Origin: Calditrichota bacterium
Lineage (GTDB): Bacteria; Zhuqueibacterota; Zhuqueibacteria; Zhuqueibacterales; Geothermadaptataceae
DNA: 64,000 bases
Assembly: GCA_008501765.1 (NCBI GenBank)
Contig: QQUE01000006.1
Location: 124,001-188,000, forward strand
Direction: 5' to 3'
Shown here: positions 1 to 64,000 of the stretch, one piece after another
How the letters are laid out: each line of letters begins with the position of its first letter
Position numbering within the stretch: position 1 is the first letter of the stretch
The notes under the pieces: model-generated
What the model saw: the letters and a program-made list of their open reading frames with translations, nothing else
What the model was told of the DNA's origin: nothing
Databases searched by the model: none
Position numbers and translations under genes: made by a program

Positions 1-150
1 GTGAAATTCAAGAAAATAATCCGGCCAAACGCGGAGATTCACCTTGCGCCGGAGTTCGATGAATGCAAAAATATCGCGCAATCCCATAATTTGCCCCTGC
101 GTGAAGTTTATGCGCGCCTGCAAAAAATTGCCAGCGAACAAAAAACATGA
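1..150 (+). CDS. larC: LarC C-terminal end (partial)
   Basis: Open frame from the left edge to a TGA at 148-150, giving the last 49 residues of a protein that begins outside the window. The tail (an APEFDECKNIA stretch followed by LPLREVYARL) resembles the C-terminus of LarC, the enzyme that inserts nickel into the pyridinium-bisthiocarboxylate pincer cofactor of lactate racemase-type enzymes. The GTG at position 1 is probably just an internal codon. The stop overlaps the ATG of the next gene by 4 bases (ATGA), so the two are translationally coupled. Identity rests on a short tail only. Confidence 0.7.
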   Translation: MKFKKIIRPNAEIHLAPEFDECKNIAQSHNLPLREVYARLQKIASEQKT

Positions 151-971
151 TTGCCTTCAATCGTGTTACTGCGGGCTATTCTGCGCCCGACGGCTCGCAA
201 ATCGATATTCTGCATGATCTTTCGCTTTCAATCGAAACAGGGGAGTTTGTCACAATTATGGGCACCAACGGCAGTGGAAAAACTACGCTGGTGCGGTTGT
301 GTAATGGCTTGCTGACGCCATTTTCAGGCACAATTTTAGTGGATGGGCTCGACATATCCGCAGCTGATCCAGGCCAAATTATGGCTGTCCGGCGCCTGGT
401 CGGCATGGTTTTTCAAAATCCGGAAAATCAGATCGTCAGTACAACAGTCGAGCGGGAAATTGCATTCGGGTTAGAAAATTTGGGCATGCCGCACGCTGAA
501 ATGCACTTGCGCGTTGAGGAAGTGTTGCAGCAGTTTGACCTGGAAAAATATCGTTTTCGCCCGCCGGCCATGCTTTCCGGAGGAGAGAAACAGCGTCTCG
601 CCGTGGCTGCTGTTTTAGCCATGAATCCGCACTATCTTATTTTTGATGAACCAACTTCGTTGCTGGATATCCAGCAACGGAAAAAGTTGCTGCAATTTAT
701 GCAATCGCTGTGGCAGGATTCCGCAGAGACGCATACGATAATTAATGTAACCCAATTCCCCGAAGAAGCCTTGTTTTCCTCCCGCTTGATTATAATTGAT
801 GATGGCAAAATCGTCTTGGATGGCCCACCGAAAGAGATATTTTTACAAATTGAAATATTGCAGGAAATTGGCATCAATCCCCCCATCGAATTTCTTGTTT
901 TTAAAGCACTCTCTCATCGTTACGATCAAGTAACAAGCATAGATGATTTATTACTCTCGCCGATAATTTAA
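147..971 (+). CDS. ECF/Cbi-type transporter ATP-binding protein
   Basis: A 274-residue ABC ATPase of the energy-coupling-factor (EcfA/CbiO/NikO) type, the cytoplasmic motor for uptake of a metal ion or vitamin. Visible motifs: Walker A GTNGSGKT (39-46), Q-loop FQNPENQ (about 89-95), signature LSGGEKQR (143-150), Walker B YLIFDEP (163-169). The H-loop position is glutamine (VTQFPEEA, Q203) instead of the usual histidine. The C-terminal 30 residues extend past the ATPase core as in EcfA proteins. It overlaps larC by four bases, so the cargo may be nickel or cobalt; this is inference. No EcfT or S component is visible in the window, so those genes must lie upstream or elsewhere. Confidence 0.85.
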   Translation: MIAFNRVTAGYSAPDGSQIDILHDLSLSIETGEFVTIMGTNGSGKTTLVRLCNGLLTPFSGTILVDGLDISAADPGQIMAVRRLVGMVFQNPENQIVSTTVEREIAFGLENLGMPHAEMHLRVEEVLQQFDLEKYRFRPPAMLSGGEKQRLAVAAVLAMNPHYLIFDEPTSLLDIQQRKKLLQFMQSLWQDSAETHTIINVTQFPEEALFSSRLIIIDDGKIVLDGPPKEIFLQIEILQEIGINPPIEFLVFKALSHRYDQVTSIDDLLLSPII

Positions 972-979
972 CTCAACAT

Positions 980-3172
980 ATGGAAAATTTCACTGATAAA
1001 CATGATGACCTGGCGTTCATTTCCCGGCATGGTGCTGCGGCGGTGCGCCAACCTGAAAAGAATGCTTTCCGACCGGATTCAGACTCCGATGATGTTGACC
1101 TCGAATTTCTTTTGGCGGGTGCTCTTTCGCTTGATGACGATGTCGCTTTTGGCGACCATCTGGCGATTGAAAACGAAGTCGAAGAAACCGTTTTACCGAA
1201 TATTGAGTTAGATGATAAAAGTGCGCCGCACATTGATGCAGTACCGGATATCGAACCGGATTTGCCTCCGTTGCAGGAATCCGCTGCTTTCAAGCCACCG
1301 GCAGATGAAAAGACCGGTTCGCATTCATTTTCGTTACCGGAACCGGCTGCCGAAATCCCTGCAAATGAGCCAATTTCTCTCGCGGTAGCAGGGCCATCCG
1401 ATGTTCCAAAAAATGCCAAAAAGCCGGTTGACCAGCAAATTGGGCCATCGTCTGTTAAAAATTCATTTTGGGGCCGACTGCAGGAAAAATTGCACAATTT
1501 ATTGGGTGGACCAACAAATATCGGCATTGATACCAGTATCTCTCAGGCGAAAAGTGTCAGTATTCTGCATTCCGGGCAAAAGCTGCATCTTGTTGATTAT
1601 GATGAAATTGAATTCGATGAAAATGAGATACTTGATTCGGATAGCGAAAGTGAGCAGGCCCGGAACGATAAAACGGCGGCATTTCTACTGCCAAAAATAA
1701 AACCGGGTGATTGGCTTGTTGGTGGTGTTTCGGGATTGGAAGTAATTTATCGAATCCTTGAATTGCCCAAAATGAATAAAAAGGAACTTGGTGAGGCGGT
1801 GCGCTGGGCGGTGCGTAAAGACCTGCCGTTTGAGATAGAAAATGCTGAGTTAGATTATCAAATTTTGGGGATTAAAAAAACCGGTGCAGTTGAAAAAACA
1901 GAAATAGCCGCACTTGTGACACCGCAATCGGTGGTTGAAAAATCCCTTCTCCTTTTTCGAAATATCAATGCAATTCCGGCGAAATTAACTTCGACGCCAG
2001 TGGCGATCTGGAGTGTTATTTCCCGCTTGAAAACAGCCGTTGATGAATGCATTCTGGTCATTGAGATTGGCGCTTCCAGCTCGCACATGGTGTTTGTAAA
2101 TCAGGGGCGGGCTGATTTTCACCGCGAGGTTCCAACGGCTGGCAACGAAATCCTCGAAGCCATAACCAATACGTTTTTTTATGGCAAGAGTCAGGACAGT
2201 ATTAGCCATAAAAACGCAGTTGAGTTTTTAAGCGAGTTTGGTATTCTCAGCCCCGAAGAATGTGCTGTGGCCAAATCTGAATTGCCGCTGCGGGATATCC
2301 AAATAAACCTGCGTCCTGTCATCGATCGTTTGATCAAAGAAATTCGTCGCTCCATAGATTATTATCGTTCCAAATACAAAATTGGCACTATCGATCGCCT
2401 GTATGTCAGTGGTGGCGGGGCGTTGATCCGCAACATAGATTCCTGTTTTAAAACGGAACTGGAAATGGATGTTGAAATATTGAATCCATTCCGGATTGCC
2501 GGCGTTCGCGGCTGGGAAAAGTTTCCGGAACTTGCCCGGAAGGCCCCGCAGTACACAGTGGCGGTTGGATTGGCAATTGACAGCTTCCCGGGCTTGAATC
2601 TATTGCCGACAGAGTTTAAAGGGGCACACCGGCTGCGGAAGGCCAATAAATTCATTCGCTGGTTTGGCTTTTTTACGCTTTTAATTCTCTGTTTATTTGC
2701 ATCTTACGTCACGATACAAAAAAGCCAGTTTAGCGAAAATATTCGCCTGCTCAAACAACAATATGAGAAACTAGAGCCGGTGCGGCAACAATATGTGCAT
2801 TTATCCAAACGCATTGAGATTGTTGAAAATCAGATTAGCGCATACAGCCTGGGCGGGTCGGTAAAATCAACTGCTGCCCGGCATTTGAAAGCAGTTTCCC
2901 ATTTGGTGACACCAGGTATTGCTTTGAGCTCCATTGTTGTCGAGCCGGAAACAGTTATCACCGAGGGCGAAGATGCGCATGAGGTTGAATCCGGGCACGA
3001 AAAAATAATGTTGGGCGGCATTGTGCATGCTGACCAGGCGCGGGAGGGTTTGAACCTGGCGGATTTTCTTCTCAATCTTGAGCGGGCCCACTATTTTCAG
3101 GAAATTAAAATGATGAACAGAAACATGCGCGATGACGGCACAATTGAATTTGTTATTCAGTGCATTTATTAA
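980..3172 (+). CDS. PilM-PilN fusion, type IV pilus inner-membrane platform
   Basis: A 730-residue protein that appears to join two normally separate pilus assembly proteins. Residues 1-170 are acidic, proline-rich and probably disordered. Residues about 175-545 resemble PilM, an actin-like cytoplasmic ATPase: an IGIDTS start, a central LVIEIGASSSHMVFV phosphate-loop-like strand, and a YVSGGGALI segment near the end. One transmembrane helix follows at about 558-578 (FGFFTLLILCLFASYV), then a coiled coil and a periplasmic PilN-like fold that ends in the usual LLNLERAHYFQEI segment. In other bacteria PilM binds the N-terminal tail of PilN, so the fusion is mechanically sensible. It starts 8 bases after the ABC ATPase and leads the pilus operon. 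Confidence 0.82.
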   Translation: MENFTDKHDDLAFISRHGAAAVRQPEKNAFRPDSDSDDVDLEFLLAGALSLDDDVAFGDHLAIENEVEETVLPNIELDDKSAPHIDAVPDIEPDLPPLQESAAFKPPADEKTGSHSFSLPEPAAEIPANEPISLAVAGPSDVPKNAKKPVDQQIGPSSVKNSFWGRLQEKLHNLLGGPTNIGIDTSISQAKSVSILHSGQKLHLVDYDEIEFDENEILDSDSESEQARNDKTAAFLLPKIKPGDWLVGGVSGLEVIYRILELPKMNKKELGEAVRWAVRKDLPFEIENAELDYQILGIKKTGAVEKTEIAALVTPQSVVEKSLLLFRNINAIPAKLTSTPVAIWSVISRLKTAVDECILVIEIGASSSHMVFVNQGRADFHREVPTAGNEILEAITNTFFYGKSQDSISHKNAVEFLSEFGILSPEECAVAKSELPLRDIQINLRPVIDRLIKEIRRSIDYYRSKYKIGTIDRLYVSGGGALIRNIDSCFKTELEMDVEILNPFRIAGVRGWEKFPELARKAPQYTVAVGLAIDSFPGLNLLPTEFKGAHRLRKANKFIRWFGFFTLLILCLFASYVTIQKSQFSENIRLLKQQYEKLEPVRQQYVHLSKRIEIVENQISAYSLGGSVKSTAARHLKAVSHLVTPGIALSSIVVEPETVITEGEDAHEVESGHEKIMLGGIVHADQAREGLNLADFLLNLERAHYFQEIKMMNRNMRDDGTIEFVIQCIY

Positions 3173-3197
3173 TTGAAAAAGTTATAAGGTTGAAAAG

Positions 3198-3782
3198 TTG
3201 AAAGGTGCGAAGAAAAATATATTGATACTCTGCGGTAGCTTGCTGGCTATTGCTTCGGCCATGTATGGTTTACTCATCCATCCACAGCAGATTAAAATTG
3301 AGACGTTGAGTACGGATATTAATCATTTGGTGCGCATGGTTGAGGCGGCAACAGCGGAACAAAAAGAAGTCGTTACGCTGGAATACAAGCTAAAATCGTA
3401 CGAGGATAGCCTCGCCGCCCTGGAACGCCGAATTTTTGAACGCTCGGAAGTCCCGAATATTCTCAACAAAATAATTCAGGTTGGCCGGAGAAACCGCGTT
3501 GAATTTTCAGCCATGTACCCACGGTACACCCATCTTTTGGCAAGCGGCTCAGAAAAGAATCAATCACCATTGATTCTGCTGCCGATCGAAATGGCATTTC
3601 ATGGCCAGTTCAACCGTGTCGGGCAATTTATCGATGCACTCGCTGAGCAGGATTTTTTGCTATCTCTGTCCCGGCTGGAAATGGCCGTGAGCCCGGACAG
3701 CTATCCGGATATCGCCGTTGTTGTGCGCGGCAATCTCTATTTGCGCCGCGCAACCTCCCGCTCAATAAAAGCGAAAATGTAG
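3198..3782 (+). CDS. pilO: PilO-like pilus assembly protein
   Basis: A 194-residue protein with an N-terminal transmembrane helix (about 6-26), a coiled coil (about 30-80) and a small periplasmic alpha/beta domain, the layout of PilO. PilO pairs with PilN in the inner-membrane alignment complex between the pilus motor and the secretin. The segment LLPIEMAFHGQFNRVGQFI matches the typical PilO strand-helix stretch. The start is TTG at 3198; an in-frame ATG is lacking and the possible ribosome site (AAGG at 3186-3189) is weak. It lies 25 bases after the PilM-PilN fusion and 20 before the PilP-like gene. Sequence similarity in this family is low, so the call leans on position and layout. Confidence 0.75.
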   Translation: MKGAKKNILILCGSLLAIASAMYGLLIHPQQIKIETLSTDINHLVRMVEAATAEQKEVVTLEYKLKSYEDSLAALERRIFERSEVPNILNKIIQVGRRNRVEFSAMYPRYTHLLASGSEKNQSPLILLPIEMAFHGQFNRVGQFIDALAEQDFLLSLSRLEMAVSPDSYPDIAVVVRGNLYLRRATSRSIKAKM

Positions 3783-3802
3783 AAGGTGAGAAGGAAATAT
3801 TG

Positions 3803-4306
3803 ATGCAAAAACGGGAAAAAATCTTAGCCGCAATCACGCTTTCTGCCGCACTTATTTTTATAGTCAATCAATTTTTTTTAAGCGGTGATGCCGAATCAGC
3901 TCCGCAAAGGGTAAAAAAAACTGCCGCTGTTCAAAAAACACCACAGCCTGTTAATGGTGAAAAACTGAGCACTATCGAGTTGCAGGAACGCCTGCAAAAC
4001 TGGCAACCGCTAGTGCAATACGAAACCTGGGGTGCGGATCCATTTGAAGGCGGGATAGCTTTTGCCAGTTTGGATAGCAGCGCCGATTCCAGCAGTACCA
4101 TGCTTTCCGGTATTGTCTGGCGTGATGGCGAAGCGCTGGCGATAATCGGAGATCAAATACTCAGACAGGGTGAGAAAACCAATACTTTAAAAGTGATTAA
4201 AATTTATTCCGATAAAGTGATCGCTCGTCGCGGTAAAGATTTACTTACGTTACATTTAGGTCAGGACAACAGGAATGAGCAAAAAACGCATAATAGCATA
4301 CATTAG
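3803..4306 (+). CDS. PilP-like pilus assembly protein
   Basis: A 167-residue protein with one N-terminal transmembrane segment (about 8-24), a proline- and lysine-rich linker, and a C-terminal beta-rich domain (about 95-150: LSGIVWRDGEALAIIGDQ, then a basic strand pair). This arrangement and its place between PilO and the secretin match PilP, or the homology region of GspC, which links the inner-membrane platform to the secretin. The ATG at 3803 is preferred over the TTG at 3800 because AAGGA at 3791-3795 is well placed. The 3' end overlaps the secretin gene by 32 bases. There is no lipobox, unlike classical PilP, so it is closer to a membrane-anchored variant. Confidence 0.65.
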   Translation: MQKREKILAAITLSAALIFIVNQFFLSGDAESAPQRVKKTAAVQKTPQPVNGEKLSTIELQERLQNWQPLVQYETWGADPFEGGIAFASLDSSADSSSTMLSGIVWRDGEALAIIGDQILRQGEKTNTLKVIKIYSDKVIARRGKDLLTLHLGQDNRNEQKTHNSIH

Positions 4307-5972
4307 TTGTTTTATATTTTCTTCGGCGCTTTTCGCACAACCGAACACGCTCACACGATTGGAAAGAAAATTATCACCGGCCGGAGAAAAATATATTTTT
4401 TATTTCAACCAGGCCGTCGAATACAGCACAACCGTCGCTGAAAATCCGCCTGCTGTGCTGGTCTATTTTCATAATACGGTTCCCGCAGCGTCTGCTGATT
4501 CGCTCATCGAAAACGCCTGGAAACAAAATGTAGTTTTGGAAAAATGGATGGTTTCTCCGGCTGTTTTAAAAGCGACAATTAATCTGGCCGAGCACATGGA
4601 TTACCGGGTGACAAAAAGCGGCAGAATAATCACTGTCCATATTTTTAAATCGCAAGAGAACAGCGAATTAAATAATGCCAGCAGCAGTTCAAAAAACGAG
4701 CAGAATCAGAGCCACAATAACCTGTTACAACGCCTGGGAAATGGGGTTAAAATCACAGCCGACTTTCGAGATGCGGATATTGGCAATGTATTACGCCTGT
4801 TCGCCCGGCAAAATGAGTTGAACATCGTTGCCAGCGATAGTGTGCGCGGCAAAATCACAGTCGCGTTGCATCAGGTGACTCTCAAACAGGCATTGGAAAG
4901 TATTTTGCTTGCCAATGGCTATAATTATGTGGTTTTAAATGATATCGTTTTGGTCAAACCGGAAGATCAAATCAATACTGAAGCGATGATCACGCGGGTA
5001 TTCCGTCTCGAACATGCCAATGCAAACAATATTGAAGAAGCCGTCGCTGACCTGATTTCCCCCAAAGGGAAAGTTAAGGTGATTGCCACGAGCTTTCACA
5101 ATAAAAAAGATGTTTATGAAGTGAACGATCGCGTTCAGCCCAACCGTGAAATCCGTTATTGGCTGCGGTCCAGCATGTTGCTGGTGCGAGATTTTCCGGC
5201 ACAAATTGAAATGATCGATGACTTTATTGCAAAAATTGATATTGCTGTGCCGCAAGTTTTGATCGAGGCAAAACTCGTGGAAGTGACACCTTCCACAGAA
5301 AGCAATGTAGGCATCGACTGGTCAAAATCGCTCGCCGTTGATTTATTCGATGAAATTCGCACCGGTGGCGATCAAATTCGAACATATTCCACCCAAACCA
5401 GCCTGCCAAATACCGATGGCCGGTTAACTTTGGGTACGCTGACAACTTCGGAATTTTCTGCCGTGCTGAATTTTTTAAATTCCAATACGCAGACAAAACT
5501 TATTTCAAATCCACGAATTCTGGCGATGGATAACGAGCCGTCGGATATTTCTGTAGGCACGAACTTCCCAATTCCACAAATTAACCGGGGTGTCGGCGGT
5601 CAGGGCGATGTCGTCACTTTTTCTTATCGTGATGTGAAGATAATGCTGCGCGTTACACCGCACGTCTCGCAGGGCAATTCGATTACGATGTATGTCAATC
5701 CAATCATTGAAGAAGTTACGGGACAGGTTACGGTTTCCGGTAATACGGCTCCGATCACAACCCGCCGGGAAGTCGATACGGTAGTTAAGGTTAAAAATGG
5801 GGAAACAATCGTCATCGGCGGCATGATAAAAGAACGGGAAACTCAGACAGTGAGCAAAGTCTGGTTGCTGGGCAATGTGCCATTGCTGGGGCATTTTTTT
5901 CAAAACAAGTATTCGGAGAAAATTCAGACCGATCTCGTCATTTTTATCACGCCACAAATTGTTGAATTATGA
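4275..5972 (+). CDS. pilQ: Type IV pilus secretin PilQ
   Basis: A 565-residue outer-membrane secretin. It has a signal peptide (1-21, ending ALFAQ), an N-terminal beta domain (about 25-125, AMIN-like), a serine/asparagine linker, an STN/N0 domain (about 155-225, starting VKITADFRDADIGNVLRLF), a secretin N-domain (about 240-320), and the C-terminal secretin barrel (about 340-565) ending in the conserved LLGHFFQNK and TDLVIFITP segments. Secretins form the outer-membrane gate for the pilus fibre. The barrel carries the VPxLG-like motif (GNVPLLGHFF). The gene overlaps the PilP-like gene by 32 bases and pilT by 4 bases. A GspD role in type II secretion is possible, but the pilM-O neighbours and pilT argue for a pilus. 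Confidence 0.9.
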   Translation: MSKKRIIAYISCFIFSSALFAQPNTLTRLERKLSPAGEKYIFYFNQAVEYSTTVAENPPAVLVYFHNTVPAASADSLIENAWKQNVVLEKWMVSPAVLKATINLAEHMDYRVTKSGRIITVHIFKSQENSELNNASSSSKNEQNQSHNNLLQRLGNGVKITADFRDADIGNVLRLFARQNELNIVASDSVRGKITVALHQVTLKQALESILLANGYNYVVLNDIVLVKPEDQINTEAMITRVFRLEHANANNIEEAVADLISPKGKVKVIATSFHNKKDVYEVNDRVQPNREIRYWLRSSMLLVRDFPAQIEMIDDFIAKIDIAVPQVLIEAKLVEVTPSTESNVGIDWSKSLAVDLFDEIRTGGDQIRTYSTQTSLPNTDGRLTLGTLTTSEFSAVLNFLNSNTQTKLISNPRILAMDNEPSDISVGTNFPIPQINRGVGGQGDVVTFSYRDVKIMLRVTPHVSQGNSITMYVNPIIEEVTGQVTVSGNTAPITTRREVDTVVKVKNGETIVIGGMIKERETQTVSKVWLLGNVPLLGHFFQNKYSEKIQTDLVIFITPQIVEL

Positions 5973-7030
5973 GAAAAGCAGATTTAGACAAGCTACTCAC
6001 TTTTGCAGTTGAGCGAGATGCCTCGGATATTCATCTTTCTGTTGGAATGCCGCCGGTTTTACGCATCCACGGCACTTTGCGTAAAATGGAGATGCGAGCC
6101 ATCGGCAAGGATGAGATGCAAAGCCTGTTGGCGGATATCATGCCGCCGCGGTTTCAGAAAAGCCCGGATTTTACCTTGGAATACGATTTTGCCTATTCTG
6201 TCCCCGATATTGCGCGCTTCAGGACCAACGTATTTTTGCAGCTTCGCGGAGGCAGTATTGCGTTGCGGGTCATTCCGGATAAAATTCGCAATCTGAAAGA
6301 ATTGTCGTGCCCTGAGGGCATTTTTAATCTTGCCCGTGAGCGCAAAGGCATCGTGCTGGTAACCGGTCCCACCGGTTCTGGAAAATCAACAACCCTGGCT
6401 GCAATGATCGATTTGATAAATCGGGAACGGCGCGAACACATTCTCACCATCGAAGATCCCATAGAATACGTTCACCAGCCTAAAAATTGTCTGATAAATC
6501 AACGGGAATTATCCGAACACACGCAATCTTTTGCCAACGCATTACGCGCCGCATTGCGGGAAGACCCGGATGTCATTCTCGTCGGTGAAATGCGTGATCT
6601 CGAAACTATTTCGCTGGCGCTCACTGCCGCTGAAACAGGACATCTTGTTTTTGCTACTTTGCACACCATGAGCGCTGCTGAAACGGTGAATCGAATTGTC
6701 GATGTATTTCCACCCGAACAACAGGGCCAAATTCGTTCGATGTTTGCGAATGCTATCATGGGAATCGTTGCACAACGTCTGCTGCCAACCGCAGATGGCA
6801 ATGGGCGCTGTGCCATCCATGAAATTATGGTGGCAACCAGCGCCATTCGCAATTTAATCCGCGAGGATAAATCTCACCAGATTTACACAGCCATTCAGAC
6901 CGGTGGCGCTGCCGGGATGCAAACGATCGACTCTGCGCTCATCAAACTTTTGCAGGAAGGTAAAATTACCCAAGAAATTGCGCAGCACCAGGCGCATGAT
7001 AAACAGGCCGTTCGAAAATACGCCGCCTGA
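5969..7030 (+). CDS. pilT: Twitching motility ATPase PilT
   Basis: A 353-residue hexameric ATPase of the PilT/PilU group, which powers pilus retraction from the cytoplasmic side. Visible motifs: Walker A GPTGSGKST (133-141), Asp box with TIEDPIEYV (about 159-167), Walker B and VGEMRD (about 203-208), His box with ATLHTMSA (about 228-235), and the PilT retraction motif AIRNLIRE near residue 290. Length is typical (about 345-370). The start overlaps the pilQ stop (ATGA at 5969). Retraction implies that the pili support twitching, adhesion or DNA uptake, which fits the nearby comF gene. No PilB extension ATPase, PilC or pilin gene is in the window. Confidence 0.95.
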   Translation: MRKADLDKLLTFAVERDASDIHLSVGMPPVLRIHGTLRKMEMRAIGKDEMQSLLADIMPPRFQKSPDFTLEYDFAYSVPDIARFRTNVFLQLRGGSIALRVIPDKIRNLKELSCPEGIFNLARERKGIVLVTGPTGSGKSTTLAAMIDLINRERREHILTIEDPIEYVHQPKNCLINQRELSEHTQSFANALRAALREDPDVILVGEMRDLETISLALTAAETGHLVFATLHTMSAAETVNRIVDVFPPEQQGQIRSMFANAIMGIVAQRLLPTADGNGRCAIHEIMVATSAIRNLIREDKSHQIYTAIQTGGAAGMQTIDSALIKLLQEGKITQEIAQHQAHDKQAVRKYAA

Positions 7031-7160
7031 GGCAATTGGCTACCAAAATTGTAACTGCGTGTGTATTTCATAACAAAACTGTACTCGCATGCCTGCATGA
7101 AATCTAATGAAATAAATTCCTATTTTCTCATGCTTTATTCTTGCATTTTGCTGATCGCGG

Positions 7161-7188
7161 TTGTAACTTTTCTGCATAAGTTTATATA
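7161..7188 (+). promoter_or_regulatory. Possible sigma70-type promoter
   Basis: TTGTAA (7161-7166), a 16-bp spacer and TATATA (7183-7188), about 28 bases upstream of the outer-membrane barrel gene at 7217. Good -10 match, moderate -35, and one base short of ideal spacing. It sits in the 186-base gap after pilT, which otherwise shows no clear structure. Confidence 0.4.
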
Positions 7189-7216
7189 GATTAAGGACTA
7201 AATCAAGGACTGCGTT

Positions 7217-8515
7217 ATGAACCGAATTCTTCTGTTTATGCTTATATTCTTACTCATACCGTTCACACTTCCAGCTCAATATCAATCGAATCTTGTGCCC
7301 GGTGTATCCAACCAGGCTGCTTTTATGGGTGGATTGGGTTATTCACGAATCGATGGTGAGGATTACCTGACTTTGAGTTTACGACCCGAGCTGGCATTTG
7401 GTAAATTCGGAGTCGGTTTCGATATTCCGTTTCGCTACAACATGGATACAGGAGAAATTCGTGAGGCCGATTGGAACGAAAGTTATGATTATTTTCGTGT
7501 CGTCCGCTACGTCCGTTACGGCCACAAACGGGATAAATTTTATACCCGCGTCGGCGTTCTCGATGGTGCACGCATTGGCCATGGGTTCATCATGAATTTT
7601 TACAACAATGAGATGATCAATTACGACGGACGGAAAATTGGCCTGGAATTGGATGTCGATGCTGGTAATTTTGGATTTGAAACCAGCACAAGCAACCTCG
7701 GCCGGGCAGAAATATTTGGTGGGCGTGCTTATTATCGGCCGCTTTATAACTCCACGATTCCAGTCATCCGCAATTTTGCGATTGGTGCCAGTTATGTGAC
7801 CGACATCGACCCGGATAGCCGCCGCGATACCGATGATGGTGTTTCGGTGTTCGGTGCCGATGTTGAATTGCCCATCATCAAAACTTCGCTTTTCCAAACA
7901 CTGCTTTACTACGATTGGGCCAAAATTAAGGATTACGGCGATGGAACAGCGGTCGGCGTTGAGCTTTCTCTCCGTGGGCTTATGAGTACTTTCAGTTTCA
8001 CTGCTCAGCTGGAAAGACGTTTTTTAAACGACGAATTCATTCCCAATTATTTTGATGCCTTTTATGAACTTGATCGCTTTATGGTGCAGGACAGTATCGA
8101 AATCAGGAAAACCGATCGGGTTCAAATGGCGAAAAAAACAAATGGGACTTTTGGCTTGCTGCACGGCTCAATTCTAAATACACTCGAAATTGTCGGCACA
8201 TTCGAGCGGCTGGATAATCGGAAAAATAGCGGCATTATGCACCTTGAAGCTCTGGTGCCAAATACCGTCCCGAAGATCAGCATGCACGCTGCCTACGACC
8301 GTGTCGGTATTGATGATTTTTCTGATGCATTCCAGTTGGACAATCGGTCGATCGCTCGTGCGGGAATTGGCTACAAGATATATCCATTTCTCGTCTTTTA
8401 TATGGACTATGTCTGGACTTACAGGTTTGACGCGGGACAGGATAAATATGTCACGCAAAAAAGATTTGAACCGCAAATCGCTTTTGTGATGCCATTTCAA
8501 TTTACCAGAAATTAG
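7217..8515 (+). CDS. Outer-membrane beta-barrel protein, unknown function
   Basis: A 432-residue protein with a clear signal peptide (1-20, ending LPAQ) followed by alternating polar/hydrophobic strands all the way to a C-terminal aromatic strand (FVMPFQFTRN). Many strands carry paired aromatic residues and Gly turns, the pattern of an outer-membrane barrel of about 18-20 strands. A repeated GRxYYRPLY-like segment is seen near residue 175. I do not recognise a specific family; porin-like or MipA-like is possible. The start at 7217 has AAGGA at 7203-7207. It is transcribed on its own promoter and is followed 15 bases later by comF, so the two may be co-transcribed. Confidence 0.7.
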   Translation: MNRILLFMLIFLLIPFTLPAQYQSNLVPGVSNQAAFMGGLGYSRIDGEDYLTLSLRPELAFGKFGVGFDIPFRYNMDTGEIREADWNESYDYFRVVRYVRYGHKRDKFYTRVGVLDGARIGHGFIMNFYNNEMINYDGRKIGLELDVDAGNFGFETSTSNLGRAEIFGGRAYYRPLYNSTIPVIRNFAIGASYVTDIDPDSRRDTDDGVSVFGADVELPIIKTSLFQTLLYYDWAKIKDYGDGTAVGVELSLRGLMSTFSFTAQLERRFLNDEFIPNYFDAFYELDRFMVQDSIEIRKTDRVQMAKKTNGTFGLLHGSILNTLEIVGTFERLDNRKNSGIMHLEALVPNTVPKISMHAAYDRVGIDDFSDAFQLDNRSIARAGIGYKIYPFLVFYMDYVWTYRFDAGQDKYVTQKRFEPQIAFVMPFQFTRN

Positions 8516-8530
8516 ATTGAAGGGGGGAGC

Positions 8531-9292
8531 ATGGGGTTTTTCGATAAAATAAAAAGTGGTTTTGATGCTGTATTACATCCCGCAACGTGTGCGATCTGCA
8601 ATGAATATCATGAGTATTCGATGTATTGGGTCTGCAGAAAATGCTGGAAAAATATAGGCGAAGAAACCGTTCCGGCCAGCCAAAATATCGAGACGGATAA
8701 AATTGGGGTGATTTCAGCGTATTTCGGGTGGCATCATCAGGATGGTATCCGGCAACTTATCCATTCATTAAAATATCAGAAACATCATTCCATCGGCTGG
8801 AAAATTGGATTAGCGGTGCGGGAGCGCTTGGCTGGATCTATCGATTTTTCACAAATTGACTATCTCATCCCAGTTCCACTTCATAAAAAAAGAGCAAAAG
8901 AACGTGGATTTAATCAGAGCTTTCTTCTTGCCTGCGGAATGGCAAGTGGGCATAAAAATCTGCACGTTGTCAATGCATTACACCGGGCAAAATTTACAGA
9001 TTCCCAGGTTATGTTGAGTGGTGAAGCGCGCCGGAATAACGTTAAAAATGCATTTGCATTAAATCAGCGAATTGCAAAAAAAATGCATGGATCATCCGTT
9101 GCAATAATCGATGATGTGCTTACAACCGGTGCAACCTCGCTCGCATGTTGTTCAGCGCTTGAAACCGCACAAGTTGCACATATCAAAATTATCACGGTAG
9201 CTCTGGCAGGATTTTTAGCCGATATGCCAGACAATGTATACCCGGCAAAGGCGGCCATTGGTTCAATTAAAAAAGATGGAATTTGGGGCTAA
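8531..9292 (+). CDS. comF: ComF family phosphoribosyltransferase-like protein
   Basis: A 253-residue ComF/GntX-type protein. The N-terminus holds a zinc-ribbon-like set of cysteines (C20, C23, C35, C38). The rest is a type I phosphoribosyltransferase fold with VPLHKKRAKERGFNQS near 118-133 and the PRPP-binding motif VAIIDDVLTTGATS near 191-204. ComF proteins take part in natural transformation, linking DNA uptake to the recombination machinery. A strong ribosome site (AGGGGGGAG) precedes the ATG at 8531. Its place close to a pilus operon that includes pilT supports a DNA-uptake role, although comEA, comEC and dprA are not in the window. Sequence ends at a TAA with no clear terminator. Confidence 0.9.
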   Translation: MGFFDKIKSGFDAVLHPATCAICNEYHEYSMYWVCRKCWKNIGEETVPASQNIETDKIGVISAYFGWHHQDGIRQLIHSLKYQKHHSIGWKIGLAVRERLAGSIDFSQIDYLIPVPLHKKRAKERGFNQSFLLACGMASGHKNLHVVNALHRAKFTDSQVMLSGEARRNNVKNAFALNQRIAKKMHGSSVAIIDDVLTTGATSLACCSALETAQVAHIKIITVALAGFLADMPDNVYPAKAAIGSIKKDGIWG

Positions 9293-9319
9293 AAATTTTT
9301 AATACCTCGTGATTTTACC

Positions 9320-9348
9320 TTGACATTATTTACAATTTTTGTTATCAT
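9320..9348 (+). promoter_or_regulatory. Strong sigma70-type promoter for pfkA
   Basis: TTGACA (9320-9325), a 17-bp spacer, and TATCAT (9343-9348). The -35 is a perfect match and the spacing is ideal. Transcription would start near 9355, giving a leader of about 80 bases before the GTG of pfkA at 9438. Confidence 0.75.
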
Positions 9349-9437
9349 ACAAATCTATATTTTTTTCGTGATCTTATTCAAATCAAATCGCTTGTTTATT
9401 CACGAATTATCATTTTTCCAAACAAAGGATCAAGCTC

Positions 9438-10469
9438 GTGTCTAGGGTTGGAATATTAACCTGTGGTGGCGACTGCCCGGGGCTAAATGCTGCAATACGT
9501 GCCGTAACCCGAAAGCTGATAATCAGCTATGATTTTGAAGTTTTGGGTGTAAAAAATGGCTATGACGGCCTCATCGAAGGCGATGTTCAACCTCTGAGTA
9601 TGTACTCGGTATCAGGCGTTTTGCCACGCGGTGGAACCATTCTCGGAACTTCGCGAACAGAGCCATTTAATGTTAAAAATGGCGTTGAAACTATTTTGGA
9701 AAATTTGAAGCGATTTGAAATTGATAGCCTTGTAGTTATCGGTGGCAAAGCAGCGATAAATTCTGCAAACCAATTAAGCGAACATGGGATTAAATTGGTT
9801 TGTATCCCCAGCACGATTGATAACGATGTTTACGGAACGGATGTTACTCTCGGATTTGATACCGCAGTAAACGTGGCGACAAAAGCTATTGACATGATCC
9901 ACACAACAGCTGAATCGCACCACCGAATTATGGTTGTGGAATTAATGGGGCTTAATTCCGGTTGGATTGCAACCTACGCCGGTCTGGCTGGCGGCGCTGA
10001 TTGCATTCTGATTCCAGAAGTTGAATTTACAATCGATGAGACAGCCGCCTTGTTGAAAAAAAGACATAAAAGACGAAAGTTCAGTATTGTTGTTGTGGCC
10101 GAAGGAGCAAATCCTGCCGATGTTGAAGACTATAAAACCTCGCTAAACAAACAGGATGCATTGGGCAATACCTATTTTTGCTCTATCGGCGAGTTTGTCG
10201 GTGCTGAGTTGGCCAAGCGTACAGGCATGGAAACCCGGGTTACGACCCTAGGATATATTCAGCGAGGTGGTTCGCCCAGCGTTCCGGACCGAATTTTAGC
10301 TTCACGCCTTGGGGTCGCTGCTGCAAATAAAATTAAAAATAAAGAATTCTCGGTTGTTGTCGGGATAAAAGGCAACGATATAATTGCCACTCCCCTGAAA
10401 AATGTAACCGGGAAAATTAAACAGGTTAACCCTGAAATGTACAATACAGCTGCTGCATTTTTTGGGTAG
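9438..10469 (+). CDS. pfkA: Phosphofructokinase family protein with altered nucleotide site
   Basis: A 343-residue member of the phosphofructokinase family, which phosphorylates fructose 6-phosphate in glycolysis. Motifs: GGDCPGLN (10-17), PSTIDND (124-130, includes the catalytic Asp), AESHHRIMVVELMG (about 154-167), EGAN, and GYIQRGGSP. The GTG start at 9438 is supported by AAAGGA at 9424-9429. Two positions are unusual. The stretch that is GGDGS in ATP enzymes and GGDD or GGED in pyrophosphate enzymes reads GGKAA (102-106), so the Asp that helps hold Mg-ATP is Lys. The MGR motif reads MGL. Whether it uses ATP, pyrophosphate or is regulatory cannot be told. It stands 74 bases before gap. Confidence 0.88.
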   Translation: MSRVGILTCGGDCPGLNAAIRAVTRKLIISYDFEVLGVKNGYDGLIEGDVQPLSMYSVSGVLPRGGTILGTSRTEPFNVKNGVETILENLKRFEIDSLVVIGGKAAINSANQLSEHGIKLVCIPSTIDNDVYGTDVTLGFDTAVNVATKAIDMIHTTAESHHRIMVVELMGLNSGWIATYAGLAGGADCILIPEVEFTIDETAALLKKRHKRRKFSIVVVAEGANPADVEDYKTSLNKQDALGNTYFCSIGEFVGAELAKRTGMETRVTTLGYIQRGGSPSVPDRILASRLGVAAANKIKNKEFSVVVGIKGNDIIATPLKNVTGKIKQVNPEMYNTAAAFFG

Positions 10470-10522
10470 TAAAAAATTAAAATGCTCTTAGTCGTTATTT
10501 TGTTTTAGGATTATAAACTTGA

Positions 10523-11542
<1,020 letters not shown>

Positions 11543-11557
11543 ATTGAAAATATAACT

Positions 11558-11600
11558 TAGAGTACACTTTTATTGTTTTGATAGTGTACTCTATTTTTTT
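11558..11600 (+). terminator. Rho-independent terminator between gap and tpiA
   Basis: TAGAGTACACT (11558-11568) and its exact complement AGTGTACTCTA (11583-11593), separated by 14 bases and followed by seven T (11594-11600). It ends the gap transcript. It lies only 10 bases before the tpiA ATG, so either it acts as an attenuator for tpiA or tpiA has its own upstream start inside this stretch. Confidence 0.85.
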
Positions 11601-11610
11601 AGTTGGTAAT

Positions 11611-12378
11611 ATGAGAAAAATAAATATTTCAGGTAATTGGAAGCTGAACAAAACAGCCAGCGAAACGAAAGAATTGTTAGCGGAATTGACAGCTGCAGTT
11701 GCTGGCGCAACAAAAACGGAAATAGTTGTCTGTCCAACTTTTGTTTCCTTAACAACGGCCCGGGATGCGCTACAATCTTCAAATGTAAAACTTGGAGCGC
11801 AGAATCTTTTTTGGGAAGAAAGCGGTGCTTTCACCGGTGAAATATCGGGAACCCAGTTAAAAAATGTTGGATGTGAGTATGTGATTATCGGGCATTCGGA
11901 GCGTCGACAGTATTTTAACGAAACTGATGCTACGGTAAACAAAAGACTAAAGGCTGCTTTGAACGCAGGGCTGCTCCCAATCGTCTGTGTTGGTGAAACC
12001 TTGGAGGAGCGTGAGAGCGAAAATACTTTCACTGTCATCGAAAATCAGATTAGCGGCGCATTTGCTGGAATATCGGCAGCGGCAATGGCGAAGATTACCA
12101 TAGCTTACGAACCCGTTTGGGCCATTGGAACTGGAAAAACAGCATCACCTGCTCAGGCGGAAGAAGTACATGCTTTTATTCGAAATAAAATTGCAAATTT
12201 ATTCAATCAGCAAATCTCAGAAAATATAATTATACAATATGGCGGCAGTGTTAAACCATCGAATGCGTTTGAGTTGTTAAGTCAACCAAATATTGATGGG
12301 GCATTGGTTGGCGGTGCCAGTCTTGATGCCGAAAGCTTTGCCGGAATCGTTCACGCCGCTGAAAAAATTGAAGGATAA
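11611..12378 (+). CDS. tpiA: Triosephosphate isomerase
   Basis: A 255-residue TIM-barrel enzyme that interconverts dihydroxyacetone phosphate and glyceraldehyde 3-phosphate. Catalytic residues are visible: Lys11 in GNWKLN, His95 in IIGHSERR, Glu167 in AYEPVWAIGTGK. The C-terminal phosphate loop YGGSVKPSN and GALVGGASL are present. The ATG at 11611 is chosen because the protein then begins MRKINISGNWK as in the family. The upstream TTG at 11578 would place the terminator hairpin inside the coding region. The ribosome site is weak (GGT), and the leader is mostly the terminator described above. secG follows after 8 bases. Confidence 0.97.
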   Translation: MRKINISGNWKLNKTASETKELLAELTAAVAGATKTEIVVCPTFVSLTTARDALQSSNVKLGAQNLFWEESGAFTGEISGTQLKNVGCEYVIIGHSERRQYFNETDATVNKRLKAALNAGLLPIVCVGETLEERESENTFTVIENQISGAFAGISAAAMAKITIAYEPVWAIGTGKTASPAQAEEVHAFIRNKIANLFNQQISENIIIQYGGSVKPSNAFELLSQPNIDGALVGGASLDAESFAGIVHAAEKIEG

Positions 12379-12386
12379 TTGATCAA

Positions 12387-12767
12387 ATGTATGCCTTTGT
12401 ACTCGTTTTATTCTTGCTTGTTTGTTTGATAATGACTATCGTTATTTTGTTACAGTCCAGTAAAGGTGGCGGTCTCGCCGGTGCTTTTGGTGGAGGTGGC
12501 AATATGGGAAATGTCTTTGGTGGTCGAGGTGCAGCAACTTTTCTAAGCAGAACAACAACATGGCTTGCGGTTGCTTTTTTCTTGCTCGCCTTCCTATTGT
12601 CAAAGATGGATTCAGGAAGCTCCGAGGCTACAGGAAGTGTTGTTGCAGATGAATTGGAGAATGTTGTGAATACGCCATCCGCTATTCTTCCTCCTGTTCA
12701 AGAATCTGTTCCTGCAGTTGGTACTGGTCAAACCCCCACGACAAGTACGCAGGATTCAACAAAATAA
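12387..12767 (+). CDS. secG: Preprotein translocase subunit SecG
   Basis: A 126-residue membrane protein with two transmembrane helices (about 2-21 and 52-72) and the conserved SSKGGGLAGAFGGGG segment followed by FLSRTTTWLA, the hallmark of SecG. It assists SecYEG protein export. The C-terminal 50 residues (acidic and Ser/Thr/Pro-rich) extend beyond the core and lie on one side of the membrane. AAGGA at 12371-12375 supports the ATG at 12387. The pairing of tpiA with secG is a common arrangement in many bacteria. Confidence 0.95.
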   Translation: MYAFVLVLFLLVCLIMTIVILLQSSKGGGLAGAFGGGGNMGNVFGGRGAATFLSRTTTWLAVAFFLLAFLLSKMDSGSSEATGSVVADELENVVNTPSAILPPVQESVPAVGTGQTPTTSTQDSTK

Positions 12768-12794
12768 CATCTTGCCTCGATGGAACTTTATGAT

Positions 12795-12878
12795 GCGGAA
12801 GTGGTGGAATTGGTAGACACGCTATCTTGAGGGGGTAGTGCTCTAACGGGCGTGGGGGTTCGAGTCCCCCCTTCCGCA
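12795..12878 (+). tRNA. tRNA-Leu (anticodon GAG)
   Basis: Acceptor stem GCGGAAG (12795-12801) pairs with CTTCCGC (12871-12877), with discriminator A at 12878. The anticodon stem CTATC/GGTAG encloses a TTGAGGG loop with anticodon GAG at 12829-12831. A long variable arm precedes the T arm (GGGGGTTCGAGTCCCCC), as expected for a class II leucine tRNA. The 3' CCA is not encoded. It follows secG closely on the same strand. Confidence 0.96.
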
Positions 12879-12916
12879 CAAATTCATTTTAATACCGTTC
12901 TAAAGGAGGATTAACC

Positions 12917-13885
12917 GTGCGTTTTATGTCCAAAGTTCTTGTTCTTTTTTCATGCCTTATTCTTTTCACATCTCACCCAGTTTTTGGTCAGCAGACTCAA
13001 TCTCAGGAAGAATATCAAAAACAATTAAAGGAACATGAGAAAAAAGTTGCTGAAATTGAAGCAAAGAATGCTGAAAAGCGAGCTGAGTTAGAAAAAATTA
13101 AAACTGAAAACCAGAAAAAAGAACTGTATAACTCGGCGAACAGAGCTTATAAAATTCGTAATTACTCACAAGCTCTTAATTTTTACAACCAGGTTCTGGA
13201 TATCGATGCCTGTTTCACTAAAGCATTGTATGGTAAAGGCTTGGCTCTTAACAAATTAAGAAATTATTCGGCAGCCGTTGAAGCTTTTGAAGCTGCAACC
13301 GAATGTGACCCAACCTATGCGAGAGCTTATTGGGGAATGGGAGCAAATCAGAAAAAGCTGCAACAACTCGATAAAGCGGTCGCCTCATTTGATAAAGCTG
13401 TCAAAGTAGATCCGACTTATTCGAAGGCGTATTACGAAAAAGGATTAATCTTAAAGCAACAGAAAAATTTCAGTGGCGCGGAAGCAACTTTCAAGGCGGC
13501 TATTGAAGCTGAACCCGATTATGCACAAGCCCATGCTGCTCTCGGTGATACCTATCTTGACCAGCGGAAAACTAAATTGGCCATCAGTTCCTTAAAAAAA
13601 TCTGTTGAGCTCAATGCTTCCGCCCGGCCATACTACCGTCTTGCCGAAGCCTATAACCAAAGTGGACAGCATGAAGCAGCCATTGATGCAGCGAAAGCAG
13701 CCATTAATGTAAAACGAAACTATGCACCTGCAGCATTTGAGGCAGGCGTTGCTTATAAAGCACTTACGAGCTACAATGATGCCCTTAAATACTTCCAAAT
13801 CAGTTTAAAAGATAAAGGGTGGCGCAAAGTTGCTCAATATGAAATTGACCGTATCAAGGAAGAAATTAAAAAGAGTGCTAACTAA
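12917..13885 (+). CDS. Secreted TPR-repeat protein
   Basis: A 322-residue protein with a signal peptide (about 1-24, ending VFGQ), a charged coiled coil (about 28-70), and six or more tetratricopeptide repeats (about 72-310) showing the A-x-x-x-Y/F-x-x-A-I and DPTYARAYWGMG patterns. TPR proteins act as binding scaffolds, here in the periplasm or envelope. The GTG start at 12917 is chosen because AAAGGAGGA (12902-12910) is perfectly placed six bases upstream; ATG 12926 is the alternative. It is a single-gene unit between tRNA-Leu and a strong terminator. The binding partner is unknown. Confidence 0.8.
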   Translation: MRFMSKVLVLFSCLILFTSHPVFGQQTQSQEEYQKQLKEHEKKVAEIEAKNAEKRAELEKIKTENQKKELYNSANRAYKIRNYSQALNFYNQVLDIDACFTKALYGKGLALNKLRNYSAAVEAFEAATECDPTYARAYWGMGANQKKLQQLDKAVASFDKAVKVDPTYSKAYYEKGLILKQQKNFSGAEATFKAAIEAEPDYAQAHAALGDTYLDQRKTKLAISSLKKSVELNASARPYYRLAEAYNQSGQHEAAIDAAKAAINVKRNYAPAAFEAGVAYKALTSYNDALKYFQISLKDKGWRKVAQYEIDRIKEEIKKSAN

Positions 13886-13906
13886 TTTTTATTTCGATAG
13901 ATTTGA

Positions 13907-13932
13907 GCCCACTTTCAGTGGGCTTTTTTTTT
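13907..13932 (+). terminator. Rho-independent terminator
   Basis: GCCCACT (13907-13913), loop TTC, AGTGGGC (13917-13923), then nine T. A strong terminator for the TPR gene. Confidence 0.93.
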
Positions 13933-14390
13933 GTTCAGTACGTTCGTGCCCGGTTTTTGATGTTTATAATGACGAAAAAGACGTGTAGCTTAACGGAGTC
14001 AAGGATTCTCTTAATTGAAGGTAATTGTCAATATTTTACAATATTTTTCTTTCCGAGTTGAAGCGCGTTGTGTGTATTATTACTTAAATACGACCGCCAT
14101 CTATCCTGAATAATTCGCACACAAGGGCACTAAGTCCACAAAAAATATTTAAATACTTATAAAACATAACTTTGTGTACCCCGTGGCTTTGTGAGAGCTA
14201 ATTTTAATAGATAACTTAGTTTTTCTTCTTGTCTTATCTCAAATATATAATTATCAATAGGTTAAGAATATTTTAAAAAATATTTGTGAATAAAGCAGGC
14301 TATGACTCTTACAATCTTGCCACATTAAAACTAAAAAATAGTGTCGATAAATATCATATAATTGTTCAAAATCATTTTTAAGATTACACC
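13933..14390. other. AT-rich intergenic region
   Basis: 458 bases between a terminator and the STAS/kinase gene. Apart from the worn inverted repeat at 14118-14195 I see no open frame with codon bias, no tRNA and no strong promoter. The last 100 bases are very AT-rich and probably hold the promoter of the gene at 14391. Confidence 0.6.
14118..14195. repeat. Degenerate inverted repeat of the CACAAAG type
   Basis: The left arm (14118-14144) and the reverse complement of the right arm (about 14168-14195) agree at roughly two thirds of positions, with CACAAAG/CTTTGTG-like words at both ends. It resembles the worn CACAAAG...CTTTGTG palindromes that are dispersed in many bacterial genomes. It lies in a 458-base gap (13933-14390) that otherwise is AT-rich and has no visible gene. 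Confidence 0.4.
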
Positions 14391-15365
14391 ATGGAAAAAG
14401 AATTTAGCTTTGCTTTAATCGGTGATGATGAAGAGATAATGTTTATTCGCCTCAAATCGGGGTTTAGAACATCGACACACCAGGATTTACTGTATTCATG
14501 TGTTCAAGAGAATTTAGACCGGGGGATTAAAAACTGGATCATCGATTTAGAAGAAGTGCCCTTTCCGACAATAACAGTCATGGCCTTGTTCATTGCGATC
14601 ACAGTCCAGATTCGAAATTTGGGTGGGGAACTGACCCTCGTTTCACTCCAGCAAAGTGCGAAAAATAATTTCTCAACATTTTCTCCGCTTACATTTTTAA
14701 CGATTGAGCCATCAGTTGAAAGTGTGGTTGAGGTCATAGAAAAGGCGAAGGAAAAGCAGAAATCACCCCAGGTTGTCGAGAAACCTCAGGAAGAAATTGC
14801 AGAGCACCCAATCGTCGATACATTTGACCATAGTAATTTTATCGATGATGAAACCAGCACGATAATCATCGACGATGAATTGAAATTTGAATCGGAAAAG
14901 GAACGGGGTTCAACTAAAAAAGTGAAAAATGAAAAAGAAAAACCCCTTGTCAATGAATTAATTCAAGTCGACAGCCAATCTCTTGAATTATATAAAATAT
15001 GCGATTTCATTGTTGAACATGCACGCACGGCCGGGATTAAAGAAAAGCAGGTTGGGAAAATTAAAATCTCCGTTTATGAAGCTTGTTTAAACGTAATTGA
15101 GCATGCGTATCATTCAAAACCAGGGAATATTATTGAAGTGGCTGTTGAATATAATCACGCATATTTTAAAATAATTATTCGTGATTTCGGCCTTGCTTTT
15201 CGTAAGTTGCAAAATAAAACTTATGATGTTGAGCAGGCCGTTGAAAATCGACAATCGGGTGGATTCGGATTACATATAATCAATCGTTCGATGGATGAGG
15301 TAACCTACGAATCCGATGCGCTGAATGGGAACTGCCTGATATTGGTAAAATTCCTCCCGGCATAA
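14391..15365 (+). CDS. STAS domain / anti-sigma-type ATPase fusion
   Basis: A 324-residue regulator made of two parts that usually are separate proteins. Residues 1-118 look like a STAS (anti-sigma factor antagonist) domain. The phosphorylatable Ser position appears as threonine (VPFPTITVMALF, near 56-67). A charged linker (about 120-195) leads to an RsbW/SpoIIAB-type HATPase (about 196-323) with N-box E230, N234, H238, a G1-like RDFG (264-267) and a G2-like SGGFGLHII (289-297). In partner switching the kinase phosphorylates the antagonist and binds a sigma factor. Here both are on one chain, so it could be a self-controlled switch or a general signalling module. No sigma factor gene is adjacent. 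Confidence 0.82.
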   Translation: MEKEFSFALIGDDEEIMFIRLKSGFRTSTHQDLLYSCVQENLDRGIKNWIIDLEEVPFPTITVMALFIAITVQIRNLGGELTLVSLQQSAKNNFSTFSPLTFLTIEPSVESVVEVIEKAKEKQKSPQVVEKPQEEIAEHPIVDTFDHSNFIDDETSTIIIDDELKFESEKERGSTKKVKNEKEKPLVNELIQVDSQSLELYKICDFIVEHARTAGIKEKQVGKIKISVYEACLNVIEHAYHSKPGNIIEVAVEYNHAYFKIIIRDFGLAFRKLQNKTYDVEQAVENRQSGGFGLHIINRSMDEVTYESDALNGNCLILVKFLPA

Positions 15366-15457
15366 AATGCCTTTCTGTATTTCTTTCTAATTTGTATAAA
15401 AATTTTCAATAAAATTTGAGCTTTGGTTAATCTAAGTCAGTGGAACAGGTGCGAGTC

Positions 15458-16894
15458 ATGCGATATTATTTGTGGTTTTTTGTAACCCGGCTAACAACTC
15501 TTATGTACTTATTTTTTATGTTAACCGGGATTGATTCGATCGCGCAAATTCCATCGACTGAGTCGCGTCTCGATAGCTGGACAGGCAACGATATTCATCG
15601 GTATTCATTTCATTCCATTATTGAAAAGGTTTTACCTGCAACCGTCGGGATCGAAGCGCAAAAACCGCAGACGAAAACGGCGAAGAATTTGGCGTCAGAT
15701 TTATTCCGGAACAAGAAAAATGATACAAGCAACTCGCTGCAAAAACTCAGCTCAGGCGCTGGTGTTATCATTTCACCGGACGGATATATAATTACAAATA
15801 CTCATTTGATAAACGGCGCTGGTAAAATAGTAGTTAATTTATTCGATAACCGACATTTTATTGCGGAAACTATGGGGCTGGATGTTCTTAGCGAAATAGC
15901 TGTTATTAAAATTACGGCTCCTGATCTTGAATACGTTCGCCTTGGTAATTCAGATCAATGCCTGGTGGGGGATCGGGTTTTAGCAGTTGGAAATCCATTA
16001 AATCTTAAATTTACAGTAACTTCGGGTATTATAAGTGCCATCGGTCGGGAAGTGGATATTATTAATCACAATTATGCCGTTGAATCTTTTATTCAAACTG
16101 ACGCAGCGATAAATCCTGGAAATAGTGGGGGACCCTTGATAAATATGGTTGGCGAAGTAATAGGCATTAACACAGCCATCGCGACCGAGACAGGTGTAAA
16201 TATGGGATTCGGCTTTGCGGTGCCTGCTAATATTGTTCGCAAGATTAGTGGTGAACTGATAAAATATGGGAAAATAGACCGGGCGTATCTCGGAGCCGCA
16301 TTTCTCGACGTTAATTCAGATATCGCGCTTGCTTTAGATTTAGCGAAAGTGGAAGGCGTTTTTGTAGATGATGTGTTTTTAAACAGCCCGGCCGAACAAT
16401 TTGGCCTTAAACCGTTGGATGTTATTCTTTCAATAAATGGCACCAGAATAAACCATGCCAATCAATTGCAGGCAAAAATTGCTAAAGAAATGCCCGGAGA
16501 AAAAGTTTGGATTGAGCTGCTAAGAAACCAGGAGTTAATAAATATAGCGGTAGAATTGGGTTCTCTTGCCGGGATCGGATTGATTCAAGAGCCGGCCGGC
16601 GACATGCCAGAGAGTGAATACTATGGAATTCGAGTCCGAAAGCTGACAGCTGAAGACCGGTATGCACTAAATATTGATAACAGCAAAGGTGTATTGATTT
16701 CTAAAATCAAGCAACACAGTCCGGCTGATTTATCCGGCCTAAAAGTCGATGATATTATAATTTCCGTGGATGGTACCTCGGTCGCAAATGAAAAAGATTT
16801 TTATCAGAAACTGGATTCTTTTCCCCGGGAAGTATTGCTTGTTGCCGTGCAAAGAAGCCAACAACGTTTTCATTTTTTTCTGCGAAATTATTAA
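15458..16894 (+). CDS. HtrA/DegP-type serine protease with two PDZ domains
   Basis: A 478-residue periplasmic protease of the HtrA family, which degrades or refolds damaged envelope proteins. It has an N-terminal hydrophobic signal or anchor (about 8-30), a trypsin-like domain (about 50-260) and two PDZ domains (about 265-360 and 385-478). The nucleophile is in GNSGGPL (Ser223) and the His is in TNTHLI (His116). The third triad position, Asp in the family (TDLAVLKI), is Glu146 in SEIAVIKI. The ATG at 15458 is chosen over the GTG at 15440 because AGGTG at 15447-15451 is six bases upstream. It follows the STAS/kinase gene by about 90 bases and precedes dnaJ/dnaK, a stress-protein cluster. Confidence 0.88.
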   Translation: MRYYLWFFVTRLTTLMYLFFMLTGIDSIAQIPSTESRLDSWTGNDIHRYSFHSIIEKVLPATVGIEAQKPQTKTAKNLASDLFRNKKNDTSNSLQKLSSGAGVIISPDGYIITNTHLINGAGKIVVNLFDNRHFIAETMGLDVLSEIAVIKITAPDLEYVRLGNSDQCLVGDRVLAVGNPLNLKFTVTSGIISAIGREVDIINHNYAVESFIQTDAAINPGNSGGPLINMVGEVIGINTAIATETGVNMGFGFAVPANIVRKISGELIKYGKIDRAYLGAAFLDVNSDIALALDLAKVEGVFVDDVFLNSPAEQFGLKPLDVILSINGTRINHANQLQAKIAKEMPGEKVWIELLRNQELINIAVELGSLAGIGLIQEPAGDMPESEYYGIRVRKLTAEDRYALNIDNSKGVLISKIKQHSPADLSGLKVDDIIISVDGTSVANEKDFYQKLDSFPREVLLVAVQRSQQRFHFFLRNY

Positions 16895-17012
16895 TTGTAT
16901 TATCGATGATGTGGTGGAATAAAAGTTGCAAGTTAGGTAATAATTTGCGATTTTTGTCGAATTGGCAGTAAAATTTAAAGCAACCAAATTTATTATAACT
17001 ATTGTATGAATT

Positions 17013-17945
17013 ATGGAAGTCAAAGATTATTATCATATTCTTGGTGTCCCTGAAAATGCAGGTGCCGCGGAAATTAAACGGGCCTACCGTGAGAAAGCCA
17101 AGGAATTTCATCCGGATGCGAATCCGGGGGATAAGGTTGCCGAGAATAAATTCAAAAGTGTCTCGGAAGCCTATGATATTTTAAGCAATAAGTCGAAGCG
17201 CCATAAATATGATCAAATACGTCGCTATGGGCATCCGCATGGCGGAAATGATTGGTTCTCCTTCGACACGAATTCGTTCAACCGGCAGACACAAAATTGG
17301 CCATTTGAAGATTTTAAAAGTGCTTCCGGCCCCGGCTTTTCCTTTACCGATATTTTAAAAGAGCTGTTTGGATTCGATGGGATGACACGCGGGTACCCTG
17401 AGAAGGACAGACGATCCGTATCCCAGGTAAAAACACACGCAGAAATTGATATAACTTTTGAAGAATCAATTCTGGGTGTTAAAAAACTTATCCAAATCTC
17501 GACCAATGAAAAATGTCCACATTGCCTTGGCAATGGCCTGTTTATGGGGCGTCCTTGCACAGTTTGTAACGGAAGCGGTAAACATGCTGAGAAGAAAAAA
17601 ATTAAACTTAGTATACCTCCGGGTATTTTTAATGGCCACGTTTTGGTAATCCGGGGAATGGGTCCGAATAAATCAACAAATGGTAAACCGAGTGATTTGT
17701 ATGTAAAGGTGAATGTTAAACCGCATAAGTTTTTCAAGCGGCTGGGGAATGATATTTACTGCGATGTTCCTATTGAAACTGATCTTCTGGAAAAAGGTGT
17801 AAAAATTCGTGTTGGCACTATTGGCGGAAAACGTGTTGAATTGCGAATTCCTGCGGGGACTGAAAAAGGGGCGGTGTTCAAAATATCACAAATGGGTGCA
17901 CAAAAAAATGGTGAAAGTGGACATCAGTTTGTCGTAATAAAATAA
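17013..17945 (+). CDS. dnaJ: DnaJ-type co-chaperone with half-size zinc finger
   Basis: A 310-residue DnaJ-like protein. The J domain (1-70) has the HPD motif (33-35) needed to stimulate DnaK. A Phe/Ser/Asn-rich linker follows, then a two-part substrate-binding C-terminal domain (about 140-305). Only two CxxCxGxG motifs are present (CPHCLGNG at 168-175, CTVCNGSG at 182-189) where canonical DnaJ has four, so it can bind one zinc at most. Length is between CbpA (about 300) and DnaJ (about 375). It lies about 260 bases before dnaK on the same strand. No grpE is in view. Confidence 0.85.
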   Translation: MEVKDYYHILGVPENAGAAEIKRAYREKAKEFHPDANPGDKVAENKFKSVSEAYDILSNKSKRHKYDQIRRYGHPHGGNDWFSFDTNSFNRQTQNWPFEDFKSASGPGFSFTDILKELFGFDGMTRGYPEKDRRSVSQVKTHAEIDITFEESILGVKKLIQISTNEKCPHCLGNGLFMGRPCTVCNGSGKHAEKKKIKLSIPPGIFNGHVLVIRGMGPNKSTNGKPSDLYVKVNVKPHKFFKRLGNDIYCDVPIETDLLEKGVKIRVGTIGGKRVELRIPAGTEKGAVFKISQMGAQKNGESGHQFVVIK

Positions 17946-18023
17946 ATATTTTATCAAATTTAAAATGGTGTTTAGTTTTATTAAAAATTTATGCCATTTA
18001 GACCTACCTTTTTTTGCGTCAGA

Positions 18024-18142
18024 TTGACAAAATTCTGCTATAATGCCTCATGTGAAAAAAACAGAAATAAGATGAAGTTTCCAAGGTTTTGTAAAACAAG
18101 AGTTTAGGGAAATTATTATATTTGGCACAATCGTTGTATAAT
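18024..18142 (+). promoter_or_regulatory. Paired TTGRCA-N9-TATAAT motifs upstream of dnaK
   Basis: TTGACA (18024-18029) with TATAAT at 18039-18044, and TTGGCA (18122-18127) with TATAAT at 18137-18142. In both the spacer is exactly 9 bases, too short for sigma70. The second also reads TGGCAC-N5-TTGT, one base off a sigma54 -24/-12 site. No CIRCE element and no sigma32-like CTTGAA box is seen. Probably one of the TATAAT boxes is the real -10; the rest is unexplained. Confidence 0.4.
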
Positions 18143-18205
18143 AAGGCTCGATTGAATTTTCGAAGTAAATTTAAATTTTAAATATAAAACAGGAGATTTT
18201 TTAAA

Positions 18206-20125
18206 ATGGGAAAAATAATAGGTATTGATTTAGGTACGACAAACTCTTGTGTTGCAGTTATGGAAGGCGGCGATCCGGTCGTTATTCAAAATTCAGAAGG
18301 ATTGCGCACAACGCCCTCAATTGTAGCATTTACAAAGAATAATGAGCGATTGGTTGGTCAGGTCGCCAAAAGGCAAGCGATTACCAATCCACAAAATACA
18401 ATTTTTTCTGTAAAAAGATTTATGGGTCGTCGATCTGATGAAGTGGGTACTGAAATTGAAGAAGTACCTTATAAAGTTGTGTCGGGCAGTAACAACGTTT
18501 CTGCCATTAAAATTGAAGATAAACTTTACACTCCGCAAGAAATCTCTGCGATGATTTTACAAAAAATGAAGCAAACCGCCGAAGATTATCTTGGAGAAAA
18601 AGTCACAGAAGCTGTTATAACGGTTCCAGCATATTTTAATGATAGCCAGCGCCAGGCGACCAAAGAAGCAGGTGAAATTGCTGGATTGAAAGTGAGCCGC
18701 ATCATTAATGAGCCTACGGCTGCATCCCTTGCCTACGGTTTGGACAAAAAATCGGAGGAAATGATAGCCGTATTTGATCTGGGTGGTGGTACGTTTGATA
18801 TCTCGATTTTAGAAATCGGTGAAGGAGTTTTCGAAGTAAAATCTACCCACGGTGATACGCACCTCGGAGGTGATGACTTTGATAAACAAATTATCGATTG
18901 GCTTGTAGCCGAGTTTAAAAAACAGGAAGGGGTCGATCTTTCAAAAGACCCGATGGCATTGCAGCGTTTGAAAGAAGCAGCTGAAAAAGCAAAATGCGAA
19001 CTATCAACAACACCACAGTCCGACATCAATTTGCCATTTATTACCGCAACTGAATCCGGCCCGAAACACTTGACGATCACCCTCACACGTGCTAAGTTTG
19101 AGCAACTTTGTGATGACCTGTTTACACGCCTGGTTGGACCATGCAAGGCAGCGATTAAGGATGCTGGATTGTCTGTTGACGACGTCGATGAAGTTGTGCT
19201 TGTTGGTGGCAGCACTCGCATGCCAAAGGTTCAGGAAATAGCAAAAGAAATATTCAAAAGAGAACCGCACCGTGGAGTTAATCCGGACGAAGTTGTTGCA
19301 ATTGGCGCAGCCATTCAAGGTGGCGTTTTGGCGGGTGACGTCAAAGACGTTCTCCTTCTCGATGTAACTCCATTGTCCCTGGGTATTGAGACTTTGGGCG
19401 GTGTTTCAACAAAACTTATCGAACGGAACACGACGATACCGACGAAGAAATCCGAAGTTTTTAGTACAGCCGCAGACAATCAGGCGAGTGTTGAAATTCA
19501 TATTTTGCAAGGTGAGCGTGAGCTCGCAGGTGACAATCGTACGCTCGGTCGTTTTATTCTCGACGGTGTTCCCCCGGCTCCGCGCGGTGTGCCGCAAATT
19601 GAAGTGACTTTTGACATCGATGCCAATGGAATTTTGAATGTCGCCGCGAAGGATAAAGCGACTGCAAAAGAGCAAACTATACGTATTGAGGCTTCAACAG
19701 GCCTGTCAAAAGATGAAATCGACAAAATGCAGGATGATGCAAAAAAACATGCCTCAGAAGACAAGAAAAAACGCGAGGCTGTCGATGCTGTAAATCATGC
19801 TGATCAGTTGGCTTACCAGACAGAGAAAAATATCAAAGATATGGGGGATAAAATTGATGCCGAAGACAAAAGCAAGCTTGATGCCGGTGTCGGACGTATT
19901 CGTGAAGCTTTGAAAACAAGCAATGTTGATGAAATAAAATCAGCAAGCGAGGCACTGACACAGCTTTGGAATGAGGTCTCTACTAAAATGTATCAGAAAG
20001 CCGGCCCGGATATGCAAGGTCAGCCACAGGATGCACCGGAGCAACCCCAGGACGATGAAAATGTGCAGGAAGCCGAATTTGAAGTTGTTGATGAAGACGA
20101 TAACAAAAAAGATAAGAAAAAATAA
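18206..20125 (+). CDS. dnaK: Molecular chaperone DnaK (Hsp70)
   Basis: A 639-residue Hsp70. The ATPase domain (1-385) shows [13 protein letters not shown] at the start, [22 protein letters not shown] and [13 protein letters not shown]; the substrate domain follows (about 390-505), then the helical lid and an acidic Asp/Glu/Lys tail. It refolds proteins with DnaJ and GrpE in the cytoplasm. AGGAG lies about 12 bases before the ATG. A strong terminator follows 25 bases after the stop, so dnaK is the last gene of its unit. Confidence 0.98.
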
Positions 20126-20150
20126 ATTCTTTTCGATCTGATTATAAAAA

Positions 20151-20184
20151 TGGAAGTATGATTTCATGTACTTCCATTTTTTTT
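20151..20184 (+). terminator. Rho-independent terminator after dnaK
   Basis: TGGAAGTA (20151-20158) pairs with TACTTCCA (20169-20176), loop of 10, extended by A/T pairing and followed by eight T. Confidence 0.92.
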
Positions 20185-20344
20185 GTTCAACGGAAAATTT
20201 AAGGCTCAAATTCGAACCAAAAAACGCTTGCATTTAAGATGGGGAAACTGTAATATTTATGTCGCTTTTTAAGCCCTGAATTGAAATTTTTGAACGCTGA
20301 ACATGTATGACATTGGTACTGGAACCGTGTAGGAGATTATTCTT

Positions 20345-20866
20345 ATGTCAAAATTATTTGCTATGTTGCTTTTGAGCTTACTTTTCGGTCTGCTTGCCTG
20401 TTCAAAGGTGAAATCCGAAAAAGAATTGCTGGCAGATATTCAAGCGCTGGAAAAAGAAGAAAAAGTAGCAGATGCGATTAAGCTCGTAGAAACTTTTATT
20501 CGACACTATCCAGAAAGTAAAGACACTCCAAATTTTACGAGTAAGCTGGCAGATCTATACATACTGGCTCATAAAGATTACCATCATGCCATCGATATTC
20601 ACAATGATGTTATTAAAAAATATCCGGGTAGCAAGCTGGAAGTGCGTTCGCAATTTATGATCGGATATATTTATGCAAATGAGCTGAATGAGCTGGAGAA
20701 TGCCCGTGTTGCCTACGAAGAATTTTTGAATAAATTCCCGGATGATGAGCTGGCTGCTTCGGTAAAATGGGAGATTGAAAACCTGGGTGTTGATATCAGT
20801 CAAATTCCAATTGCCGTGGATGGACAATCCACACCTGAAAAAGCAAATGGAACCTCAAAAAAGTAA
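20345..20866 (+). CDS. TPR-repeat lipoprotein
   Basis: A 173-residue lipoprotein. The lipobox is LLAC (Cys19) after a hydrophobic signal. The mature part has three or four TPR-like helical hairpins (YPESKDTPNFTSKLADLY and YPGSKLEVRSQFMIGYIY are the clearest), like the outer-membrane assembly or YbgF-type TPR lipoproteins. Its function is not clear; BamD is longer. The ATG at 20345 has GGAGATTATT upstream. It is followed by a structured terminator and then by the Bat locus. Confidence 0.7.
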   Translation: MSKLFAMLLLSLLFGLLACSKVKSEKELLADIQALEKEEKVADAIKLVETFIRHYPESKDTPNFTSKLADLYILAHKDYHHAIDIHNDVIKKYPGSKLEVRSQFMIGYIYANELNELENARVAYEEFLNKFPDDELAASVKWEIENLGVDISQIPIAVDGQSTPEKANGTSKK

Positions 20867-20897
20867 AACTTTCCAAATATATAATTCGTCCAAAAGG

Positions 20898-20946
20898 AGC
20901 CGGATGACGCTTTGAAGAGATTCGAAGGTGGCCATGCGGCTTTTTT
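20898..20946 (+). terminator. Structured terminator before the Bat locus
   Basis: AGCCG (20898-20902) pairs with CGGCT (20937-20941), and an inner stem CTTTGAA/TTCGAAG with a GAGA tetraloop sits between; six T follow (20941-20946). It most likely ends the lipoprotein transcript. A ribosome-site-like AAAGGAG followed by ATG ACG CTT TGA also falls inside the 5' arm, probably by chance. Confidence 0.65.
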
Positions 20947-20966
20947 AGTAAAATCTATGATATATT

Positions 20967-21878
20967 ATGGTGCCGGAGGGAACGGGGAAAGTGCGAAAAA
21001 TTTTCTATTTTATGGCTTATTTTCTGCTTGCAGCAACGACCATTGGCGGAATTTCAATCGCTGAAACCGAAGTGAAAATCTCCGCCCGGCTTGATTCTGA
21101 TGAGGTTCCTTTTAACCGGGAAGCGAGATTGGTCGTTCAGGCACGTTGGATTGGACCGGCAAATGCCATTAAAATTTTTCCAATCGATGCGCCAACGACT
21201 ACAAACTTAAAACTTCTTTCTACTTCGACGGCCAACGCTGTGAGCTCAGAAAATGGGCTGGTTTTCAGTAAACGCGAGTATGAATTTTCATTCTCCGGCG
21301 AAACCCTTGGCATGGCTTATATTGATGAGGTCATTTTACGTTACCATGACGCCGATTTGCAGGAACACGTTTTACGCACGGCACGGCTGCCGTTGCGTAT
21401 CATCGACCCGGTAGCTGAAAATAGTGATGGATTGACGCTTTTTATTCTCGCCGGTTTGTTCATCCTGTTGTTTGCGGTAGCCTGGACGATTTATTTCCTC
21501 TGGAAGAAAAAAAGCACCGTTGAACAGGAATCGGAAATGGCGCCCGTTAAATCTGCTGACGAGGAAGCCGTCGAAGATTTGAAGAAAAATATCAATCTCC
21601 AATCGACTGAAATTGGGGCGCAATACAGTGAGATTGCGCGAATTATGCGGCACTTTTTACGACGCCGTTTTGCCCTGGGGGCGTCCATTGGCACGACGGA
21701 TGAATTGATCGAGAATTTGACGGGAAAAAAAGTAGCAATGGAAGAACTTGCTACCCTCCGGGAATTGATGCAGGCTTGTGATTTGGCTAAATTTTCCGGC
21801 GGCAGTTCCGATGCAAATCAATTAGCACGGATATACAATATCGCTTTGCAATTTATCGAAAAAAATAAATTCGAATAA
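20967..21878 (+). CDS. BatD-like membrane protein
   Basis: A 303-residue protein with a signal peptide (about 10-32), an extracytoplasmic beta domain (about 35-145) with the BatD-like start VKISARLDSDEVPFNREARL, one transmembrane helix (about 153-175) and a cytoplasmic helical domain (about 190-300). The last part resembles the C-terminal domain of BatD and DUF4381 proteins. Two other genes of this locus (27407 and 32499) have the same helical module. It opens the moxR/DUF58 group. Two starts are possible: ATG 20967 or GTG 20991, which has GGGGAA just upstream. Probably a partner of the MoxR ATPase in envelope quality control. Confidence 0.65.
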   Translation: MVPEGTGKVRKIFYFMAYFLLAATTIGGISIAETEVKISARLDSDEVPFNREARLVVQARWIGPANAIKIFPIDAPTTTNLKLLSTSTANAVSSENGLVFSKREYEFSFSGETLGMAYIDEVILRYHDADLQEHVLRTARLPLRIIDPVAENSDGLTLFILAGLFILLFAVAWTIYFLWKKKSTVEQESEMAPVKSADEEAVEDLKKNINLQSTEIGAQYSEIARIMRHFLRRRFALGASIGTTDELIENLTGKKVAMEELATLRELMQACDLAKFSGGSSDANQLARIYNIALQFIEKNKFE

Positions 21879-22009
21879 TAACTGTCGATTTGCCTGGGGT
21901 GGCCCGCCGTAGTTTATTTGTTTGATGGGTATAAAATGATATTTACGAGATATGAATAGTACCGGTAAAAACCTGAAATTTAAAAAATAATATGAATGCT
22001 GGAGGATAA

Positions 22010-22999
22010 ATGAATGTCGATATTCAGGCGCTGAATGACAAAGTTCAAAAAGAGAGCGCCTTCGTAAAAAAACTGACTGAGGAAATCGGAACCGTCATCG
22101 TTGGGCAAAACTATATGGTTGAACGGCTGCTTATCGGATTGCTTTCCAATGGCCATGTTTTGTTGGAAGGGGTGCCGGGACTGGCAAAAACTTTAACCGT
22201 AAGCACGTTGGCACAAGCGATCAAAACCAAATTTCAACGCATTCAATTTACCCCGGACTTGCTGCCTGCCGATTTAATCGGCACGCTCATTTATGATCAG
22301 CAAAAAGGTGATTTTACTACAAAACAAGGCCCAATTTTTTCCAATCTTGTATTGGCCGATGAAATTAACCGCTCCCCCGCCAAAGTGCAATCGGCGCTGC
22401 TCGAAGCGATGATGGAGCGGCAGGTAACGATCGGTGAAAATACATTCAAACTGGATGATCCGTTTCTCGTTTTAGCCACGCAAAACCCCATCGAGCAGGA
22501 GGGGACATACCCGTTGCCCGAAGCGCAAGTCGATCGATTTATGTTGAAATTGTCGGTAGGCTATCCATCTCGCGACGAGGAACTCGAAATCATGCGCCGC
22601 ATGGCCAAAGGAAAAACACCGGCGGTGAAAGCGGTAGTCACGCCGAAAGAGATCATTTCGGCTCGAAATACCGTCGATGAAATTTATCTCGATGCGAAAA
22701 TTGAGAATTATATCATCGATATCGTTTTCGCCACCAGAGATCCGAAAAAGTATGGACTTGATGATTTAACTGAACTAATTTCGTTCGGCGCCAGTCCGCG
22801 CGCTTCAATTTCTTTGGTCAAAGCTTCCAAGGCGCACGCTTTGATGCGCGGTCGGGGCTACGTCACTCCCGACGATGTGCGCGCGATGTGCATGGATATT
22901 TTGCGGCACCGTGTTTTGGTGACCTACGAAGCGGAAGCCGAAGAAATTAATTCCGAAAATATAATTCAGCAGATTCTTGCCAAAGTCGAAGTTCCATGA
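22010..22999 (+). CDS. MoxR-family AAA+ ATPase
   Basis: A 329-residue cytoplasmic AAA+ ATPase of the MoxR group. Motifs: Walker A EGVPGLAKT (53-61), Walker B-like LADEINRSP (near 117-126), sensor 1 ATQNPIEQEGTYPLPEAQ (near 161-178) with DRFML, and the sensor 2 GASPRAS. MoxR ATPases act as chaperones that activate or assemble metalloenzymes and membrane complexes, typically with DUF58 and VWA proteins encoded next door, exactly as here. GGAGG at about 22000-22004 precedes the ATG, and the stop overlaps the DUF58 start by 4 bases. Confidence 0.95.
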   Translation: MNVDIQALNDKVQKESAFVKKLTEEIGTVIVGQNYMVERLLIGLLSNGHVLLEGVPGLAKTLTVSTLAQAIKTKFQRIQFTPDLLPADLIGTLIYDQQKGDFTTKQGPIFSNLVLADEINRSPAKVQSALLEAMMERQVTIGENTFKLDDPFLVLATQNPIEQEGTYPLPEAQVDRFMLKLSVGYPSRDEELEIMRRMAKGKTPAVKAVVTPKEIISARNTVDEIYLDAKIENYIIDIVFATRDPKKYGLDDLTELISFGASPRASISLVKASKAHALMRGRGYVTPDDVRAMCMDILRHRVLVTYEAEAEEINSENIIQQILAKVEVP

Positions 23000-23874
23000 T
23001 CCCGAAGGAAATTCTAAAAAAAGTAAAACGCATCGAAATCCAGACACGCGGCCTGGTGAACGATGTTTTTTCAGGCGAATATCATTCTGTATTTAAAGGC
23101 CGGGGGATGGAATTTGCCGAAGTGCGGGAATACCAGTACGGCGATGATATTCGCAATATCGACTGGAATGTGACCGCCAGAACGGGCCACCCTTTTGTCA
23201 AGGTTTTTGACGAAGAGAGGGAGTTGACCGTCATGCTGATGGTTGATGCCAGCCGTTCGGCAGAATTTGGCACACATTCGCAGATGAAGGGCGAGATTTC
23301 AGCGGAGATTTGTGCGCTGCTGGCATTTTCAGCCATTAAAAATAACGACAAAGTCGGACTCATAATTTTTACCGATAAAATCGAAAAATTTGTGCCACCT
23401 AAAAAAGGCAAGGCCCACGTTTTGCGTGTTATTCGTGAGTTGCTTTATCACAAGCCGGAAAGCTCGAAAACGGATATTTCACTGGCGCTCGAATACATGA
23501 GCCGCGTTGTGACACGCCGGGCTGTTTCATTTATTATTTCCGATTTTCAGGCGGAAAATTATGAACAAGCCTTGCGCATTGCAGGCCGCCGGCACGATGT
23601 CATTGCCGTGACAATTACCGATCCCCGCGAGGTGGATTTGCCAAATGTTGGGTTCATTGAGCTGGAGGATGCTGAAACGGGAGAAACAATTCTCGTTGAT
23701 ACTTCAGATCCGTCACTGCGCCTGGCGTTCACAGACAGCGCCGACTCTGTTCGTGCGGAAAGAGAAAAGTTACTGCAGAAAATCAATATCGACCGCATTG
23801 ATATCCGGACGGACAGACCGTATGCCGAACCGCTGATCCGGTTTTTCCGCATGCGGGCAAAACGATTTCGGTAA
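22996..23874 (+). CDS. DUF58 domain protein
   Basis: A 292-residue DUF58 protein, related to von Willebrand A domains. It begins LKKVKRIEIQTRGLV and has the family signature GRGMEFAEVREYQYGDDIRNIDWNV-like core (residues about 33-57), followed by VDASRS at the MIDAS position (about 84-89). DUF58 proteins are the usual genetic partner of MoxR and resemble BatA-like adaptors without a membrane anchor. The ATG overlaps the moxR stop (ATGA). A MITE-like insertion lies in the gap after it. Confidence 0.95.
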   Translation: MIPKEILKKVKRIEIQTRGLVNDVFSGEYHSVFKGRGMEFAEVREYQYGDDIRNIDWNVTARTGHPFVKVFDEERELTVMLMVDASRSAEFGTHSQMKGEISAEICALLAFSAIKNNDKVGLIIFTDKIEKFVPPKKGKAHVLRVIRELLYHKPESSKTDISLALEYMSRVVTRRAVSFIISDFQAENYEQALRIAGRRHDVIAVTITDPREVDLPNVGFIELEDAETGETILVDTSDPSLRLAFTDSADSVRAEREKLLQKINIDRIDIRTDRPYAEPLIRFFRMRAKRFR

Positions 23875-23905
23875 GCATGTTTTTGACTTAGAATTGATAG
23901 TATTC

Positions 23906-24078
23906 ACCCGTTGTGCAAAATTGATTTTAATTACTGGTTTCGTCTCTTCGGCCTGTCATTCCCGCAGGTATTTAGCGGGAATCCATATTTGTACAAGCAC
24001 TGGATCCCCAATAAAAGCATTCGGGGATGACAAAATTTGGAAATTTTAAATGGATTTCTTTAATTTTGCACAACGGGT
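23906..24078. mobile_element. MITE-like element, copy 1
   Basis: Terminal inverted repeats of 17 bases match exactly: ACCCGTTGTGCAAAATT (23906-23922) and its complement (24062-24078). The 7-bp word TAGTATT flanks both sides (23898-23904 and 24079-24085), as a target duplication would. The interior holds a GTCATTCCCGC...GGGATGACA palindrome, no gene. The same terminal repeats occur again at 29458-29822. Confidence 0.8.
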
Positions 24079-24160
24079 TAGTATTAATAAAATAATTTAG
24101 ATTTTGAGAGAAGGAACTGGACAGAGTTGCTGTAATCGACAGCGCTCATTTTTGGAAAGG

Positions 24161-25102
24161 ATGCACAGATCAATGCAATGGATTAAAAAAGCCGTATTGA
24201 TTGGGGCGGTTCTTGTTGTTGGATTTTCGGCCTGCCAACAGGGCGGGGCAAACTTGCCGGCTGAAACGGTGCGTGATTTCGCCAATGCTTTGTACAACCG
24301 TGAGCTTTATTCGCAAAGTATCAGCGAGTACGAATTTTACATGCGCAACTACAAACTGGATGATGAGGAGCAGGCGAATATTAGCTACATCATCGGCAAT
24401 ATTTACTTCGAGCGGATCAAAGACTACGAAAATGCGCTTGCCTATTATTTGCGCATCAAACAGATTTATCCCGGCTCGAATGTGGTGGATGAATCCAACA
24501 AGCGGATTGTCGAATGCCTTGAACGGCTGGAGCGCAGCGCCGACGCGCAACAGGCGTTGGAGGAAGCCACTTTTATAGACGCTTCCAAAGCTCGGAAAAG
24601 CCGGCCCGGCGCTGTTGTGGCGACAATTGGCGACCGTGAAATTACCACCGGCGATCTGGATTATGAAATTAAAATGCTACCGCCGTACATGAAAGCGCAG
24701 GTCAAAGATGGCTCGAGCAAACTGGAGTTTCTGCGTCAATTTCTGGCGACTGAGTTGCTCTACGACTCCGCCCGCCGCAAGGGCCTCGAACGTGATCCCG
24801 AAGTGATCGAGAATGCGTTTCAGGCCAAAAAGAATGTGATGGTGCAAAAACTTTTGCAGGAAGAGCTTTCGAAAGATGTCAGCCTTTCTGAAGAGGACCT
24901 GCGCAATTATTTTCAGGCGAATCTGGCCAAATATTCAGAGGTTGACTCGACTGGCAGCGGCACGCCGCCACGCTATGAAGATGTCCGCGGCAAGGTGACG
25001 CAAGATTATATTCTTGAAAAACAACAAGCCGCCTACGAGCGCATGATTGAACGCATGATGCGTGCCCAGGCTGTTGAAATTTTTGAAGATAGATTGAAGT
25101 GA
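24161..25102 (+). CDS. Lipoprotein with TPR and SurA/PpiC-like N-domain
   Basis: About 313 residues. Signal peptide with lipobox GFSAC (Cys near 26), TPR-like helices (about 40-140) and a C-terminal part (about 150-310) that looks like the helical N-domain of SurA/PrsA foldases: VATIGDREITTGDLDYEI then LRQFLATELLYDSARRKGLERDPEV. The catalytic parvulin domain that should follow is absent. It is probably a periplasmic chaperone or docking lipoprotein. The ATG at 24161 is favoured by GGA at 24154; 24173 is also possible. The upstream TTG at 24104 is unlikely. It is the last host gene before the AT-rich island. Confidence 0.65.
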   Translation: MHRSMQWIKKAVLIGAVLVVGFSACQQGGANLPAETVRDFANALYNRELYSQSISEYEFYMRNYKLDDEEQANISYIIGNIYFERIKDYENALAYYLRIKQIYPGSNVVDESNKRIVECLERLERSADAQQALEEATFIDASKARKSRPGAVVATIGDREITTGDLDYEIKMLPPYMKAQVKDGSSKLEFLRQFLATELLYDSARRKGLERDPEVIENAFQAKKNVMVQKLLQEELSKDVSLSEEDLRNYFQANLAKYSEVDSTGSGTPPRYEDVRGKVTQDYILEKQQAAYERMIERMMRAQAVEIFEDRLK

Positions 25103-25125
25103 TTTAAGATTTTTCTCTTACTTTG

Positions 25126-25149
25126 ACTTTCTTATATGAGAAAGTTTTG
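25126..25149 (+). terminator. Possible terminator at the island edge
   Basis: ACTTTCT (25126-25132), loop TATATG, AGAAAGT (25139-25145), then TTTGA. A weak but perfectly matched stem 24 bases past the stop of the gene ending at 25102. Confidence 0.55.
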
Positions 25150-25177
25150 ACTGAAATTTCTTGATGTAGAAATTTTA

Positions 25178-25236
25178 TTTCTTAAATAAGTGGCAAGTTG
25201 TGTGATGGACGCGCACCTAGTCAACTATGTTAGAAA
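25178..25236 (+). repeat. attC-like site 1 (degenerate)
   Basis: Ends in TGGACGCG (25206-25213), 15 bases, GTTAGAAA (25229-25236). The left part starts TTTCTTAA (25178-25185) and pairs loosely with the right part. The right-hand words are identical to those of site 2 at 26200-26231, and the next start codon is only 4 bases past the GTTAGAAA word, as in integron gene cassettes. Confidence 0.5.
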
Positions 25237-25239
25237 ATT

Positions 25240-25935
25240 ATGAGAAATTACATGAAGCATCTTCACATTAATAAAGAACACAAAAAAATCATTAGCTTGA
25301 TGCTAAAAAAGAAGATTTACGACTTAGAGACTTTTATTGACGAATGCATAAAAACTACAGAAACATCTATATCAGAAAATCACAACTATAAAAGTCTTCG
25401 CTTTACACATGGAGTTTATGCAAAATTAGTTTCAGATTACAACAAAGCCCTTGAAATCGCGACCCAATTTAGCTACTTATTAAAATTTCTTTGTGAGCAT
25501 GAAATCATAATATTGAATAAATCATTATACAAAACTCATTTCCCAGACAAATTGCCTTTGCTTGAAATGCGAACTCTTAATGGCAAGCATTCATTATTTG
25601 ATAATTTTTACAACCTATTCGATGAAAAAATATTTCGAAGTAGGTTCGTAGATAATGGACTCAAAGAATTTAAAAAAAACGGGTATAAAACTTTTGATCA
25701 GTATTCAACGAAAAAAATCTTTAATTATAAAACGATTACAACAATCATCAAAATAATTGGCTTTGTCGTGTCAATTATGTATGCCATATTTCATTTCTTT
25801 ATTGAAAAACCAAAAGTAATAACAGCGGTAAGGAAACCATCAAATAGTTCACTAAAAACAAATCTAATATCACGACAGGATAGCCTTAATAACCCAATTG
25901 ACGAAGAAAAAAATTCTCTGCAAAACAGGAAATAA
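25240..25935 (+). CDS. Hypothetical protein, single transmembrane helix (island gene 1)
   Basis: A 231-residue protein I do not recognise. The N-terminal 160 residues are mostly helical, rich in Lys, Asn and Ile. One transmembrane helix lies near 165-187 (TTIIKIIGFVVSIMYAIFHF), followed by a short basic and polar tail with no motif. Base composition is markedly more AT-rich than in the flanking Bat genes. It is framed by two attC-like sites (25178-25236 and 26102-26231), so it has the form of a mobile gene cassette. The start codon lies directly after the upstream site. Toxin, effector or defence function is possible but not shown. Confidence 0.7.
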   Translation: MRNYMKHLHINKEHKKIISLMLKKKIYDLETFIDECIKTTETSISENHNYKSLRFTHGVYAKLVSDYNKALEIATQFSYLLKFLCEHEIIILNKSLYKTHFPDKLPLLEMRTLNGKHSLFDNFYNLFDEKIFRSRFVDNGLKEFKKNGYKTFDQYSTKKIFNYKTITTIIKIIGFVVSIMYAIFHFFIEKPKVITAVRKPSNSSLKTNLISRQDSLNNPIDEEKNSLQNRK

Positions 25936-26101
25936 TAATTAAAGCTAAATATCTATTTTGATCTACAGCATCATTTGAATAATGAAGCTTAATTATCGAA
26001 ATAACACCAAGCATGCAAATGAAAACAAGGCTAAGTAAAACAATCAACTCATCAAGTTTAATAGTTAAATAATCCATTACAACCAATAAAGAATTAAAAA
26101 A

Positions 26102-26231
26102 TTTCTAACATTTCCGTGCTGCCGACTCGCTCCGATCTGCGCTTTTTACAAGCCGGATGAATTAATTTATTTATTGCTTTTATCTACGCCCTCGACAGTT
26201 GGACGCGAGCCGCAGACAGAAGCGTTAGAAA
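26102..26231 (+). repeat. attC-like site 2
   Basis: An imperfect palindrome of 130 bases. The left arm TTTCTAAC (26102-26109) and right arm GTTAGAAA (26224-26231) are exact complements. Inward the arms read CTGCCGACTCGC on the left, while the complement of the right reads CTGCGGCTCGC, with one extra base on one arm, as in attC sites. TGGACGCG (26200-26207) precedes the right core exactly as in site 1. GTTAGAA differs from the attC consensus GTTRRRY only at the last base. Confidence 0.6.
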
Positions 26232-26399
26232 TATCATTGGATGCAACATTTAGAAGTTTAGATACATGATATTTTGTAGAAAACAGATAATTAGTAATTC
26301 CATTTAGTTTAAAATATAAAATGTTTGATTGTTTTCATATAGGGATATATTTCTGAGCTTTCTAATAGAAAAATCGAATAATTTGAAAGGTATAACTAA

Positions 26400-26819
26400 A
26401 TGGATTTGATTGGTGTTATCTCATTGATAATTGCTATCTCAGCGGCAACATTTTCTTATTTTAGTTTCAATGAGAATAAGAGAATAAAGCGCTTTACACA
26501 AAATTTTAGTCGTTTAATCAATGTTGAAGAAATGTTATCCAAAAATCCAAGCTTTTTGGAATTTCATGGAGTATCAAAAAAATTATTAGACGAAAATAAT
26601 GTAACCGCGGAAGAAGTAGCATACATTTTATTAAGTGTTCGAGCAGGTCAGGAAGATTCACGAATTAAAAACAAAAGGAAGTACAGGTTGTCTCCTTATA
26701 GAAAAAAGCTTTTTTCAAATGAAAAAACTCAATTAATATGGAAGAATATTTTAAAAGAGAGACTTATTTTCCGTTCTTCTTTTGTCAAGGCTGTTGATGA
26801 GTATATAGCTAATAAGTAG
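26400..26819 (+). CDS. Hypothetical protein, N-terminal membrane anchor (island gene 2)
   Basis: A 139-residue protein. Residues 1-24 form a transmembrane segment (LIGVISLIIAISAATFSYF), the rest is a charged, helical cytoplasmic domain with a Lys/Arg-rich middle (KNKRKYRLSPYRKK). I recognise no family. AAAGG at 26387-26391 supports the ATG at 26400. AT-rich like its neighbour and lying between attC-like site 2 and the inverted repeat at 27114, it is the second apparent cassette gene. The 168 bases between site 2 and the start are longer than usual for cassettes and may hold a promoter. Confidence 0.65.
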   Translation: MDLIGVISLIIAISAATFSYFSFNENKRIKRFTQNFSRLINVEEMLSKNPSFLEFHGVSKKLLDENNVTAEEVAYILLSVRAGQEDSRIKNKRKYRLSPYRKKLFSNEKTQLIWKNILKERLIFRSSFVKAVDEYIANK

Positions 26820-27406
26820 TTTCACATTTATTATCACAATGTTTAAGCGGGAACGCTCGGACTTCGTCTCGGAACGGGATTTTATGGCTTGCAATAGCAA
26901 TGATGCAAATAGTCTACAGAACGTTCATTCAGAAAATGGTCAACTACACCAAATAGCAATACTAAGCGTGATAACAGACGTTACAAATGAGTATGATTAA
27001 AGGAGTGCCTTGTTTATTATTCGCCTTGTGACATTTTACATTTGTAGTTCATATTAACAATAAAATATTTCTAGTTGGTTGTGGTTGTTCGCTCACTTCT
27101 GCGGGGCTATTGCTTTCTAACTTTTGCTCCACCGGAATTAAGGGCGGACATTGAAATCTAGAAAAAATATGCAAATTTCTAAAATTTACCCTGACAGTAG
27201 CGGCTGTGGCGATGATCGCCCTTAATCCCGTGAGCATTTTATTATACTGCAAAATAGCCTAATCTGGGTCACCGTTATTTTTTTCAGAGCTGTAAACAAA
27301 ATGAGATGAAAATGAGGTGCATAGCATACACAATTAATTTCCCAAAACGCAGGGATTATTCAGTTTTAAGCAGTGGATTAAGAAATACAGTCATTAAATT
27401 GTACTA
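26820..27406. other. Intergenic end of the AT-rich island
   Basis: 587 bases with no supported gene. It holds a core-like word GTTACAA (26980-26986, preceded by AACAGAC, compare ACAGAAGC before the core of site 2), and the strong inverted repeat at 27114-27232. Host composition and the Bat operon resume at 27407. Confidence 0.5.
27114..27232. repeat. Inverted repeat with attC-like left core (possible site 3)
   Basis: TTTCTAAC (27114-27121) as in site 2, then TGCTCCACCGGAATTAAGGG on the left; the complement of 27213-27232 reads TGCTCACGGGATTAAGGGCG, so the arms match at nearly every position. The right end should continue into GTTAGAAA, but the sequence diverges there, as if the last core had been lost. 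Confidence 0.5.
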
Positions 27407-28435
27407 ATGTGGTTTTCAATGATAAATTTTATAAAACAATATATTTTGATTTTCCTTTTCTGGGGAGTCTTGCCCGGCATTGCTTTTCCAGTGGAAATGA
27501 ATGCCCAGGTAAGTGTCAATTCTTCAGTCGATAAATCACGCATTAAAATTGGTGATTTAATCAACTACGAAGTCCGCTATTTTTACGGCGAAGGCATCGA
27601 AATCCAGACACCGGGACTTGGCAGCAATCTCGGCGCCTTCGAGATTCGCGATTTTAATGAATTTCCGGTGCAGGAGAAAGATAGTAATTTCGAAAAAATA
27701 GTGACTTACAGTATTTCGACATTCGACACTGGCGCCTATGTGATTCCGCCCATCGCAGTGGGGTACACGGTGCTTGCTGATTCTTCCGAGCATTTTCTCG
27801 AAACTGAGCCCATCGATATTTATGTCGAATCGATGAAACCGAGCGAAGAAGGGGATATTCGCGGTTTAAAAGCACAAGCCGAAATCCCTCTCGATATTCA
27901 GCAAATAGTGATATATTCCCTGATCGGCCTGGCGGTTCTTTTGGCGATTGTCTTTTTCTGGTGGTATCGGAAAAAGCGCCAGCAGGGAGGAATGTTCAGC
28001 AAACCGGCTCCACCACCGCGGCCTGCCCACGAAGTGGCCCTCGAAAAGTTGGAAAACCTGGAAAAATCGGGCATGCTTGCAGCCGGAGAATTGAAGGATT
28101 ATTTTACCGAGCTGGCTGAAATTTTACGTGAATATATCGAAGGCCGCTTTTTTATTCCTGCTTTGGAATCCACAACTTACGAAATAATGCGTGCTTTCGC
28201 GCAGCCTGATTTTACAGCCATTGAAACGAGCGCTATCGAACAAAATCTTGAGCTCAGCGACCTGGTGAAATTTGCCAAGTTTATTCCAGATGAGAGTGAA
28301 GGAATTTCGGCGCTGATATCCACCCGCGATTTTGTCGAAAAAACGATGATTGTTGAAGCCCCCGAACCGGAATCCGCAACAGATGAAAATTCGGAAGAAG
28401 AGCCCCTGCCGGAAAAAGCGGAGGCGATGTCATGA
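27407..28435 (+). CDS. BatD-like membrane protein
   Basis: A 342-residue protein. After an N-terminal signal (about 10-32) comes an extracytoplasmic beta domain (about 33-160, starting VSVNSSVDKSRIKIGDLINY), a transmembrane helix (about 165-188) followed by RKKRQQ, a proline stretch, and a helical cytoplasmic domain (about 205-310) with YFTELAEILREYIEGRF. The C-terminal module is the same kind as in the proteins at 20967 and 32499. It ends with an acidic tail. The stop overlaps batA (ATGA). Starts at ATG 27407 or 27419 are both possible. Confidence 0.7.
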   Translation: MWFSMINFIKQYILIFLFWGVLPGIAFPVEMNAQVSVNSSVDKSRIKIGDLINYEVRYFYGEGIEIQTPGLGSNLGAFEIRDFNEFPVQEKDSNFEKIVTYSISTFDTGAYVIPPIAVGYTVLADSSEHFLETEPIDIYVESMKPSEEGDIRGLKAQAEIPLDIQQIVIYSLIGLAVLLAIVFFWWYRKKRQQGGMFSKPAPPPRPAHEVALEKLENLEKSGMLAAGELKDYFTELAEILREYIEGRFFIPALESTTYEIMRAFAQPDFTAIETSAIEQNLELSDLVKFAKFIPDESEGISALISTRDFVEKTMIVEAPEPESATDENSEEEPLPEKAEAMS

Positions 28436-29421
28436 TGCGTTTAGCCTATCCTTTTTTTCTCTCGTTGCTAATTTTGATACCGGTTTTGCTCTTCTGGTAT
28501 TTCCGGCGCCATCGCCGCAAAGCGACGATCCGGTTTTCTAATATCGGCCTGTTAAAGCAGATCAAACCAGGATTGGGGCATCATTTGCGCCACAGCCTGT
28601 TTTTATTGCGTTTGGCCGTAATTGCTATAATTATCATTGCCTTAGCCCGACCACAAAGCGGGCGCACCGAAGAAGAAATTACCACCGAAGGCATTGATAT
28701 CGTTTTAATTCTTGATGTCTCCAGCAGCATGTTGGCGGAGGATTTTAGGCCTAAAAATCGAATCCAGGCAGCGAAAGTCGTAGCAACCGATTTTATTGAA
28801 GGACGGCGGAATGACCGCATCGGCATGGTTGTTTTTTCCGGCAAAAGTTACACTCAGTGCCCGCTTACATTGGATTACGGCATTCTCATCAACTTTATGA
28901 AAGACATCGAAGTTGGCATTATCGAAGATGGCACCGCCATTGGCCTGGCGATCGCCAACGCCGTCAATCGGTTGAAAGACAGCGAAGCCAAAAGTAAAGT
29001 CGCTATTTTGCTCACGGACGGCCGAAATAATGCCGGCGAAATCGATCCGATAACCGCAGCGAAAGTTGCCAAAACCTTCGGGATAAAATTTTATACAGTT
29101 GGTGTCGGTACCCACGGTGAGGCGCTGTATCCGGTGGACGATCCATTTATGGGTAAACGCTATGTGCGAATGCCTGTCGATATTGATGAAGATATGTTGA
29201 AACAAGTGGCCAATATAACCGAGGGTCAGTATTTTCGCGCCACCGACAATCAGAGTCTGGAAAATATTTTTAAAGAAATCGATGGTCTTGAAAAAACAAA
29301 GATCGAGGTCAAACAGTACACCCGCTATTCGGAACTTTTCACCAACTGGCTGTGGGCAGCGCTTGCTTTGCTTCTTTTTGAATTGGTTTTAGCCAATACG
29401 CGTTTCAGGAAAATTCCGTGA
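28432..29421 (+). CDS. batA: BatA, von Willebrand factor A membrane protein
   Basis: A 329-residue protein of the Bacteroides aerotolerance (Bat) type. Two N-terminal transmembrane helices (about 6-24 and 57-74), an ARPQSG turn, a VWA domain with MIDAS residues DVSSSM (95-100) and TDGRN near 197, and a C-terminal helix (about 302-320). The VWA domain binds divalent metal and protein partners on the outer face. It overlaps the preceding gene by 4 bases. BatA and BatB with MoxR are known to be needed for stress and oxygen tolerance in some bacteria. Confidence 0.93.
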   Translation: MMRLAYPFFLSLLILIPVLLFWYFRRHRRKATIRFSNIGLLKQIKPGLGHHLRHSLFLLRLAVIAIIIIALARPQSGRTEEEITTEGIDIVLILDVSSSMLAEDFRPKNRIQAAKVVATDFIEGRRNDRIGMVVFSGKSYTQCPLTLDYGILINFMKDIEVGIIEDGTAIGLAIANAVNRLKDSEAKSKVAILLTDGRNNAGEIDPITAAKVAKTFGIKFYTVGVGTHGEALYPVDDPFMGKRYVRMPVDIDEDMLKQVANITEGQYFRATDNQSLENIFKEIDGLEKTKIEVKQYTRYSELFTNWLWAALALLLFELVLANTRFRKIP

Positions 29422-29457
29422 TGTGATTCGGTACTGGATTTATTTTATTAGTTAATA

Positions 29458-29822
29458 ACCCGTTGTGCAAAATTAGATATTTTCACTAATATCTATCTAA
29501 TTATTGTCCATCCGGAAATACACCTTTTTTGTCATTCCGGGTTCGATGTTTCTTTCGAATCCCGGAATCTTATACTGAGGTAGGCTTAAGGAGATTCCGG
29601 TACGCCAAAAGGAGGGCGACCGGAATGACACAACCAGGGAATCTCGGATGGACTCTAATGAGCCTCATTTGTCACCCCGGTTGGTGTTTTTCGCAATACC
29701 GGGGTCTCTCTTGTCTAAGCTTAATGTCAGGAGATCCCGGTATTTCACGGTGTGAAAACCGGGATGACACGCGCACGAACCAGTTATTATTTAGTGCGAG
29801 CATTCTATTTTGCACAACGGAT
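29458..29822. mobile_element. MITE-like element, copy 2
   Basis: Left end ACCCGTTGTGCAAAATT (29458-29474), right end ATTTTGCACAACGGAT (29807-29822), the same ends as copy 1, with one mismatch. Flanked by ATTAGTT words. The interior has two nested GTCATTCCGG...CCGGAATGACA-type palindromes (about 29530-29630 and 29670-29770), giving 365 bases. Open frames inside it are not genes. It separates batA from batB. Confidence 0.8.
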
Positions 29823-29857
29823 TAGTTGAAATGTCTTACGCTTTAGAATGAGAAAAA

Positions 29858-30889
29858 ATGATTCGATTTGCAAACCCTTTCGCGTTGTATTTTTTGATTT
29901 TGATCCCGCTGGGGATCCTGCTTTATTACGTCATTTTCCGCTGGAAAAATCGATCTTTGCAACGGTTCGGCAACCCGGAATTGATGAAAAAGTTGACCAG
30001 CGGCGTGAGTCGCAGGAAACAAAAGTTCAAGGCTTTTCTCGTCCTCGTCAGCCTGTTTTTTATGATTCTTGCACTGGCCCGGCCGCAAATCGGGACGAAG
30101 CTCGAAGAAGTACAGCGTGAGGGTGTCGACATTATCGTGGCCGTGGATGTATCCCTTTCCATGCACGCCAAAGATATCGCGCCTTCGCGATTGGAGAAAG
30201 CCAAACACGAAGTTGGAACACTGATCAAACAACTGGCTGGCGATCGCGTCGGCATTGTCGCTTTTGCCGGCGACGCTTTTTTGCACTGCCCACTGACGCT
30301 GGATTACGGCGCCGCCAAACTTTTCCTCGATGCATTGGATCCGGGTGTTATTCCAGACCCGGGAACGGCAATCGACCGCGCCATGCAAGTCGCGCTGAAC
30401 TCGTTTGATCAGAAAGAGAGAAAATATAAAGTGTTGATTCTCATCACCGATGGTGAAAATCATGGTGCGGACTTGAAACCGTTGACGGAACAAGCGGAGC
30501 GCGAGGGCGTTGTTATTCACACCGTGGGGATCGGCTCGCCTGAAGGTGTGCCAATTCCCCTCGAAAATGAATATGGCATTCAGGTTGGATTCAAGCAGGA
30601 CAAATCAGGCACGACAGTGATGACAAAACTCGATGAATTGACGTTGGAAAAGATTTCGCTGCAGACCGGTGGAAAATATTTTCGGGCTAGCAGCAGCGAA
30701 GATGAGCTTGGTCAGATTTATTCTGCAGTGACGAAAATGGAGAAAAAAGACCTGGGTGCTGTCAAATTCACGCAGTATGAGGATCGCTACCAGATTTTTC
30801 TTTTCATCGCTTTACTCGTTCTGTTGCTGGAAATACTGGTTCCGGAACGGCGGCGGGTAAAAACAGAATGGAAAGGCCGGTTCGGTTGA
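29858..30889 (+). CDS. batB: BatB, von Willebrand factor A membrane protein
   Basis: A 343-residue paralogue of batA: N-terminal helices (about 10-26 and 58-75), ARPQIG, VWA domain with MIDAS DVSLSMHAKD (97-106) and ITDGEN near 195, plus GIGSPEGVPIPL typical of BatB, and a C-terminal helix (about 308-328). BatB normally has a longer cytoplasmic or periplasmic VWA domain like this one. The operon continues after a tandem repeat region with the two BatC-like genes. Confidence 0.93.
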   Translation: MIRFANPFALYFLILIPLGILLYYVIFRWKNRSLQRFGNPELMKKLTSGVSRRKQKFKAFLVLVSLFFMILALARPQIGTKLEEVQREGVDIIVAVDVSLSMHAKDIAPSRLEKAKHEVGTLIKQLAGDRVGIVAFAGDAFLHCPLTLDYGAAKLFLDALDPGVIPDPGTAIDRAMQVALNSFDQKERKYKVLILITDGENHGADLKPLTEQAEREGVVIHTVGIGSPEGVPIPLENEYGIQVGFKQDKSGTTVMTKLDELTLEKISLQTGGKYFRASSSEDELGQIYSAVTKMEKKDLGAVKFTQYEDRYQIFLFIALLVLLLEILVPERRRVKTEWKGRFG

Positions 30890-30918
30890 GGTGTGAAATT
30901 GTGGTGAACCCCGGTTGG

Positions 30919-31066
30919 CAAACAAACAGGCCACAAGGGCCTGGACTACGGTTTGCAATACAACAGGCCACGAGGGTCTGGACCACGGTTATGCAATCAA
31001 ACAGGCCACAAGGGTGGGATTACGGTTATGCAAACAAACAGGCCACAAGGGCCTGGACTACGGTTG
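30919..31066 (+). repeat. Tandem repeat, four units of about 37 bp
   Basis: Units at 30919-30955, 30956-30993, 30994-31030 and 31031-31066. Each carries the palindromic core CAGGCCACAAGGGCCTG (worn in units 2 and 3) followed by GACTACGGTT. It lies between batB and the first BatC gene. An open frame through it is an artefact of the repeat period. Confidence 0.9.
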
Positions 31067-31095
31067 CGGGGCATGACGAACGCAAATTTGTAGCC

Positions 31096-31116
31096 TGCCC
31101 CCTGGTGGGGCATTTT
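31096..31116 (+). terminator. Possible terminator hairpin
   Basis: TGCCCC (31096-31101) and GGGGCA (31107-31112) with a 5-base loop, then TTTT. It could end the batB transcript, but only four T follow. Confidence 0.5.
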
Positions 31117-31170
31117 CTGAATCCGGATTATTTTTTCGTTAATAAATAATAAATGTAATAATAGGCCATT

Positions 31171-31830
31171 ATGAAATTGAACCTAAATAAAATACTGATT
31201 TTACTTTATATTTCTGCTCCTGCATTAATCGCCCAGACTGCGGGCCGCAGCCAGGTACTCGAAGGCAACAAACTCTTCACAGAAGAAAAATACGACGAAG
31301 CGAATAACGCTTACCGCGATGCCCAACTCGATAATCCGACTTCGCCGGTGATCGATTATAATATTGCCAATACTTTGCACGAAAAGAAAAAATACGAAGA
31401 GGCCATCGAATTATTTAATAAAGTAACCAAAAATTCCGATGATCCACTTTTTCAATCGCAGGCATATTATAATTTGGCCAACACATTGTATCGTTTGAAT
31501 AAATTACAGGAAGCGATTCCGGCGTACACAGAAGCTTTGAAACTAAATCCTGATGATGAAGATGCCAAGTACAATCTGGAATTTGTGCGGGCAAAACTAA
31601 AACAGCATTCTGAGAAGCAGGAGCAGGATCAGCAGCAAAAACAGGAGCAGCCGAAGCCGTCGGATTATGCGAAAAAATTGAAAGAGCGTGCTGAAAAATT
31701 AGCAACTGAATTTAAATATAGCGAAGCCCACGAATTGATGACCAAGGGTTTGAAGGTTGATAAAACAGTAGCCGCATTTCAGCAATTTATCGACCGGCTG
31801 GGAACAATTTCCGAGATAGATGCCTTATGA
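31171..31830 (+). CDS. TPR-repeat protein, BatC-like part 1
   Basis: A 219-residue secreted protein: signal peptide (1-22, ending LIAQ), three or four TPR units (about 28-145, e.g. YEEAIELFNKV and PDDEDAKYNLEFV), a short glutamine/glutamate-rich stretch (about 150-165), and a final helical segment. BatC of Bacteroidetes is a single TPR protein with a charged, Gln-rich middle and a basic tail. Here the TPR half and the Gln-rich/tail half seem to be on two genes; this is the first. Its stop overlaps the next start by 4 bases (ATGA at 31827). Confidence 0.75.
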   Translation: MKLNLNKILILLYISAPALIAQTAGRSQVLEGNKLFTEEKYDEANNAYRDAQLDNPTSPVIDYNIANTLHEKKKYEEAIELFNKVTKNSDDPLFQSQAYYNLANTLYRLNKLQEAIPAYTEALKLNPDDEDAKYNLEFVRAKLKQHSEKQEQDQQQKQEQPKPSDYAKKLKERAEKLATEFKYSEAHELMTKGLKVDKTVAAFQQFIDRLGTISEIDAL

Positions 31831-32390
31831 AGAAAAAGCTTAAATTAACCGTCATTTTTATGATTTTATCTTTATCTGGTTCAACCCTGCTTGCGCAATC
31901 GTCAGATGATTATTTTCATCGCTCTGCGGGCCATTACATCGGTGCGGATTTGCCGGAAGCATTGCGTGTTGGCGTTTTGGGATTACAGAAATATTCAGCG
32001 GATAAAAAACTGAATGCGCTCGTTGAAAAAATAAAAGAAGAGCTGGAAAAACAGCAGCAGCAACAACAGCAACAACAGCAGCAGCAACAACAGGAACAAG
32101 AGAAGAAAGAGCAAGAAAAGCAACAACAGGAACAGGAGCAAGAGCAAGAGCGGCAAGAGCAGCAGAATAAGGAAGAAAAAGAAGCACAGCAGCAACAGGA
32201 AAATCAGCAGCAGGCGCAGCAACAGGAAGAACAACAAGATGACAAGCAGCAAGAGCTGCCAAAACCGGATGAAATTTCCAAAGAGGAAGCTGAACGCATA
32301 TTAAAAGCGCTGCAAAATCAAGAGCAGGATTTACAAAAAGCACGCAAGAAAAAAGGCAAAGGACGCCGCCGAACGGGTAAGGATTGGTAA
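31827..32390 (+). CDS. Gln-rich protein, BatC-like part 2
   Basis: A 187-residue secreted protein. Signal peptide (about 1-23), one TPR-like segment (24-65), then a strikingly Gln/Glu-rich coiled-coil region (about 70-145) with a run of 14 glutamines. It ends in DEISKEEAERILKALQNQEQ followed by a basic stretch and KDW, the tail pattern of BatC proteins. The tail and the operon position are the reason for the call. It overlaps the previous gene by 4 bases. The Gln-run, encoded by CAG/CAA mixture, is likely to vary in length between strains. Confidence 0.75.
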   Translation: MKKKLKLTVIFMILSLSGSTLLAQSSDDYFHRSAGHYIGADLPEALRVGVLGLQKYSADKKLNALVEKIKEELEKQQQQQQQQQQQQQQEQEKKEQEKQQQEQEQEQERQEQQNKEEKEAQQQQENQQQAQQQEEQQDDKQQELPKPDEISKEEAERILKALQNQEQDLQKARKKKGKGRRRTGKDW

Positions 32391-32498
32391 TTCCATTGGA
32401 TGCTGCGGTGGCCTAAATATTAGTTTCGAGAAATAGCTCCATACTTTGGCTGGTTTAAGAAAATTAAAATTACATAAACAGTTGATCCAATTGTAAAT

Positions 32499-34343
32499 AT
32501 GAACTCAAAATTTATTCAAAAAATTATTCCCCCAATTTTCATTTTACTGATTGCAATGGCAGGGTTGCTTTCCGCGGCAGAATTGCAAGTCACCGCCACC
32601 ATAAACAGCAATCGTGTTGCTGTCGATGAGCAATTTACCATTACTTTGCAGGTGGTAGGCGGCGGCATGATGAATTCGATCGAACCGGAATTGCCCAATC
32701 TCGACGAATTTGCAGCTTACACCGGCAGCAATCAATCTTCCAATTTTCAATTCATCAACGGCAAGATGAGCACCTCAAAAACAATTACCTATTATTATAT
32801 TGCGCGGAAAATAGGTTCTTTTACGATTCCGCCAATCCCGGTGAAACTTAAAGGGGAAACCTTCGCATCAAAACCAATCAACATCGAGATAACAAAATCT
32901 ACCCAACCCCAGCCATCTCAGAGGTCCAACACCGGTCGTGCGCCTCAGCAACAAGCATCAACCGATGTAAAAGATAATATTTACCTGAAAACGATTGTCG
33001 ACAAAAAGAAAGTTTTCGTTGGCGAACCGGTAACGGTGTCCTACGTCATTTACACGGCGTTGCAGGTTACAAATTACAGTTTTCGCAACAAGCCGAATTA
33101 TGGCGATTTTTGGAGTGAGGAGTTTCAAAGCAAAGGATCGCCGCAAACTTCCGAGAAAATTATCAATGGGCGCCGGTTTCTCACTGCGACATTGAAAAAA
33201 GTGGTGCTTTTCCCGACGAGTACCGGCAAAAAAAGTATCCCACCGCAAGAAGTTGAAGCTGCTGTACGCATGCGTGAAAGACGGGCTCGCCGCGATATTT
33301 TCGACTCATTTTTTGATGATCCCTTCTTCGGCCGTACGGTGAATCATATTTTGAAAAGTGACGAAGTTGAGCTTGAAATTTTACCGTTGCCGACGGCTGG
33401 GCGCCCCCGGGATTTTTCAGGCTCTGTTGGCCGGTTTTCCATGACGACTTCCGTCGACCAGAACACAGTTAAAACAAACGATGCAATCACCCTGAAAATC
33501 GTCATCGCCGGTGAAGGCAATATCCGGACAATGTCGCTGCCCAAGCCCAAATTTCCGGATAGTTTTGAGGTTTATGATCCAAAGATAAGTGAAAAAATTG
33601 ACCGCAGCGGTGCCAGCATTAAAGGCCGGAAAACTTACGAATACCTGCTCGTTCCACGGGAGCAGGGTCAATTCCGCATCGACCCGATCACTTTTTCTTA
33701 TTTTGATCTGAATGAAAAACGCTATAAAACTTTGTCCCGGGGTGCGATGGATATTATCGTTGAAAAAGGCGATAAACGCGTGTCTTCCCCTGCTCGCGGA
33801 TTATCAAAATCCGAAGTGAAATTGCTCGGAAAGGATATTCGTTACATCAGCCTGGAGAATGAAACATTTGAACCGGTGGGCGAAAAATTTTACAATTCAC
33901 TCCTGTTTTGGTTTTTACTTTCCGGCCCCATTCTGGTGTTTATGTCGGGTATTTTTTATCGCCAGCATCAGGAAAAATTGGGTACGAACATCGCCTATGC
34001 CCGCAGCCGTAAAGCGCAAAAAATGGCCAACCGCCAGCTTAAAACAGCGCATACCGCGATGAAAGCTGGTGATGTAACCCTGTTCTATTCTGAATTGGCG
34101 CGGGCGCTAACGGCTTTTGCCGGGAACAAGTTAAATGTACAGGAATCGGCACTTGTTCGCGACGAGCTCATCAAAGCGCTCAGGTTTCGTGGTATCGAAG
34201 ACGAACTGGTGCAATCATTCGATTCGGTTTTGCAGGAATGTGATTTTCGCCGTTTTGCCATGCCGGATGCACCGGAAACAGCCATGGAAACCGCTTACGA
34301 AAATGTGAATACGCTGATTGTTTCGCTGGAGAAAAAGCTATGA
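32499..34343 (+). CDS. batD: BatD, oxygen tolerance protein
   Basis: A 614-residue membrane protein. Signal peptide (about 8-28), then three or more extracytoplasmic immunoglobulin-like beta domains (about 30-450, with VGGGMMNSIEPELPNL and PREQGQFRIDPITFSYFD as BatD landmarks), a transmembrane helix near 470-488 (LLFWFLLSGPILVFMSGIF), and a cytoplasmic helical domain (about 500-610) related to those of the proteins at 20967 and 27407. BatD is the largest Bat component and probably holds the VWA proteins at the envelope. It overlaps batE by 4 bases. Confidence 0.92.
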   Translation: MNSKFIQKIIPPIFILLIAMAGLLSAAELQVTATINSNRVAVDEQFTITLQVVGGGMMNSIEPELPNLDEFAAYTGSNQSSNFQFINGKMSTSKTITYYYIARKIGSFTIPPIPVKLKGETFASKPINIEITKSTQPQPSQRSNTGRAPQQQASTDVKDNIYLKTIVDKKKVFVGEPVTVSYVIYTALQVTNYSFRNKPNYGDFWSEEFQSKGSPQTSEKIINGRRFLTATLKKVVLFPTSTGKKSIPPQEVEAAVRMRERRARRDIFDSFFDDPFFGRTVNHILKSDEVELEILPLPTAGRPRDFSGSVGRFSMTTSVDQNTVKTNDAITLKIVIAGEGNIRTMSLPKPKFPDSFEVYDPKISEKIDRSGASIKGRKTYEYLLVPREQGQFRIDPITFSYFDLNEKRYKTLSRGAMDIIVEKGDKRVSSPARGLSKSEVKLLGKDIRYISLENETFEPVGEKFYNSLLFWFLLSGPILVFMSGIFYRQHQEKLGTNIAYARSRKAQKMANRQLKTAHTAMKAGDVTLFYSELARALTAFAGNKLNVQESALVRDELIKALRFRGIEDELVQSFDSVLQECDFRRFAMPDAPETAMETAYENVNTLIVSLEKKL

Positions 34344-35098
34344 AAAAGCGTCTTGTTTTTATTGCACTCTTCGCTATGCTGGCAACACAAACGCTTGCCG
34401 ATGAAGCAACGACGTATTTCGTGAAAGGCAACAAAGCCTACGAATCAGGTGATTTTGCCGCGGCAATCGCTAATTATGAGCACGTTATCTCCCTGAATGA
34501 GGAAAATTGGCATCTCTATTTTAATCTGGGAAACGCTTATTTTCGCAGCAACAATCTTGGCCGGGCTATTCTCAATTATGAGCGTGCTTTTAAATTGGCT
34601 CCGGAAAACGAAGATGTGCAATTTAATTTGGAAATGGCTGCATTGCAAACCACAGATCGCATTCCATTGCCACCAAAAGAAGCTTATTTGGTTTTGCTGG
34701 AAAATTGGTTTAATTCCCCTTCATTTTCCTTTTTACTTTATACGACTTTAATTTTGTATGCAACTTTCATCCTCGGCTGGGCGTTGAGGTACTTTGTTCC
34801 TGCTATTACCGGTGCTCCATTTTATCAATTTTTTGTCGTGACTGCACTGGTATTATTTTTGTTTTTTGCTTCGATTTTCAGCCTGCGGTGGTATAATCAG
34901 GCAACGAAACAATTTGGCGTCATTTTAGAAAAAGAAGTAAACGTGACCAGCTCACCGACCACGGGAGCAACCGAACTTTTTATCCTGCATGAAGGAACAA
35001 AATTTCAAATTAAAGAACAGGCATCGCAGTGGTTGCGCATCCGTTTACGCGATGGAAAAACAGGATGGATTACCGCTGAATCGGCCGGTAGAATTTGA
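34340..35098 (+). CDS. batE: BatE-like TPR and SH3 protein
   Basis: A 252-residue protein: signal peptide (1-20), two TPR units (about 25-90), two transmembrane helices (about 130-150 and 163-185) and a C-terminal SH3b-type domain (about 190-250, with LHEGTKFQIKEQ...WLRIRLRDGKTGWI). This is the domain order of BatE. The SH3b domain may bind peptidoglycan or a partner. It overlaps batD (ATGA). Confidence 0.85.
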   Translation: MKKRLVFIALFAMLATQTLADEATTYFVKGNKAYESGDFAAAIANYEHVISLNEENWHLYFNLGNAYFRSNNLGRAILNYERAFKLAPENEDVQFNLEMAALQTTDRIPLPPKEAYLVLLENWFNSPSFSFLLYTTLILYATFILGWALRYFVPAITGAPFYQFFVVTALVLFLFFASIFSLRWYNQATKQFGVILEKEVNVTSSPTTGATELFILHEGTKFQIKEQASQWLRIRLRDGKTGWITAESAGRI

Positions 35099-35106
35099 AT
35101 AATACG

Positions 35107-35730
35107 ATGAATAAATTTGAAGAAGCGCGAAAAAAATACCGTGAATATTTTGAGCGGGCCACAATTATGGCGCTACTTCTCGTTATCGCACTTGTTTTTA
35201 TTTCAACAAATTTAAGCATAAAACCTGGCAGCACTGAAATTCCACGTATCACGATGACAGTCGAAAATATCCCCCAAACACGACAGGGAAGAAAACGCAA
35301 TCCTCCCCCAAAACCCCCAGTTCTAATTCCCTCCGATGAAGAAGATGTCGATGACAACGAAACGATTGAACCCATTGATTTAAAGTATTTTAGCGATGAC
35401 GGTGATGATGGCGGTGGCGGTGAAGGACTTTTCGGAGTTGGCGGAGATAATGTGGTGGCTCCGCGGCCTTTGGCCTGGGTCGTGCCTGAATACCCGGATG
35501 TCGATCGCGACAAAGGAATTCGGGGCCTGGTGAAGATGAGCCTTGAAATCGATGTGAAAGGCCATGTGTTATCGGTTACAGTCCTCGATAACCAAACCGG
35601 AAGCAAGGAATGTGAAAAAGCCGCTATCAACGCAGCCAAAGCCAGCCGTTTTATTCCCGCAAAACAAGATGGGAAACCCATCAAATTCTGGTTCATTCAT
35701 GAAATCTATTTTAATTTATCCGACAATTAA
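35107..35730 (+). CDS. TonB-family energy-transducer protein
   Basis: A 207-residue protein with an N-terminal cytoplasmic stretch, one transmembrane helix (about 20-37), a proline-rich and acidic linker (about 50-115) and a C-terminal TonB domain (about 120-205) with YPDVDRDKGIRGLVKMSL and a C-terminal EIYFNL strand. TonB proteins couple inner-membrane energy to outer-membrane receptors. Here it closes the Bat operon. The start is ambiguous: TTG 35095, which overlaps the batE stop, or ATG 35107 as taken. No exbB/exbD are adjacent. Confidence 0.85.
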   Translation: MNKFEEARKKYREYFERATIMALLLVIALVFISTNLSIKPGSTEIPRITMTVENIPQTRQGRKRNPPPKPPVLIPSDEEDVDDNETIEPIDLKYFSDDGDDGGGGEGLFGVGGDNVVAPRPLAWVVPEYPDVDRDKGIRGLVKMSLEIDVKGHVLSVTVLDNQTGSKECEKAAINAAKASRFIPAKQDGKPIKFWFIHEIYFNLSDN

Positions 35731-36190
35731 TCTCAGATTCCTGTATCAATATTCTCACCCACCAGGTCGTTATACTTTTGCAAAAAAAAAAGCGAACTTT
35801 AACCTGATTTCGGTGTTAAACAAGTTAGCAGTTGTGTTCATTTGCAACGGATTTATTTTTGAAATACAATAGCATCTTTTCCATCATGCAAATATAACTT
35901 TAATTATAGTGACAAAAGACTGTTGGTACTTCGAGATGTGATAGGGTGAGTAAAATGGATAGAATAGATAAATTTTGCAAATTACCAAGCCCAAATCATA
36001 TTCAAGTTGACAAATATGCATATCAATTATCATCAGAATTTGCATCATTTTTTCGTGGCAAATATTGGACTTTGTACATATGTAAAAATTATGCACATTT
36101 AGTAAATGTTCATATTTTATATGGCATATGCTTTGCGTATATTATTAGTAAAATAAACTCCGCCGCTTAATTTTATGATAGGAGTCTCTC
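35731..36190. other. Intergenic region with small palindrome
   Basis: 460 AT-rich bases. A perfect palindrome ACATTTA-G-TAAATGT (36096-36110) could be a regulator site for the lipoprotein gene at 36191. A TTGACA-like box (36006-36011) is followed by TATCAT after 15 bases. A short open frame (35946-36170) is AT-rich with no codon bias and is not accepted as a gene. Confidence 0.5.
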
Positions 36191-37306
36191 ATGTTAGAAA
36201 AACGTATCTTTTCCTGGCTATTTGCCCTGTTTTTATCCGTGGCCCTGACGGGATGTTATACACAACTTGCACCACCTCTGACTGAAGAATCACGTACCGT
36301 TTACACGGAACAGGATGATTCCACAGAGGTGGAAAACGGGGAGGAAGTTGAAGAAGAATTAAACCAAACCCATGTTTATATCTATGGCGGCAGCCCGGTA
36401 CATCACTATGTTTATGATCCGTACTGGGATTCGTGGTACTGGCCTTATTACGGACGGTCACGCATCTATGCATCGTACAATTATTACGATCCATTTTGGG
36501 ACCCATTTGCCTGGTGTGGCACCTGGTATTACGATGATTATTGGTATTCACGCCATTATCGGCCGTATGGGTATGTTGGTGTAAATTATTGGTATAACCC
36601 GTATTATTGGGACCCCTACTATTACGGTGGCAGCTATGTAAATGTTCACTATAACAAACCACGCCATTTTGATCGGCGTGGATCCTCTCGCCGCAGCCCG
36701 CGCTATGCGGATAACTCGATCTCCCGGGATGGCAGCAGCCTCGACAAACCCAGCCGGCGGGATACACCCCGAAGTCGAAGAACTGAAACAGGTACAATCG
36801 GCCGTTCGGCAACATCCGGGAGCGCAACGAGCGGGGGCAGTGTCACCAGCAGGCGAACCCGTAGAGACGGGAGCACAACTGTTGATCGAAGATCCAATTC
36901 GGGCTCAACAGAGAAATCCACGGTCACACGCCGCAGCCGTCGCAGTGGAAGCAATGTATCCGCTACACGAAAGTCTTCGGGCTCTTCCGGCAGCACTGTA
37001 ACGAAATCACGGACGCGGAAAAGCACCAGTAAATCTTCCGGTAACAATATTTCACGCCGCAGCAAAAACTCATCGAACTCCTCAGGGACGAAGGTAAAAC
37101 GTTCCAGTCGGAAAAAGAGCAGTTCAAAATCCAGTGGAAGCAGCTATAACCGTTCTTCGAATCGTAGTTCATCTTCCGGCAGTCGGTCTTCCTCGAGAAG
37201 TACTTACACTAAACGCAGTTCGTCTTCCAGTGGTAGTGCCAGCAAGTCCTCCGGCAGTAGTTCCAGTTCTTCAAGTTCAAAAAGCTCAAAACGATCTCGG
37301 AAATAG
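36191..37306 (+). CDS. Lipoprotein, aromatic-rich then Arg/Ser-rich
   Basis: A 371-residue lipoprotein: signal with lipobox LTGC (Cys22), an acidic stretch, then a segment (about 60-160) extremely rich in Tyr, Trp and Asp with repeated DPYW, DPFW, YYW and WYNPYYW words, and then about 210 residues (160-371) made almost only of Ser, Arg, Thr, Gly and Lys in RRS/SRR and SSS patterns. The first part resembles YPWxx-rich bacterial lipoproteins; the second is a disordered, strongly basic tail that could bind DNA, lipopolysaccharide or other polyanions. I do not know its function. AGGAG at about 36180 supports the ATG. Composition differs sharply from the neighbours. Confidence 0.7.
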   Translation: MLEKRIFSWLFALFLSVALTGCYTQLAPPLTEESRTVYTEQDDSTEVENGEEVEEELNQTHVYIYGGSPVHHYVYDPYWDSWYWPYYGRSRIYASYNYYDPFWDPFAWCGTWYYDDYWYSRHYRPYGYVGVNYWYNPYYWDPYYYGGSYVNVHYNKPRHFDRRGSSRRSPRYADNSISRDGSSLDKPSRRDTPRSRRTETGTIGRSATSGSATSGGSVTSRRTRRDGSTTVDRRSNSGSTEKSTVTRRSRRSGSNVSATRKSSGSSGSTVTKSRTRKSTSKSSGNNISRRSKNSSNSSGTKVKRSSRKKSSSKSSGSSYNRSSNRSSSSGSRSSSRSTYTKRSSSSSGSASKSSGSSSSSSSSKSSKRSRK

Positions 37307-37336
37307 TAACCGGATTCGAAATAACGGAGTTAAAAA

Positions 37337-38647
37337 ATGAAATTTAAAAATATGCTAAAATATAGTGCTTTGCTATGGATTCTAACTGCGGCTACGGCCG
37401 GCGCCCAGGAGGAAATATTCAGCAACGGCATTGAAACCGGAATTGGAGCGCGCGCTATCGGCATGGGCGGGGCTTACAGTGCAGTCGGTGAAGACTATTC
37501 TGCTTCTTTTTGGAATCCCGCTGCACTGGCGCAAATTCGCCGCTTTGAATTGACAGGGGGGCTCAGTCATTTATCCCGGCAAAATGATGCCTCATTTAGT
37601 AATGCGCTCGTCGAATCCGATGGATCCTTCACAAAATTGACGGATCTCGGCATCGTTTATCCGGTGCCAACTTACCGTGGTAGCCTGGTTTTTGCATTCG
37701 GATATAACCGCATTCGCAGTTACGACGCCAACATGGAATTCTCCTTTTTTGATCCCACGCCCGGTGATTCCGTTGATTTTAAATGGCGGGAGCAGGAATT
37801 GGGATCGATGAACTTCTGGAATGCCTCAGCAGCCGCTGATGTCTCTCCGAACCTCTCCGTTGGCATGGGAATGAATTTCTGGTCCGGTGGCAACGATTAT
37901 TCATTTTCCAGACGGGAAATGGATATCCATAATATTTGGAATGAAGATGAATGGCGCCTGGATCAGTCAATTAATAGTTCCTTCTCAGCATTTAATATAA
38001 GCTTGGGTGCCCTTTTCCGCGTCAATAACCAAGTCCGTTTGGCAGCGACACTTTTTACGCCCAAAACGATTACTATTAACGAGGACTGGTCGGAAAAGGA
38101 ATTAATTACGGATGATACCGGCTTTACGGAAATTGGCGCTGATGATGGCGGCGATTTTGAATATAAATTACGCACACCGTTCACTTTTTCTCTCGGAGCG
38201 GCCTACAATTTGGCCGGACTCATGGTTTCGGGACAAATGGAATTTAATGACTGGAAGCAATTACGCTACGAAAGTGAACCACCGGTTGCGGAAACTACGC
38301 GGGAGCAAGCCAACGACCTGATTCATGAAAATTACCGCTCCACGACACGTCTGCGCCTGGGAGCTGAATTTACGCTGCCAGGCGTCGGAACGCAAATACG
38401 GGCTGGCTATTTCCTCGATCCTTCTATTTACGCAGATGCCGATTCGGATAGCGATCGTAAAATCTACAGCCTTGGGCTTGGATTTCTGTTGGATAAACAA
38501 TTGAAACTGGACGTTGCCTACACATTTGGCGATTGGAAACAAAACAGCCTGAATCCCTTCGGTGATGATGCCAATGGCCGCGTTGCGAGTTTGGCTGAGG
38601 ATGTTACTTATAAAAAGATATTCGCAACATTGTCCTATCGATTATAA
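37337..38647 (+). CDS. OmpP1/FadL or PorV-like outer-membrane protein
   Basis: A 436-residue protein: signal peptide (about 1-22, ending AGAQ) and an N-terminal GIGARAIGMGGAYSAVGEDYSA segment, typical of FadL/OmpP1 and PorV/UPF0164 proteins, followed by beta strands to a terminal SYRL. FadL transports hydrophobic molecules; PorV is the attachment complex subunit of the type IX secretion system. Because a type IX sorting domain occurs elsewhere in the window (56160) a PorV-like role is conceivable, but not shown. GGAG before the ATG at 37337. Confidence 0.82.
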   Translation: MKFKNMLKYSALLWILTAATAGAQEEIFSNGIETGIGARAIGMGGAYSAVGEDYSASFWNPAALAQIRRFELTGGLSHLSRQNDASFSNALVESDGSFTKLTDLGIVYPVPTYRGSLVFAFGYNRIRSYDANMEFSFFDPTPGDSVDFKWREQELGSMNFWNASAAADVSPNLSVGMGMNFWSGGNDYSFSRREMDIHNIWNEDEWRLDQSINSSFSAFNISLGALFRVNNQVRLAATLFTPKTITINEDWSEKELITDDTGFTEIGADDGGDFEYKLRTPFTFSLGAAYNLAGLMVSGQMEFNDWKQLRYESEPPVAETTREQANDLIHENYRSTTRLRLGAEFTLPGVGTQIRAGYFLDPSIYADADSDSDRKIYSLGLGFLLDKQLKLDVAYTFGDWKQNSLNPFGDDANGRVASLAEDVTYKKIFATLSYRL

Positions 38648-38671
38648 ATTTAGCAGGTTTATTTTAATTAA

Positions 38672-38708
38672 AAACGCAGGCTGTCCGATTCGCCTGCGTT
38701 TCTTTTTT
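38672..38708 (+). terminator. Rho-independent terminator
   Basis: AAACGCAGGC (38672-38681) and GCCTGCGTTT (38692-38701) with a 10-base loop, then CTTTTTT. Ends the FadL/PorV-like gene. Confidence 0.9.
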
Positions 38709-38723
38709 ATCCTTGGAGGAAGC

Positions 38724-39680
38724 ATGACCGGGTTTATTCAAAAAATATTTCTGGTTGCCAGTTTTTTTCTATTCTTTTCATGCGTCGCTACCTACGATGC
38801 GGTACAGCAAGGTGAAGCACTCATTTTAACAGATCAGACGAAAATTCCCTGCCGCATAATCGACTTCGATGGCGTTGATATCTACTTTAAAGCCAGCCGC
38901 AGCGCCGATGCCTATCGCTTCGGTGAATTTGTCGCCATCGGCAATGTCGATGCTATTCACGTCACAAAAGGCGGACAAACTTTGTCCTACGATGCGCTGG
39001 AATATCTCGATGAAAAATTTTCGTTTCAAGATGATGAGGCTGAAATCCCGCACGATTCTGTACCTTCTGAACAGAGGCGTTTGGAAGAAATTGTTGAGGG
39101 AGAGACAGAGCAACCGGAGGAAGAGTCATTGCGGCTTAATCTCGAAGGTTTTATGTCAGACTCTCTGTCTCGGGTTCGGGAAAAACAAGGGATTGGACTG
39201 AATCTAATCGAGCGGTTGAAGCCGGGCAAAACCGAACCGCCGGAAGCTTACGAAGAATTGGCGGAACTCATTGTTTCGAGTGGTGGAACGGGTCTTGTTT
39301 TATACCGCGCTGAAAAATATCAATCATCAGGCATCGAACTCACGGAAGCGCAGCAACGATTAATGGATGCGATCAATAATTCGGATTCATGGGATGAGCG
39401 GAAGAAATCGCTGCGCAGCGCCCATAAAATCGCTTCGGAAGCATTTGTGAATATCGATAAAAACGAATTGCGCAGGACGTTTAAATTTCGTGCCGCAGCA
39501 GACGGTGACCCGTTTATTCAATTTCTTATTTTTCTGCACAAACAGGGTGATTTACATCAACGTGCTCAATTTGAACAGGCCGCCGAGGTTTTTGGTAACA
39601 AGGCCACCGGCGCGATCTCGGACATATTAATCAATTTTGAAGATTGGTACTATATTGTCGTTATTAAATCGGAACAGTAG
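38724..39680 (+). CDS. Hypothetical lipoprotein
   Basis: A 318-residue protein with a lipoprotein signal (about 1-19, FFSC). Residues about 30-85 form a small beta domain (LILTDQTKIPCRIIDFDGVDI-like stretch), an acidic linker follows, and the second half (about 150-318) is helical. I recognise no family. The ATG at 38724 is chosen because GGAGGA (38715-38720) is just upstream; the longer frame from 38562 would overlap the preceding gene and pass through its terminator. Single-gene unit between two terminators. Confidence 0.7.
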   Translation: MTGFIQKIFLVASFFLFFSCVATYDAVQQGEALILTDQTKIPCRIIDFDGVDIYFKASRSADAYRFGEFVAIGNVDAIHVTKGGQTLSYDALEYLDEKFSFQDDEAEIPHDSVPSEQRRLEEIVEGETEQPEEESLRLNLEGFMSDSLSRVREKQGIGLNLIERLKPGKTEPPEAYEELAELIVSSGGTGLVLYRAEKYQSSGIELTEAQQRLMDAINNSDSWDERKKSLRSAHKIASEAFVNIDKNELRRTFKFRAAADGDPFIQFLIFLHKQGDLHQRAQFEQAAEVFGNKATGAISDILINFEDWYYIVVIKSEQ

Positions 39681-39691
39681 GTGGTTCAATT

Positions 39692-39711
39692 ATTTCAGAG
39701 CGCTCTGAAAT
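39692..39711. promoter_or_regulatory. 20-bp perfect palindrome
   Basis: ATTTCAGAGCGCTCTGAAAT, with no central loop, 11 bases after a stop codon. It may be a protein-binding site, or part of the terminator that follows. Confidence 0.4.
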
Positions 39712-39742
39712 GCTAAATTGAATATTTTTGGAAGTTTTTTTC

Positions 39743-39766
39743 TGCCGCAGCGATGCGGCATTTTTT
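39743..39766 (+). terminator. Rho-independent terminator
   Basis: TGCCGCA (39743-39749), loop GCGA, TGCGGCA (39754-39760), then six T. Confidence 0.93.
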
Positions 39767-39887
39767 ATTTTATGCGAACGCGCCGATGTTCTGTATAGGT
39801 AAGAAAATGATAAGTTAAAATCTTGATCGAAGCGCTGTAAATACCTACCTTACCGCATGCAGAATATTCAGATTAAGGAGTTTTTTG

Positions 39888-40346
39888 ATGATTAAAGATG
39901 TTGTGATAAAAGACTTGCAAACCCATCCGGATGAGCGTGGTTTTTTTCGTGAAGCCGTTCGGGTGACAGACGATTTTTTTGGTGAAGGATTCGGCCAGTT
40001 CAGCCACTCGCAGATGTATCCCGGAATTATAAAAGCCTGGCATATCCACCCGACACAGGTGGACTGGTGGTACGTGCCCATCGGCAATTTGCGGCTGATG
40101 ATGTGCGACCGACGCAAAGAATCACCGACTTTTGGCGAGCTGCAGGAAGTTCTGATGGGCGAAAGTTATCCGGCAAAAGTTGTCAAAATTCCCCCCGGTG
40201 TCGCCCATGGCTGCAAAGTTCTTGGCGGCGTCACCCACTTGTTTTACATTACAAGTAAAACCTACGACCCGGAAGAAGAAGGCCGCATCGCCTACGACGA
40301 TCCGGCAATTGGCTATGACTGGCTAAAAGGGCCGGAGATTAAATAA
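39888..40346 (+). CDS. RmlC-like sugar-nucleotide epimerase
   Basis: A 152-residue cupin related to dTDP-4-dehydrorhamnose 3,5-epimerase (RmlC). It is shorter than RmlC (about 180) but keeps the signature: DERGFFRE at the N-terminus, AWHIHPTQVDWWYV (His as active base), VKIPPGVAHGCKVL and YITSKTYDPEEEGRIAYDDP. It probably epimerises a keto-sugar nucleotide for surface polysaccharide, but no rmlA/B/D genes are nearby and the true substrate is unknown. The ATG at 39888 has AAGGAG (39875-39880) upstream. Confidence 0.82.
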   Translation: MIKDVVIKDLQTHPDERGFFREAVRVTDDFFGEGFGQFSHSQMYPGIIKAWHIHPTQVDWWYVPIGNLRLMMCDRRKESPTFGELQEVLMGESYPAKVVKIPPGVAHGCKVLGGVTHLFYITSKTYDPEEEGRIAYDDPAIGYDWLKGPEIK

Positions 40347-40348
40347 AA

Positions 40349-40430
40349 GCACGTGCCAGGCACTTTTCCATTATTAGCTCCACAATCCCAAAATACGTCA
40401 CATTTTGTGCAAAAAGTGCCTGGCACGTGC
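40349..40430. repeat. Inverted repeat of the GTGCCAGGCAC type
   Basis: GCACGTGCCAGGCACTTTT (40349-40367) and its perfect complement (40412-40430), 19 bases each, 44 apart. The GTGCCAGGCAC / GTGCCTGGCAC words are familiar dispersed palindromes in several bacterial groups. It lies directly after the epimerase stop. Confidence 0.8.
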
Positions 40431-40599
40431 GTCATTTATGACAAAGCAAGAAAAATCTCCCTGGTGGTACACTTGAGTGATGCAGTACTTCTTTCCTACA
40501 TAATCTCGACAATCTCATCGTATACAAATGCGACTGTTTTAAAACTTGGAATTCTGCCTTAATTTCTTATTTTTTAAACAATTTTTTTCGACATCTCTT

Positions 40600-40615
40600 C
40601 TTTGAGACCTCAAAG
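40600..40615. promoter_or_regulatory. Small palindrome upstream of the methyltransferase
   Basis: CTTTGAG-AC-CTCAAAG (7 + 7 bp), 29 bases before the ATG at 40645. It may be an operator or a short hairpin. I see no SAM or cobalamin riboswitch core in this 298-base gap. Confidence 0.35.
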
Positions 40616-40644
40616 TAAATTTCAAACCTTTTTTGGAAATCTGA

Positions 40645-42465
40645 ATGAAAACTTCCTTTCTCGACTATTTACAGGAAAATATAATCATCGGTGATGGGGC
40701 GCTTGGGACGCTGCTTTATGGCAAAGGAATTCCCATGACCCATTCTTTCGATGAACTCAATATCAGTCGCCCGGCATTGATTAAAGAGACAATCTCGGAA
40801 TATGTGCGGGCAGGCGCGCAAGCCGTGGAAACCAACACTTTTACCGCCAACCGACACAAGTTAAACCGTTTTGAGTTGGGGCACAGGGTTGAGGAAATAA
40901 ATGTCCGCGGCGTTGATATTGCCCGGGCAGCAACGCAGGGCGAAGCCTATGTTTTGGCGTCGGTTGGCCCTGTTCGTGCCGGTGAAATCGATGAAATTAC
41001 TGACGACGAAGTGAAAGCGATTTTTGCCGAACAAATCGGCACTCTCGATAGCGCGCAACCGGATGCCATTATACTGGAGACTTTTGCCCGTGCTTCAGAA
41101 TTGGAAATAGCCCTTGCCACTGCATTACAGATAACAAAACTGCCGGTTATCGCGCAAATAAGTGTCGATGAAACCGGGGCCACCCGCGACGGACAACATA
41201 TTGTGCCGGTTTTCAAAAAGCTGCGAAAAATGGGCGCGAACGTCGTGGGAATTAATTGTGCAAAAGGACCGTCGGCAATTCTACATGCGCTGGAACAAGT
41301 TCCGTTGAGCAAAGGTTTGCTGCTCTCGGCCTACCCGAACGCAGGTCTGCCCGCTTATGTTGATGGCCGCTATCTTTATCTTTCAACCCCTGATTATTTC
41401 GGTGACACCGCCTGGCGTTTGCGCGATCAGGGTGTCAGATTGATCGGCGGATGCTGCGGAACCACGCCCGAACATATTCAGGCGATGGCGAAAGCGCTCG
41501 ATGGCATGCAACCTGTAAAACGAAAATCCGTGCTCGTAAAAGCATCCCGCTCCGGGATACCGGAAAAAATTATCGACTCGCGGCCGGGAGTTTTGGATTA
41601 TGTCAAAGAACGCCCGACGTTCATAGTCGAGCTCGATCCGCCGCGTGGATTGAACTACCAAAAAATCGTCGCCGGGGCGGAGGCGCTGAAATTAGCCGGT
41701 GCCGATGCCATCACCATGGCCGATTCATCCCTGGGCGTGACCCGGATGAGCAATCTGGCCCTCGGCCACATTGTTCAGCAAGAGACCGGGCTGATGCCAC
41801 TTATTCATCTGGCCTGCCGTGATAGAAATTTGATCGGCACCCAGGCGATGCTCATGGGATTGCATGCCTTCAATATTAATTATGTTTTGGCGATAACCGG
41901 TGACCCGGCAAAAGTTGGCGATCAGCCAGGTGCTACCTCGGTTTATGATCTGAACAGTTTTAACCTCGTTCGTATGATTAAACAGATGAATAAAGGAATC
42001 GCTTTTTCCGGCCGCAGAATGGATCAGGCAACGGATTTTAAGGTCGGGGTCGCCTTTAACCCGAACTCACAACGCATGGATGCACAAGTTCGCCGTCTCG
42101 AAAAAAAGGTTCAATTCGGGGCTGATTATGTGATGACGCAACCAATTTATGATCCCAAACAAGCAAAAATGCTGGCCGATATAGCTGCCAATTTTGATAT
42201 CCCGTTTTTCATTGGGATTATGCCGTTGGTGAATCAACGAAATGCAGAATTTTTACATCACGAAGTGCCGGGAATCACTATTCCGGATTTTGCGCTCAAT
42301 CGAATGAAAGGCCTTGAAAAGGAAGCCGGCCAGGTGGAAGGGATTAAAATTGCAGCAGAATTGCAAAACGAAATTCTGTCATACTTCAAAGGGATATATT
42401 TGATAACGCCATTTGTTCGCTACGAAATGACGACAGAACTGATCGAGCTGGCCAGGGCAGTTTAG
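40645..42465 (+). CDS. Bifunctional homocysteine S-methyltransferase / methylenetetrahydrofolate reductase
   Basis: A 606-residue fusion. Residues 1-290 are a homocysteine S-methyltransferase (BHMT/MmuM type) with the zinc ligand Cys in GINCAKGPS (about 210-218) and in IGGCCGTTPEH (about 271-281). Residues about 325-606 are a 5,10-methylene-THF reductase (MetF type) starting FIVELDPPRG, with an LACRDRN segment and FMQ/YVMTQPIYDP for flavin and folate. It feeds methyl groups from folate to methionine, like YitJ of Bacillus. Both halves look complete. Confidence 0.95.
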   Translation: MKTSFLDYLQENIIIGDGALGTLLYGKGIPMTHSFDELNISRPALIKETISEYVRAGAQAVETNTFTANRHKLNRFELGHRVEEINVRGVDIARAATQGEAYVLASVGPVRAGEIDEITDDEVKAIFAEQIGTLDSAQPDAIILETFARASELEIALATALQITKLPVIAQISVDETGATRDGQHIVPVFKKLRKMGANVVGINCAKGPSAILHALEQVPLSKGLLLSAYPNAGLPAYVDGRYLYLSTPDYFGDTAWRLRDQGVRLIGGCCGTTPEHIQAMAKALDGMQPVKRKSVLVKASRSGIPEKIIDSRPGVLDYVKERPTFIVELDPPRGLNYQKIVAGAEALKLAGADAITMADSSLGVTRMSNLALGHIVQQETGLMPLIHLACRDRNLIGTQAMLMGLHAFNINYVLAITGDPAKVGDQPGATSVYDLNSFNLVRMIKQMNKGIAFSGRRMDQATDFKVGVAFNPNSQRMDAQVRRLEKKVQFGADYVMTQPIYDPKQAKMLADIAANFDIPFFIGIMPLVNQRNAEFLHHEVPGITIPDFALNRMKGLEKEAGQVEGIKIAAELQNEILSYFKGIYLITPFVRYEMTTELIELARAV

Positions 42466-42575
42466 GATTTATTTTGCGATAAATTTTGTTGCAGAAGTGC
42501 TTGTTACAGATGAAATTATTCTTATTTTAATTCTATCGATGCATTTTAAATTTCATTTATTTGGAGGAAGAAAAA

Positions 42576-42917
42576 GTGGAATTGATAAAAGGGTTTCTAT
42601 TTTTAACGGTTGGCATTCTCGCGGCCACCAAAATAGTTCCCGGTGTAAATTTAAAAAATAATATCACCGCGTTTGTCGTTGCTGCCGTTTATAGTGTCAT
42701 TCACTTTTTTCTGTTCAAAATTTTAATGTTTTTATCCCTGCCAATTGTGTTTCTCACCATCGGTTTGTTTACAATCGTTATCAATGCCGTCCTGCTTTGG
42801 ATAACGGATAAATTGCTCGATGATTTTGAAATAAAAAGTTTTGGAACCACGATCATTGCTTCGTTGGTTATCAGCGTGGTTTCGATCGTGTTAAAATATC
42901 TGTTTATCTGGATTTGA
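42576..42917 (+). CDS. Small four-helix membrane protein (phage-holin-4 superfamily)
   Basis: A 113-residue protein made of four transmembrane helices (about 2-20, 29-47, 53-75, 90-110) with a KIVPGVNLKNN turn after helix 1, the pattern of the YvlD / phage holin IV superfamily. The GTG start at 42576 is taken because GGAGGAAG (42563-42570) is well placed. Bacterial members are chromosomal and of unclear role, perhaps in envelope stress. No phage genes are near it. Confidence 0.85.
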   Translation: MELIKGFLFLTVGILAATKIVPGVNLKNNITAFVVAAVYSVIHFFLFKILMFLSLPIVFLTIGLFTIVINAVLLWITDKLLDDFEIKSFGTTIIASLVISVVSIVLKYLFIWI

Positions 42918-42977
42918 TGAAGTTTGTTAAGCAACGAAACTCTCTCGAGACAGTTGAAAATCCAGAAAATTTGGACC

Positions 42978-43035
42978 CTGAGCTTGTCGAAGGGCCCAAA
43001 TTTGGGGGTAACGCCGGGCGCTTCGACAAGCTCAG
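42978..43035. repeat. Inverted repeat with TTCGACAAGCTCAG arms
   Basis: CTGAGCTTGTCGAAG (42978-42992) and CTTCGACAAGCTCAG (43021-43035), 15 bp each, 28 apart. A very widespread dispersed palindrome. It lies between two convergent genes and may also end their transcripts. Confidence 0.85.
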
Positions 43036-43103
43036 CGACCGGTTCTCACACTTTTTCGACAGTCTCGTCAGGATTTCAAACCCGGACAGAGTTTCTTCGT
43101 GAG

Positions 43104-44267
43104 TTAGAGTAAAACCTTCCCGAAAACTCTTATGGCATTCTCTCCCATTATTTTCGCAATTTCTTCATCCGTAAATCCGTCCTGCAGCAAAGCTTCTGTG
43201 AGATAAATCAACTGCGATGCTTTGAAGGGCACGATCACCGCACCGTCGTAATCTGAACCCAAAGCCACGTGTTCAACACCGATGAGATCGGCTGTATAAC
43301 GAATTGTGCGGACGATGGAATCGATGTCAGAACCACATGTTGCCTGAGGCCAAAATCCGATGCCGATGACACCGCCTGTTGCTGCGATACCGCGCAAATG
43401 GTCATCCGATACATTGCGTGGACTATCGCACATGCCTTTGACACCCGTGTGCGATACCAGGACTGGCATTTTTGCAATTTCCAGTACATCGTCAATTGTT
43501 TGCGGAGAAGCGTGTGCGAGATCGATAATCATTCCCAGCTCCTGCATTTTTTCGATCATCTTTCTGCCTTTTGCAGTTAAACCTGCACGCTCAATTCCAT
43601 GTGCGGAGCCACTCATGTCGGTATCAAAAAAGTGGGTCGGCGCCATCATCCGGAATCCCGCATCGAAGAGAATCTGAACGTTGGCAACCTCCCCTTCAAG
43701 CACCTGCGCTCCCTCAATTCCCAACAAGCCGGCAGCCAGATTTTTGTTGGATTCGCGCAGTTCCCAATACTTTGCCAGATCGGCGCCGGATTTTATTATC
43801 TGTAATCGGCCATCGGACTTTTGTGCGTAATTATGTAATCTCTCAGCCTGATAAAGCGCACGCGCACGCAGGCTGTACCACGTTTTTAGCGGCCATCTTT
43901 GCGAAATAACCAGCGGTGTGATGAGGTCGAACTGCTCTTTGACATCAATCGGTTTGGTGGCGAACGGAAATTTTGAAACGATGGTAAATGCCTGGAGGCC
44001 AAGATTGCCTGCGATCATGCCCGGCAAATTGACGTGCCCCTGTTGGTTATTTTTCAGGAGATCACGGTTCCATAAAAGTGCATCGCAATGCAAATCAACA
44101 ATGCGCAGCCGGGCGTGCAATTCTTTCGCTTTTTCTGAAATTACCGGCCTGGGATCTGGCTGGGTACGATTCATCTTTTTATCTGCCATCGAAGGGAGAA
44201 AAAGGAATGCAGCAATGAGCAGCACGAGCAGAAATGCAAGCAATGAATAGAAAATTTTAGCGAACAT
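43104..44267 (-). CDS. Membrane dipeptidase (M19 family)
   Basis: A 387-residue zinc peptidase of the renal dipeptidase family, splitting dipeptides including D-amino-acid ones. An N-terminal helix (about 4-25) anchors or exports it. Metal ligands are visible: VDLHCDALLW (HxD), GIEGAQVL (Glu), DLAHASPQ and VSHTGVKG (two His), GSDYDGA (Asp). The start at 44267 is taken over 44327 because GGAGAA is just upstream and the hydrophobic signal begins there. Envelope-located peptidases of this type scavenge cell-wall peptides. Confidence 0.9.
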   Translation of the reverse strand: MFAKIFYSLLAFLLVLLIAAFLFLPSMADKKMNRTQPDPRPVISEKAKELHARLRIVDLHCDALLWNRDLLKNNQQGHVNLPGMIAGNLGLQAFTIVSKFPFATKPIDVKEQFDLITPLVISQRWPLKTWYSLRARALYQAERLHNYAQKSDGRLQIIKSGADLAKYWELRESNKNLAAGLLGIEGAQVLEGEVANVQILFDAGFRMMAPTHFFDTDMSGSAHGIERAGLTAKGRKMIEKMQELGMIIDLAHASPQTIDDVLEIAKMPVLVSHTGVKGMCDSPRNVSDDHLRGIAATGGVIGIGFWPQATCGSDIDSIVRTIRYTADLIGVEHVALGSDYDGAVIVPFKASQLIYLTEALLQDGFTDEEIAKIMGENAIRVFGKVLL

Positions 44268-44527
44268 AGATTCTCCATGTTGAATACTGATTGATTCGTT
44301 TGTTGAATGTATTTGAAAAGATGACAAAAATCAAATGATTCGTAACTCAAGTAGACTTTAAATATCGAATTGGAGATTTGCAGGAGGAGATTTTAGCAAA
44401 AATTGCGGGTCAGCTCAATCAGGTTTTCCCAGTGAGAAAAGCCGGGATATTCTGAATCCAAGCACAGTTTTGAGAATCCCCGGGATTGCTCGTTTTGCAG
44501 CCCCGGGAAACAATGGCCGTGAAATAG

Positions 44528-45028
44528 TTAGCTTTTCTTTTTCAGCTTAAAAAGAGCTTCGTGTTCCTTCCCATCTTTCGCGAAGGTCCACACGGTTTCA
44601 ACATTATTTTCATCTTTGATATTTATCGCCATTTTTTGCATATGTCCTTCGGACTTTTTCGTAAAATTGGTGATGTCCAGAAATGAAAACCGAACGGAGT
44701 TATCGTCTATTTCACTAAACTCTGCCCGCATTCGCGGCTGATTTTTTACCGAGCAATAATGGGTCATCATCAAATGCTTTCCGTCGAGATGATACATGGT
44801 AATCATCGGTGATTCACCTTCCGTCGACATACGTTCCAAAACGGCGGAGCCTTCGGAAACGACTTCCCATGATACAACGGTCGCTGCCCCTTTCGGACTC
44901 ACACCGTGCCAGGTGCCAGCCAGGGATTTTATTTTATCAAAATGACTTTGGGCTTGCTCGCTGCCGATGGCGGGAACTGAAATAAAACAACAGATAGTGA
45001 GTAAAATCAATAGATGAGATCGTCGCAT
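44528..45028 (-). CDS. Secreted protein, DUF1579-like
   Basis: A 166-residue protein with a signal peptide (about 1-22). The mature part begins DKIKSLAGTWHGVSPKG and shows lipocalin-like beta strands, reminiscent of DUF1579 or lipocalin-fold proteins (a GTW near the start is common). Function unknown. The ATG at 45028 has AGGAGA seven bases upstream; the TTG at 45043 is not needed. Its 5' end is 15 bases from the DinB gene stop, so the two form an operon on the minus strand. Confidence 0.65.
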   Translation of the reverse strand: MRRSHLLILLTICCFISVPAIGSEQAQSHFDKIKSLAGTWHGVSPKGAATVVSWEVVSEGSAVLERMSTEGESPMITMYHLDGKHLMMTHYCSVKNQPRMRAEFSEIDDNSVRFSFLDITNFTKKSEGHMQKMAINIKDENNVETVWTFAKDGKEHEALFKLKKKS

Positions 45029-45043
45029 GGTATATCTCCTCAA

Positions 45044-45604
45044 TTAAGATATTTCTCTTCGCTCCACGATGCGTGAAGCATGATGTTTATTGTGATATAA
45101 AGTAAAAAACAGCATTTCCCGAATGGTTAAATTTCCCAAAAGTGGGTGGGGGAGCAAGTAGGTATCCAATTTTTTTTCCGGCCACGAATTCATATTTGTT
45201 GTCAGCAACTGACTCACAGAAACCCAGTTTTTAATAACATTTTTTTGCCACTCCACCGGATTGCCGGCTTGATTTTTCGTGCTTGGCGTAAATCGTCCGG
45301 CTGTTGCGCCCTCCCTTAATTTGCTGTAGTACATTTCTTTGATTTTATCAAAAGAATACCCCGGCCGTTTCGTGCTGCCAAATTTGAAAAGAAGCATGAT
45401 TTTGGGAATTTTCAAGGCCATCGCAACCGGCCGAACGGATTTTATTAAATGCCGGATGTGTTCAGCAGGTGACCAGAACTCGGCTTGCGGCGTGATAAAT
45501 TCATCCGCTGGAATGGTTTTGGCAAATTCAGCAATTTGGGTATTGAGCCGGTCCAATTCCGAAATAATTTCTGCTTTCGAGCCCGGATTTCCAGTTTCAA
45601 ACAT
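45044..45604 (-). CDS. DinB-family protein
   Basis: A 186-residue four-helix-bundle protein of the DinB/YfiT family. The three-histidine metal site is visible: His in EHIRHLIKS and the HxxxH-like pair in LYHNKHHA near the C-terminus. Members are thiol transferases (bacillithiol, mycothiol) or unknown. The ATG at 45604 is taken over 45622, since AAGGGA lies just upstream. It leads a two-gene unit with the DUF1579-like gene. Confidence 0.8.
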   Translation of the reverse strand: MFETGNPGSKAEIISELDRLNTQIAEFAKTIPADEFITPQAEFWSPAEHIRHLIKSVRPVAMALKIPKIMLLFKFGSTKRPGYSFDKIKEMYYSKLREGATAGRFTPSTKNQAGNPVEWQKNVIKNWVSVSQLLTTNMNSWPEKKLDTYLLPHPLLGNLTIREMLFFTLYHNKHHASRIVERREIS

Positions 45605-45979
45605 TGTGCTGCTTCCCTTCATGTGTAAAAAATAAGGCCGGTTGTATAAATAATGTTTAAAAAAACTATCAATTTTTCTTAAATAAAATAGTACGAAATT
45701 CCGGGGATGTCAAGCCGTTTTTTACCAGTTGATTCATCAACCTGAATTCAATGTCATATGAGTGCCCGGACAATTCAACGAAATTAAAATTAACCCTGTG
45801 CACAGGAAGATAATCGCACAAATAAAATATTGTTTATTGACGCTGATTTGCTGAAGAGGTCATGGATAATAATAATTTTTTCTGCCTGGAATTCCGATTG
45901 CATTTCAAAGTAAGTCTCACTATTTTCCACATCTTCCATTCTACAAAATATAAACTTATGCCCATTTCTCTGCAACGTC
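45605..45979. other. Intergenic region between divergent genes
   Basis: 375 bases that should contain the promoters of dinB (minus) and the MATE gene (plus). AT-rich. I see no repeat or RNA structure in it; a clear promoter match is not obvious. Confidence 0.5.
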
Positions 45980-47365
45980 ATGAATTTCAAAAACGATTTT
46001 TTAAATAATATTAAAGCTGAGTTTCGCCCGATGGCCGAACTGGCGTTCCCGGTCGTCATCGCCGAGGTCAGTTGGGTCACAATGGGTATGATCGATACGC
46101 TCATGATTGGCCGCATTAGTGCGATTGCCATTGGCGCTGTGAGCATCGGCAGCAGTATTGTGATTTTTTCGGGCCTGCTGGGGATGGGTATCTTGTTTGG
46201 GCTTGATTATCTGATTTCAAAAATGTTTGGCGCCGGCGATCTCGATGATTGCCACCATTCGCTCGTTCAAGGCGTTTACATAAGTTTAATTTCGGCGGTA
46301 ATTCTCACAGCTGTGACATATTCCGTTATTTTTTTGCTCCCGGATTCCGGCATTCAGCCTGAAGTGGCCGTTATGGCTGTTGCTTACATGAAACCGACGG
46401 TCTTCACAATCATCCCACTGCTCCTTTATACGACGGCGCGGCGTTATTTACAAGCCCGCAGTATCGTGAAACCGATTACGGTTATTCTAATTATCGCAAA
46501 TAGTATAAATGCTTTAACCAATTGGATTCTCATTTTCGGGCACTGGGGAGCTCCGCGAATGGAAGCGGTCGGGGCAGGCTATGCGACTTTAATTTCCATG
46601 TCTTTCATGGCGTGCGGCTTAATTTTATATATTATTTATGTGGAACAGAGAGAACACACCGGGCTGTTTCACACCTCTTTTAAAATTGATTTTAAACGGA
46701 TCCGCGAAATCATATCACTTGGGCTTCCAGTAGCGCTGCAGTTGGGATTTGAAGTTGGTGCGTTCACATTAGCCACTTTGCTGGCCGGATTTCTCGATGC
46801 CAGTTCGCTTGCAGCGCACCATATCGTGCTCAAAGTAGCCAGTTTTACTTTCATGGTTCCGCTGGGTATGGCCAATGCCGGCGCTGTTCGCATTGGCCAG
46901 GCGATCGGCAGAAAAGACGGCCCGGGCGCCATTCGTTCCGGTCGCACTGCTTTGATTTTTAGCTCGGTTTTCATGGCAACAGCCGGTCTTGTTTTCATCC
47001 TTCTGCCATACGCTATCATGCGGAGCTTTACAATTGACAATACCGTGATCGGAATCGGCACCTCGCTGCTTGCAGTGGCGGCCTTCTTCCAATTATTCGA
47101 TGGAATTCAGGTGACGGGCTCCGGCAATTTGCGCGGCCTTGGGGATACACGCAAACCCATGATTTTCAACTTTATTGGGCATTGGATTTTGGGCATTCCG
47201 GTTGGTTATATTTTGTGTTTTAATTATAACGGCGGCATTTGGGGATTATGGATTGGACTCTGCATCGGGCTGGTGTTTGTCTCAGTCGGCATGCTGCATT
47301 ATTGGCTGCGTTATGAAAAAAAATTGGCTGTTGGCATTGTTCAACGTGAGCAATTACTGAGCTAA
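45980..47365 (+). CDS. MATE-family efflux transporter
   Basis: A 461-residue membrane protein with 12 transmembrane helices in two homologous halves, typical of MATE (multidrug and toxic compound extrusion) transporters of the NorM type. Landmarks: AFPVVIAEVSWVTMGMIDTL at the start of helix 1 and FFQLFDGIQVTGSGNLRGLG in the second half. It exchanges drugs or metabolites for Na+ or H+. It is a single gene; the substrate cannot be told. Confidence 0.93.
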   Translation: MNFKNDFLNNIKAEFRPMAELAFPVVIAEVSWVTMGMIDTLMIGRISAIAIGAVSIGSSIVIFSGLLGMGILFGLDYLISKMFGAGDLDDCHHSLVQGVYISLISAVILTAVTYSVIFLLPDSGIQPEVAVMAVAYMKPTVFTIIPLLLYTTARRYLQARSIVKPITVILIIANSINALTNWILIFGHWGAPRMEAVGAGYATLISMSFMACGLILYIIYVEQREHTGLFHTSFKIDFKRIREIISLGLPVALQLGFEVGAFTLATLLAGFLDASSLAAHHIVLKVASFTFMVPLGMANAGAVRIGQAIGRKDGPGAIRSGRTALIFSSVFMATAGLVFILLPYAIMRSFTIDNTVIGIGTSLLAVAAFFQLFDGIQVTGSGNLRGLGDTRKPMIFNFIGHWILGIPVGYILCFNYNGGIWGLWIGLCIGLVFVSVGMLHYWLRYEKKLAVGIVQREQLLS

Positions 47366-47596
47366 AATATCCGTTCTTTTTCCCATCAGAAAAAATTTTT
47401 TCATAGAACTCTGTTGAGCTATGTGGTCTGTTCCAGTCAGATTATTTCAATGCGAACACTAAAAAACAGTTGCTTTGACACAAATCTTTTCCGAAGTTAA
47501 ATAATTCGAGTTCGGGAATAATCCTGTGACAGCCGATATTTTTACTTACCACATCTGTCACCACAAAATCCTCATCCATTTATCTCTGGAATTTTA

Positions 47597-49285
47597 ATGC
47601 AGACACTTAAATTGCTCCGGTTTCTGATATTTTATCTCGCGCTGACGGTCGCACAAACCTCCTGCAGCAAAAAATATGATTTGATAATCCGTAGCCAAAA
47701 AATATATGATGGCTTGGGATCCGCGCCTGTATCGGGTGAAATCGCCATAAAAAAAGACAAAATAATTGCCATCGGTGAGCTGGATGATGCTGATGCCGCC
47801 CACATTCTTGATGTGGGAGATTTGGCTGTTAGCCCGGGATTTATCAATATGTTGAGCTGGGCCAGCACAAGATTGATGATTGACGGCCGCTCGCTGAGTG
47901 ATATTAAACAAGGCGTGACACTCGAAGTTTTTGGGGAAGGCTGGAGCGAGGGGCCGCTCAACGCAAAAATGAAAGAAGACATCCGCAAGCGGCAAAAAGA
48001 TTTCAAATATGATATTGCATGGACGACGCTCGATGAGTTTCTCGAACATTTGATTGAGCGCGGTATCAGCACAAATGTGGCCTCTTACGTCGGCGCCTCC
48101 ACGATTCGAATTCATGTGCTTGGCGAGGAAAACCGGCAGCCAACACCTGAAGAATTGGAAAAAATGCAGCAGCTCACCCGGGAAGCCATGCGCGATGGCG
48201 CCGTTGGTGTGGCTTCTGCGCTAATTTATGCGCCCGGAGTCTTTTCATCAACGGAAGAATTGATTGCTCTCGCAAAAGTCGTAGCAGAATACGATGGCAT
48301 TTATACCTCGCATATTCGCAGCGAAGGCGGGCAATTGCTCGAGGCTGTGGACGAATTTTTGACGATTTTGGAAACAGCCGAGTGCCGTGGTGAAATTTTT
48401 CATCTGAAAGCGGCTGGAAAAGCCAATTGGTCGAAACTGCACCAGGTCATCGAGAAAATTGAACTGGCGCAAAAACGTGGTTTGAGCGTGAGCGCAGATA
48501 TGTACACTTATATCGCCGGCGCCACCGGCCTGGATGCGACGCAACCCCCATGGGTGCAGGAAGGCGGCTTTGAAAAGTGGCTCGAACGCTTGCGCGATCC
48601 GGAAACCCGGAAAAAAGTCATCGCAGAGATGCAGGATTCATCAACGGCGTGGGAAAATTTTTACACAGCTTCGGGGCCGCAGAATATTTTTCTCTCCTCA
48701 TTGCGCTCGGATTCGTTGAAATATCTCACGGGAAAAAGTGTGGCCGAAGTCGCAAAAATGCGGGGTACTTCCGCAGCGGAAACGGTGATCGATTTAATTC
48801 TTCAGGATGACAGCCGTGTCGAAGCAATCTTTTTTCTGATGAGCGAAGATAATATCAAAAAGCAGATGCAGTTGCCGTGGGTATCGTTCTGTTCCGACGC
48901 CGGTTCGATGGCGCCTGAAGGTATTTTTCTAAAATCCAGCCCCCATCCGCGGGCTTATGGCAACTTTGTCCGCTTGCTTGGAAAATATGTGCGGGAAGAA
49001 AGTGTGATTTCGCTGAGCGAAGCCATTCGTAAATTGACCTCATTTCCGGCTGAAAATTTAAAAATTCAAAACCGTGGGCAATTAAAAGAGGGGTATTTTG
49101 CCGACCTGGTGATTTTTGATGCGGCAAAAATTCAGGACCACGCCACGTTTGAAAATCCACATCAACTGGCAAGCGGGGTGGAACATGTTTTTGTAAACGG
49201 CGTGCAGGTTTTGCAGAATGGGCAGCATACAAATGCGAAACCTGGACGGATTGTGCGCGGACCGGGCTGGCGAAAATCCAGGTAA
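47597..49285 (+). CDS. Amidohydrolase, N-acyl-D-amino-acid deacylase-like
   Basis: A 562-residue amidohydrolase with a signal or lipoprotein-like N-terminus (1-23, TSCSK), the two-part beta domain, and the TIM-like barrel. It begins YDLIIRSQKIYDG and ends with LKEGYFADLVIFD, as D-aminoacylases do. Ligand candidates seen: YTSHIRSEG, IFHLKAAGK and FCSDAGS. But the usual HxH after the PGF motif is missing (PGFINMLSW, 80-88), and the GNCG-like cysteine segment reads FGEGWS. So catalytic metal binding is changed or lost in part. It is probably exported. Confidence 0.85.
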   Translation: MQTLKLLRFLIFYLALTVAQTSCSKKYDLIIRSQKIYDGLGSAPVSGEIAIKKDKIIAIGELDDADAAHILDVGDLAVSPGFINMLSWASTRLMIDGRSLSDIKQGVTLEVFGEGWSEGPLNAKMKEDIRKRQKDFKYDIAWTTLDEFLEHLIERGISTNVASYVGASTIRIHVLGEENRQPTPEELEKMQQLTREAMRDGAVGVASALIYAPGVFSSTEELIALAKVVAEYDGIYTSHIRSEGGQLLEAVDEFLTILETAECRGEIFHLKAAGKANWSKLHQVIEKIELAQKRGLSVSADMYTYIAGATGLDATQPPWVQEGGFEKWLERLRDPETRKKVIAEMQDSSTAWENFYTASGPQNIFLSSLRSDSLKYLTGKSVAEVAKMRGTSAAETVIDLILQDDSRVEAIFFLMSEDNIKKQMQLPWVSFCSDAGSMAPEGIFLKSSPHPRAYGNFVRLLGKYVREESVISLSEAIRKLTSFPAENLKIQNRGQLKEGYFADLVIFDAAKIQDHATFENPHQLASGVEHVFVNGVQVLQNGQHTNAKPGRIVRGPGWRKSR

Positions 49286-49402
49286 ATATATTTAAATATG
49301 CAGCCCGGACACACTTGAAACAAATGCGATTTCCGCGTAAGGGTTGGTACCATTTTAAATGAAAATGCATTATGCGATCTAAATTATTTTGGGAGGAAAG
49401 CA

Positions 49403-50566
49403 ATGCAAATGAAGAAAATCCGCAGCGAGGTGTTGATCCTGATATTCGGTTTTTTGAGCGCTTGTGGAGGCGCTAAACCGACACTTTCATTCAGCGCGCT
49501 GGAAGCAGATCAGGAATTATTATTTATCGAAGATAAAACCAAGCTTTTTATAATGAACAGCCGTGGTGGCGATATTGAAGAAATAATGTCGATGGGACGC
49601 GCCATTCAAAAACCGGTGTGGGCCCCAAATGGCGAGGCGATCGCGTTTTTCTTGATGGAAGAAAAGGATTTTGATCCATTTAAAAGTAACATGCCATCGG
49701 CGGATTTGGTCGTGCTAAAGTTAGGCGGATTGGAACCGGACTATTTAGGGAAATTTGACTTCAGTCAAGCAGTTGACCGTCATGGCTGGAATTACGCACA
49801 AATCACGCAGCCGGTATGGCATCCTGATGGCGAGAAGATTTTTGTTCATGATAAAAATGGCTTGCAACTCGTCATCCCTGACAACAAAATCATCCCCTTG
49901 ATTTCGAATCCAAACATGCACAAGCTGGATATCGCGCTCTCGAAAGCAAATGTCGTTTATTGTTCTGGAAATGAACTATTTGTTTATAATTTTCGCACCA
50001 GAAAAGCAGTCGATATCGCGGGCTTGCGCCCAACATTGCGGCCGCTATTTAATAAAAAGATTGAAGCCGTCAAGTTTTCCCCGGATGAAAATAGTCTTGC
50101 CATCGCTTCCGGTAAAAATGTCGTTCTGCTCGATTTAAAAACATTGCGTGGCCGGATCATTCATCGTGCCGGGGAAGCGGTTTACGATCTCGCCTGGAAT
50201 CCCAACGGTGAGCAATTAGCCATACTTGCCGGCAAATTTGCCTCATATGCGTCGATGGGAATTGGCGGCTCTGCGGGTGGCAAAATTCCAGGTAATTTTT
50301 CAATTTCTTGCGTTGGAATCGATGGTAAAAAACAGCATTTACTTTATCGAAATAAAAGTTTTAGCGATGTTCGGGAAACTTCCGTTGCTTATTCAGCAGA
50401 TGGAAAATGGCTGACATTTCTTTCGGCCACTTTAAGTGATCCGAAACCGCACATTTATATTGCATCGACGGGCGGTCAGGGCTGGGCAATTTTAAAAGCG
50501 GGCTCCAAATATTCGGCGCATAACTGGCGGCCGTTAAAGGCTGTAAATTCTGAAAAAACAAAATGA
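49403..50566 (+). CDS. TolB-like beta-propeller lipoprotein
   Basis: A 387-residue lipoprotein (lipobox LSAC, Cys21) with repeated WDG/PDGE segments: VWAPNGEAIAFF, VWHPDGEKIFVH, KFSPDENSLAIA, AWNPNGEQLAIL and AYSADGKWLTFL. This is the PD40/WD40-like propeller pattern of the TolB group. It probably binds a partner in the periplasm. GGGAGGAAAGCA precedes the ATG at 49403. It forms an operon with the next gene, 7 bases away. Confidence 0.85.
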   Translation: MQMKKIRSEVLILIFGFLSACGGAKPTLSFSALEADQELLFIEDKTKLFIMNSRGGDIEEIMSMGRAIQKPVWAPNGEAIAFFLMEEKDFDPFKSNMPSADLVVLKLGGLEPDYLGKFDFSQAVDRHGWNYAQITQPVWHPDGEKIFVHDKNGLQLVIPDNKIIPLISNPNMHKLDIALSKANVVYCSGNELFVYNFRTRKAVDIAGLRPTLRPLFNKKIEAVKFSPDENSLAIASGKNVVLLDLKTLRGRIIHRAGEAVYDLAWNPNGEQLAILAGKFASYASMGIGGSAGGKIPGNFSISCVGIDGKKQHLLYRNKSFSDVRETSVAYSADGKWLTFLSATLSDPKPHIYIASTGGQGWAILKAGSKYSAHNWRPLKAVNSEKTK

Positions 50567-50573
50567 GACTACG

Positions 50574-51464
50574 ATGAAAATTTTAATTACGATACTTTGT
50601 TGCTTTTACTTTTCGCCGCTGCTTGCGGCGCAAACGCCGCCAGGATCGGATGTTTTTCTGCTCACTTTCGAATCGGGGAGCCGGGCAGTTGAATCAGTTA
50701 AAAATATTTCCGAATTTCCTGGTTATGACAATCAGCCGGCATTCACTCCGGACGATTCTGCCATCATCTGGGCTTCGATCCGTGATTCAATTCAGGCCGA
50801 TGTTTTTAGTTTTAACCTCAATACCCGTAAAACAATGCAATTGACGCAGACCGAAGAAAGTGAATATTCCCCAACACCTTTGCAGGTAAATCCGCTTGTT
50901 TTTACGACTGTGCGTGTTGAAAAAGACGGAACGCAAAGGCTCTGGCAATATTCTGAAAAAACAAAACTGTTTAATCTGCTGCTTCCGGATATCAAACCCG
51001 TTGGTTATCATACCTGGGTAGATTCTCAAAATCTGGCGCTGTTTGTTTTGGGGGAACCGCATGCATTGTTTCTCGTTGATAAAAAGAATGGTAAACAATT
51101 TAAAGTTGCCGGGAATATCGGCCGTTGTTTGCAAAAGATACCCGGGCAGAATGCCATAAGTTTCGTGCAAAAATCAGCCGGCAGCGATTGGCATATCAAC
51201 GCTGTTAATATGCATGATCGTGTCATTTCGAAAGTTGCTCGAGTTTTGCCCGGCCGTGAAGATTATGTCTGGTTCGATAATTCAAGTCTACTCATGGCAC
51301 AGGGGGCTAAAATCTACAAAATGGATTTATCGGCTGAAAAAATGTGGATGGAGTTTTTAAATTTGCAAGAATATGGGGTTGATTCGATAAACCGGATGGC
51401 TCTGAGCAAAAATAGAAAATATCTGGCATTTGTAGCTAACGATGGGGATGTTAAGAAAAAATAA
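50574..51464 (+). CDS. Secreted TolB-like propeller protein
   Basis: A 296-residue exported protein (signal about 1-19, ending LAAQ) with PD40-type blades (AFTPDDSAIIWAS, then FSFNLNTRKTMQLTQTEESEYSPTPLQ). Similar in build to the gene before it but shorter and without a lipobox. Both may be parts of one outer-envelope assembly. Function unknown. Confidence 0.75.
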   Translation: MKILITILCCFYFSPLLAAQTPPGSDVFLLTFESGSRAVESVKNISEFPGYDNQPAFTPDDSAIIWASIRDSIQADVFSFNLNTRKTMQLTQTEESEYSPTPLQVNPLVFTTVRVEKDGTQRLWQYSEKTKLFNLLLPDIKPVGYHTWVDSQNLALFVLGEPHALFLVDKKNGKQFKVAGNIGRCLQKIPGQNAISFVQKSAGSDWHINAVNMHDRVISKVARVLPGREDYVWFDNSSLLMAQGAKIYKMDLSAEKMWMEFLNLQEYGVDSINRMALSKNRKYLAFVANDGDVKKK

Positions 51465-51603
51465 AGATCACCATGGAAAGTAAGCCTTGCTAATGGCTTA
51501 TTTAATTTGCACTTTAAATCAGGATAGCTCTTCTTTACAACCTGACTCCATGTGAGAAATAAAGTCTGAATTTGTGTTTATGCCTGAATTTTTTTTTTAG
51601 TTC

Positions 51604-51662
51604 GGGCTGATTAAACCGCCGTTCCTTCTTTAAATTTTGATAAAGTTCAGAACGGTCAGCCC
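51604..51662 (+). promoter_or_regulatory. Long imperfect hairpin
   Basis: GGGCTGA (51604-51610) and TCAGCCC (51656-51662); CCGTTC (51619-51624) and GAACGG (51650-51655); an inner CTTTA/TAAAG closes the loop. The stem has an 8-base bulge on the left arm. It lies about 80 bases before the small membrane protein gene, so it may be a leader structure, a small RNA or a terminator. Confidence 0.45.
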
Positions 51663-51744
51663 TGACTTCTCACTTTCTTTTCAATCGTGCAATAAAATAA
51701 GCAAATGACTTGCTTTAAATTGCCACCTAATTGCAGGAGTGATT

Positions 51745-51960
51745 ATGTACAGGAAGTTTTTGAGTTTTAAGGTTGGACTCGTTTTAACAGCGATTAGCGC
51801 GGGTGCTATGTTAACCGGACTTCTCTCGTACGCACCAGCTTTTACTGCAGAACACCTCTACGTTTTCTCCCTATTGATTTCTTCAGTGGCCGTTGTCGGG
51901 TATGGACTCATCGTGCGGGCGCGTCGGTTGTCTTTTGAAAATCCCGTTAAAAGTGAGTGA
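51745..51960 (+). CDS. Small membrane protein
   Basis: A 71-residue protein with two transmembrane helices (about 8-29 and 37-58) and a basic end (RARRLSF). No family recognised. The ATG at 51745 follows AGGAG (51734-51738) at a 6-base distance; the GTG at 51739 is not the start. Single-gene unit. Confidence 0.7.
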   Translation: MYRKFLSFKVGLVLTAISAGAMLTGLLSYAPAFTAEHLYVFSLLISSVAVVGYGLIVRARRLSFENPVKSE

Positions 51961-52243
51961 TTTTTTATTCTGTTGGGAATAGTTTTGCCAATTCATTTTA
52001 GCTCTCGAACAGCCTCAAACAACGATTTAGTCTGCCGAATTCAATCAACGCTTTAACTGAATTATCGAAATAGATCAAAATTTGTGAAGTACTGTATTTC
52101 TTCCAATAATTGTATTTTGTTGATAAATATTGAGCGTGCAAAAATTTGTTTTCCTGAAATTTATCCAAAGAAATAAACTCTCCAGTAATATTTGTTTTTT
52201 ATCTTCCCATTTCATCGCACAATTCTCTTAAAAAAAATAATGA
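51961..52243. other. Intergenic region
   Basis: About 280 bases between the small membrane protein and the csoR promoter. AT-rich; no gene or repeat is supported. Confidence 0.5.
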
Positions 52244-52287
52244 TTGATTTAATACTATTATTTTATTAGTATACCCTATACAGGTAT
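52244..52287 (+). promoter_or_regulatory. csoR promoter and operator
   Basis: TTGATT (52244-52249), 17 bases, TAGTAT (52267-52272) as -35/-10. An inverted repeat ATACC-N7-GGTAT (52271-52287) overlaps the -10 and start site. ATACCC...GGTAT is the pattern bound by CsoR repressors, so the gene next door probably regulates itself. Confidence 0.7.
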
Positions 52288-52307
52288 TATGTAAATAAGG
52301 ATAAATT

Positions 52308-52586
52308 ATGATAAACGAAGAAACAAAGCAGGCCGCATCCCGCCGTTTGAAGCTGATCAAGGGGCAAATTGCCGGGATTGAGCGGATGATCGACAATGAA
52401 AAATATTGCATTGATATTATTAATCAACTTTCGGCGGTGCGGAATGCGCTGGAGAAAGTCTCATTAATAATTATGAAAAGGCATATCGAAAGTTGTGTTA
52501 TCAGTAGCTCCGAATCTCCTGATGCAAAACGACAGGAACAGAAAATGGATGAGTTGATGCAAACTTTGTATAAATTTATAACCTGA
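52308..52586 (+). CDS. csoR: CsoR/FrmR-family metal-sensing repressor
   Basis: A 92-residue all-helical repressor of the CsoR/RcnR/FrmR family. Ligands of the copper-type sensor are visible: Cys34, His59, Cys63 (C-H-C spacing as in copper CsoR). It begins with RRLKLIKGQIAGIERM, the DNA-facing helix. It most likely represses its own gene and copA until Cu(I) binds. ATG at 52308 follows AAGGAT. copA lies 145 bases downstream. Confidence 0.93.
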   Translation: MINEETKQAASRRLKLIKGQIAGIERMIDNEKYCIDIINQLSAVRNALEKVSLIIMKRHIESCVISSSESPDAKRQEQKMDELMQTLYKFIT

Positions 52587-52730
52587 GTTGCAAACGTTTA
52601 ATTGTTGACCTCCCGGATTCGATGACTTAAAGTCTGCACTCCTGCATTCATCTGAAGTTGCTCATCCGGGCCGGGAGCATTTGAGGCGAATTAAAATTTG
52701 TAAAATATGATCTGGAAAAAAGGAATCCAC

Positions 52731-55220
52731 ATGAGTGAAATAATCCAATTGGGACATAAAAGTAGCCAGCCGGAAATAACGAACACGACAGATACGACTC
52801 TGAATATCACAGGAATGCATTGTGCGGGTTGCGTCAGTTCCGTTGAAAAAAAATTGAATCAAGTGGCCGGTGTTGAAAAAGCAGCGGTCAATTTAGCGAC
52901 GGAGAAAGCAACAGTCAGTTTTGATGCGCAAAAAGCGAATCGGGAAGATTTGGTCAAAGCGGTGCAATCGGCCGGTTTTGCGGTCAAACAGGACCTTGTG
53001 CGCGCAGTGATCAAAATTGCAGGGATGACCTGCCAGGGTTGTGCGAATAATGCGCAGAAATTTCTCAGCAAAACAAATGGAGTAGTCGAAGCCAATGTGA
53101 CGATTGCGAACGAACAGGCGAACGTCTTGTACGATTCCCAGGTGGCAAACGAAGCCGATCTGCGGCAAGCCATTCAAAATGCAGGCTACCAGGCAATCGA
53201 GCAAAAATCTGAAAGCAGTGATAGTATTTGGCAGGAACAGGCAGATCGATTGACCGAATACAGAAATCTCATGCTCTGGGCCTGGGGCATCACCGGGCCG
53301 ATGATGATGCTGATGTTTATCGGCATGTTCACCAGCCTTAAAATACCGTTTATGCATACCATAATGCTGGTCGGTGCGATTCCTGTTGTATTTTGGATCG
53401 GTCGAGAAACCCATTTAAGTGCAATCCGAATCGTGCGTCACGGTGGAACCAATATGGATGTTTTAATTTCCCTCGGTGCACTCGCGGCTTTTGCGACCGG
53501 TATTGCCGCCTTGTTTCTGCCCATTGCCAATTATGCCGGCATCGCCGCGATGATTATCTGTTTTCATGTCACCGGCCGCTATCTTGAGTTTAAAGCGCGT
53601 GGCCGGACTTCCGATGCCATCCAGAAATTGATGCAACTCGAGGCAAAATCAGCAACAATTTTACGTGGTGACAAAGAAATCGAAGTATCGATCGAGTCCA
53701 TTCAAACCGGCGACATCGTTCTGGTGAAACCTGGTGAAAAAATTCCAGCAGATGGCCAGATTGTCAGTGGTCACAGCAGTGTTGATGAATCCTTGGCCAC
53801 TGGTGAATCGGTGGCGGTTGAAAAGTCAATCGGCGATGAGGTTATTGGTGCGACAATCAACATCGACGGGGTTCTGCATGTCAAAGTCACCCGTGTTGGC
53901 GCGGATTCATTTCTCTCGCAAATCATTAAACTTGTGGAAGAATGTCAGGGCTCAAAAGTGCCGATTCAGGCGTTTGCAGATAAAGTTATTTCGATTTTTG
54001 TACCAGCCGTAATTGGATTCGCAGTTTTTACATTTATCGGCTGGATAATATTTGCGGATACATTTGCCGCCATGGCTGTTTGGGCTGGGCAATGGATTCC
54101 GTGGATTAATCCGCAAATTGGCCCGGTCTCATTGGCGATCTTTGCGGCTGTGGCTGTTTTGGTCATCGCCTGCCCCTGCGCGCTTGGACTGGCAACGCCA
54201 ACAGCTTTAATGGTTGCCTCCGGCATGGGTGCGGAGCGTGGTATCCTCATCCGTAACGGTGAAGCGATTCAGGCAATGCAGGATGTCGACACCGTGGTTT
54301 TTGATAAAACTGGGACTTTGACAAAAGGCAAACCGGGTGTGAAAGAAATAGTGACGTCTGAAAAAATAGTGGAGACGGAGTTATTGCAATTGGCTGCAAC
54401 GGCCGAGGCTAATTCAGAACATCCGCTGGCGCAGGCTATCGTCAAAGAGGCCGCCGGGAAAGGTATAAAACCGCTGCAAGCCGATCACTTCAAAACGCAT
54501 CCGGGCCGGGGTGTATTTATTAAAATTGGAACGGATGAAATTTGGGTTGGCAATTCCCGTTTATTAGCAGAAAATGAAGTTTCCACCGATGGTTTCTCAA
54601 AACAAGTTGGGGATTTTTCTAAAAATGGCTATTCGCTTGTTTTTGTTGCCAAAAATAAGGCTGTGCTCGGCGTTATTGCGCTCGCAGACACAGTGAAGGA
54701 TAACGCAAAAGCAGCGATTCTGGAATTGAAAAAGGTTGGACTACAGCCCGTGATTTTAACAGGCGACAATCATAACACCGCCCAAACCGTTGCTGATGAA
54801 TTGGGAATTGACGAGGTGATCGCGGAAGTTTTGCCGCAGGATAAAGCAGCTAAAATTAAAGAACTGCAAGCTGCTGGAAAAATTGTAGCCATGGTCGGCG
54901 ACGGCATCAACGATGCGCCGGCGCTGACACAGGCGCAGGTTGGAATCGCAATCGGGACTGGCACAGACATAGCGATCGAAGCTTCGGATGTAACCCTTGT
55001 CGGCGGCGACGTCTCCGGTGTTGTGCGCACATTTAATCTCTCCCGCGCGACCTTTACAAAAATAAAACAAAATCTGTTTTGGGCATTTATTTATAATATT
55101 TTGATGCTGCCCGTAGCAATGCTTGGTTTGTTGCATCCGGCTCTCGCTGAAGCGGCAATGGCCCTGAGCTCAGTAAATGTTGTGACTAATTCGTTGCGCT
55201 TGCGCAAAGCTAAAATTTGA
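52731..55220 (+). CDS. copA: Copper-exporting P1B-type ATPase
   Basis: An 829-residue Cu+ ATPase. Two N-terminal heavy-metal domains carry GMHCAGC and GMTCQGC. Then eight transmembrane helices, with [12 protein letters not shown] (CPC), the phosphorylation motif [18 protein letters not shown], and [10 protein letters not shown]. The C-terminal membrane helices have the YN and MxLSS residues typical of copper transporters ([21 protein letters not shown]). It pumps Cu+ out of the cytoplasm. ATG 52731 is chosen for the AAAGGAATCC site upstream; ATG 52707 is possible. Probably under control of csoR. Confidence 0.97.
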
Positions 55221-55321
55221 AAGCTTGTTTTGGACACGATTACAAGATTTACGGGATGAACGCACGGCTTATTTATCCTGTTTTTCCAGTTGATCTCGTC
55301 ACAAAAAAAAATAAAAAATCA

Positions 55322-56035
55322 ATGAATATAAATATGTCTGAAAAATTTCAAACGATTAAAACAAGCGATGGTTCTTCAACATTTTACAGTGAAGAGTACC
55401 AGCAGACTTACCATTCAAAACATGGTGCGGTTAGCGAGTGCGAGCATATTTATCTGAACACCTCAGGTGTGGCTGAGCGCTTGAAAAAAGGGCAGGCCAC
55501 ACGTGTTTTGGAGGTGGGTTTCGGCACCGGATTGAATTTTCTCGTCACGGCCAATTTAGCTCAAGAGACAGGCACAAAACTTGAATATTGGGGCATCGAA
55601 AAAGAGTGGCTGCCGGAGAAGGTTTTTCAGGAATTGGATCACTCGCGGAATTTTACGGGATTGCATGATATGTACAGTTCAATTTCCTCAGCAGGTGCCG
55701 GTGGGCTCAATAATCTGGAAAACAAATCTCACACTTTCCCTTTTTTGCACAATATTGAGCTGCACATTTTATTGGGCGATGCGTGCGAGCTGGAAATTCC
55801 AAATCACCAATTCCACGCCATCTACCACGATGCCTTTAGCCCGGACGCCAATCCTGAATTATGGACTTCTGAATTTTTCACGAATATTAAATCGAAATGT
55901 GCACAGGGCGCAATTCTTTCAACCTACTCTTCTAAAAAGGCTGTGCAGCGGGCTTTGCATGGCGCTGGATTTGTTGTTGAGAAGCAGCCTGGACCCTGGG
56001 GGAAACGGGATATTTTGAGGGCAATTCCTGATTAG
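55322..56035 (+). CDS. MnmD-like tRNA methyltransferase (MnmC N-domain, DUF752)
   Basis: A 237-residue SAM-dependent methyltransferase of the MnmC(m)/MnmD type, which methylates nm5(s2)U at the wobble position of tRNA. It begins with TSDGSSTFYSEEYQQTYHSKHGA (split here as TSDGS and YHSKHGA), then the SAM site VLEVGFGTGLNFL, and ends with AFSPDANPELWT and FVVEKQPGPWGKR. Unlike full-length MnmC it has no FAD domain, as in Firmicutes MnmD. The longer frame from 55217 begins in unlikely sequence; ATG 55322 is preferred although its ribosome site is weak. Confidence 0.85.
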   Translation: MNINMSEKFQTIKTSDGSSTFYSEEYQQTYHSKHGAVSECEHIYLNTSGVAERLKKGQATRVLEVGFGTGLNFLVTANLAQETGTKLEYWGIEKEWLPEKVFQELDHSRNFTGLHDMYSSISSAGAGGLNNLENKSHTFPFLHNIELHILLGDACELEIPNHQFHAIYHDAFSPDANPELWTSEFFTNIKSKCAQGAILSTYSSKKAVQRALHGAGFVVEKQPGPWGKRDILRAIPD

Positions 56036-56088
56036 AGAATTTAAATAATTCCAAAAAGTAAACAAATATTGTTGGGGGTGGTGAGAAA

Positions 56089-56119
56089 CGTGCGAAACAT
56101 CACTATTATGTTTCGCACG
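56089..56119. terminator. Hairpin between convergent genes
   Basis: CGTGCGAAACAT (56089-56100) and ATGTTTCGCACG (56108-56119), 12 bp perfect, with a 7-base loop. It lies between the + strand methyltransferase and the - strand propeller gene, so it can serve both, although there is no long T-run. Confidence 0.65.
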
Positions 56120-56145
56120 AATTTGTGAAAGTCCTACTTGTTGTT

Positions 56146-56161
56146 AGTATCATATGATACT
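56146..56161. promoter_or_regulatory. 16-bp perfect palindrome
   Basis: AGTATCATATGATACT, ending at the stop codon of the minus-strand gene. Role unknown; possibly a protein site or simply part of the transcript end. Confidence 0.3.
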
Positions 56162-57428
56162 ATTTCATAAATGTAAGCTTCCTGCTCAACACGATATTTA
56201 TACCTTCAAGCCTGTAGATATAGACACCACTTGCTACCTGGTTACCATTAAAATCCGTGCCTTGCCAGACAACGCTGTGCTGGCCCGCAGCAATGACACC
56301 TGAATGCAGAGTCTGAATGAGTTGGCCGCTCAGATTGTATATGGCCAGCTTCACAGCACCAGCCGTTGGAACTGCATAGGTTATTGTCGTGCTCGGATTG
56401 AATGGGTTGGGGTAATTCTGTGATAAGGCATAATTTTGTGGAATTTCAAGGCCGGCAAGATCATCATTTACTGAAGTTACTAATGAACTCGAGATGATTG
56501 TGCGGTCGCCTGTGATTGGATCGACACGGACCAGGGCTTTCAAACCTTGATCAACGACCAACAGGCTACCATCGGCTTCTACCGCGATCTCGAATAAATC
56601 AGAAAAAGTAGTGCCACTGCCGCTTGCGGCACCTGATATGGTTGTTCGGTCTCCCGTTACCGGGTCAACACGATCCACGGCAAGCCGTAGGAAATCGGTC
56701 ACTACGAGGTTGCCATCGGCCTCAACTGCGATTGCTTGAAGCCCTGTAAAACCAGTCCCGCTACCTGTCGTTGCGTCTGAAATGATGGTTCGATCACCGG
56801 TGACCGGATCCACGCGAACTATTTCACGTTGATGGTTGGCAATTACCAGGTTACCATCGGCCTCAACTGCAATGCTATAAGTCGAACTTAAGGAAACGCC
56901 CGTGCCGGTACCGGCATCGGAAACGATTGTGCGGTCTCCAGTAACAGGGTCGACACGAATTACAGCGTGTAAATCATTATCTACCAGAACCAGGTTACCA
57001 TCAGCTTCTACTGCAATGCCTTCGGGTTCTGACAATCCCGGGCCTGAGCCGGTACTGGCATCTGAGATGATAGTACGGTCGCCGGTAACCGGATCCACCC
57101 TTAACAATGCATTCAGCCCATCATCTACCACAACCAGATTGCCATCGGCCTCGACAGCAACACCAAAAAGGTGTGAAATGGCCGGCCCCGCTCCAGTGTT
57201 AGCATTTGAGATGATTGTGCGGTCGCCAGTGACGGGATCAACACGAACCACCGCATCAATACCGTAATCTGTCACTACTAGACTGCCATCCGCCTCTATT
57301 GCAACACCCCATGGATGATCAAACACAGGCCCGTTACCAACCTGGGCGAAGAGTGATGAAGAAAGAGAAATCCCTAAAAGTAATAACATCATGGATAATG
57401 TTCGGAATTTGGAATGTAACAAAATCAT
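56160..57428 (-). CDS. Secreted six-blade propeller with type IX sorting domain
   Basis: A 422-residue exported protein. Signal peptide (about 1-29, ending LFAQ). The middle has six copies of a 46-48-residue unit with RVDPVTGDRTIIS and IAVEADGNLVV words, with the first half-blade at the N-terminus and the last at the end, as a closed six-blade propeller would have. After about residue 330 comes a linker with LSQNYPNPFNPSTTITY and then GVYIYRL...LSRKLTFMK, the type A sorting domain recognised by the type IX secretion system. The start at 57428 is supported by AAAGG. It is repeat-rich at the DNA level. Confidence 0.88.
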   Translation of the reverse strand: MILLHSKFRTLSMMLLLLGISLSSSLFAQVGNGPVFDHPWGVAIEADGSLVVTDYGIDAVVRVDPVTGDRTIISNANTGAGPAISHLFGVAVEADGNLVVVDDGLNALLRVDPVTGDRTIISDASTGSGPGLSEPEGIAVEADGNLVLVDNDLHAVIRVDPVTGDRTIVSDAGTGTGVSLSSTYSIAVEADGNLVIANHQREIVRVDPVTGDRTIISDATTGSGTGFTGLQAIAVEADGNLVVTDFLRLAVDRVDPVTGDRTTISGAASGSGTTFSDLFEIAVEADGSLLVVDQGLKALVRVDPITGDRTIISSSLVTSVNDDLAGLEIPQNYALSQNYPNPFNPSTTITYAVPTAGAVKLAIYNLSGQLIQTLHSGVIAAGQHSVVWQGTDFNGNQVASGVYIYRLEGINIVLSRKLTFMK

Positions 57429-57947
57429 TAAATAACCTTTCTTTAAATTCATAATAAACTGATTTTTCAATCAAAAATAATTCTCTAATTTTGTAGTGCT
57501 TTTCCTCCTGTTATATTATTTTTAAGAATCCTCGAATTCACAAATGCAAATTGGATATTGATTCTTTATCGTGTAAAAAGTAGCAAAACTGCCGATGAAT
57601 TTCTTGGCGATTCTGCGCAAAAAATTGTCATTTTCGCGCATTAGGCTTGCTATTGAAAAATCCTAACAGGATTTTCAGCCATCGCCGGAATATTTCATCA
57701 ATTCTGATTCACAACCGCGAGTTTTATTCGTATTACACTACTATTGCCATCAAGCGTTCAGAAAAAAATTATATCCCTACCTGAGAGCGGCAAATTAGGG
57801 CTTGATTCAAATGCTAGAGGGGGCTGATGACAATAGTAGTTTTTCACAAGAAATTTCGTGAAGTGTATAATCATCACTATCGATGCTGGACTTAGACCTC
57901 TATCAATGGCTAGAAAAATACACCTAAAAGGTCGGCGAAAACGAGTT
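57429..57947. other. Intergenic region upstream of the propeller gene
   Basis: 519 bases with the shared motif (57606-57641) and a hairpin GAAAAATCCT-AAC-AGGATTTTC (57655-57676) that may end the tyrosinase transcript. No gene is supported. Confidence 0.55.
57606..57641 (-). promoter_or_regulatory. Shared 36-bp motif, copy 1
   Basis: On the minus strand ATGCGCGAAAATGACAA, five bases, TTGCGC and ATCGCC; identical at 31 of 36 positions to the copy at 59056-59091. It is about 180 bases upstream of the propeller gene. The GCGCGAAA...TTTGCGC halves form an inverted repeat. Likely a regulator-binding site. Confidence 0.65.
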
Positions 57948-58889
57948 TTAAATATAGTTATACCCTAAGTTGAGAAAGCTCCAAACTTGGCCATTTGTTT
58001 TTGTAATTATTGGCGGAGGAAGAAGAACTTCGCCCATATTAGGATGCTTGATATTCCCATGCATTCTTTGCCAATTCGCAAAAAGTTTATCTATGAAGCA
58101 GTGATGTAACCAAAAAAGTGGATCAGAAGGAGATGCAGCAGATACCATATCCCCGCCTACAACTCCATGAACAGAATTGTGAAATGGTGCATTTTCAACT
58201 GCCTCGGAAAATTCTATGAATGTTGTTTTTTTTAATAAATTTTCTAAATCTTTCGTTTTTGCTACGCCAGAAAAATTCGGATTTGAGCGCCTCGTCACTC
58301 CCCATTCAGACGTTTTACCTAGTTGTTTTGGAATTGCTCTATCAACAATCCAATCCCAGTATGGAAGAAATACTGCTGAGTTAAAACTTCTTAATCGTGC
58401 TTCAAAATGTTGCAGGTAAGCCCTGTGCCAAGTTAAAAAATTAATCCCTCCATGAGCGCCCCATTTTTGTCCAGCTGGAGTACGCATAGCATCGATGTGG
58501 CATTGGACAATTTGTTGAAAATTTGGAGAAGAATCAGACTCTGGCGCAGCCTTCAAATCCTTGATAGCTTGTTTAAAGTTTTGCCACTCCGTGTCCGTCA
58601 TCTTATTTTGATTTTTGCGACCAACCACTGCTTTCTCATATGAATCGCACTGTGGAGCACTCCCATACCAAGGAGCGCCTGAAAAGAAAATAGCGTCGCC
58701 TGGCTTGAAGGACTCATTAATCCCGCCAAGAGACATATTTTCACGGCAAAAGAAAAAGAAGGTAATACTAGGATCTTTTTCAGCAATTTGTTTTGCTTTT
58801 TCTACAGTGCAATTCGGAGTTTTACGAACTTTGTCGCTCCAATCAGATTTCCCGTACATAGCAACGTTTGGAATTTTTTTCCAATCCAT
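57948..58889 (-). CDS. Tyrosinase-like copper enzyme
   Basis: A 313-residue protein with both type 3 copper sites of tyrosinase: CuA His131 (CHIDAMR), His146 (GAHGG), His155 (FLTWH); CuB His237 and His241 (PFHNSVHG) and His262 or 263 (DPLFWLHH). Such enzymes oxidise phenols to quinones, giving melanin-like products or cross-links. The first 90 residues are an added domain with an unusual FFFFCRENM and a PGDAIFFSGAPWYG stretch; I do not recognise it. No signal peptide is visible, so it may stay in the cytoplasm or use an unknown route. Copper supply fits the CsoR/CopA genes not far away. Confidence 0.9.
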   Translation of the reverse strand: MDWKKIPNVAMYGKSDWSDKVRKTPNCTVEKAKQIAEKDPSITFFFFCRENMSLGGINESFKPGDAIFFSGAPWYGSAPQCDSYEKAVVGRKNQNKMTDTEWQNFKQAIKDLKAAPESDSSPNFQQIVQCHIDAMRTPAGQKWGAHGGINFLTWHRAYLQHFEARLRSFNSAVFLPYWDWIVDRAIPKQLGKTSEWGVTRRSNPNFSGVAKTKDLENLLKKTTFIEFSEAVENAPFHNSVHGVVGGDMVSAASPSDPLFWLHHCFIDKLFANWQRMHGNIKHPNMGEVLLPPPIITKTNGQVWSFLNLGYNYI

Positions 58890-59055
58890 AATTCCACCTT
58901 AATAATTAATAGTGTAAACGCCTACTCTTTATGGGATTTTCGGCTTCCTCCCCGTTTCACATGTAGCAGAATAATCGGCCTGTGAAGACTAACGGAATTG
59001 TTTCCATTTATGTAACTCCCTGAAGAAAATTACAATATAGCAAGGGGGTTATCAT

Positions 59056-59091
59056 GGCGATACCGCGCAAATGTTTGTCATTTTCGCGCAT
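59056..59091 (-). promoter_or_regulatory. Shared 36-bp motif, copy 2
   Basis: Matches copy 1 (57606-57641) at 31 of 36 positions. It is about 170 bases upstream of the tyrosinase start and 79 bases from the end of the hybrid regulator gene. A possible -10-like box (TATATTG, minus strand) lies nearer the gene. Confidence 0.65.
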
Positions 59092-59169
59092 AAAGGGGAT
59101 AAAAATTTAGAAAACTGCTGATAGTAGGAATTTCCGATTAGGATAATTTTCTACAATGGTGGGTTTGTC

Positions 59170-62100
59170 TTAGGCATTTTGGCTCTTTTGGTACTCTGAA
59201 GGCGAACAATCAAACTGCTTTTTAAAACTGCGGGTGAAATTCGCCTGATCGCTAAAGCCAACAGCATAGCAAACTTCAGCAACAGTGCCTGACTTTTTTA
59301 TTAATAAATCAGCAGCGCGCTGTAGACGCATGGAACGGATCATCTGCCCGGCAGGCTGGCCGATGAGGGCGTTGAGTTTGCGGTTCATTTGGGAGACGCT
59401 CATGGCAGCTTGCATTGCCAGGACTTCAACACTGAAGGCTTCATCGGTGAAATGCGTTTCGATGATCTCGATAGCACGTTCCAAAAATATGCGATCCATT
59501 GAGCTGGCCTCAATTTCAGATGGTTTGATGATGGTTGCCGTGCTGAAACGCTGGCGTAAATTTCGTCGCAGCTCAATTAGCATGCGCACACGAATCGTTA
59601 GTTCCTGCTGTTGAAATGGTTTCAGCAGATAGGCATCAGCGCCGGTTTCGAGGCCGGCCAGTTTTTCTTGATCCCGAGCTTTGGCGGTAAGCAGGATCAC
59701 AGGAATATGACTCGTGCGTTCGTCAGTCTTCAGTGTGTGACAAACTTCGTAGCCATCTTTTTTGGGCATCATCACATCGCTAATCACCAGATCGGGAATC
59801 ACCTCGATTGCCCGAGCAATACCGCACTCGCCATCCGCTGCTTCAAGAATGGCGTACTCGTGCTTCAATTGGGCGCGGATATAAGCGCGGACATCATCAT
59901 TGTCCTCAATTATCAGAATAAGTGGAACGTCAGCGCTTTCCTGTTCGTCAACAAAAATTTTATCGCTGGTTTCAGGCTCTCCTGTTCCTTCTTCAGGTAT
60001 GAGTGAAGCTGTCGGTTGAAAGCTGGTTGCTGTTTCGATAATGTGCTCCGGCTGCAGATGGGCTTTGCTTAAGGGGAGACAAATCGTAAAAGTTGTACCC
60101 CGGCCTTCTTCACTGGAAACTGTGATACTCCCGAAATGCAATTCCACCAATTCTTTTACAAGTGCAAGTCCAATTCCGGTACCACCGTGAGCGCGGCGGC
60201 TCGAATTGTCAACCTGATAAAAGCGATCAAAAACGTGGGGAAGTTGATCGGACGGGATACCAACACCACTATCGGTGATGTTAATTTGAGCACAAATTCC
60301 AGATCGCTCGTTACCTGCACCGTTACTGCAGACTTGGCATCCCGGATGGATAATTTCATAAGATTGATCTTTTATATTACGGTCGCTTTTCAGTTTACAC
60401 TCCGTGAGCAACAAAAGAGTTACTCTCACTTCCCCGCCTGTTTTAGTAAATTTAAAGGCATTGGAAAGTATATTCATTATAATTTTCTCTATTTTATCAG
60501 GGTCAAAATATGTATCTGCTTTCACGTGCGAAGGGGCGTCAGTTTTTAAGTCTTGCGATGTGTCTGCTACCTCAAACTGCAAATCAATTCCTTTCTGTTG
60601 GGCCAGGGATTCGAACGACAGAACCAGGCCTTTGAGAAATGGGATTATATCACTGGGGCTGGCCTGCAACCGCATCTCGCCTTGTTCCAATTTCGACAGG
60701 TCGAGCAATTGATTAATAAGTTGCAGCAATCGATGGGCATTGCGGTGAATGAGATTTAAATTCGATTTATTTTCACCGCTCTGTTTTTCAATCATTTTTT
60801 CGGCAGGGCCGAGAATCAATGTGAGCGGGGTGCGAAATTCGTGGGAAATATTAGCAAAGAAATCAGATTTCAGTTTATCGAGCTCTTCCAGTTTGCCCGC
60901 CTTGACGCGTTCTGTTTCTGCCTGCAAGCGTTCAATTTCTATTTGATGTTTGAGTTTACGTCGGTTGAGTTCGTAGCTGCGGATGCCGTACAAAATGGCC
61001 AAAATTATACCGCTGTAAAGCCCAAAACTCCACCAGGTACGATACCAGGGAGGTTGTATTGTGAATGCAAATGCCGACTCCTCACCCGCACGTTGATAAA
61101 TGTTTCTGGCGCGCACATGAAATCGATATTGTCCTTCCGCAAGCTTGCGGTAATTGACCTTGGTTTCGCTCGTCCAATTCGACCACCCATCTTCAAAACC
61201 TTCCATAAAGTATTGAAATTGGTTTGCAGATTCATTGTCAAAATAAGGGGCAGCGAATTCAATCTGTATGGAATTGTCTTTAAAGTCCAGAATTGAGGTA
61301 AAATTAGTGATTTCTGGTTTGGGCAGGTTACCTCCATAAATAACGGAATCTTCGTTAATTGTCACACGGCGAATGAGTGCGGGGTAAATTGCTTTGTAAT
61401 CTTTCTCAATTGCTTCGTCATAACGGATTATTCCGGAAGCGCCACCAAACCAGAACACGCCATTATATTTTTGGTCGATATAAAAATTCCAGATACCGCC
61501 GAAGTTTTTAAATCGCCAGAACGGGGTGGAGTCCCACATGTAGTTGCCATCGATCGCGGGAGTCGCAAAACCGAATTCTGTAGTGCCATTGTGAGAACGA
61601 GCCGCCCACACACGTCCCAATTCATCCGTTTCAAAAATGGCATCGCCAAAATTCCATGTAGTATCTGCAAAAATTTTCCCAAGAGCTGAACTTAGTTTAA
61701 ATGTTCCACTCATTTGATCAAATTGGCGCAATCCTTTATCCGTTGCAAATAAAAGCTCGCCATCATTCGACATTATTTTAGTCCAGCCTTTTGACAGCCC
61801 ATGCTCTTCTTTGAAGCGTTTAATTTTAATTGTTGTGGAATCGTGCCACGAGGAATAGCCCGGTGCAGATACATGTGAACGAATGACAGAGCCGTAGCGT
61901 GTGCTAAACCACAGGGTATCCGGCCCATCTTCGACTATTACTTCCACAAATTCATGAATACCAGGGATTTTACCTGTAAATTCCCATTTACCTGCTCGCA
62001 ACCGCATCAAGCCGACACCGTTGTTAAAGCCGATGTAAATACGATTTGAATCGTATTTTGAACGCGCAAAGCAGACGGGGCTCAATGATTTGTGATGGAA

Positions 62101-63495
62101 AAATAATTTAGCCCGATCATTTTCGATTTGGTAAATCCCTTTATTTGAAACGACGAAAAGAAACTTCCCTGCAGATAATAATTGTCCACACAACGCCTGG
62201 AGCCCTGCAACCGGTTTGAAAACAGCAGAGTTCCATGGTGATAATTCTTGTTCCATAAAGTAAACACCCTCGGCAGACGAAGTGTAAATCCTGTTTTTAT
62301 GCCGGGTGATGGAGGATACTCCGCTTTGCAGTCCCTTCGGAGAAACATGCCGGCTGAGCGGGGATGATAGTTCAATACGCGCGATGCCTTTGTTCAATGC
62401 CAGCCACAATCCCTGTTGACTGTCAGGATAAATATGTGCAATTGAATTATCTGGCAATCCAAGTGCTTTATTTAGAATGAGTCGAAGCGATCCATTTTGG
62501 CTGATAAAAGCAATTCCCCCGTGCCGGGTTCCGATAGCATAGATGCCATCATTCAATGCCGCTCCACAATAAATACTATTCTGTTTCAGGAATGTATCTG
62601 CTTCAGTTTTGAAGATTTGAAAAGAATCGCCATCGTAGATAAACAGGCCATTTTTTGGCGTGCCGACAAGGAGATGTTGAGATGTGTTGTTGGAATTTTC
62701 AATTTGTGTTGGATCGCTGGTTTCTTGTATATAGAGCCGTTTTTGGGAACCATTATCCAAATTTGTCCATGGAAGGACTGCGCGGATGTCGATATCCGAA
62801 AACATCTCCCCGCCGGGCATGCAATGCAGAGAATCAGATTCCATTTTCATGAGCCCGATTCGCATCTCCCGAATATAAAACTCATCTTCGACCACAAATG
62901 CTCTACCGAATCCGGAGTCAGAGCGCCAGAATTCTACCTCTTTGGCATGTGGTGCCCAGCGAAGAATGACTCTTTGCGCGTGAAAATAAACACCTTTTGC
63001 GGTGATTGCCACGCGCCAAAATTTTTCAAATTCACGATCTTGAAGCGGGATTCGTTCCAGAAGCGATGTAAATTGCCAGTTACCCGTGGAATCAGGTGAA
63101 AAATAGCCCAGATCCCGCATTGCTCCCACCCAAATTCGCCCGTTTGCATCGATGGCTAAAGAGCCTCCGAGTAAATTGCCTCCAATGGAATTATGACGCC
63201 AAAAAGCGCCGTCGTATTCTAACATGCCGCCATTATTGGCGATATACATCACACCGCGGTGATCCTGGGCTATGCCCCAATTTTGTTGTCCGCCGCCATA
63301 CTCGACGGCGCTGTATGACTGAATATACGGTAGCCCGGCTTCCTGCCATCGCTCGCCGACAACAGGAAATGAGGCCCGCGTATTTCGGGGTAGCAGCATT
63401 GTACAAAGCACAGAGCCAACGAGAAATTGCCATGATATCCATAAAATTTGCTTCAATGATTTTTCCCAAGAATTTGCGGTGTTGCCTGTTATCAA
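59170..63495 (-). CDS. Hybrid two-component regulator with AraC output (HTCS)
   Basis: A 1441-residue all-in-one regulator. N-terminal signal (about 10-40), about 700 residues of beta-propeller (Reg_prop-like repeats), a Y_Y_Y domain (about 720-800), transmembrane helix (about 812-835), histidine kinase dimerisation box SHEFRTPLT (His near 884), ATPase domain (with GTGIGLALVKE), a receiver domain with DVMMPKKDGYEV (Asp near 1240) and a C-terminal AraC DNA-binding domain (about 1340-1441). It senses an extracellular signal and binds DNA itself. The gene lies just upstream of the tyrosinase and propeller genes on the same strand. The start is TTG 63495 without a strong ribosome site. Confidence 0.95.
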   Translation of the reverse strand: MITGNTANSWEKSLKQILWISWQFLVGSVLCTMLLPRNTRASFPVVGERWQEAGLPYIQSYSAVEYGGGQQNWGIAQDHRGVMYIANNGGMLEYDGAFWRHNSIGGNLLGGSLAIDANGRIWVGAMRDLGYFSPDSTGNWQFTSLLERIPLQDREFEKFWRVAITAKGVYFHAQRVILRWAPHAKEVEFWRSDSGFGRAFVVEDEFYIREMRIGLMKMESDSLHCMPGGEMFSDIDIRAVLPWTNLDNGSQKRLYIQETSDPTQIENSNNTSQHLLVGTPKNGLFIYDGDSFQIFKTEADTFLKQNSIYCGAALNDGIYAIGTRHGGIAFISQNGSLRLILNKALGLPDNSIAHIYPDSQQGLWLALNKGIARIELSSPLSRHVSPKGLQSGVSSITRHKNRIYTSSAEGVYFMEQELSPWNSAVFKPVAGLQALCGQLLSAGKFLFVVSNKGIYQIENDRAKLFFHHKSLSPVCFARSKYDSNRIYIGFNNGVGLMRLRAGKWEFTGKIPGIHEFVEVIVEDGPDTLWFSTRYGSVIRSHVSAPGYSSWHDSTTIKIKRFKEEHGLSKGWTKIMSNDGELLFATDKGLRQFDQMSGTFKLSSALGKIFADTTWNFGDAIFETDELGRVWAARSHNGTTEFGFATPAIDGNYMWDSTPFWRFKNFGGIWNFYIDQKYNGVFWFGGASGIIRYDEAIEKDYKAIYPALIRRVTINEDSVIYGGNLPKPEITNFTSILDFKDNSIQIEFAAPYFDNESANQFQYFMEGFEDGWSNWTSETKVNYRKLAEGQYRFHVRARNIYQRAGEESAFAFTIQPPWYRTWWSFGLYSGIILAILYGIRSYELNRRKLKHQIEIERLQAETERVKAGKLEELDKLKSDFFANISHEFRTPLTLILGPAEKMIEKQSGENKSNLNLIHRNAHRLLQLINQLLDLSKLEQGEMRLQASPSDIIPFLKGLVLSFESLAQQKGIDLQFEVADTSQDLKTDAPSHVKADTYFDPDKIEKIIMNILSNAFKFTKTGGEVRVTLLLLTECKLKSDRNIKDQSYEIIHPGCQVCSNGAGNERSGICAQINITDSGVGIPSDQLPHVFDRFYQVDNSSRRAHGGTGIGLALVKELVELHFGSITVSSEEGRGTTFTICLPLSKAHLQPEHIIETATSFQPTASLIPEEGTGEPETSDKIFVDEQESADVPLILIIEDNDDVRAYIRAQLKHEYAILEAADGECGIARAIEVIPDLVISDVMMPKKDGYEVCHTLKTDERTSHIPVILLTAKARDQEKLAGLETGADAYLLKPFQQQELTIRVRMLIELRRNLRQRFSTATIIKPSEIEASSMDRIFLERAIEIIETHFTDEAFSVEVLAMQAAMSVSQMNRKLNALIGQPAGQMIRSMRLQRAADLLIKKSGTVAEVCYAVGFSDQANFTRSFKKQFDCSPSEYQKSQNA

Positions 63496-64000
63496 ATTTC
63501 ATCAATTATTAACAATGCTTGTGTGTGATTTTTCAGGCACGGTATGCAGCATGGACACGGTTTCCGTTAAAATTTGTATGCCACCAAACAGGAAGTTTTA
63601 AAAATACTTATTTTGCAAAAATTTCAAACTGGAAGAAGACAATTGGCTGAAATAATGCCCAAGCTCCTTATAAATGCGTGGCATCTCTTTGTTCGATCTG
63701 GTCATAACGGAGCATCCTGACAGAGTTAATCCAGGACTTACAAGATCATCTCTGGCAAATTTGATGAATTATATATATCCCGCCAAGTATTAAATAGAAT
63801 TAAATTCCGAGTTCAGAATATAGGAGGAAACGAAGTCTGCGAACGTATTGGCTATTTCAATTTATAGAGATTAAAGCGCAAATTGATTTCGTTTACATTG
63901 AATGATTTTATCGAGTGGGGCAAAATTGAAACCTGAACGCGGAGATGTACAGAACCAATCGAATTAAAATCAGCATTTGGACTCAAACTGTATATTTATC
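63496..64000. other. Intergenic region at the right edge
   Basis: 505 bases upstream of the hybrid regulator. A loose GGAGG at 63826-63830 has no start codon in place after it. No gene, RNA or repeat is supported; the regulator promoter should lie at its left end. Confidence 0.5.

Follow-up and report, generated by a model that had tools for sequence, protein, structure and literature searches.

The window, a 64,000-nucleotide stretch of the 5.9-Mb genome of a Calditrichota bacterium (genome G000, whose features are given here in window positions), contains a block of three minus-strand genes encoding a hybrid two-component system (HTCS, a sensor kinase with an AraC-type domain), a tyrosinase and an NHL-type propeller protein. 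Two copies of a 36-bp motif lie within the block, one 79 nt beyond the HTCS stop codon and ahead of the tyrosinase gene, and the other ahead of the propeller gene. The coordinates of these features and of the putative promoter and leader elements are shown in Table 1.

Table 1. Features of the HTCS-tyrosinase-propeller block and its surroundings (window positions).
Feature	Position	Strand	Remarks
HTCS-tyrosinase-propeller block	56160-63495	minus	missing between mnmD and rseP in same-genus G001
HTCS, proposed regulator	59170-63495	minus	Pfam Reg_prop, Y_Y_Y, HisKA, HATPase_c, receiver, AraC-type HTH_18
36-bp operator copy 1 (predicted)	59055-59090	minus	TGCGCGAAAATGACAAACATTTGCGCGGTATCGCCA; tandem direct repeat, 21-bp phase
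-10-like element TTGCTATATT after copy 1	59034-59043	minus	inferred promoter, 10 nt from profile end
16-codon leader ORF METIPLVFTGRLFCYM	58957-59007	minus	Shine-Dalgarno-like CAGGGAG; between operator and tyrosinase
Rfam RF02914 DUF805b cis-reg RNA	58919-58953	minus	42 bits vs gathering 35.6
Tyrosinase (type-3 copper)	57948-58889	minus	CuA and CuB histidine motifs present
36-bp operator copy 2 (predicted)	57605-57640	minus	TGCGCGAAAATGACAATTTTTTGCGCAGAATCGCCA; ahead of propeller
-10-like element TTTTGCTACTTT after copy 2	57577-57588	minus	inferred promoter, 17 nt from profile end
NHL-type propeller	56160-57428	minus	Sec-like signal, T9SS type A sorting tail

Genes of the block

The HTCS carries its sensor, HisKA-HATPase, receiver and AraC-type HTH in a single polypeptide, with all Pfam matches above cut-off, and its translation reads SHEFRTP, DLVISDVMMP and SHIP, supplying the phosphorylatable histidine and aspartate. 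The SHIP sequence, located here in the receiver, has been described for HTCS receivers (PMC11253607).

The tyrosinase matches PF00264 with 117 bits (cut-off 22.6) and is predicted to be a phenol oxidase. Its N-terminal extension of about 90 residues has no Pfam match; residues 1-90 weakly resemble a family 2 cellulose-binding domain (E 0.09), which we do not claim, and no signal peptide was apparent on inspection of the N-terminus. A genome-collection search with the protein returned only a 32-residue Apilactobacillus match that we judged irrelevant, and a single-sequence AlphaFold model (pLDDT 34) was set aside. Within the tyrosinase leader, the DUF805b RNA lies 29 nt ahead of the start codon. 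No such RNA was found at the four related loci with the operator (L011, L012, L013 and L015), and the element could possibly provide a second layer of control for the tyrosinase, without counterpart at the propeller. The 16-codon ORF is possibly a leader peptide or a remnant. Our literature search found nothing on a tyrosinase under an HTCS, or on the function of DUF805b.

For the propeller gene ATG 57428 is the preferred start, although the frame is open to TTG 57470. The C-terminal sorting domain matches TIGR04183 with 34.5 bits (cut-off 23), and PF18962 with 26.4 bits, just below the cut-off of 27. The genome itself encodes a T9SS (SprA_N at C8:600823), and the propeller is predicted to be exported as its cargo.

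The 36-bp motif and its repeat architecture

Two minus-strand copies of the motif with 31 of 36 positions identical had been described in the initial annotation, and both are confirmed in the sequence, with an identity of 34/40 across the extended repeat. Its spacings of ~170 nt to the tyrosinase and ~180 nt to the propeller are close to the distances that we measured to the likely starts, which are 165 nt (ATG 58889) and 176 nt (ATG 57428), respectively. Matches expected by chance in the window number 0.00, and none was seen in any shuffled window. Across the 5.9-Mb genome there are exactly two copies with three or fewer mismatches, both in the window, compared to zero for a reversed-pattern control; the motif is thus neither present in many random copies nor associated solely with unrelated genes. 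A 41-position profile derived from the seven sites described below scores the window copies at 50.6 and 50.4 bits, whereas nothing else in the genome scores above 16.8 bits. More distant sites in this genome were considered and rejected, since profile matches of 17 bits or less are at chance level.

The initial annotation had overlooked that each copy consists of a tandem direct repeat whose period is 21 bp (TGCGC..AAATGACAA / TGCGC..ATCGCCA). The half-sites read TGCGC(G/A)AAAATGACAA and, 21 bp on, TGCGC(N)NNATCGCCA, a spacing of two helical turns. Direct repeats about 21 bp apart centre to centre, and near the target genes, are the form expected of an HTCS operator.

A TTTTGCTATnTT-like -10 element is found 3' of the motif, and at six of the seven sites its TAT (TAC at the propeller) is 17-18 nt from the end of the profile. 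The exception is the tyrosinase leader, in which the -10-like element is 10 nt from the profile end, 8 nt closer than elsewhere, and the geometry of the tyrosinase promoter is uncertain for this reason. A 17-bp spacer would put the -35 hexamer in contact with the proximal half-site, as is usual for activators of the AraC type. A generic sigma-70 scan did not single out the two proposed promoters, and a sigma-54 promoter after the motif was dismissed on inspection, because the GG-N10-GC spacing misfits.

Distribution, cargo and the 21-bp repeat in related HTCS loci

A search of 63 genomes of the class with the DNA-binding domain identified five loci at 76-100% identity (the window, G034 C3, G028 C40, G019 C38 and G028 C133), and an independent motif search recovered exactly these five, with no further locus in 82 genomes of the phylum; these counts are not independent of each other, because the loci are few (five HTCSs from four genomes and two families) and partly homologous. 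The full motif is present in the class genomes at seven sites in the five loci, six of them found by pattern and a degenerate seventh (G028 C40) by weight matrix and profile. All seven are on the HTCS strand, either right behind the HTCS stop codon or ahead of the next gene of the local operon, and the order of HTCS, site, gene, site, gene in G028 C40 is the same as in the window. Every HTCS with a DNA-binding domain of 68% identity or less is without the motif. We also note a partial operator copy of 22 bits in G028 C33 (L141, 1625-1648, minus strand), directly after an apparently decayed T9SS sorting tail, which is perhaps a remnant of another cassette.

Among the five HTCSs with the motif the sensors are 45-49% identical, the receivers 78-83% and the DNA-binding domains 76-83%. 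Their second recognition helix reads GFSDQANFT(R)SFKKQF, whereas that of the TGTAAA group reads NNLTTFNRSFKKQF; the first recognition helix and the TGCG core are common to both. This points to the second helix as the one that would recognise the operator's variable half.

The genes behind the operator vary. In G019 the cargo is an NHL propeller with a T9SS tail, to which the window propeller is 68% identical, and in G034 it is a DUF7948/HYR T9SS protein. In G028 the C40 locus encodes a DUF285 T9SS protein and a laminin-G/propeller protein, and the C133 locus a lipoprotein-like ORF, an unknown ORF and a tyrosinase. The tyrosinase and propeller are found as a pair only once and are not conserved as such, one relative having the propeller, another a tyrosinase and others neither. 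A search with PF00264 identified tyrosinases in just two of the 63 class genomes, and since both are behind this operator, the link to the tyrosinase is more than coincidence, albeit the two proteins are only 36% identical across 105 residues. The G028 tyrosinase gene is split between the right end of C133 (L013) and the left end of C144 (L014), where the junction is TG...CA with CACAAC to either side. On C144 are genes for phage proteins (tail tape measure, major head, protease, portal and methyltransferase), and a transposing prophage has apparently inserted into this gene.

Comparison with same-genus G001 is informative about the history of the block. In the window genome 8.3 kb containing the propeller, tyrosinase and HTCS genes separate mnmD and rseP (names that we take from the protein sequences rather than from annotation), whereas in G001 these two genes are neighbours, with 469 nt between the aligned segments. 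Both flanks are collinear, so the three genes were gained or lost as a unit. The block does not have the composition of a polysaccharide utilisation locus (SusC/SusD and carbohydrate-active enzymes), in that it holds only a tyrosinase and a propeller as cargo.

More distant HTCS paralogs have different 21-bp-phased repeats behind their stop codons, including TGCGCGAAAATGTAAAACTTTTGCGTGAAAGTGTAAA in G024 and G034, the near-identical TGCGCAAAAATGTAAAACTTTTGCGTGGAAGTGTAGA in G019, and TGCGCGATTTAGTCAAACCTTTGCGCGATATGTTCAAG in G002. The G024, G019 and G034 loci (L057, L058 and L059) represent a second HTCS clade with the TGCGCGAAAATGTAAAACTTTTGCGTGAAAGTGTAAA operator (near-identical in G019), and there the variant operator precedes large proteins beginning with a EQDSLALVALYNATDGPNWTNNTNW-type repeat domain. 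The window genome has two further HTCS genes, at C8:373719 and C8:967024 (L069 and L070). Each is followed, immediately beyond its stop codon, by a 21-bp-phased repeat of its own, and downstream of both are proteins with T9SS-like tails.

Downstream of the stop codons of 42 HTCS genes, 21 bp is the outstanding lag among those of 10-45 (z about 8). The more alike two DNA-binding domains are, the more alike are their operators (Mantel r 0.78 with n=22 and 0/5000 permutations, and r 0.64 when the pairs are restricted to those below 75% identity), although in the lag and Mantel tests alike the best repeat per locus was chosen and related loci share ancestry. Of 40 HTCS genes, 14 are followed by a repeat matching at 12 or more of 17 positions, as opposed to 16 of the 268 control ORFs taken from those loci (Fisher p 1.4e-6), the p-values being indicative because HTCS loci are not independent samples. 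About two thirds of the surveyed HTCS genes have no strong repeat within 300 nt.

Regulatory model and comparison with known systems

The best explanation of the motif is that it is a genuine HTCS operator to which the adjacent HTCS is predicted to bind, and we put the probability of this at roughly 0.88. That the neighbouring hybrid sensor kinase with its AraC domain is the cognate regulator, as had been proposed from the window alone, is almost certainly correct, judging by the clade co-occurrence and the agreement with the published form of HTCS operators. In the mechanism that we envisage, an extracellular ligand would be sensed by the propeller/Y_Y_Y domain of the HTCS and trigger histidine-to-aspartate phosphotransfer within the single protein, upon which the AraC-type domain would bind, presumably as a dimer, to the two direct half-sites 21 bp apart. 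RNA polymerase would then be recruited to a promoter whose -10-like element is TTTTGCTATnTT and whose -35 region would abut the promoter-proximal half-site. One HTCS could in this manner switch on two short transcripts, for the tyrosinase and for the T9SS-exported propeller, from a self-contained 7-kb cassette. Positive control, which we favor, is the usual HTCS mode. Co-induction of the two genes is likely, and the earlier suggestion that a common signal induces them gains support as regards co-regulation, because they share a site and are present in one inserted block; a phenolic inducer is unsupported.

The repeats could alternatively be remnants of an intergenic duplication, arising by gene duplication or cassette assembly and unbound by the HTCS, and the presence of both copies within one small block and of the degraded partial copy beside a decayed T9SS tail in G028 C33 would fit such an origin. 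We regard this as very improbable, however, since the similarity between the window copies ends at the motif and the flanking bases differ, the motif is kept across two families ahead of non-homologous genes, the sites co-vary with the DNA-binding domain, and drift would not preserve just 36 bp at a fixed 21-bp phase. We give equally little credence to the motif being bound by some other regulator, or being an RNA or terminator element, with the proximity of the HTCS incidental. Although for a minority of AraC-like motifs the binding protein is a stand-alone AraC protein, and the window genome does encode further AraC-type DNA-binding domains, these are at most 44% identical to that of the HTCS, the co-occurrence of the motif with one HTCS clade is perfect in 82 genomes, and an Rfam search gave no match at the motif.

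It is also conceivable that the HTCS binds but mainly represses, or that it controls one gene only, without co-induction; this is unlikely, albeit less so than either of the preceding explanations. Repression has been reported for some HTCSs of Bacteroides (PMC11253607), the geometry of the two promoters is not the same, and the tyrosinase leader has the extra DUF805b element. Placement of the operator beside the -35 position nonetheless suits activation, and the receiver SHIP is typical of the common phosphorylation-activated HTCSs (PMC11253607).

With the motif read as an operator of the adjacent HTCS, the analysis provides a precise HTCS operator prediction for a little-studied phylum, and would put a rare bacterial tyrosinase under the control of an environmental sensor. 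Local regulons in this class should be predictable from sequence, given that the operator is confined to the cassette and that other HTCS genes of the class follow the 21-bp rule as well. A tentative extension, which we consider possible and on balance doubtful, is that this HTCS clade and its private operator constitute a mobile module that has repeatedly been joined to different surface-exported proteins outside of glycan use, with a tyrosinase in two lineages, and through which a phenol-oxidising or cross-linking response at the surface could be induced.

The pairing had been considered unknown among described systems, a view that is weakened by the cyanobacterial scytonemin cluster, where a tyrosinase, TyrP, and the exported ScyD-F are adjacent to a probably regulatory two-component system (PMC2726228). 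This is the nearest described analogue, albeit in gene content only (tyrosinase, exported proteins, two-component system), as scyA-C and aromatic biosynthesis genes are lacking here and the HTCS is fused into a single protein. ScyF is an NHL protein in the NCBIfam description, although the propeller cannot be assigned to ScyE/ScyF, scoring 37 and 31 bits against cut-offs of 80 and 350. The window tyrosinase shares the type-3 copper domain and both copper-site histidine motifs with Streptomyces MelC2 and the tyrosinase-hemocyanin superfamily, but scores 120 bits against the 450-bit MelC2 cut-off, has the additional N-terminal region of ~90 residues, and has no MelC1 partner visible beside it.

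The closest parallels in regulation are with the HTCS regulons of Bacteroides, whose operators are direct repeats averaging 21 bp that correlate with the phylogeny and clusters of the DNA-binding domains (Ravcheev et al. 2013, PMC3878776). Both systems have a sensor kinase and response regulator with an AraC domain in one protein, a local regulon, operators of ~21-bp direct repeats, and motif similarity that follows DNA-binding-domain phylogeny. Unlike the Bacteroides regulons, the window cassette is without SusC/SusD or glycoside hydrolases, its targets being a tyrosinase and a T9SS-tailed propeller, and its host is outside the genomes in that study. The Bacteroides rule of 21-bp direct repeats, private to each regulator, is thus extended to HTCSs whose cargo is not for glycan degradation; the mechanism is one already known, and it is the cargo that is unusual.
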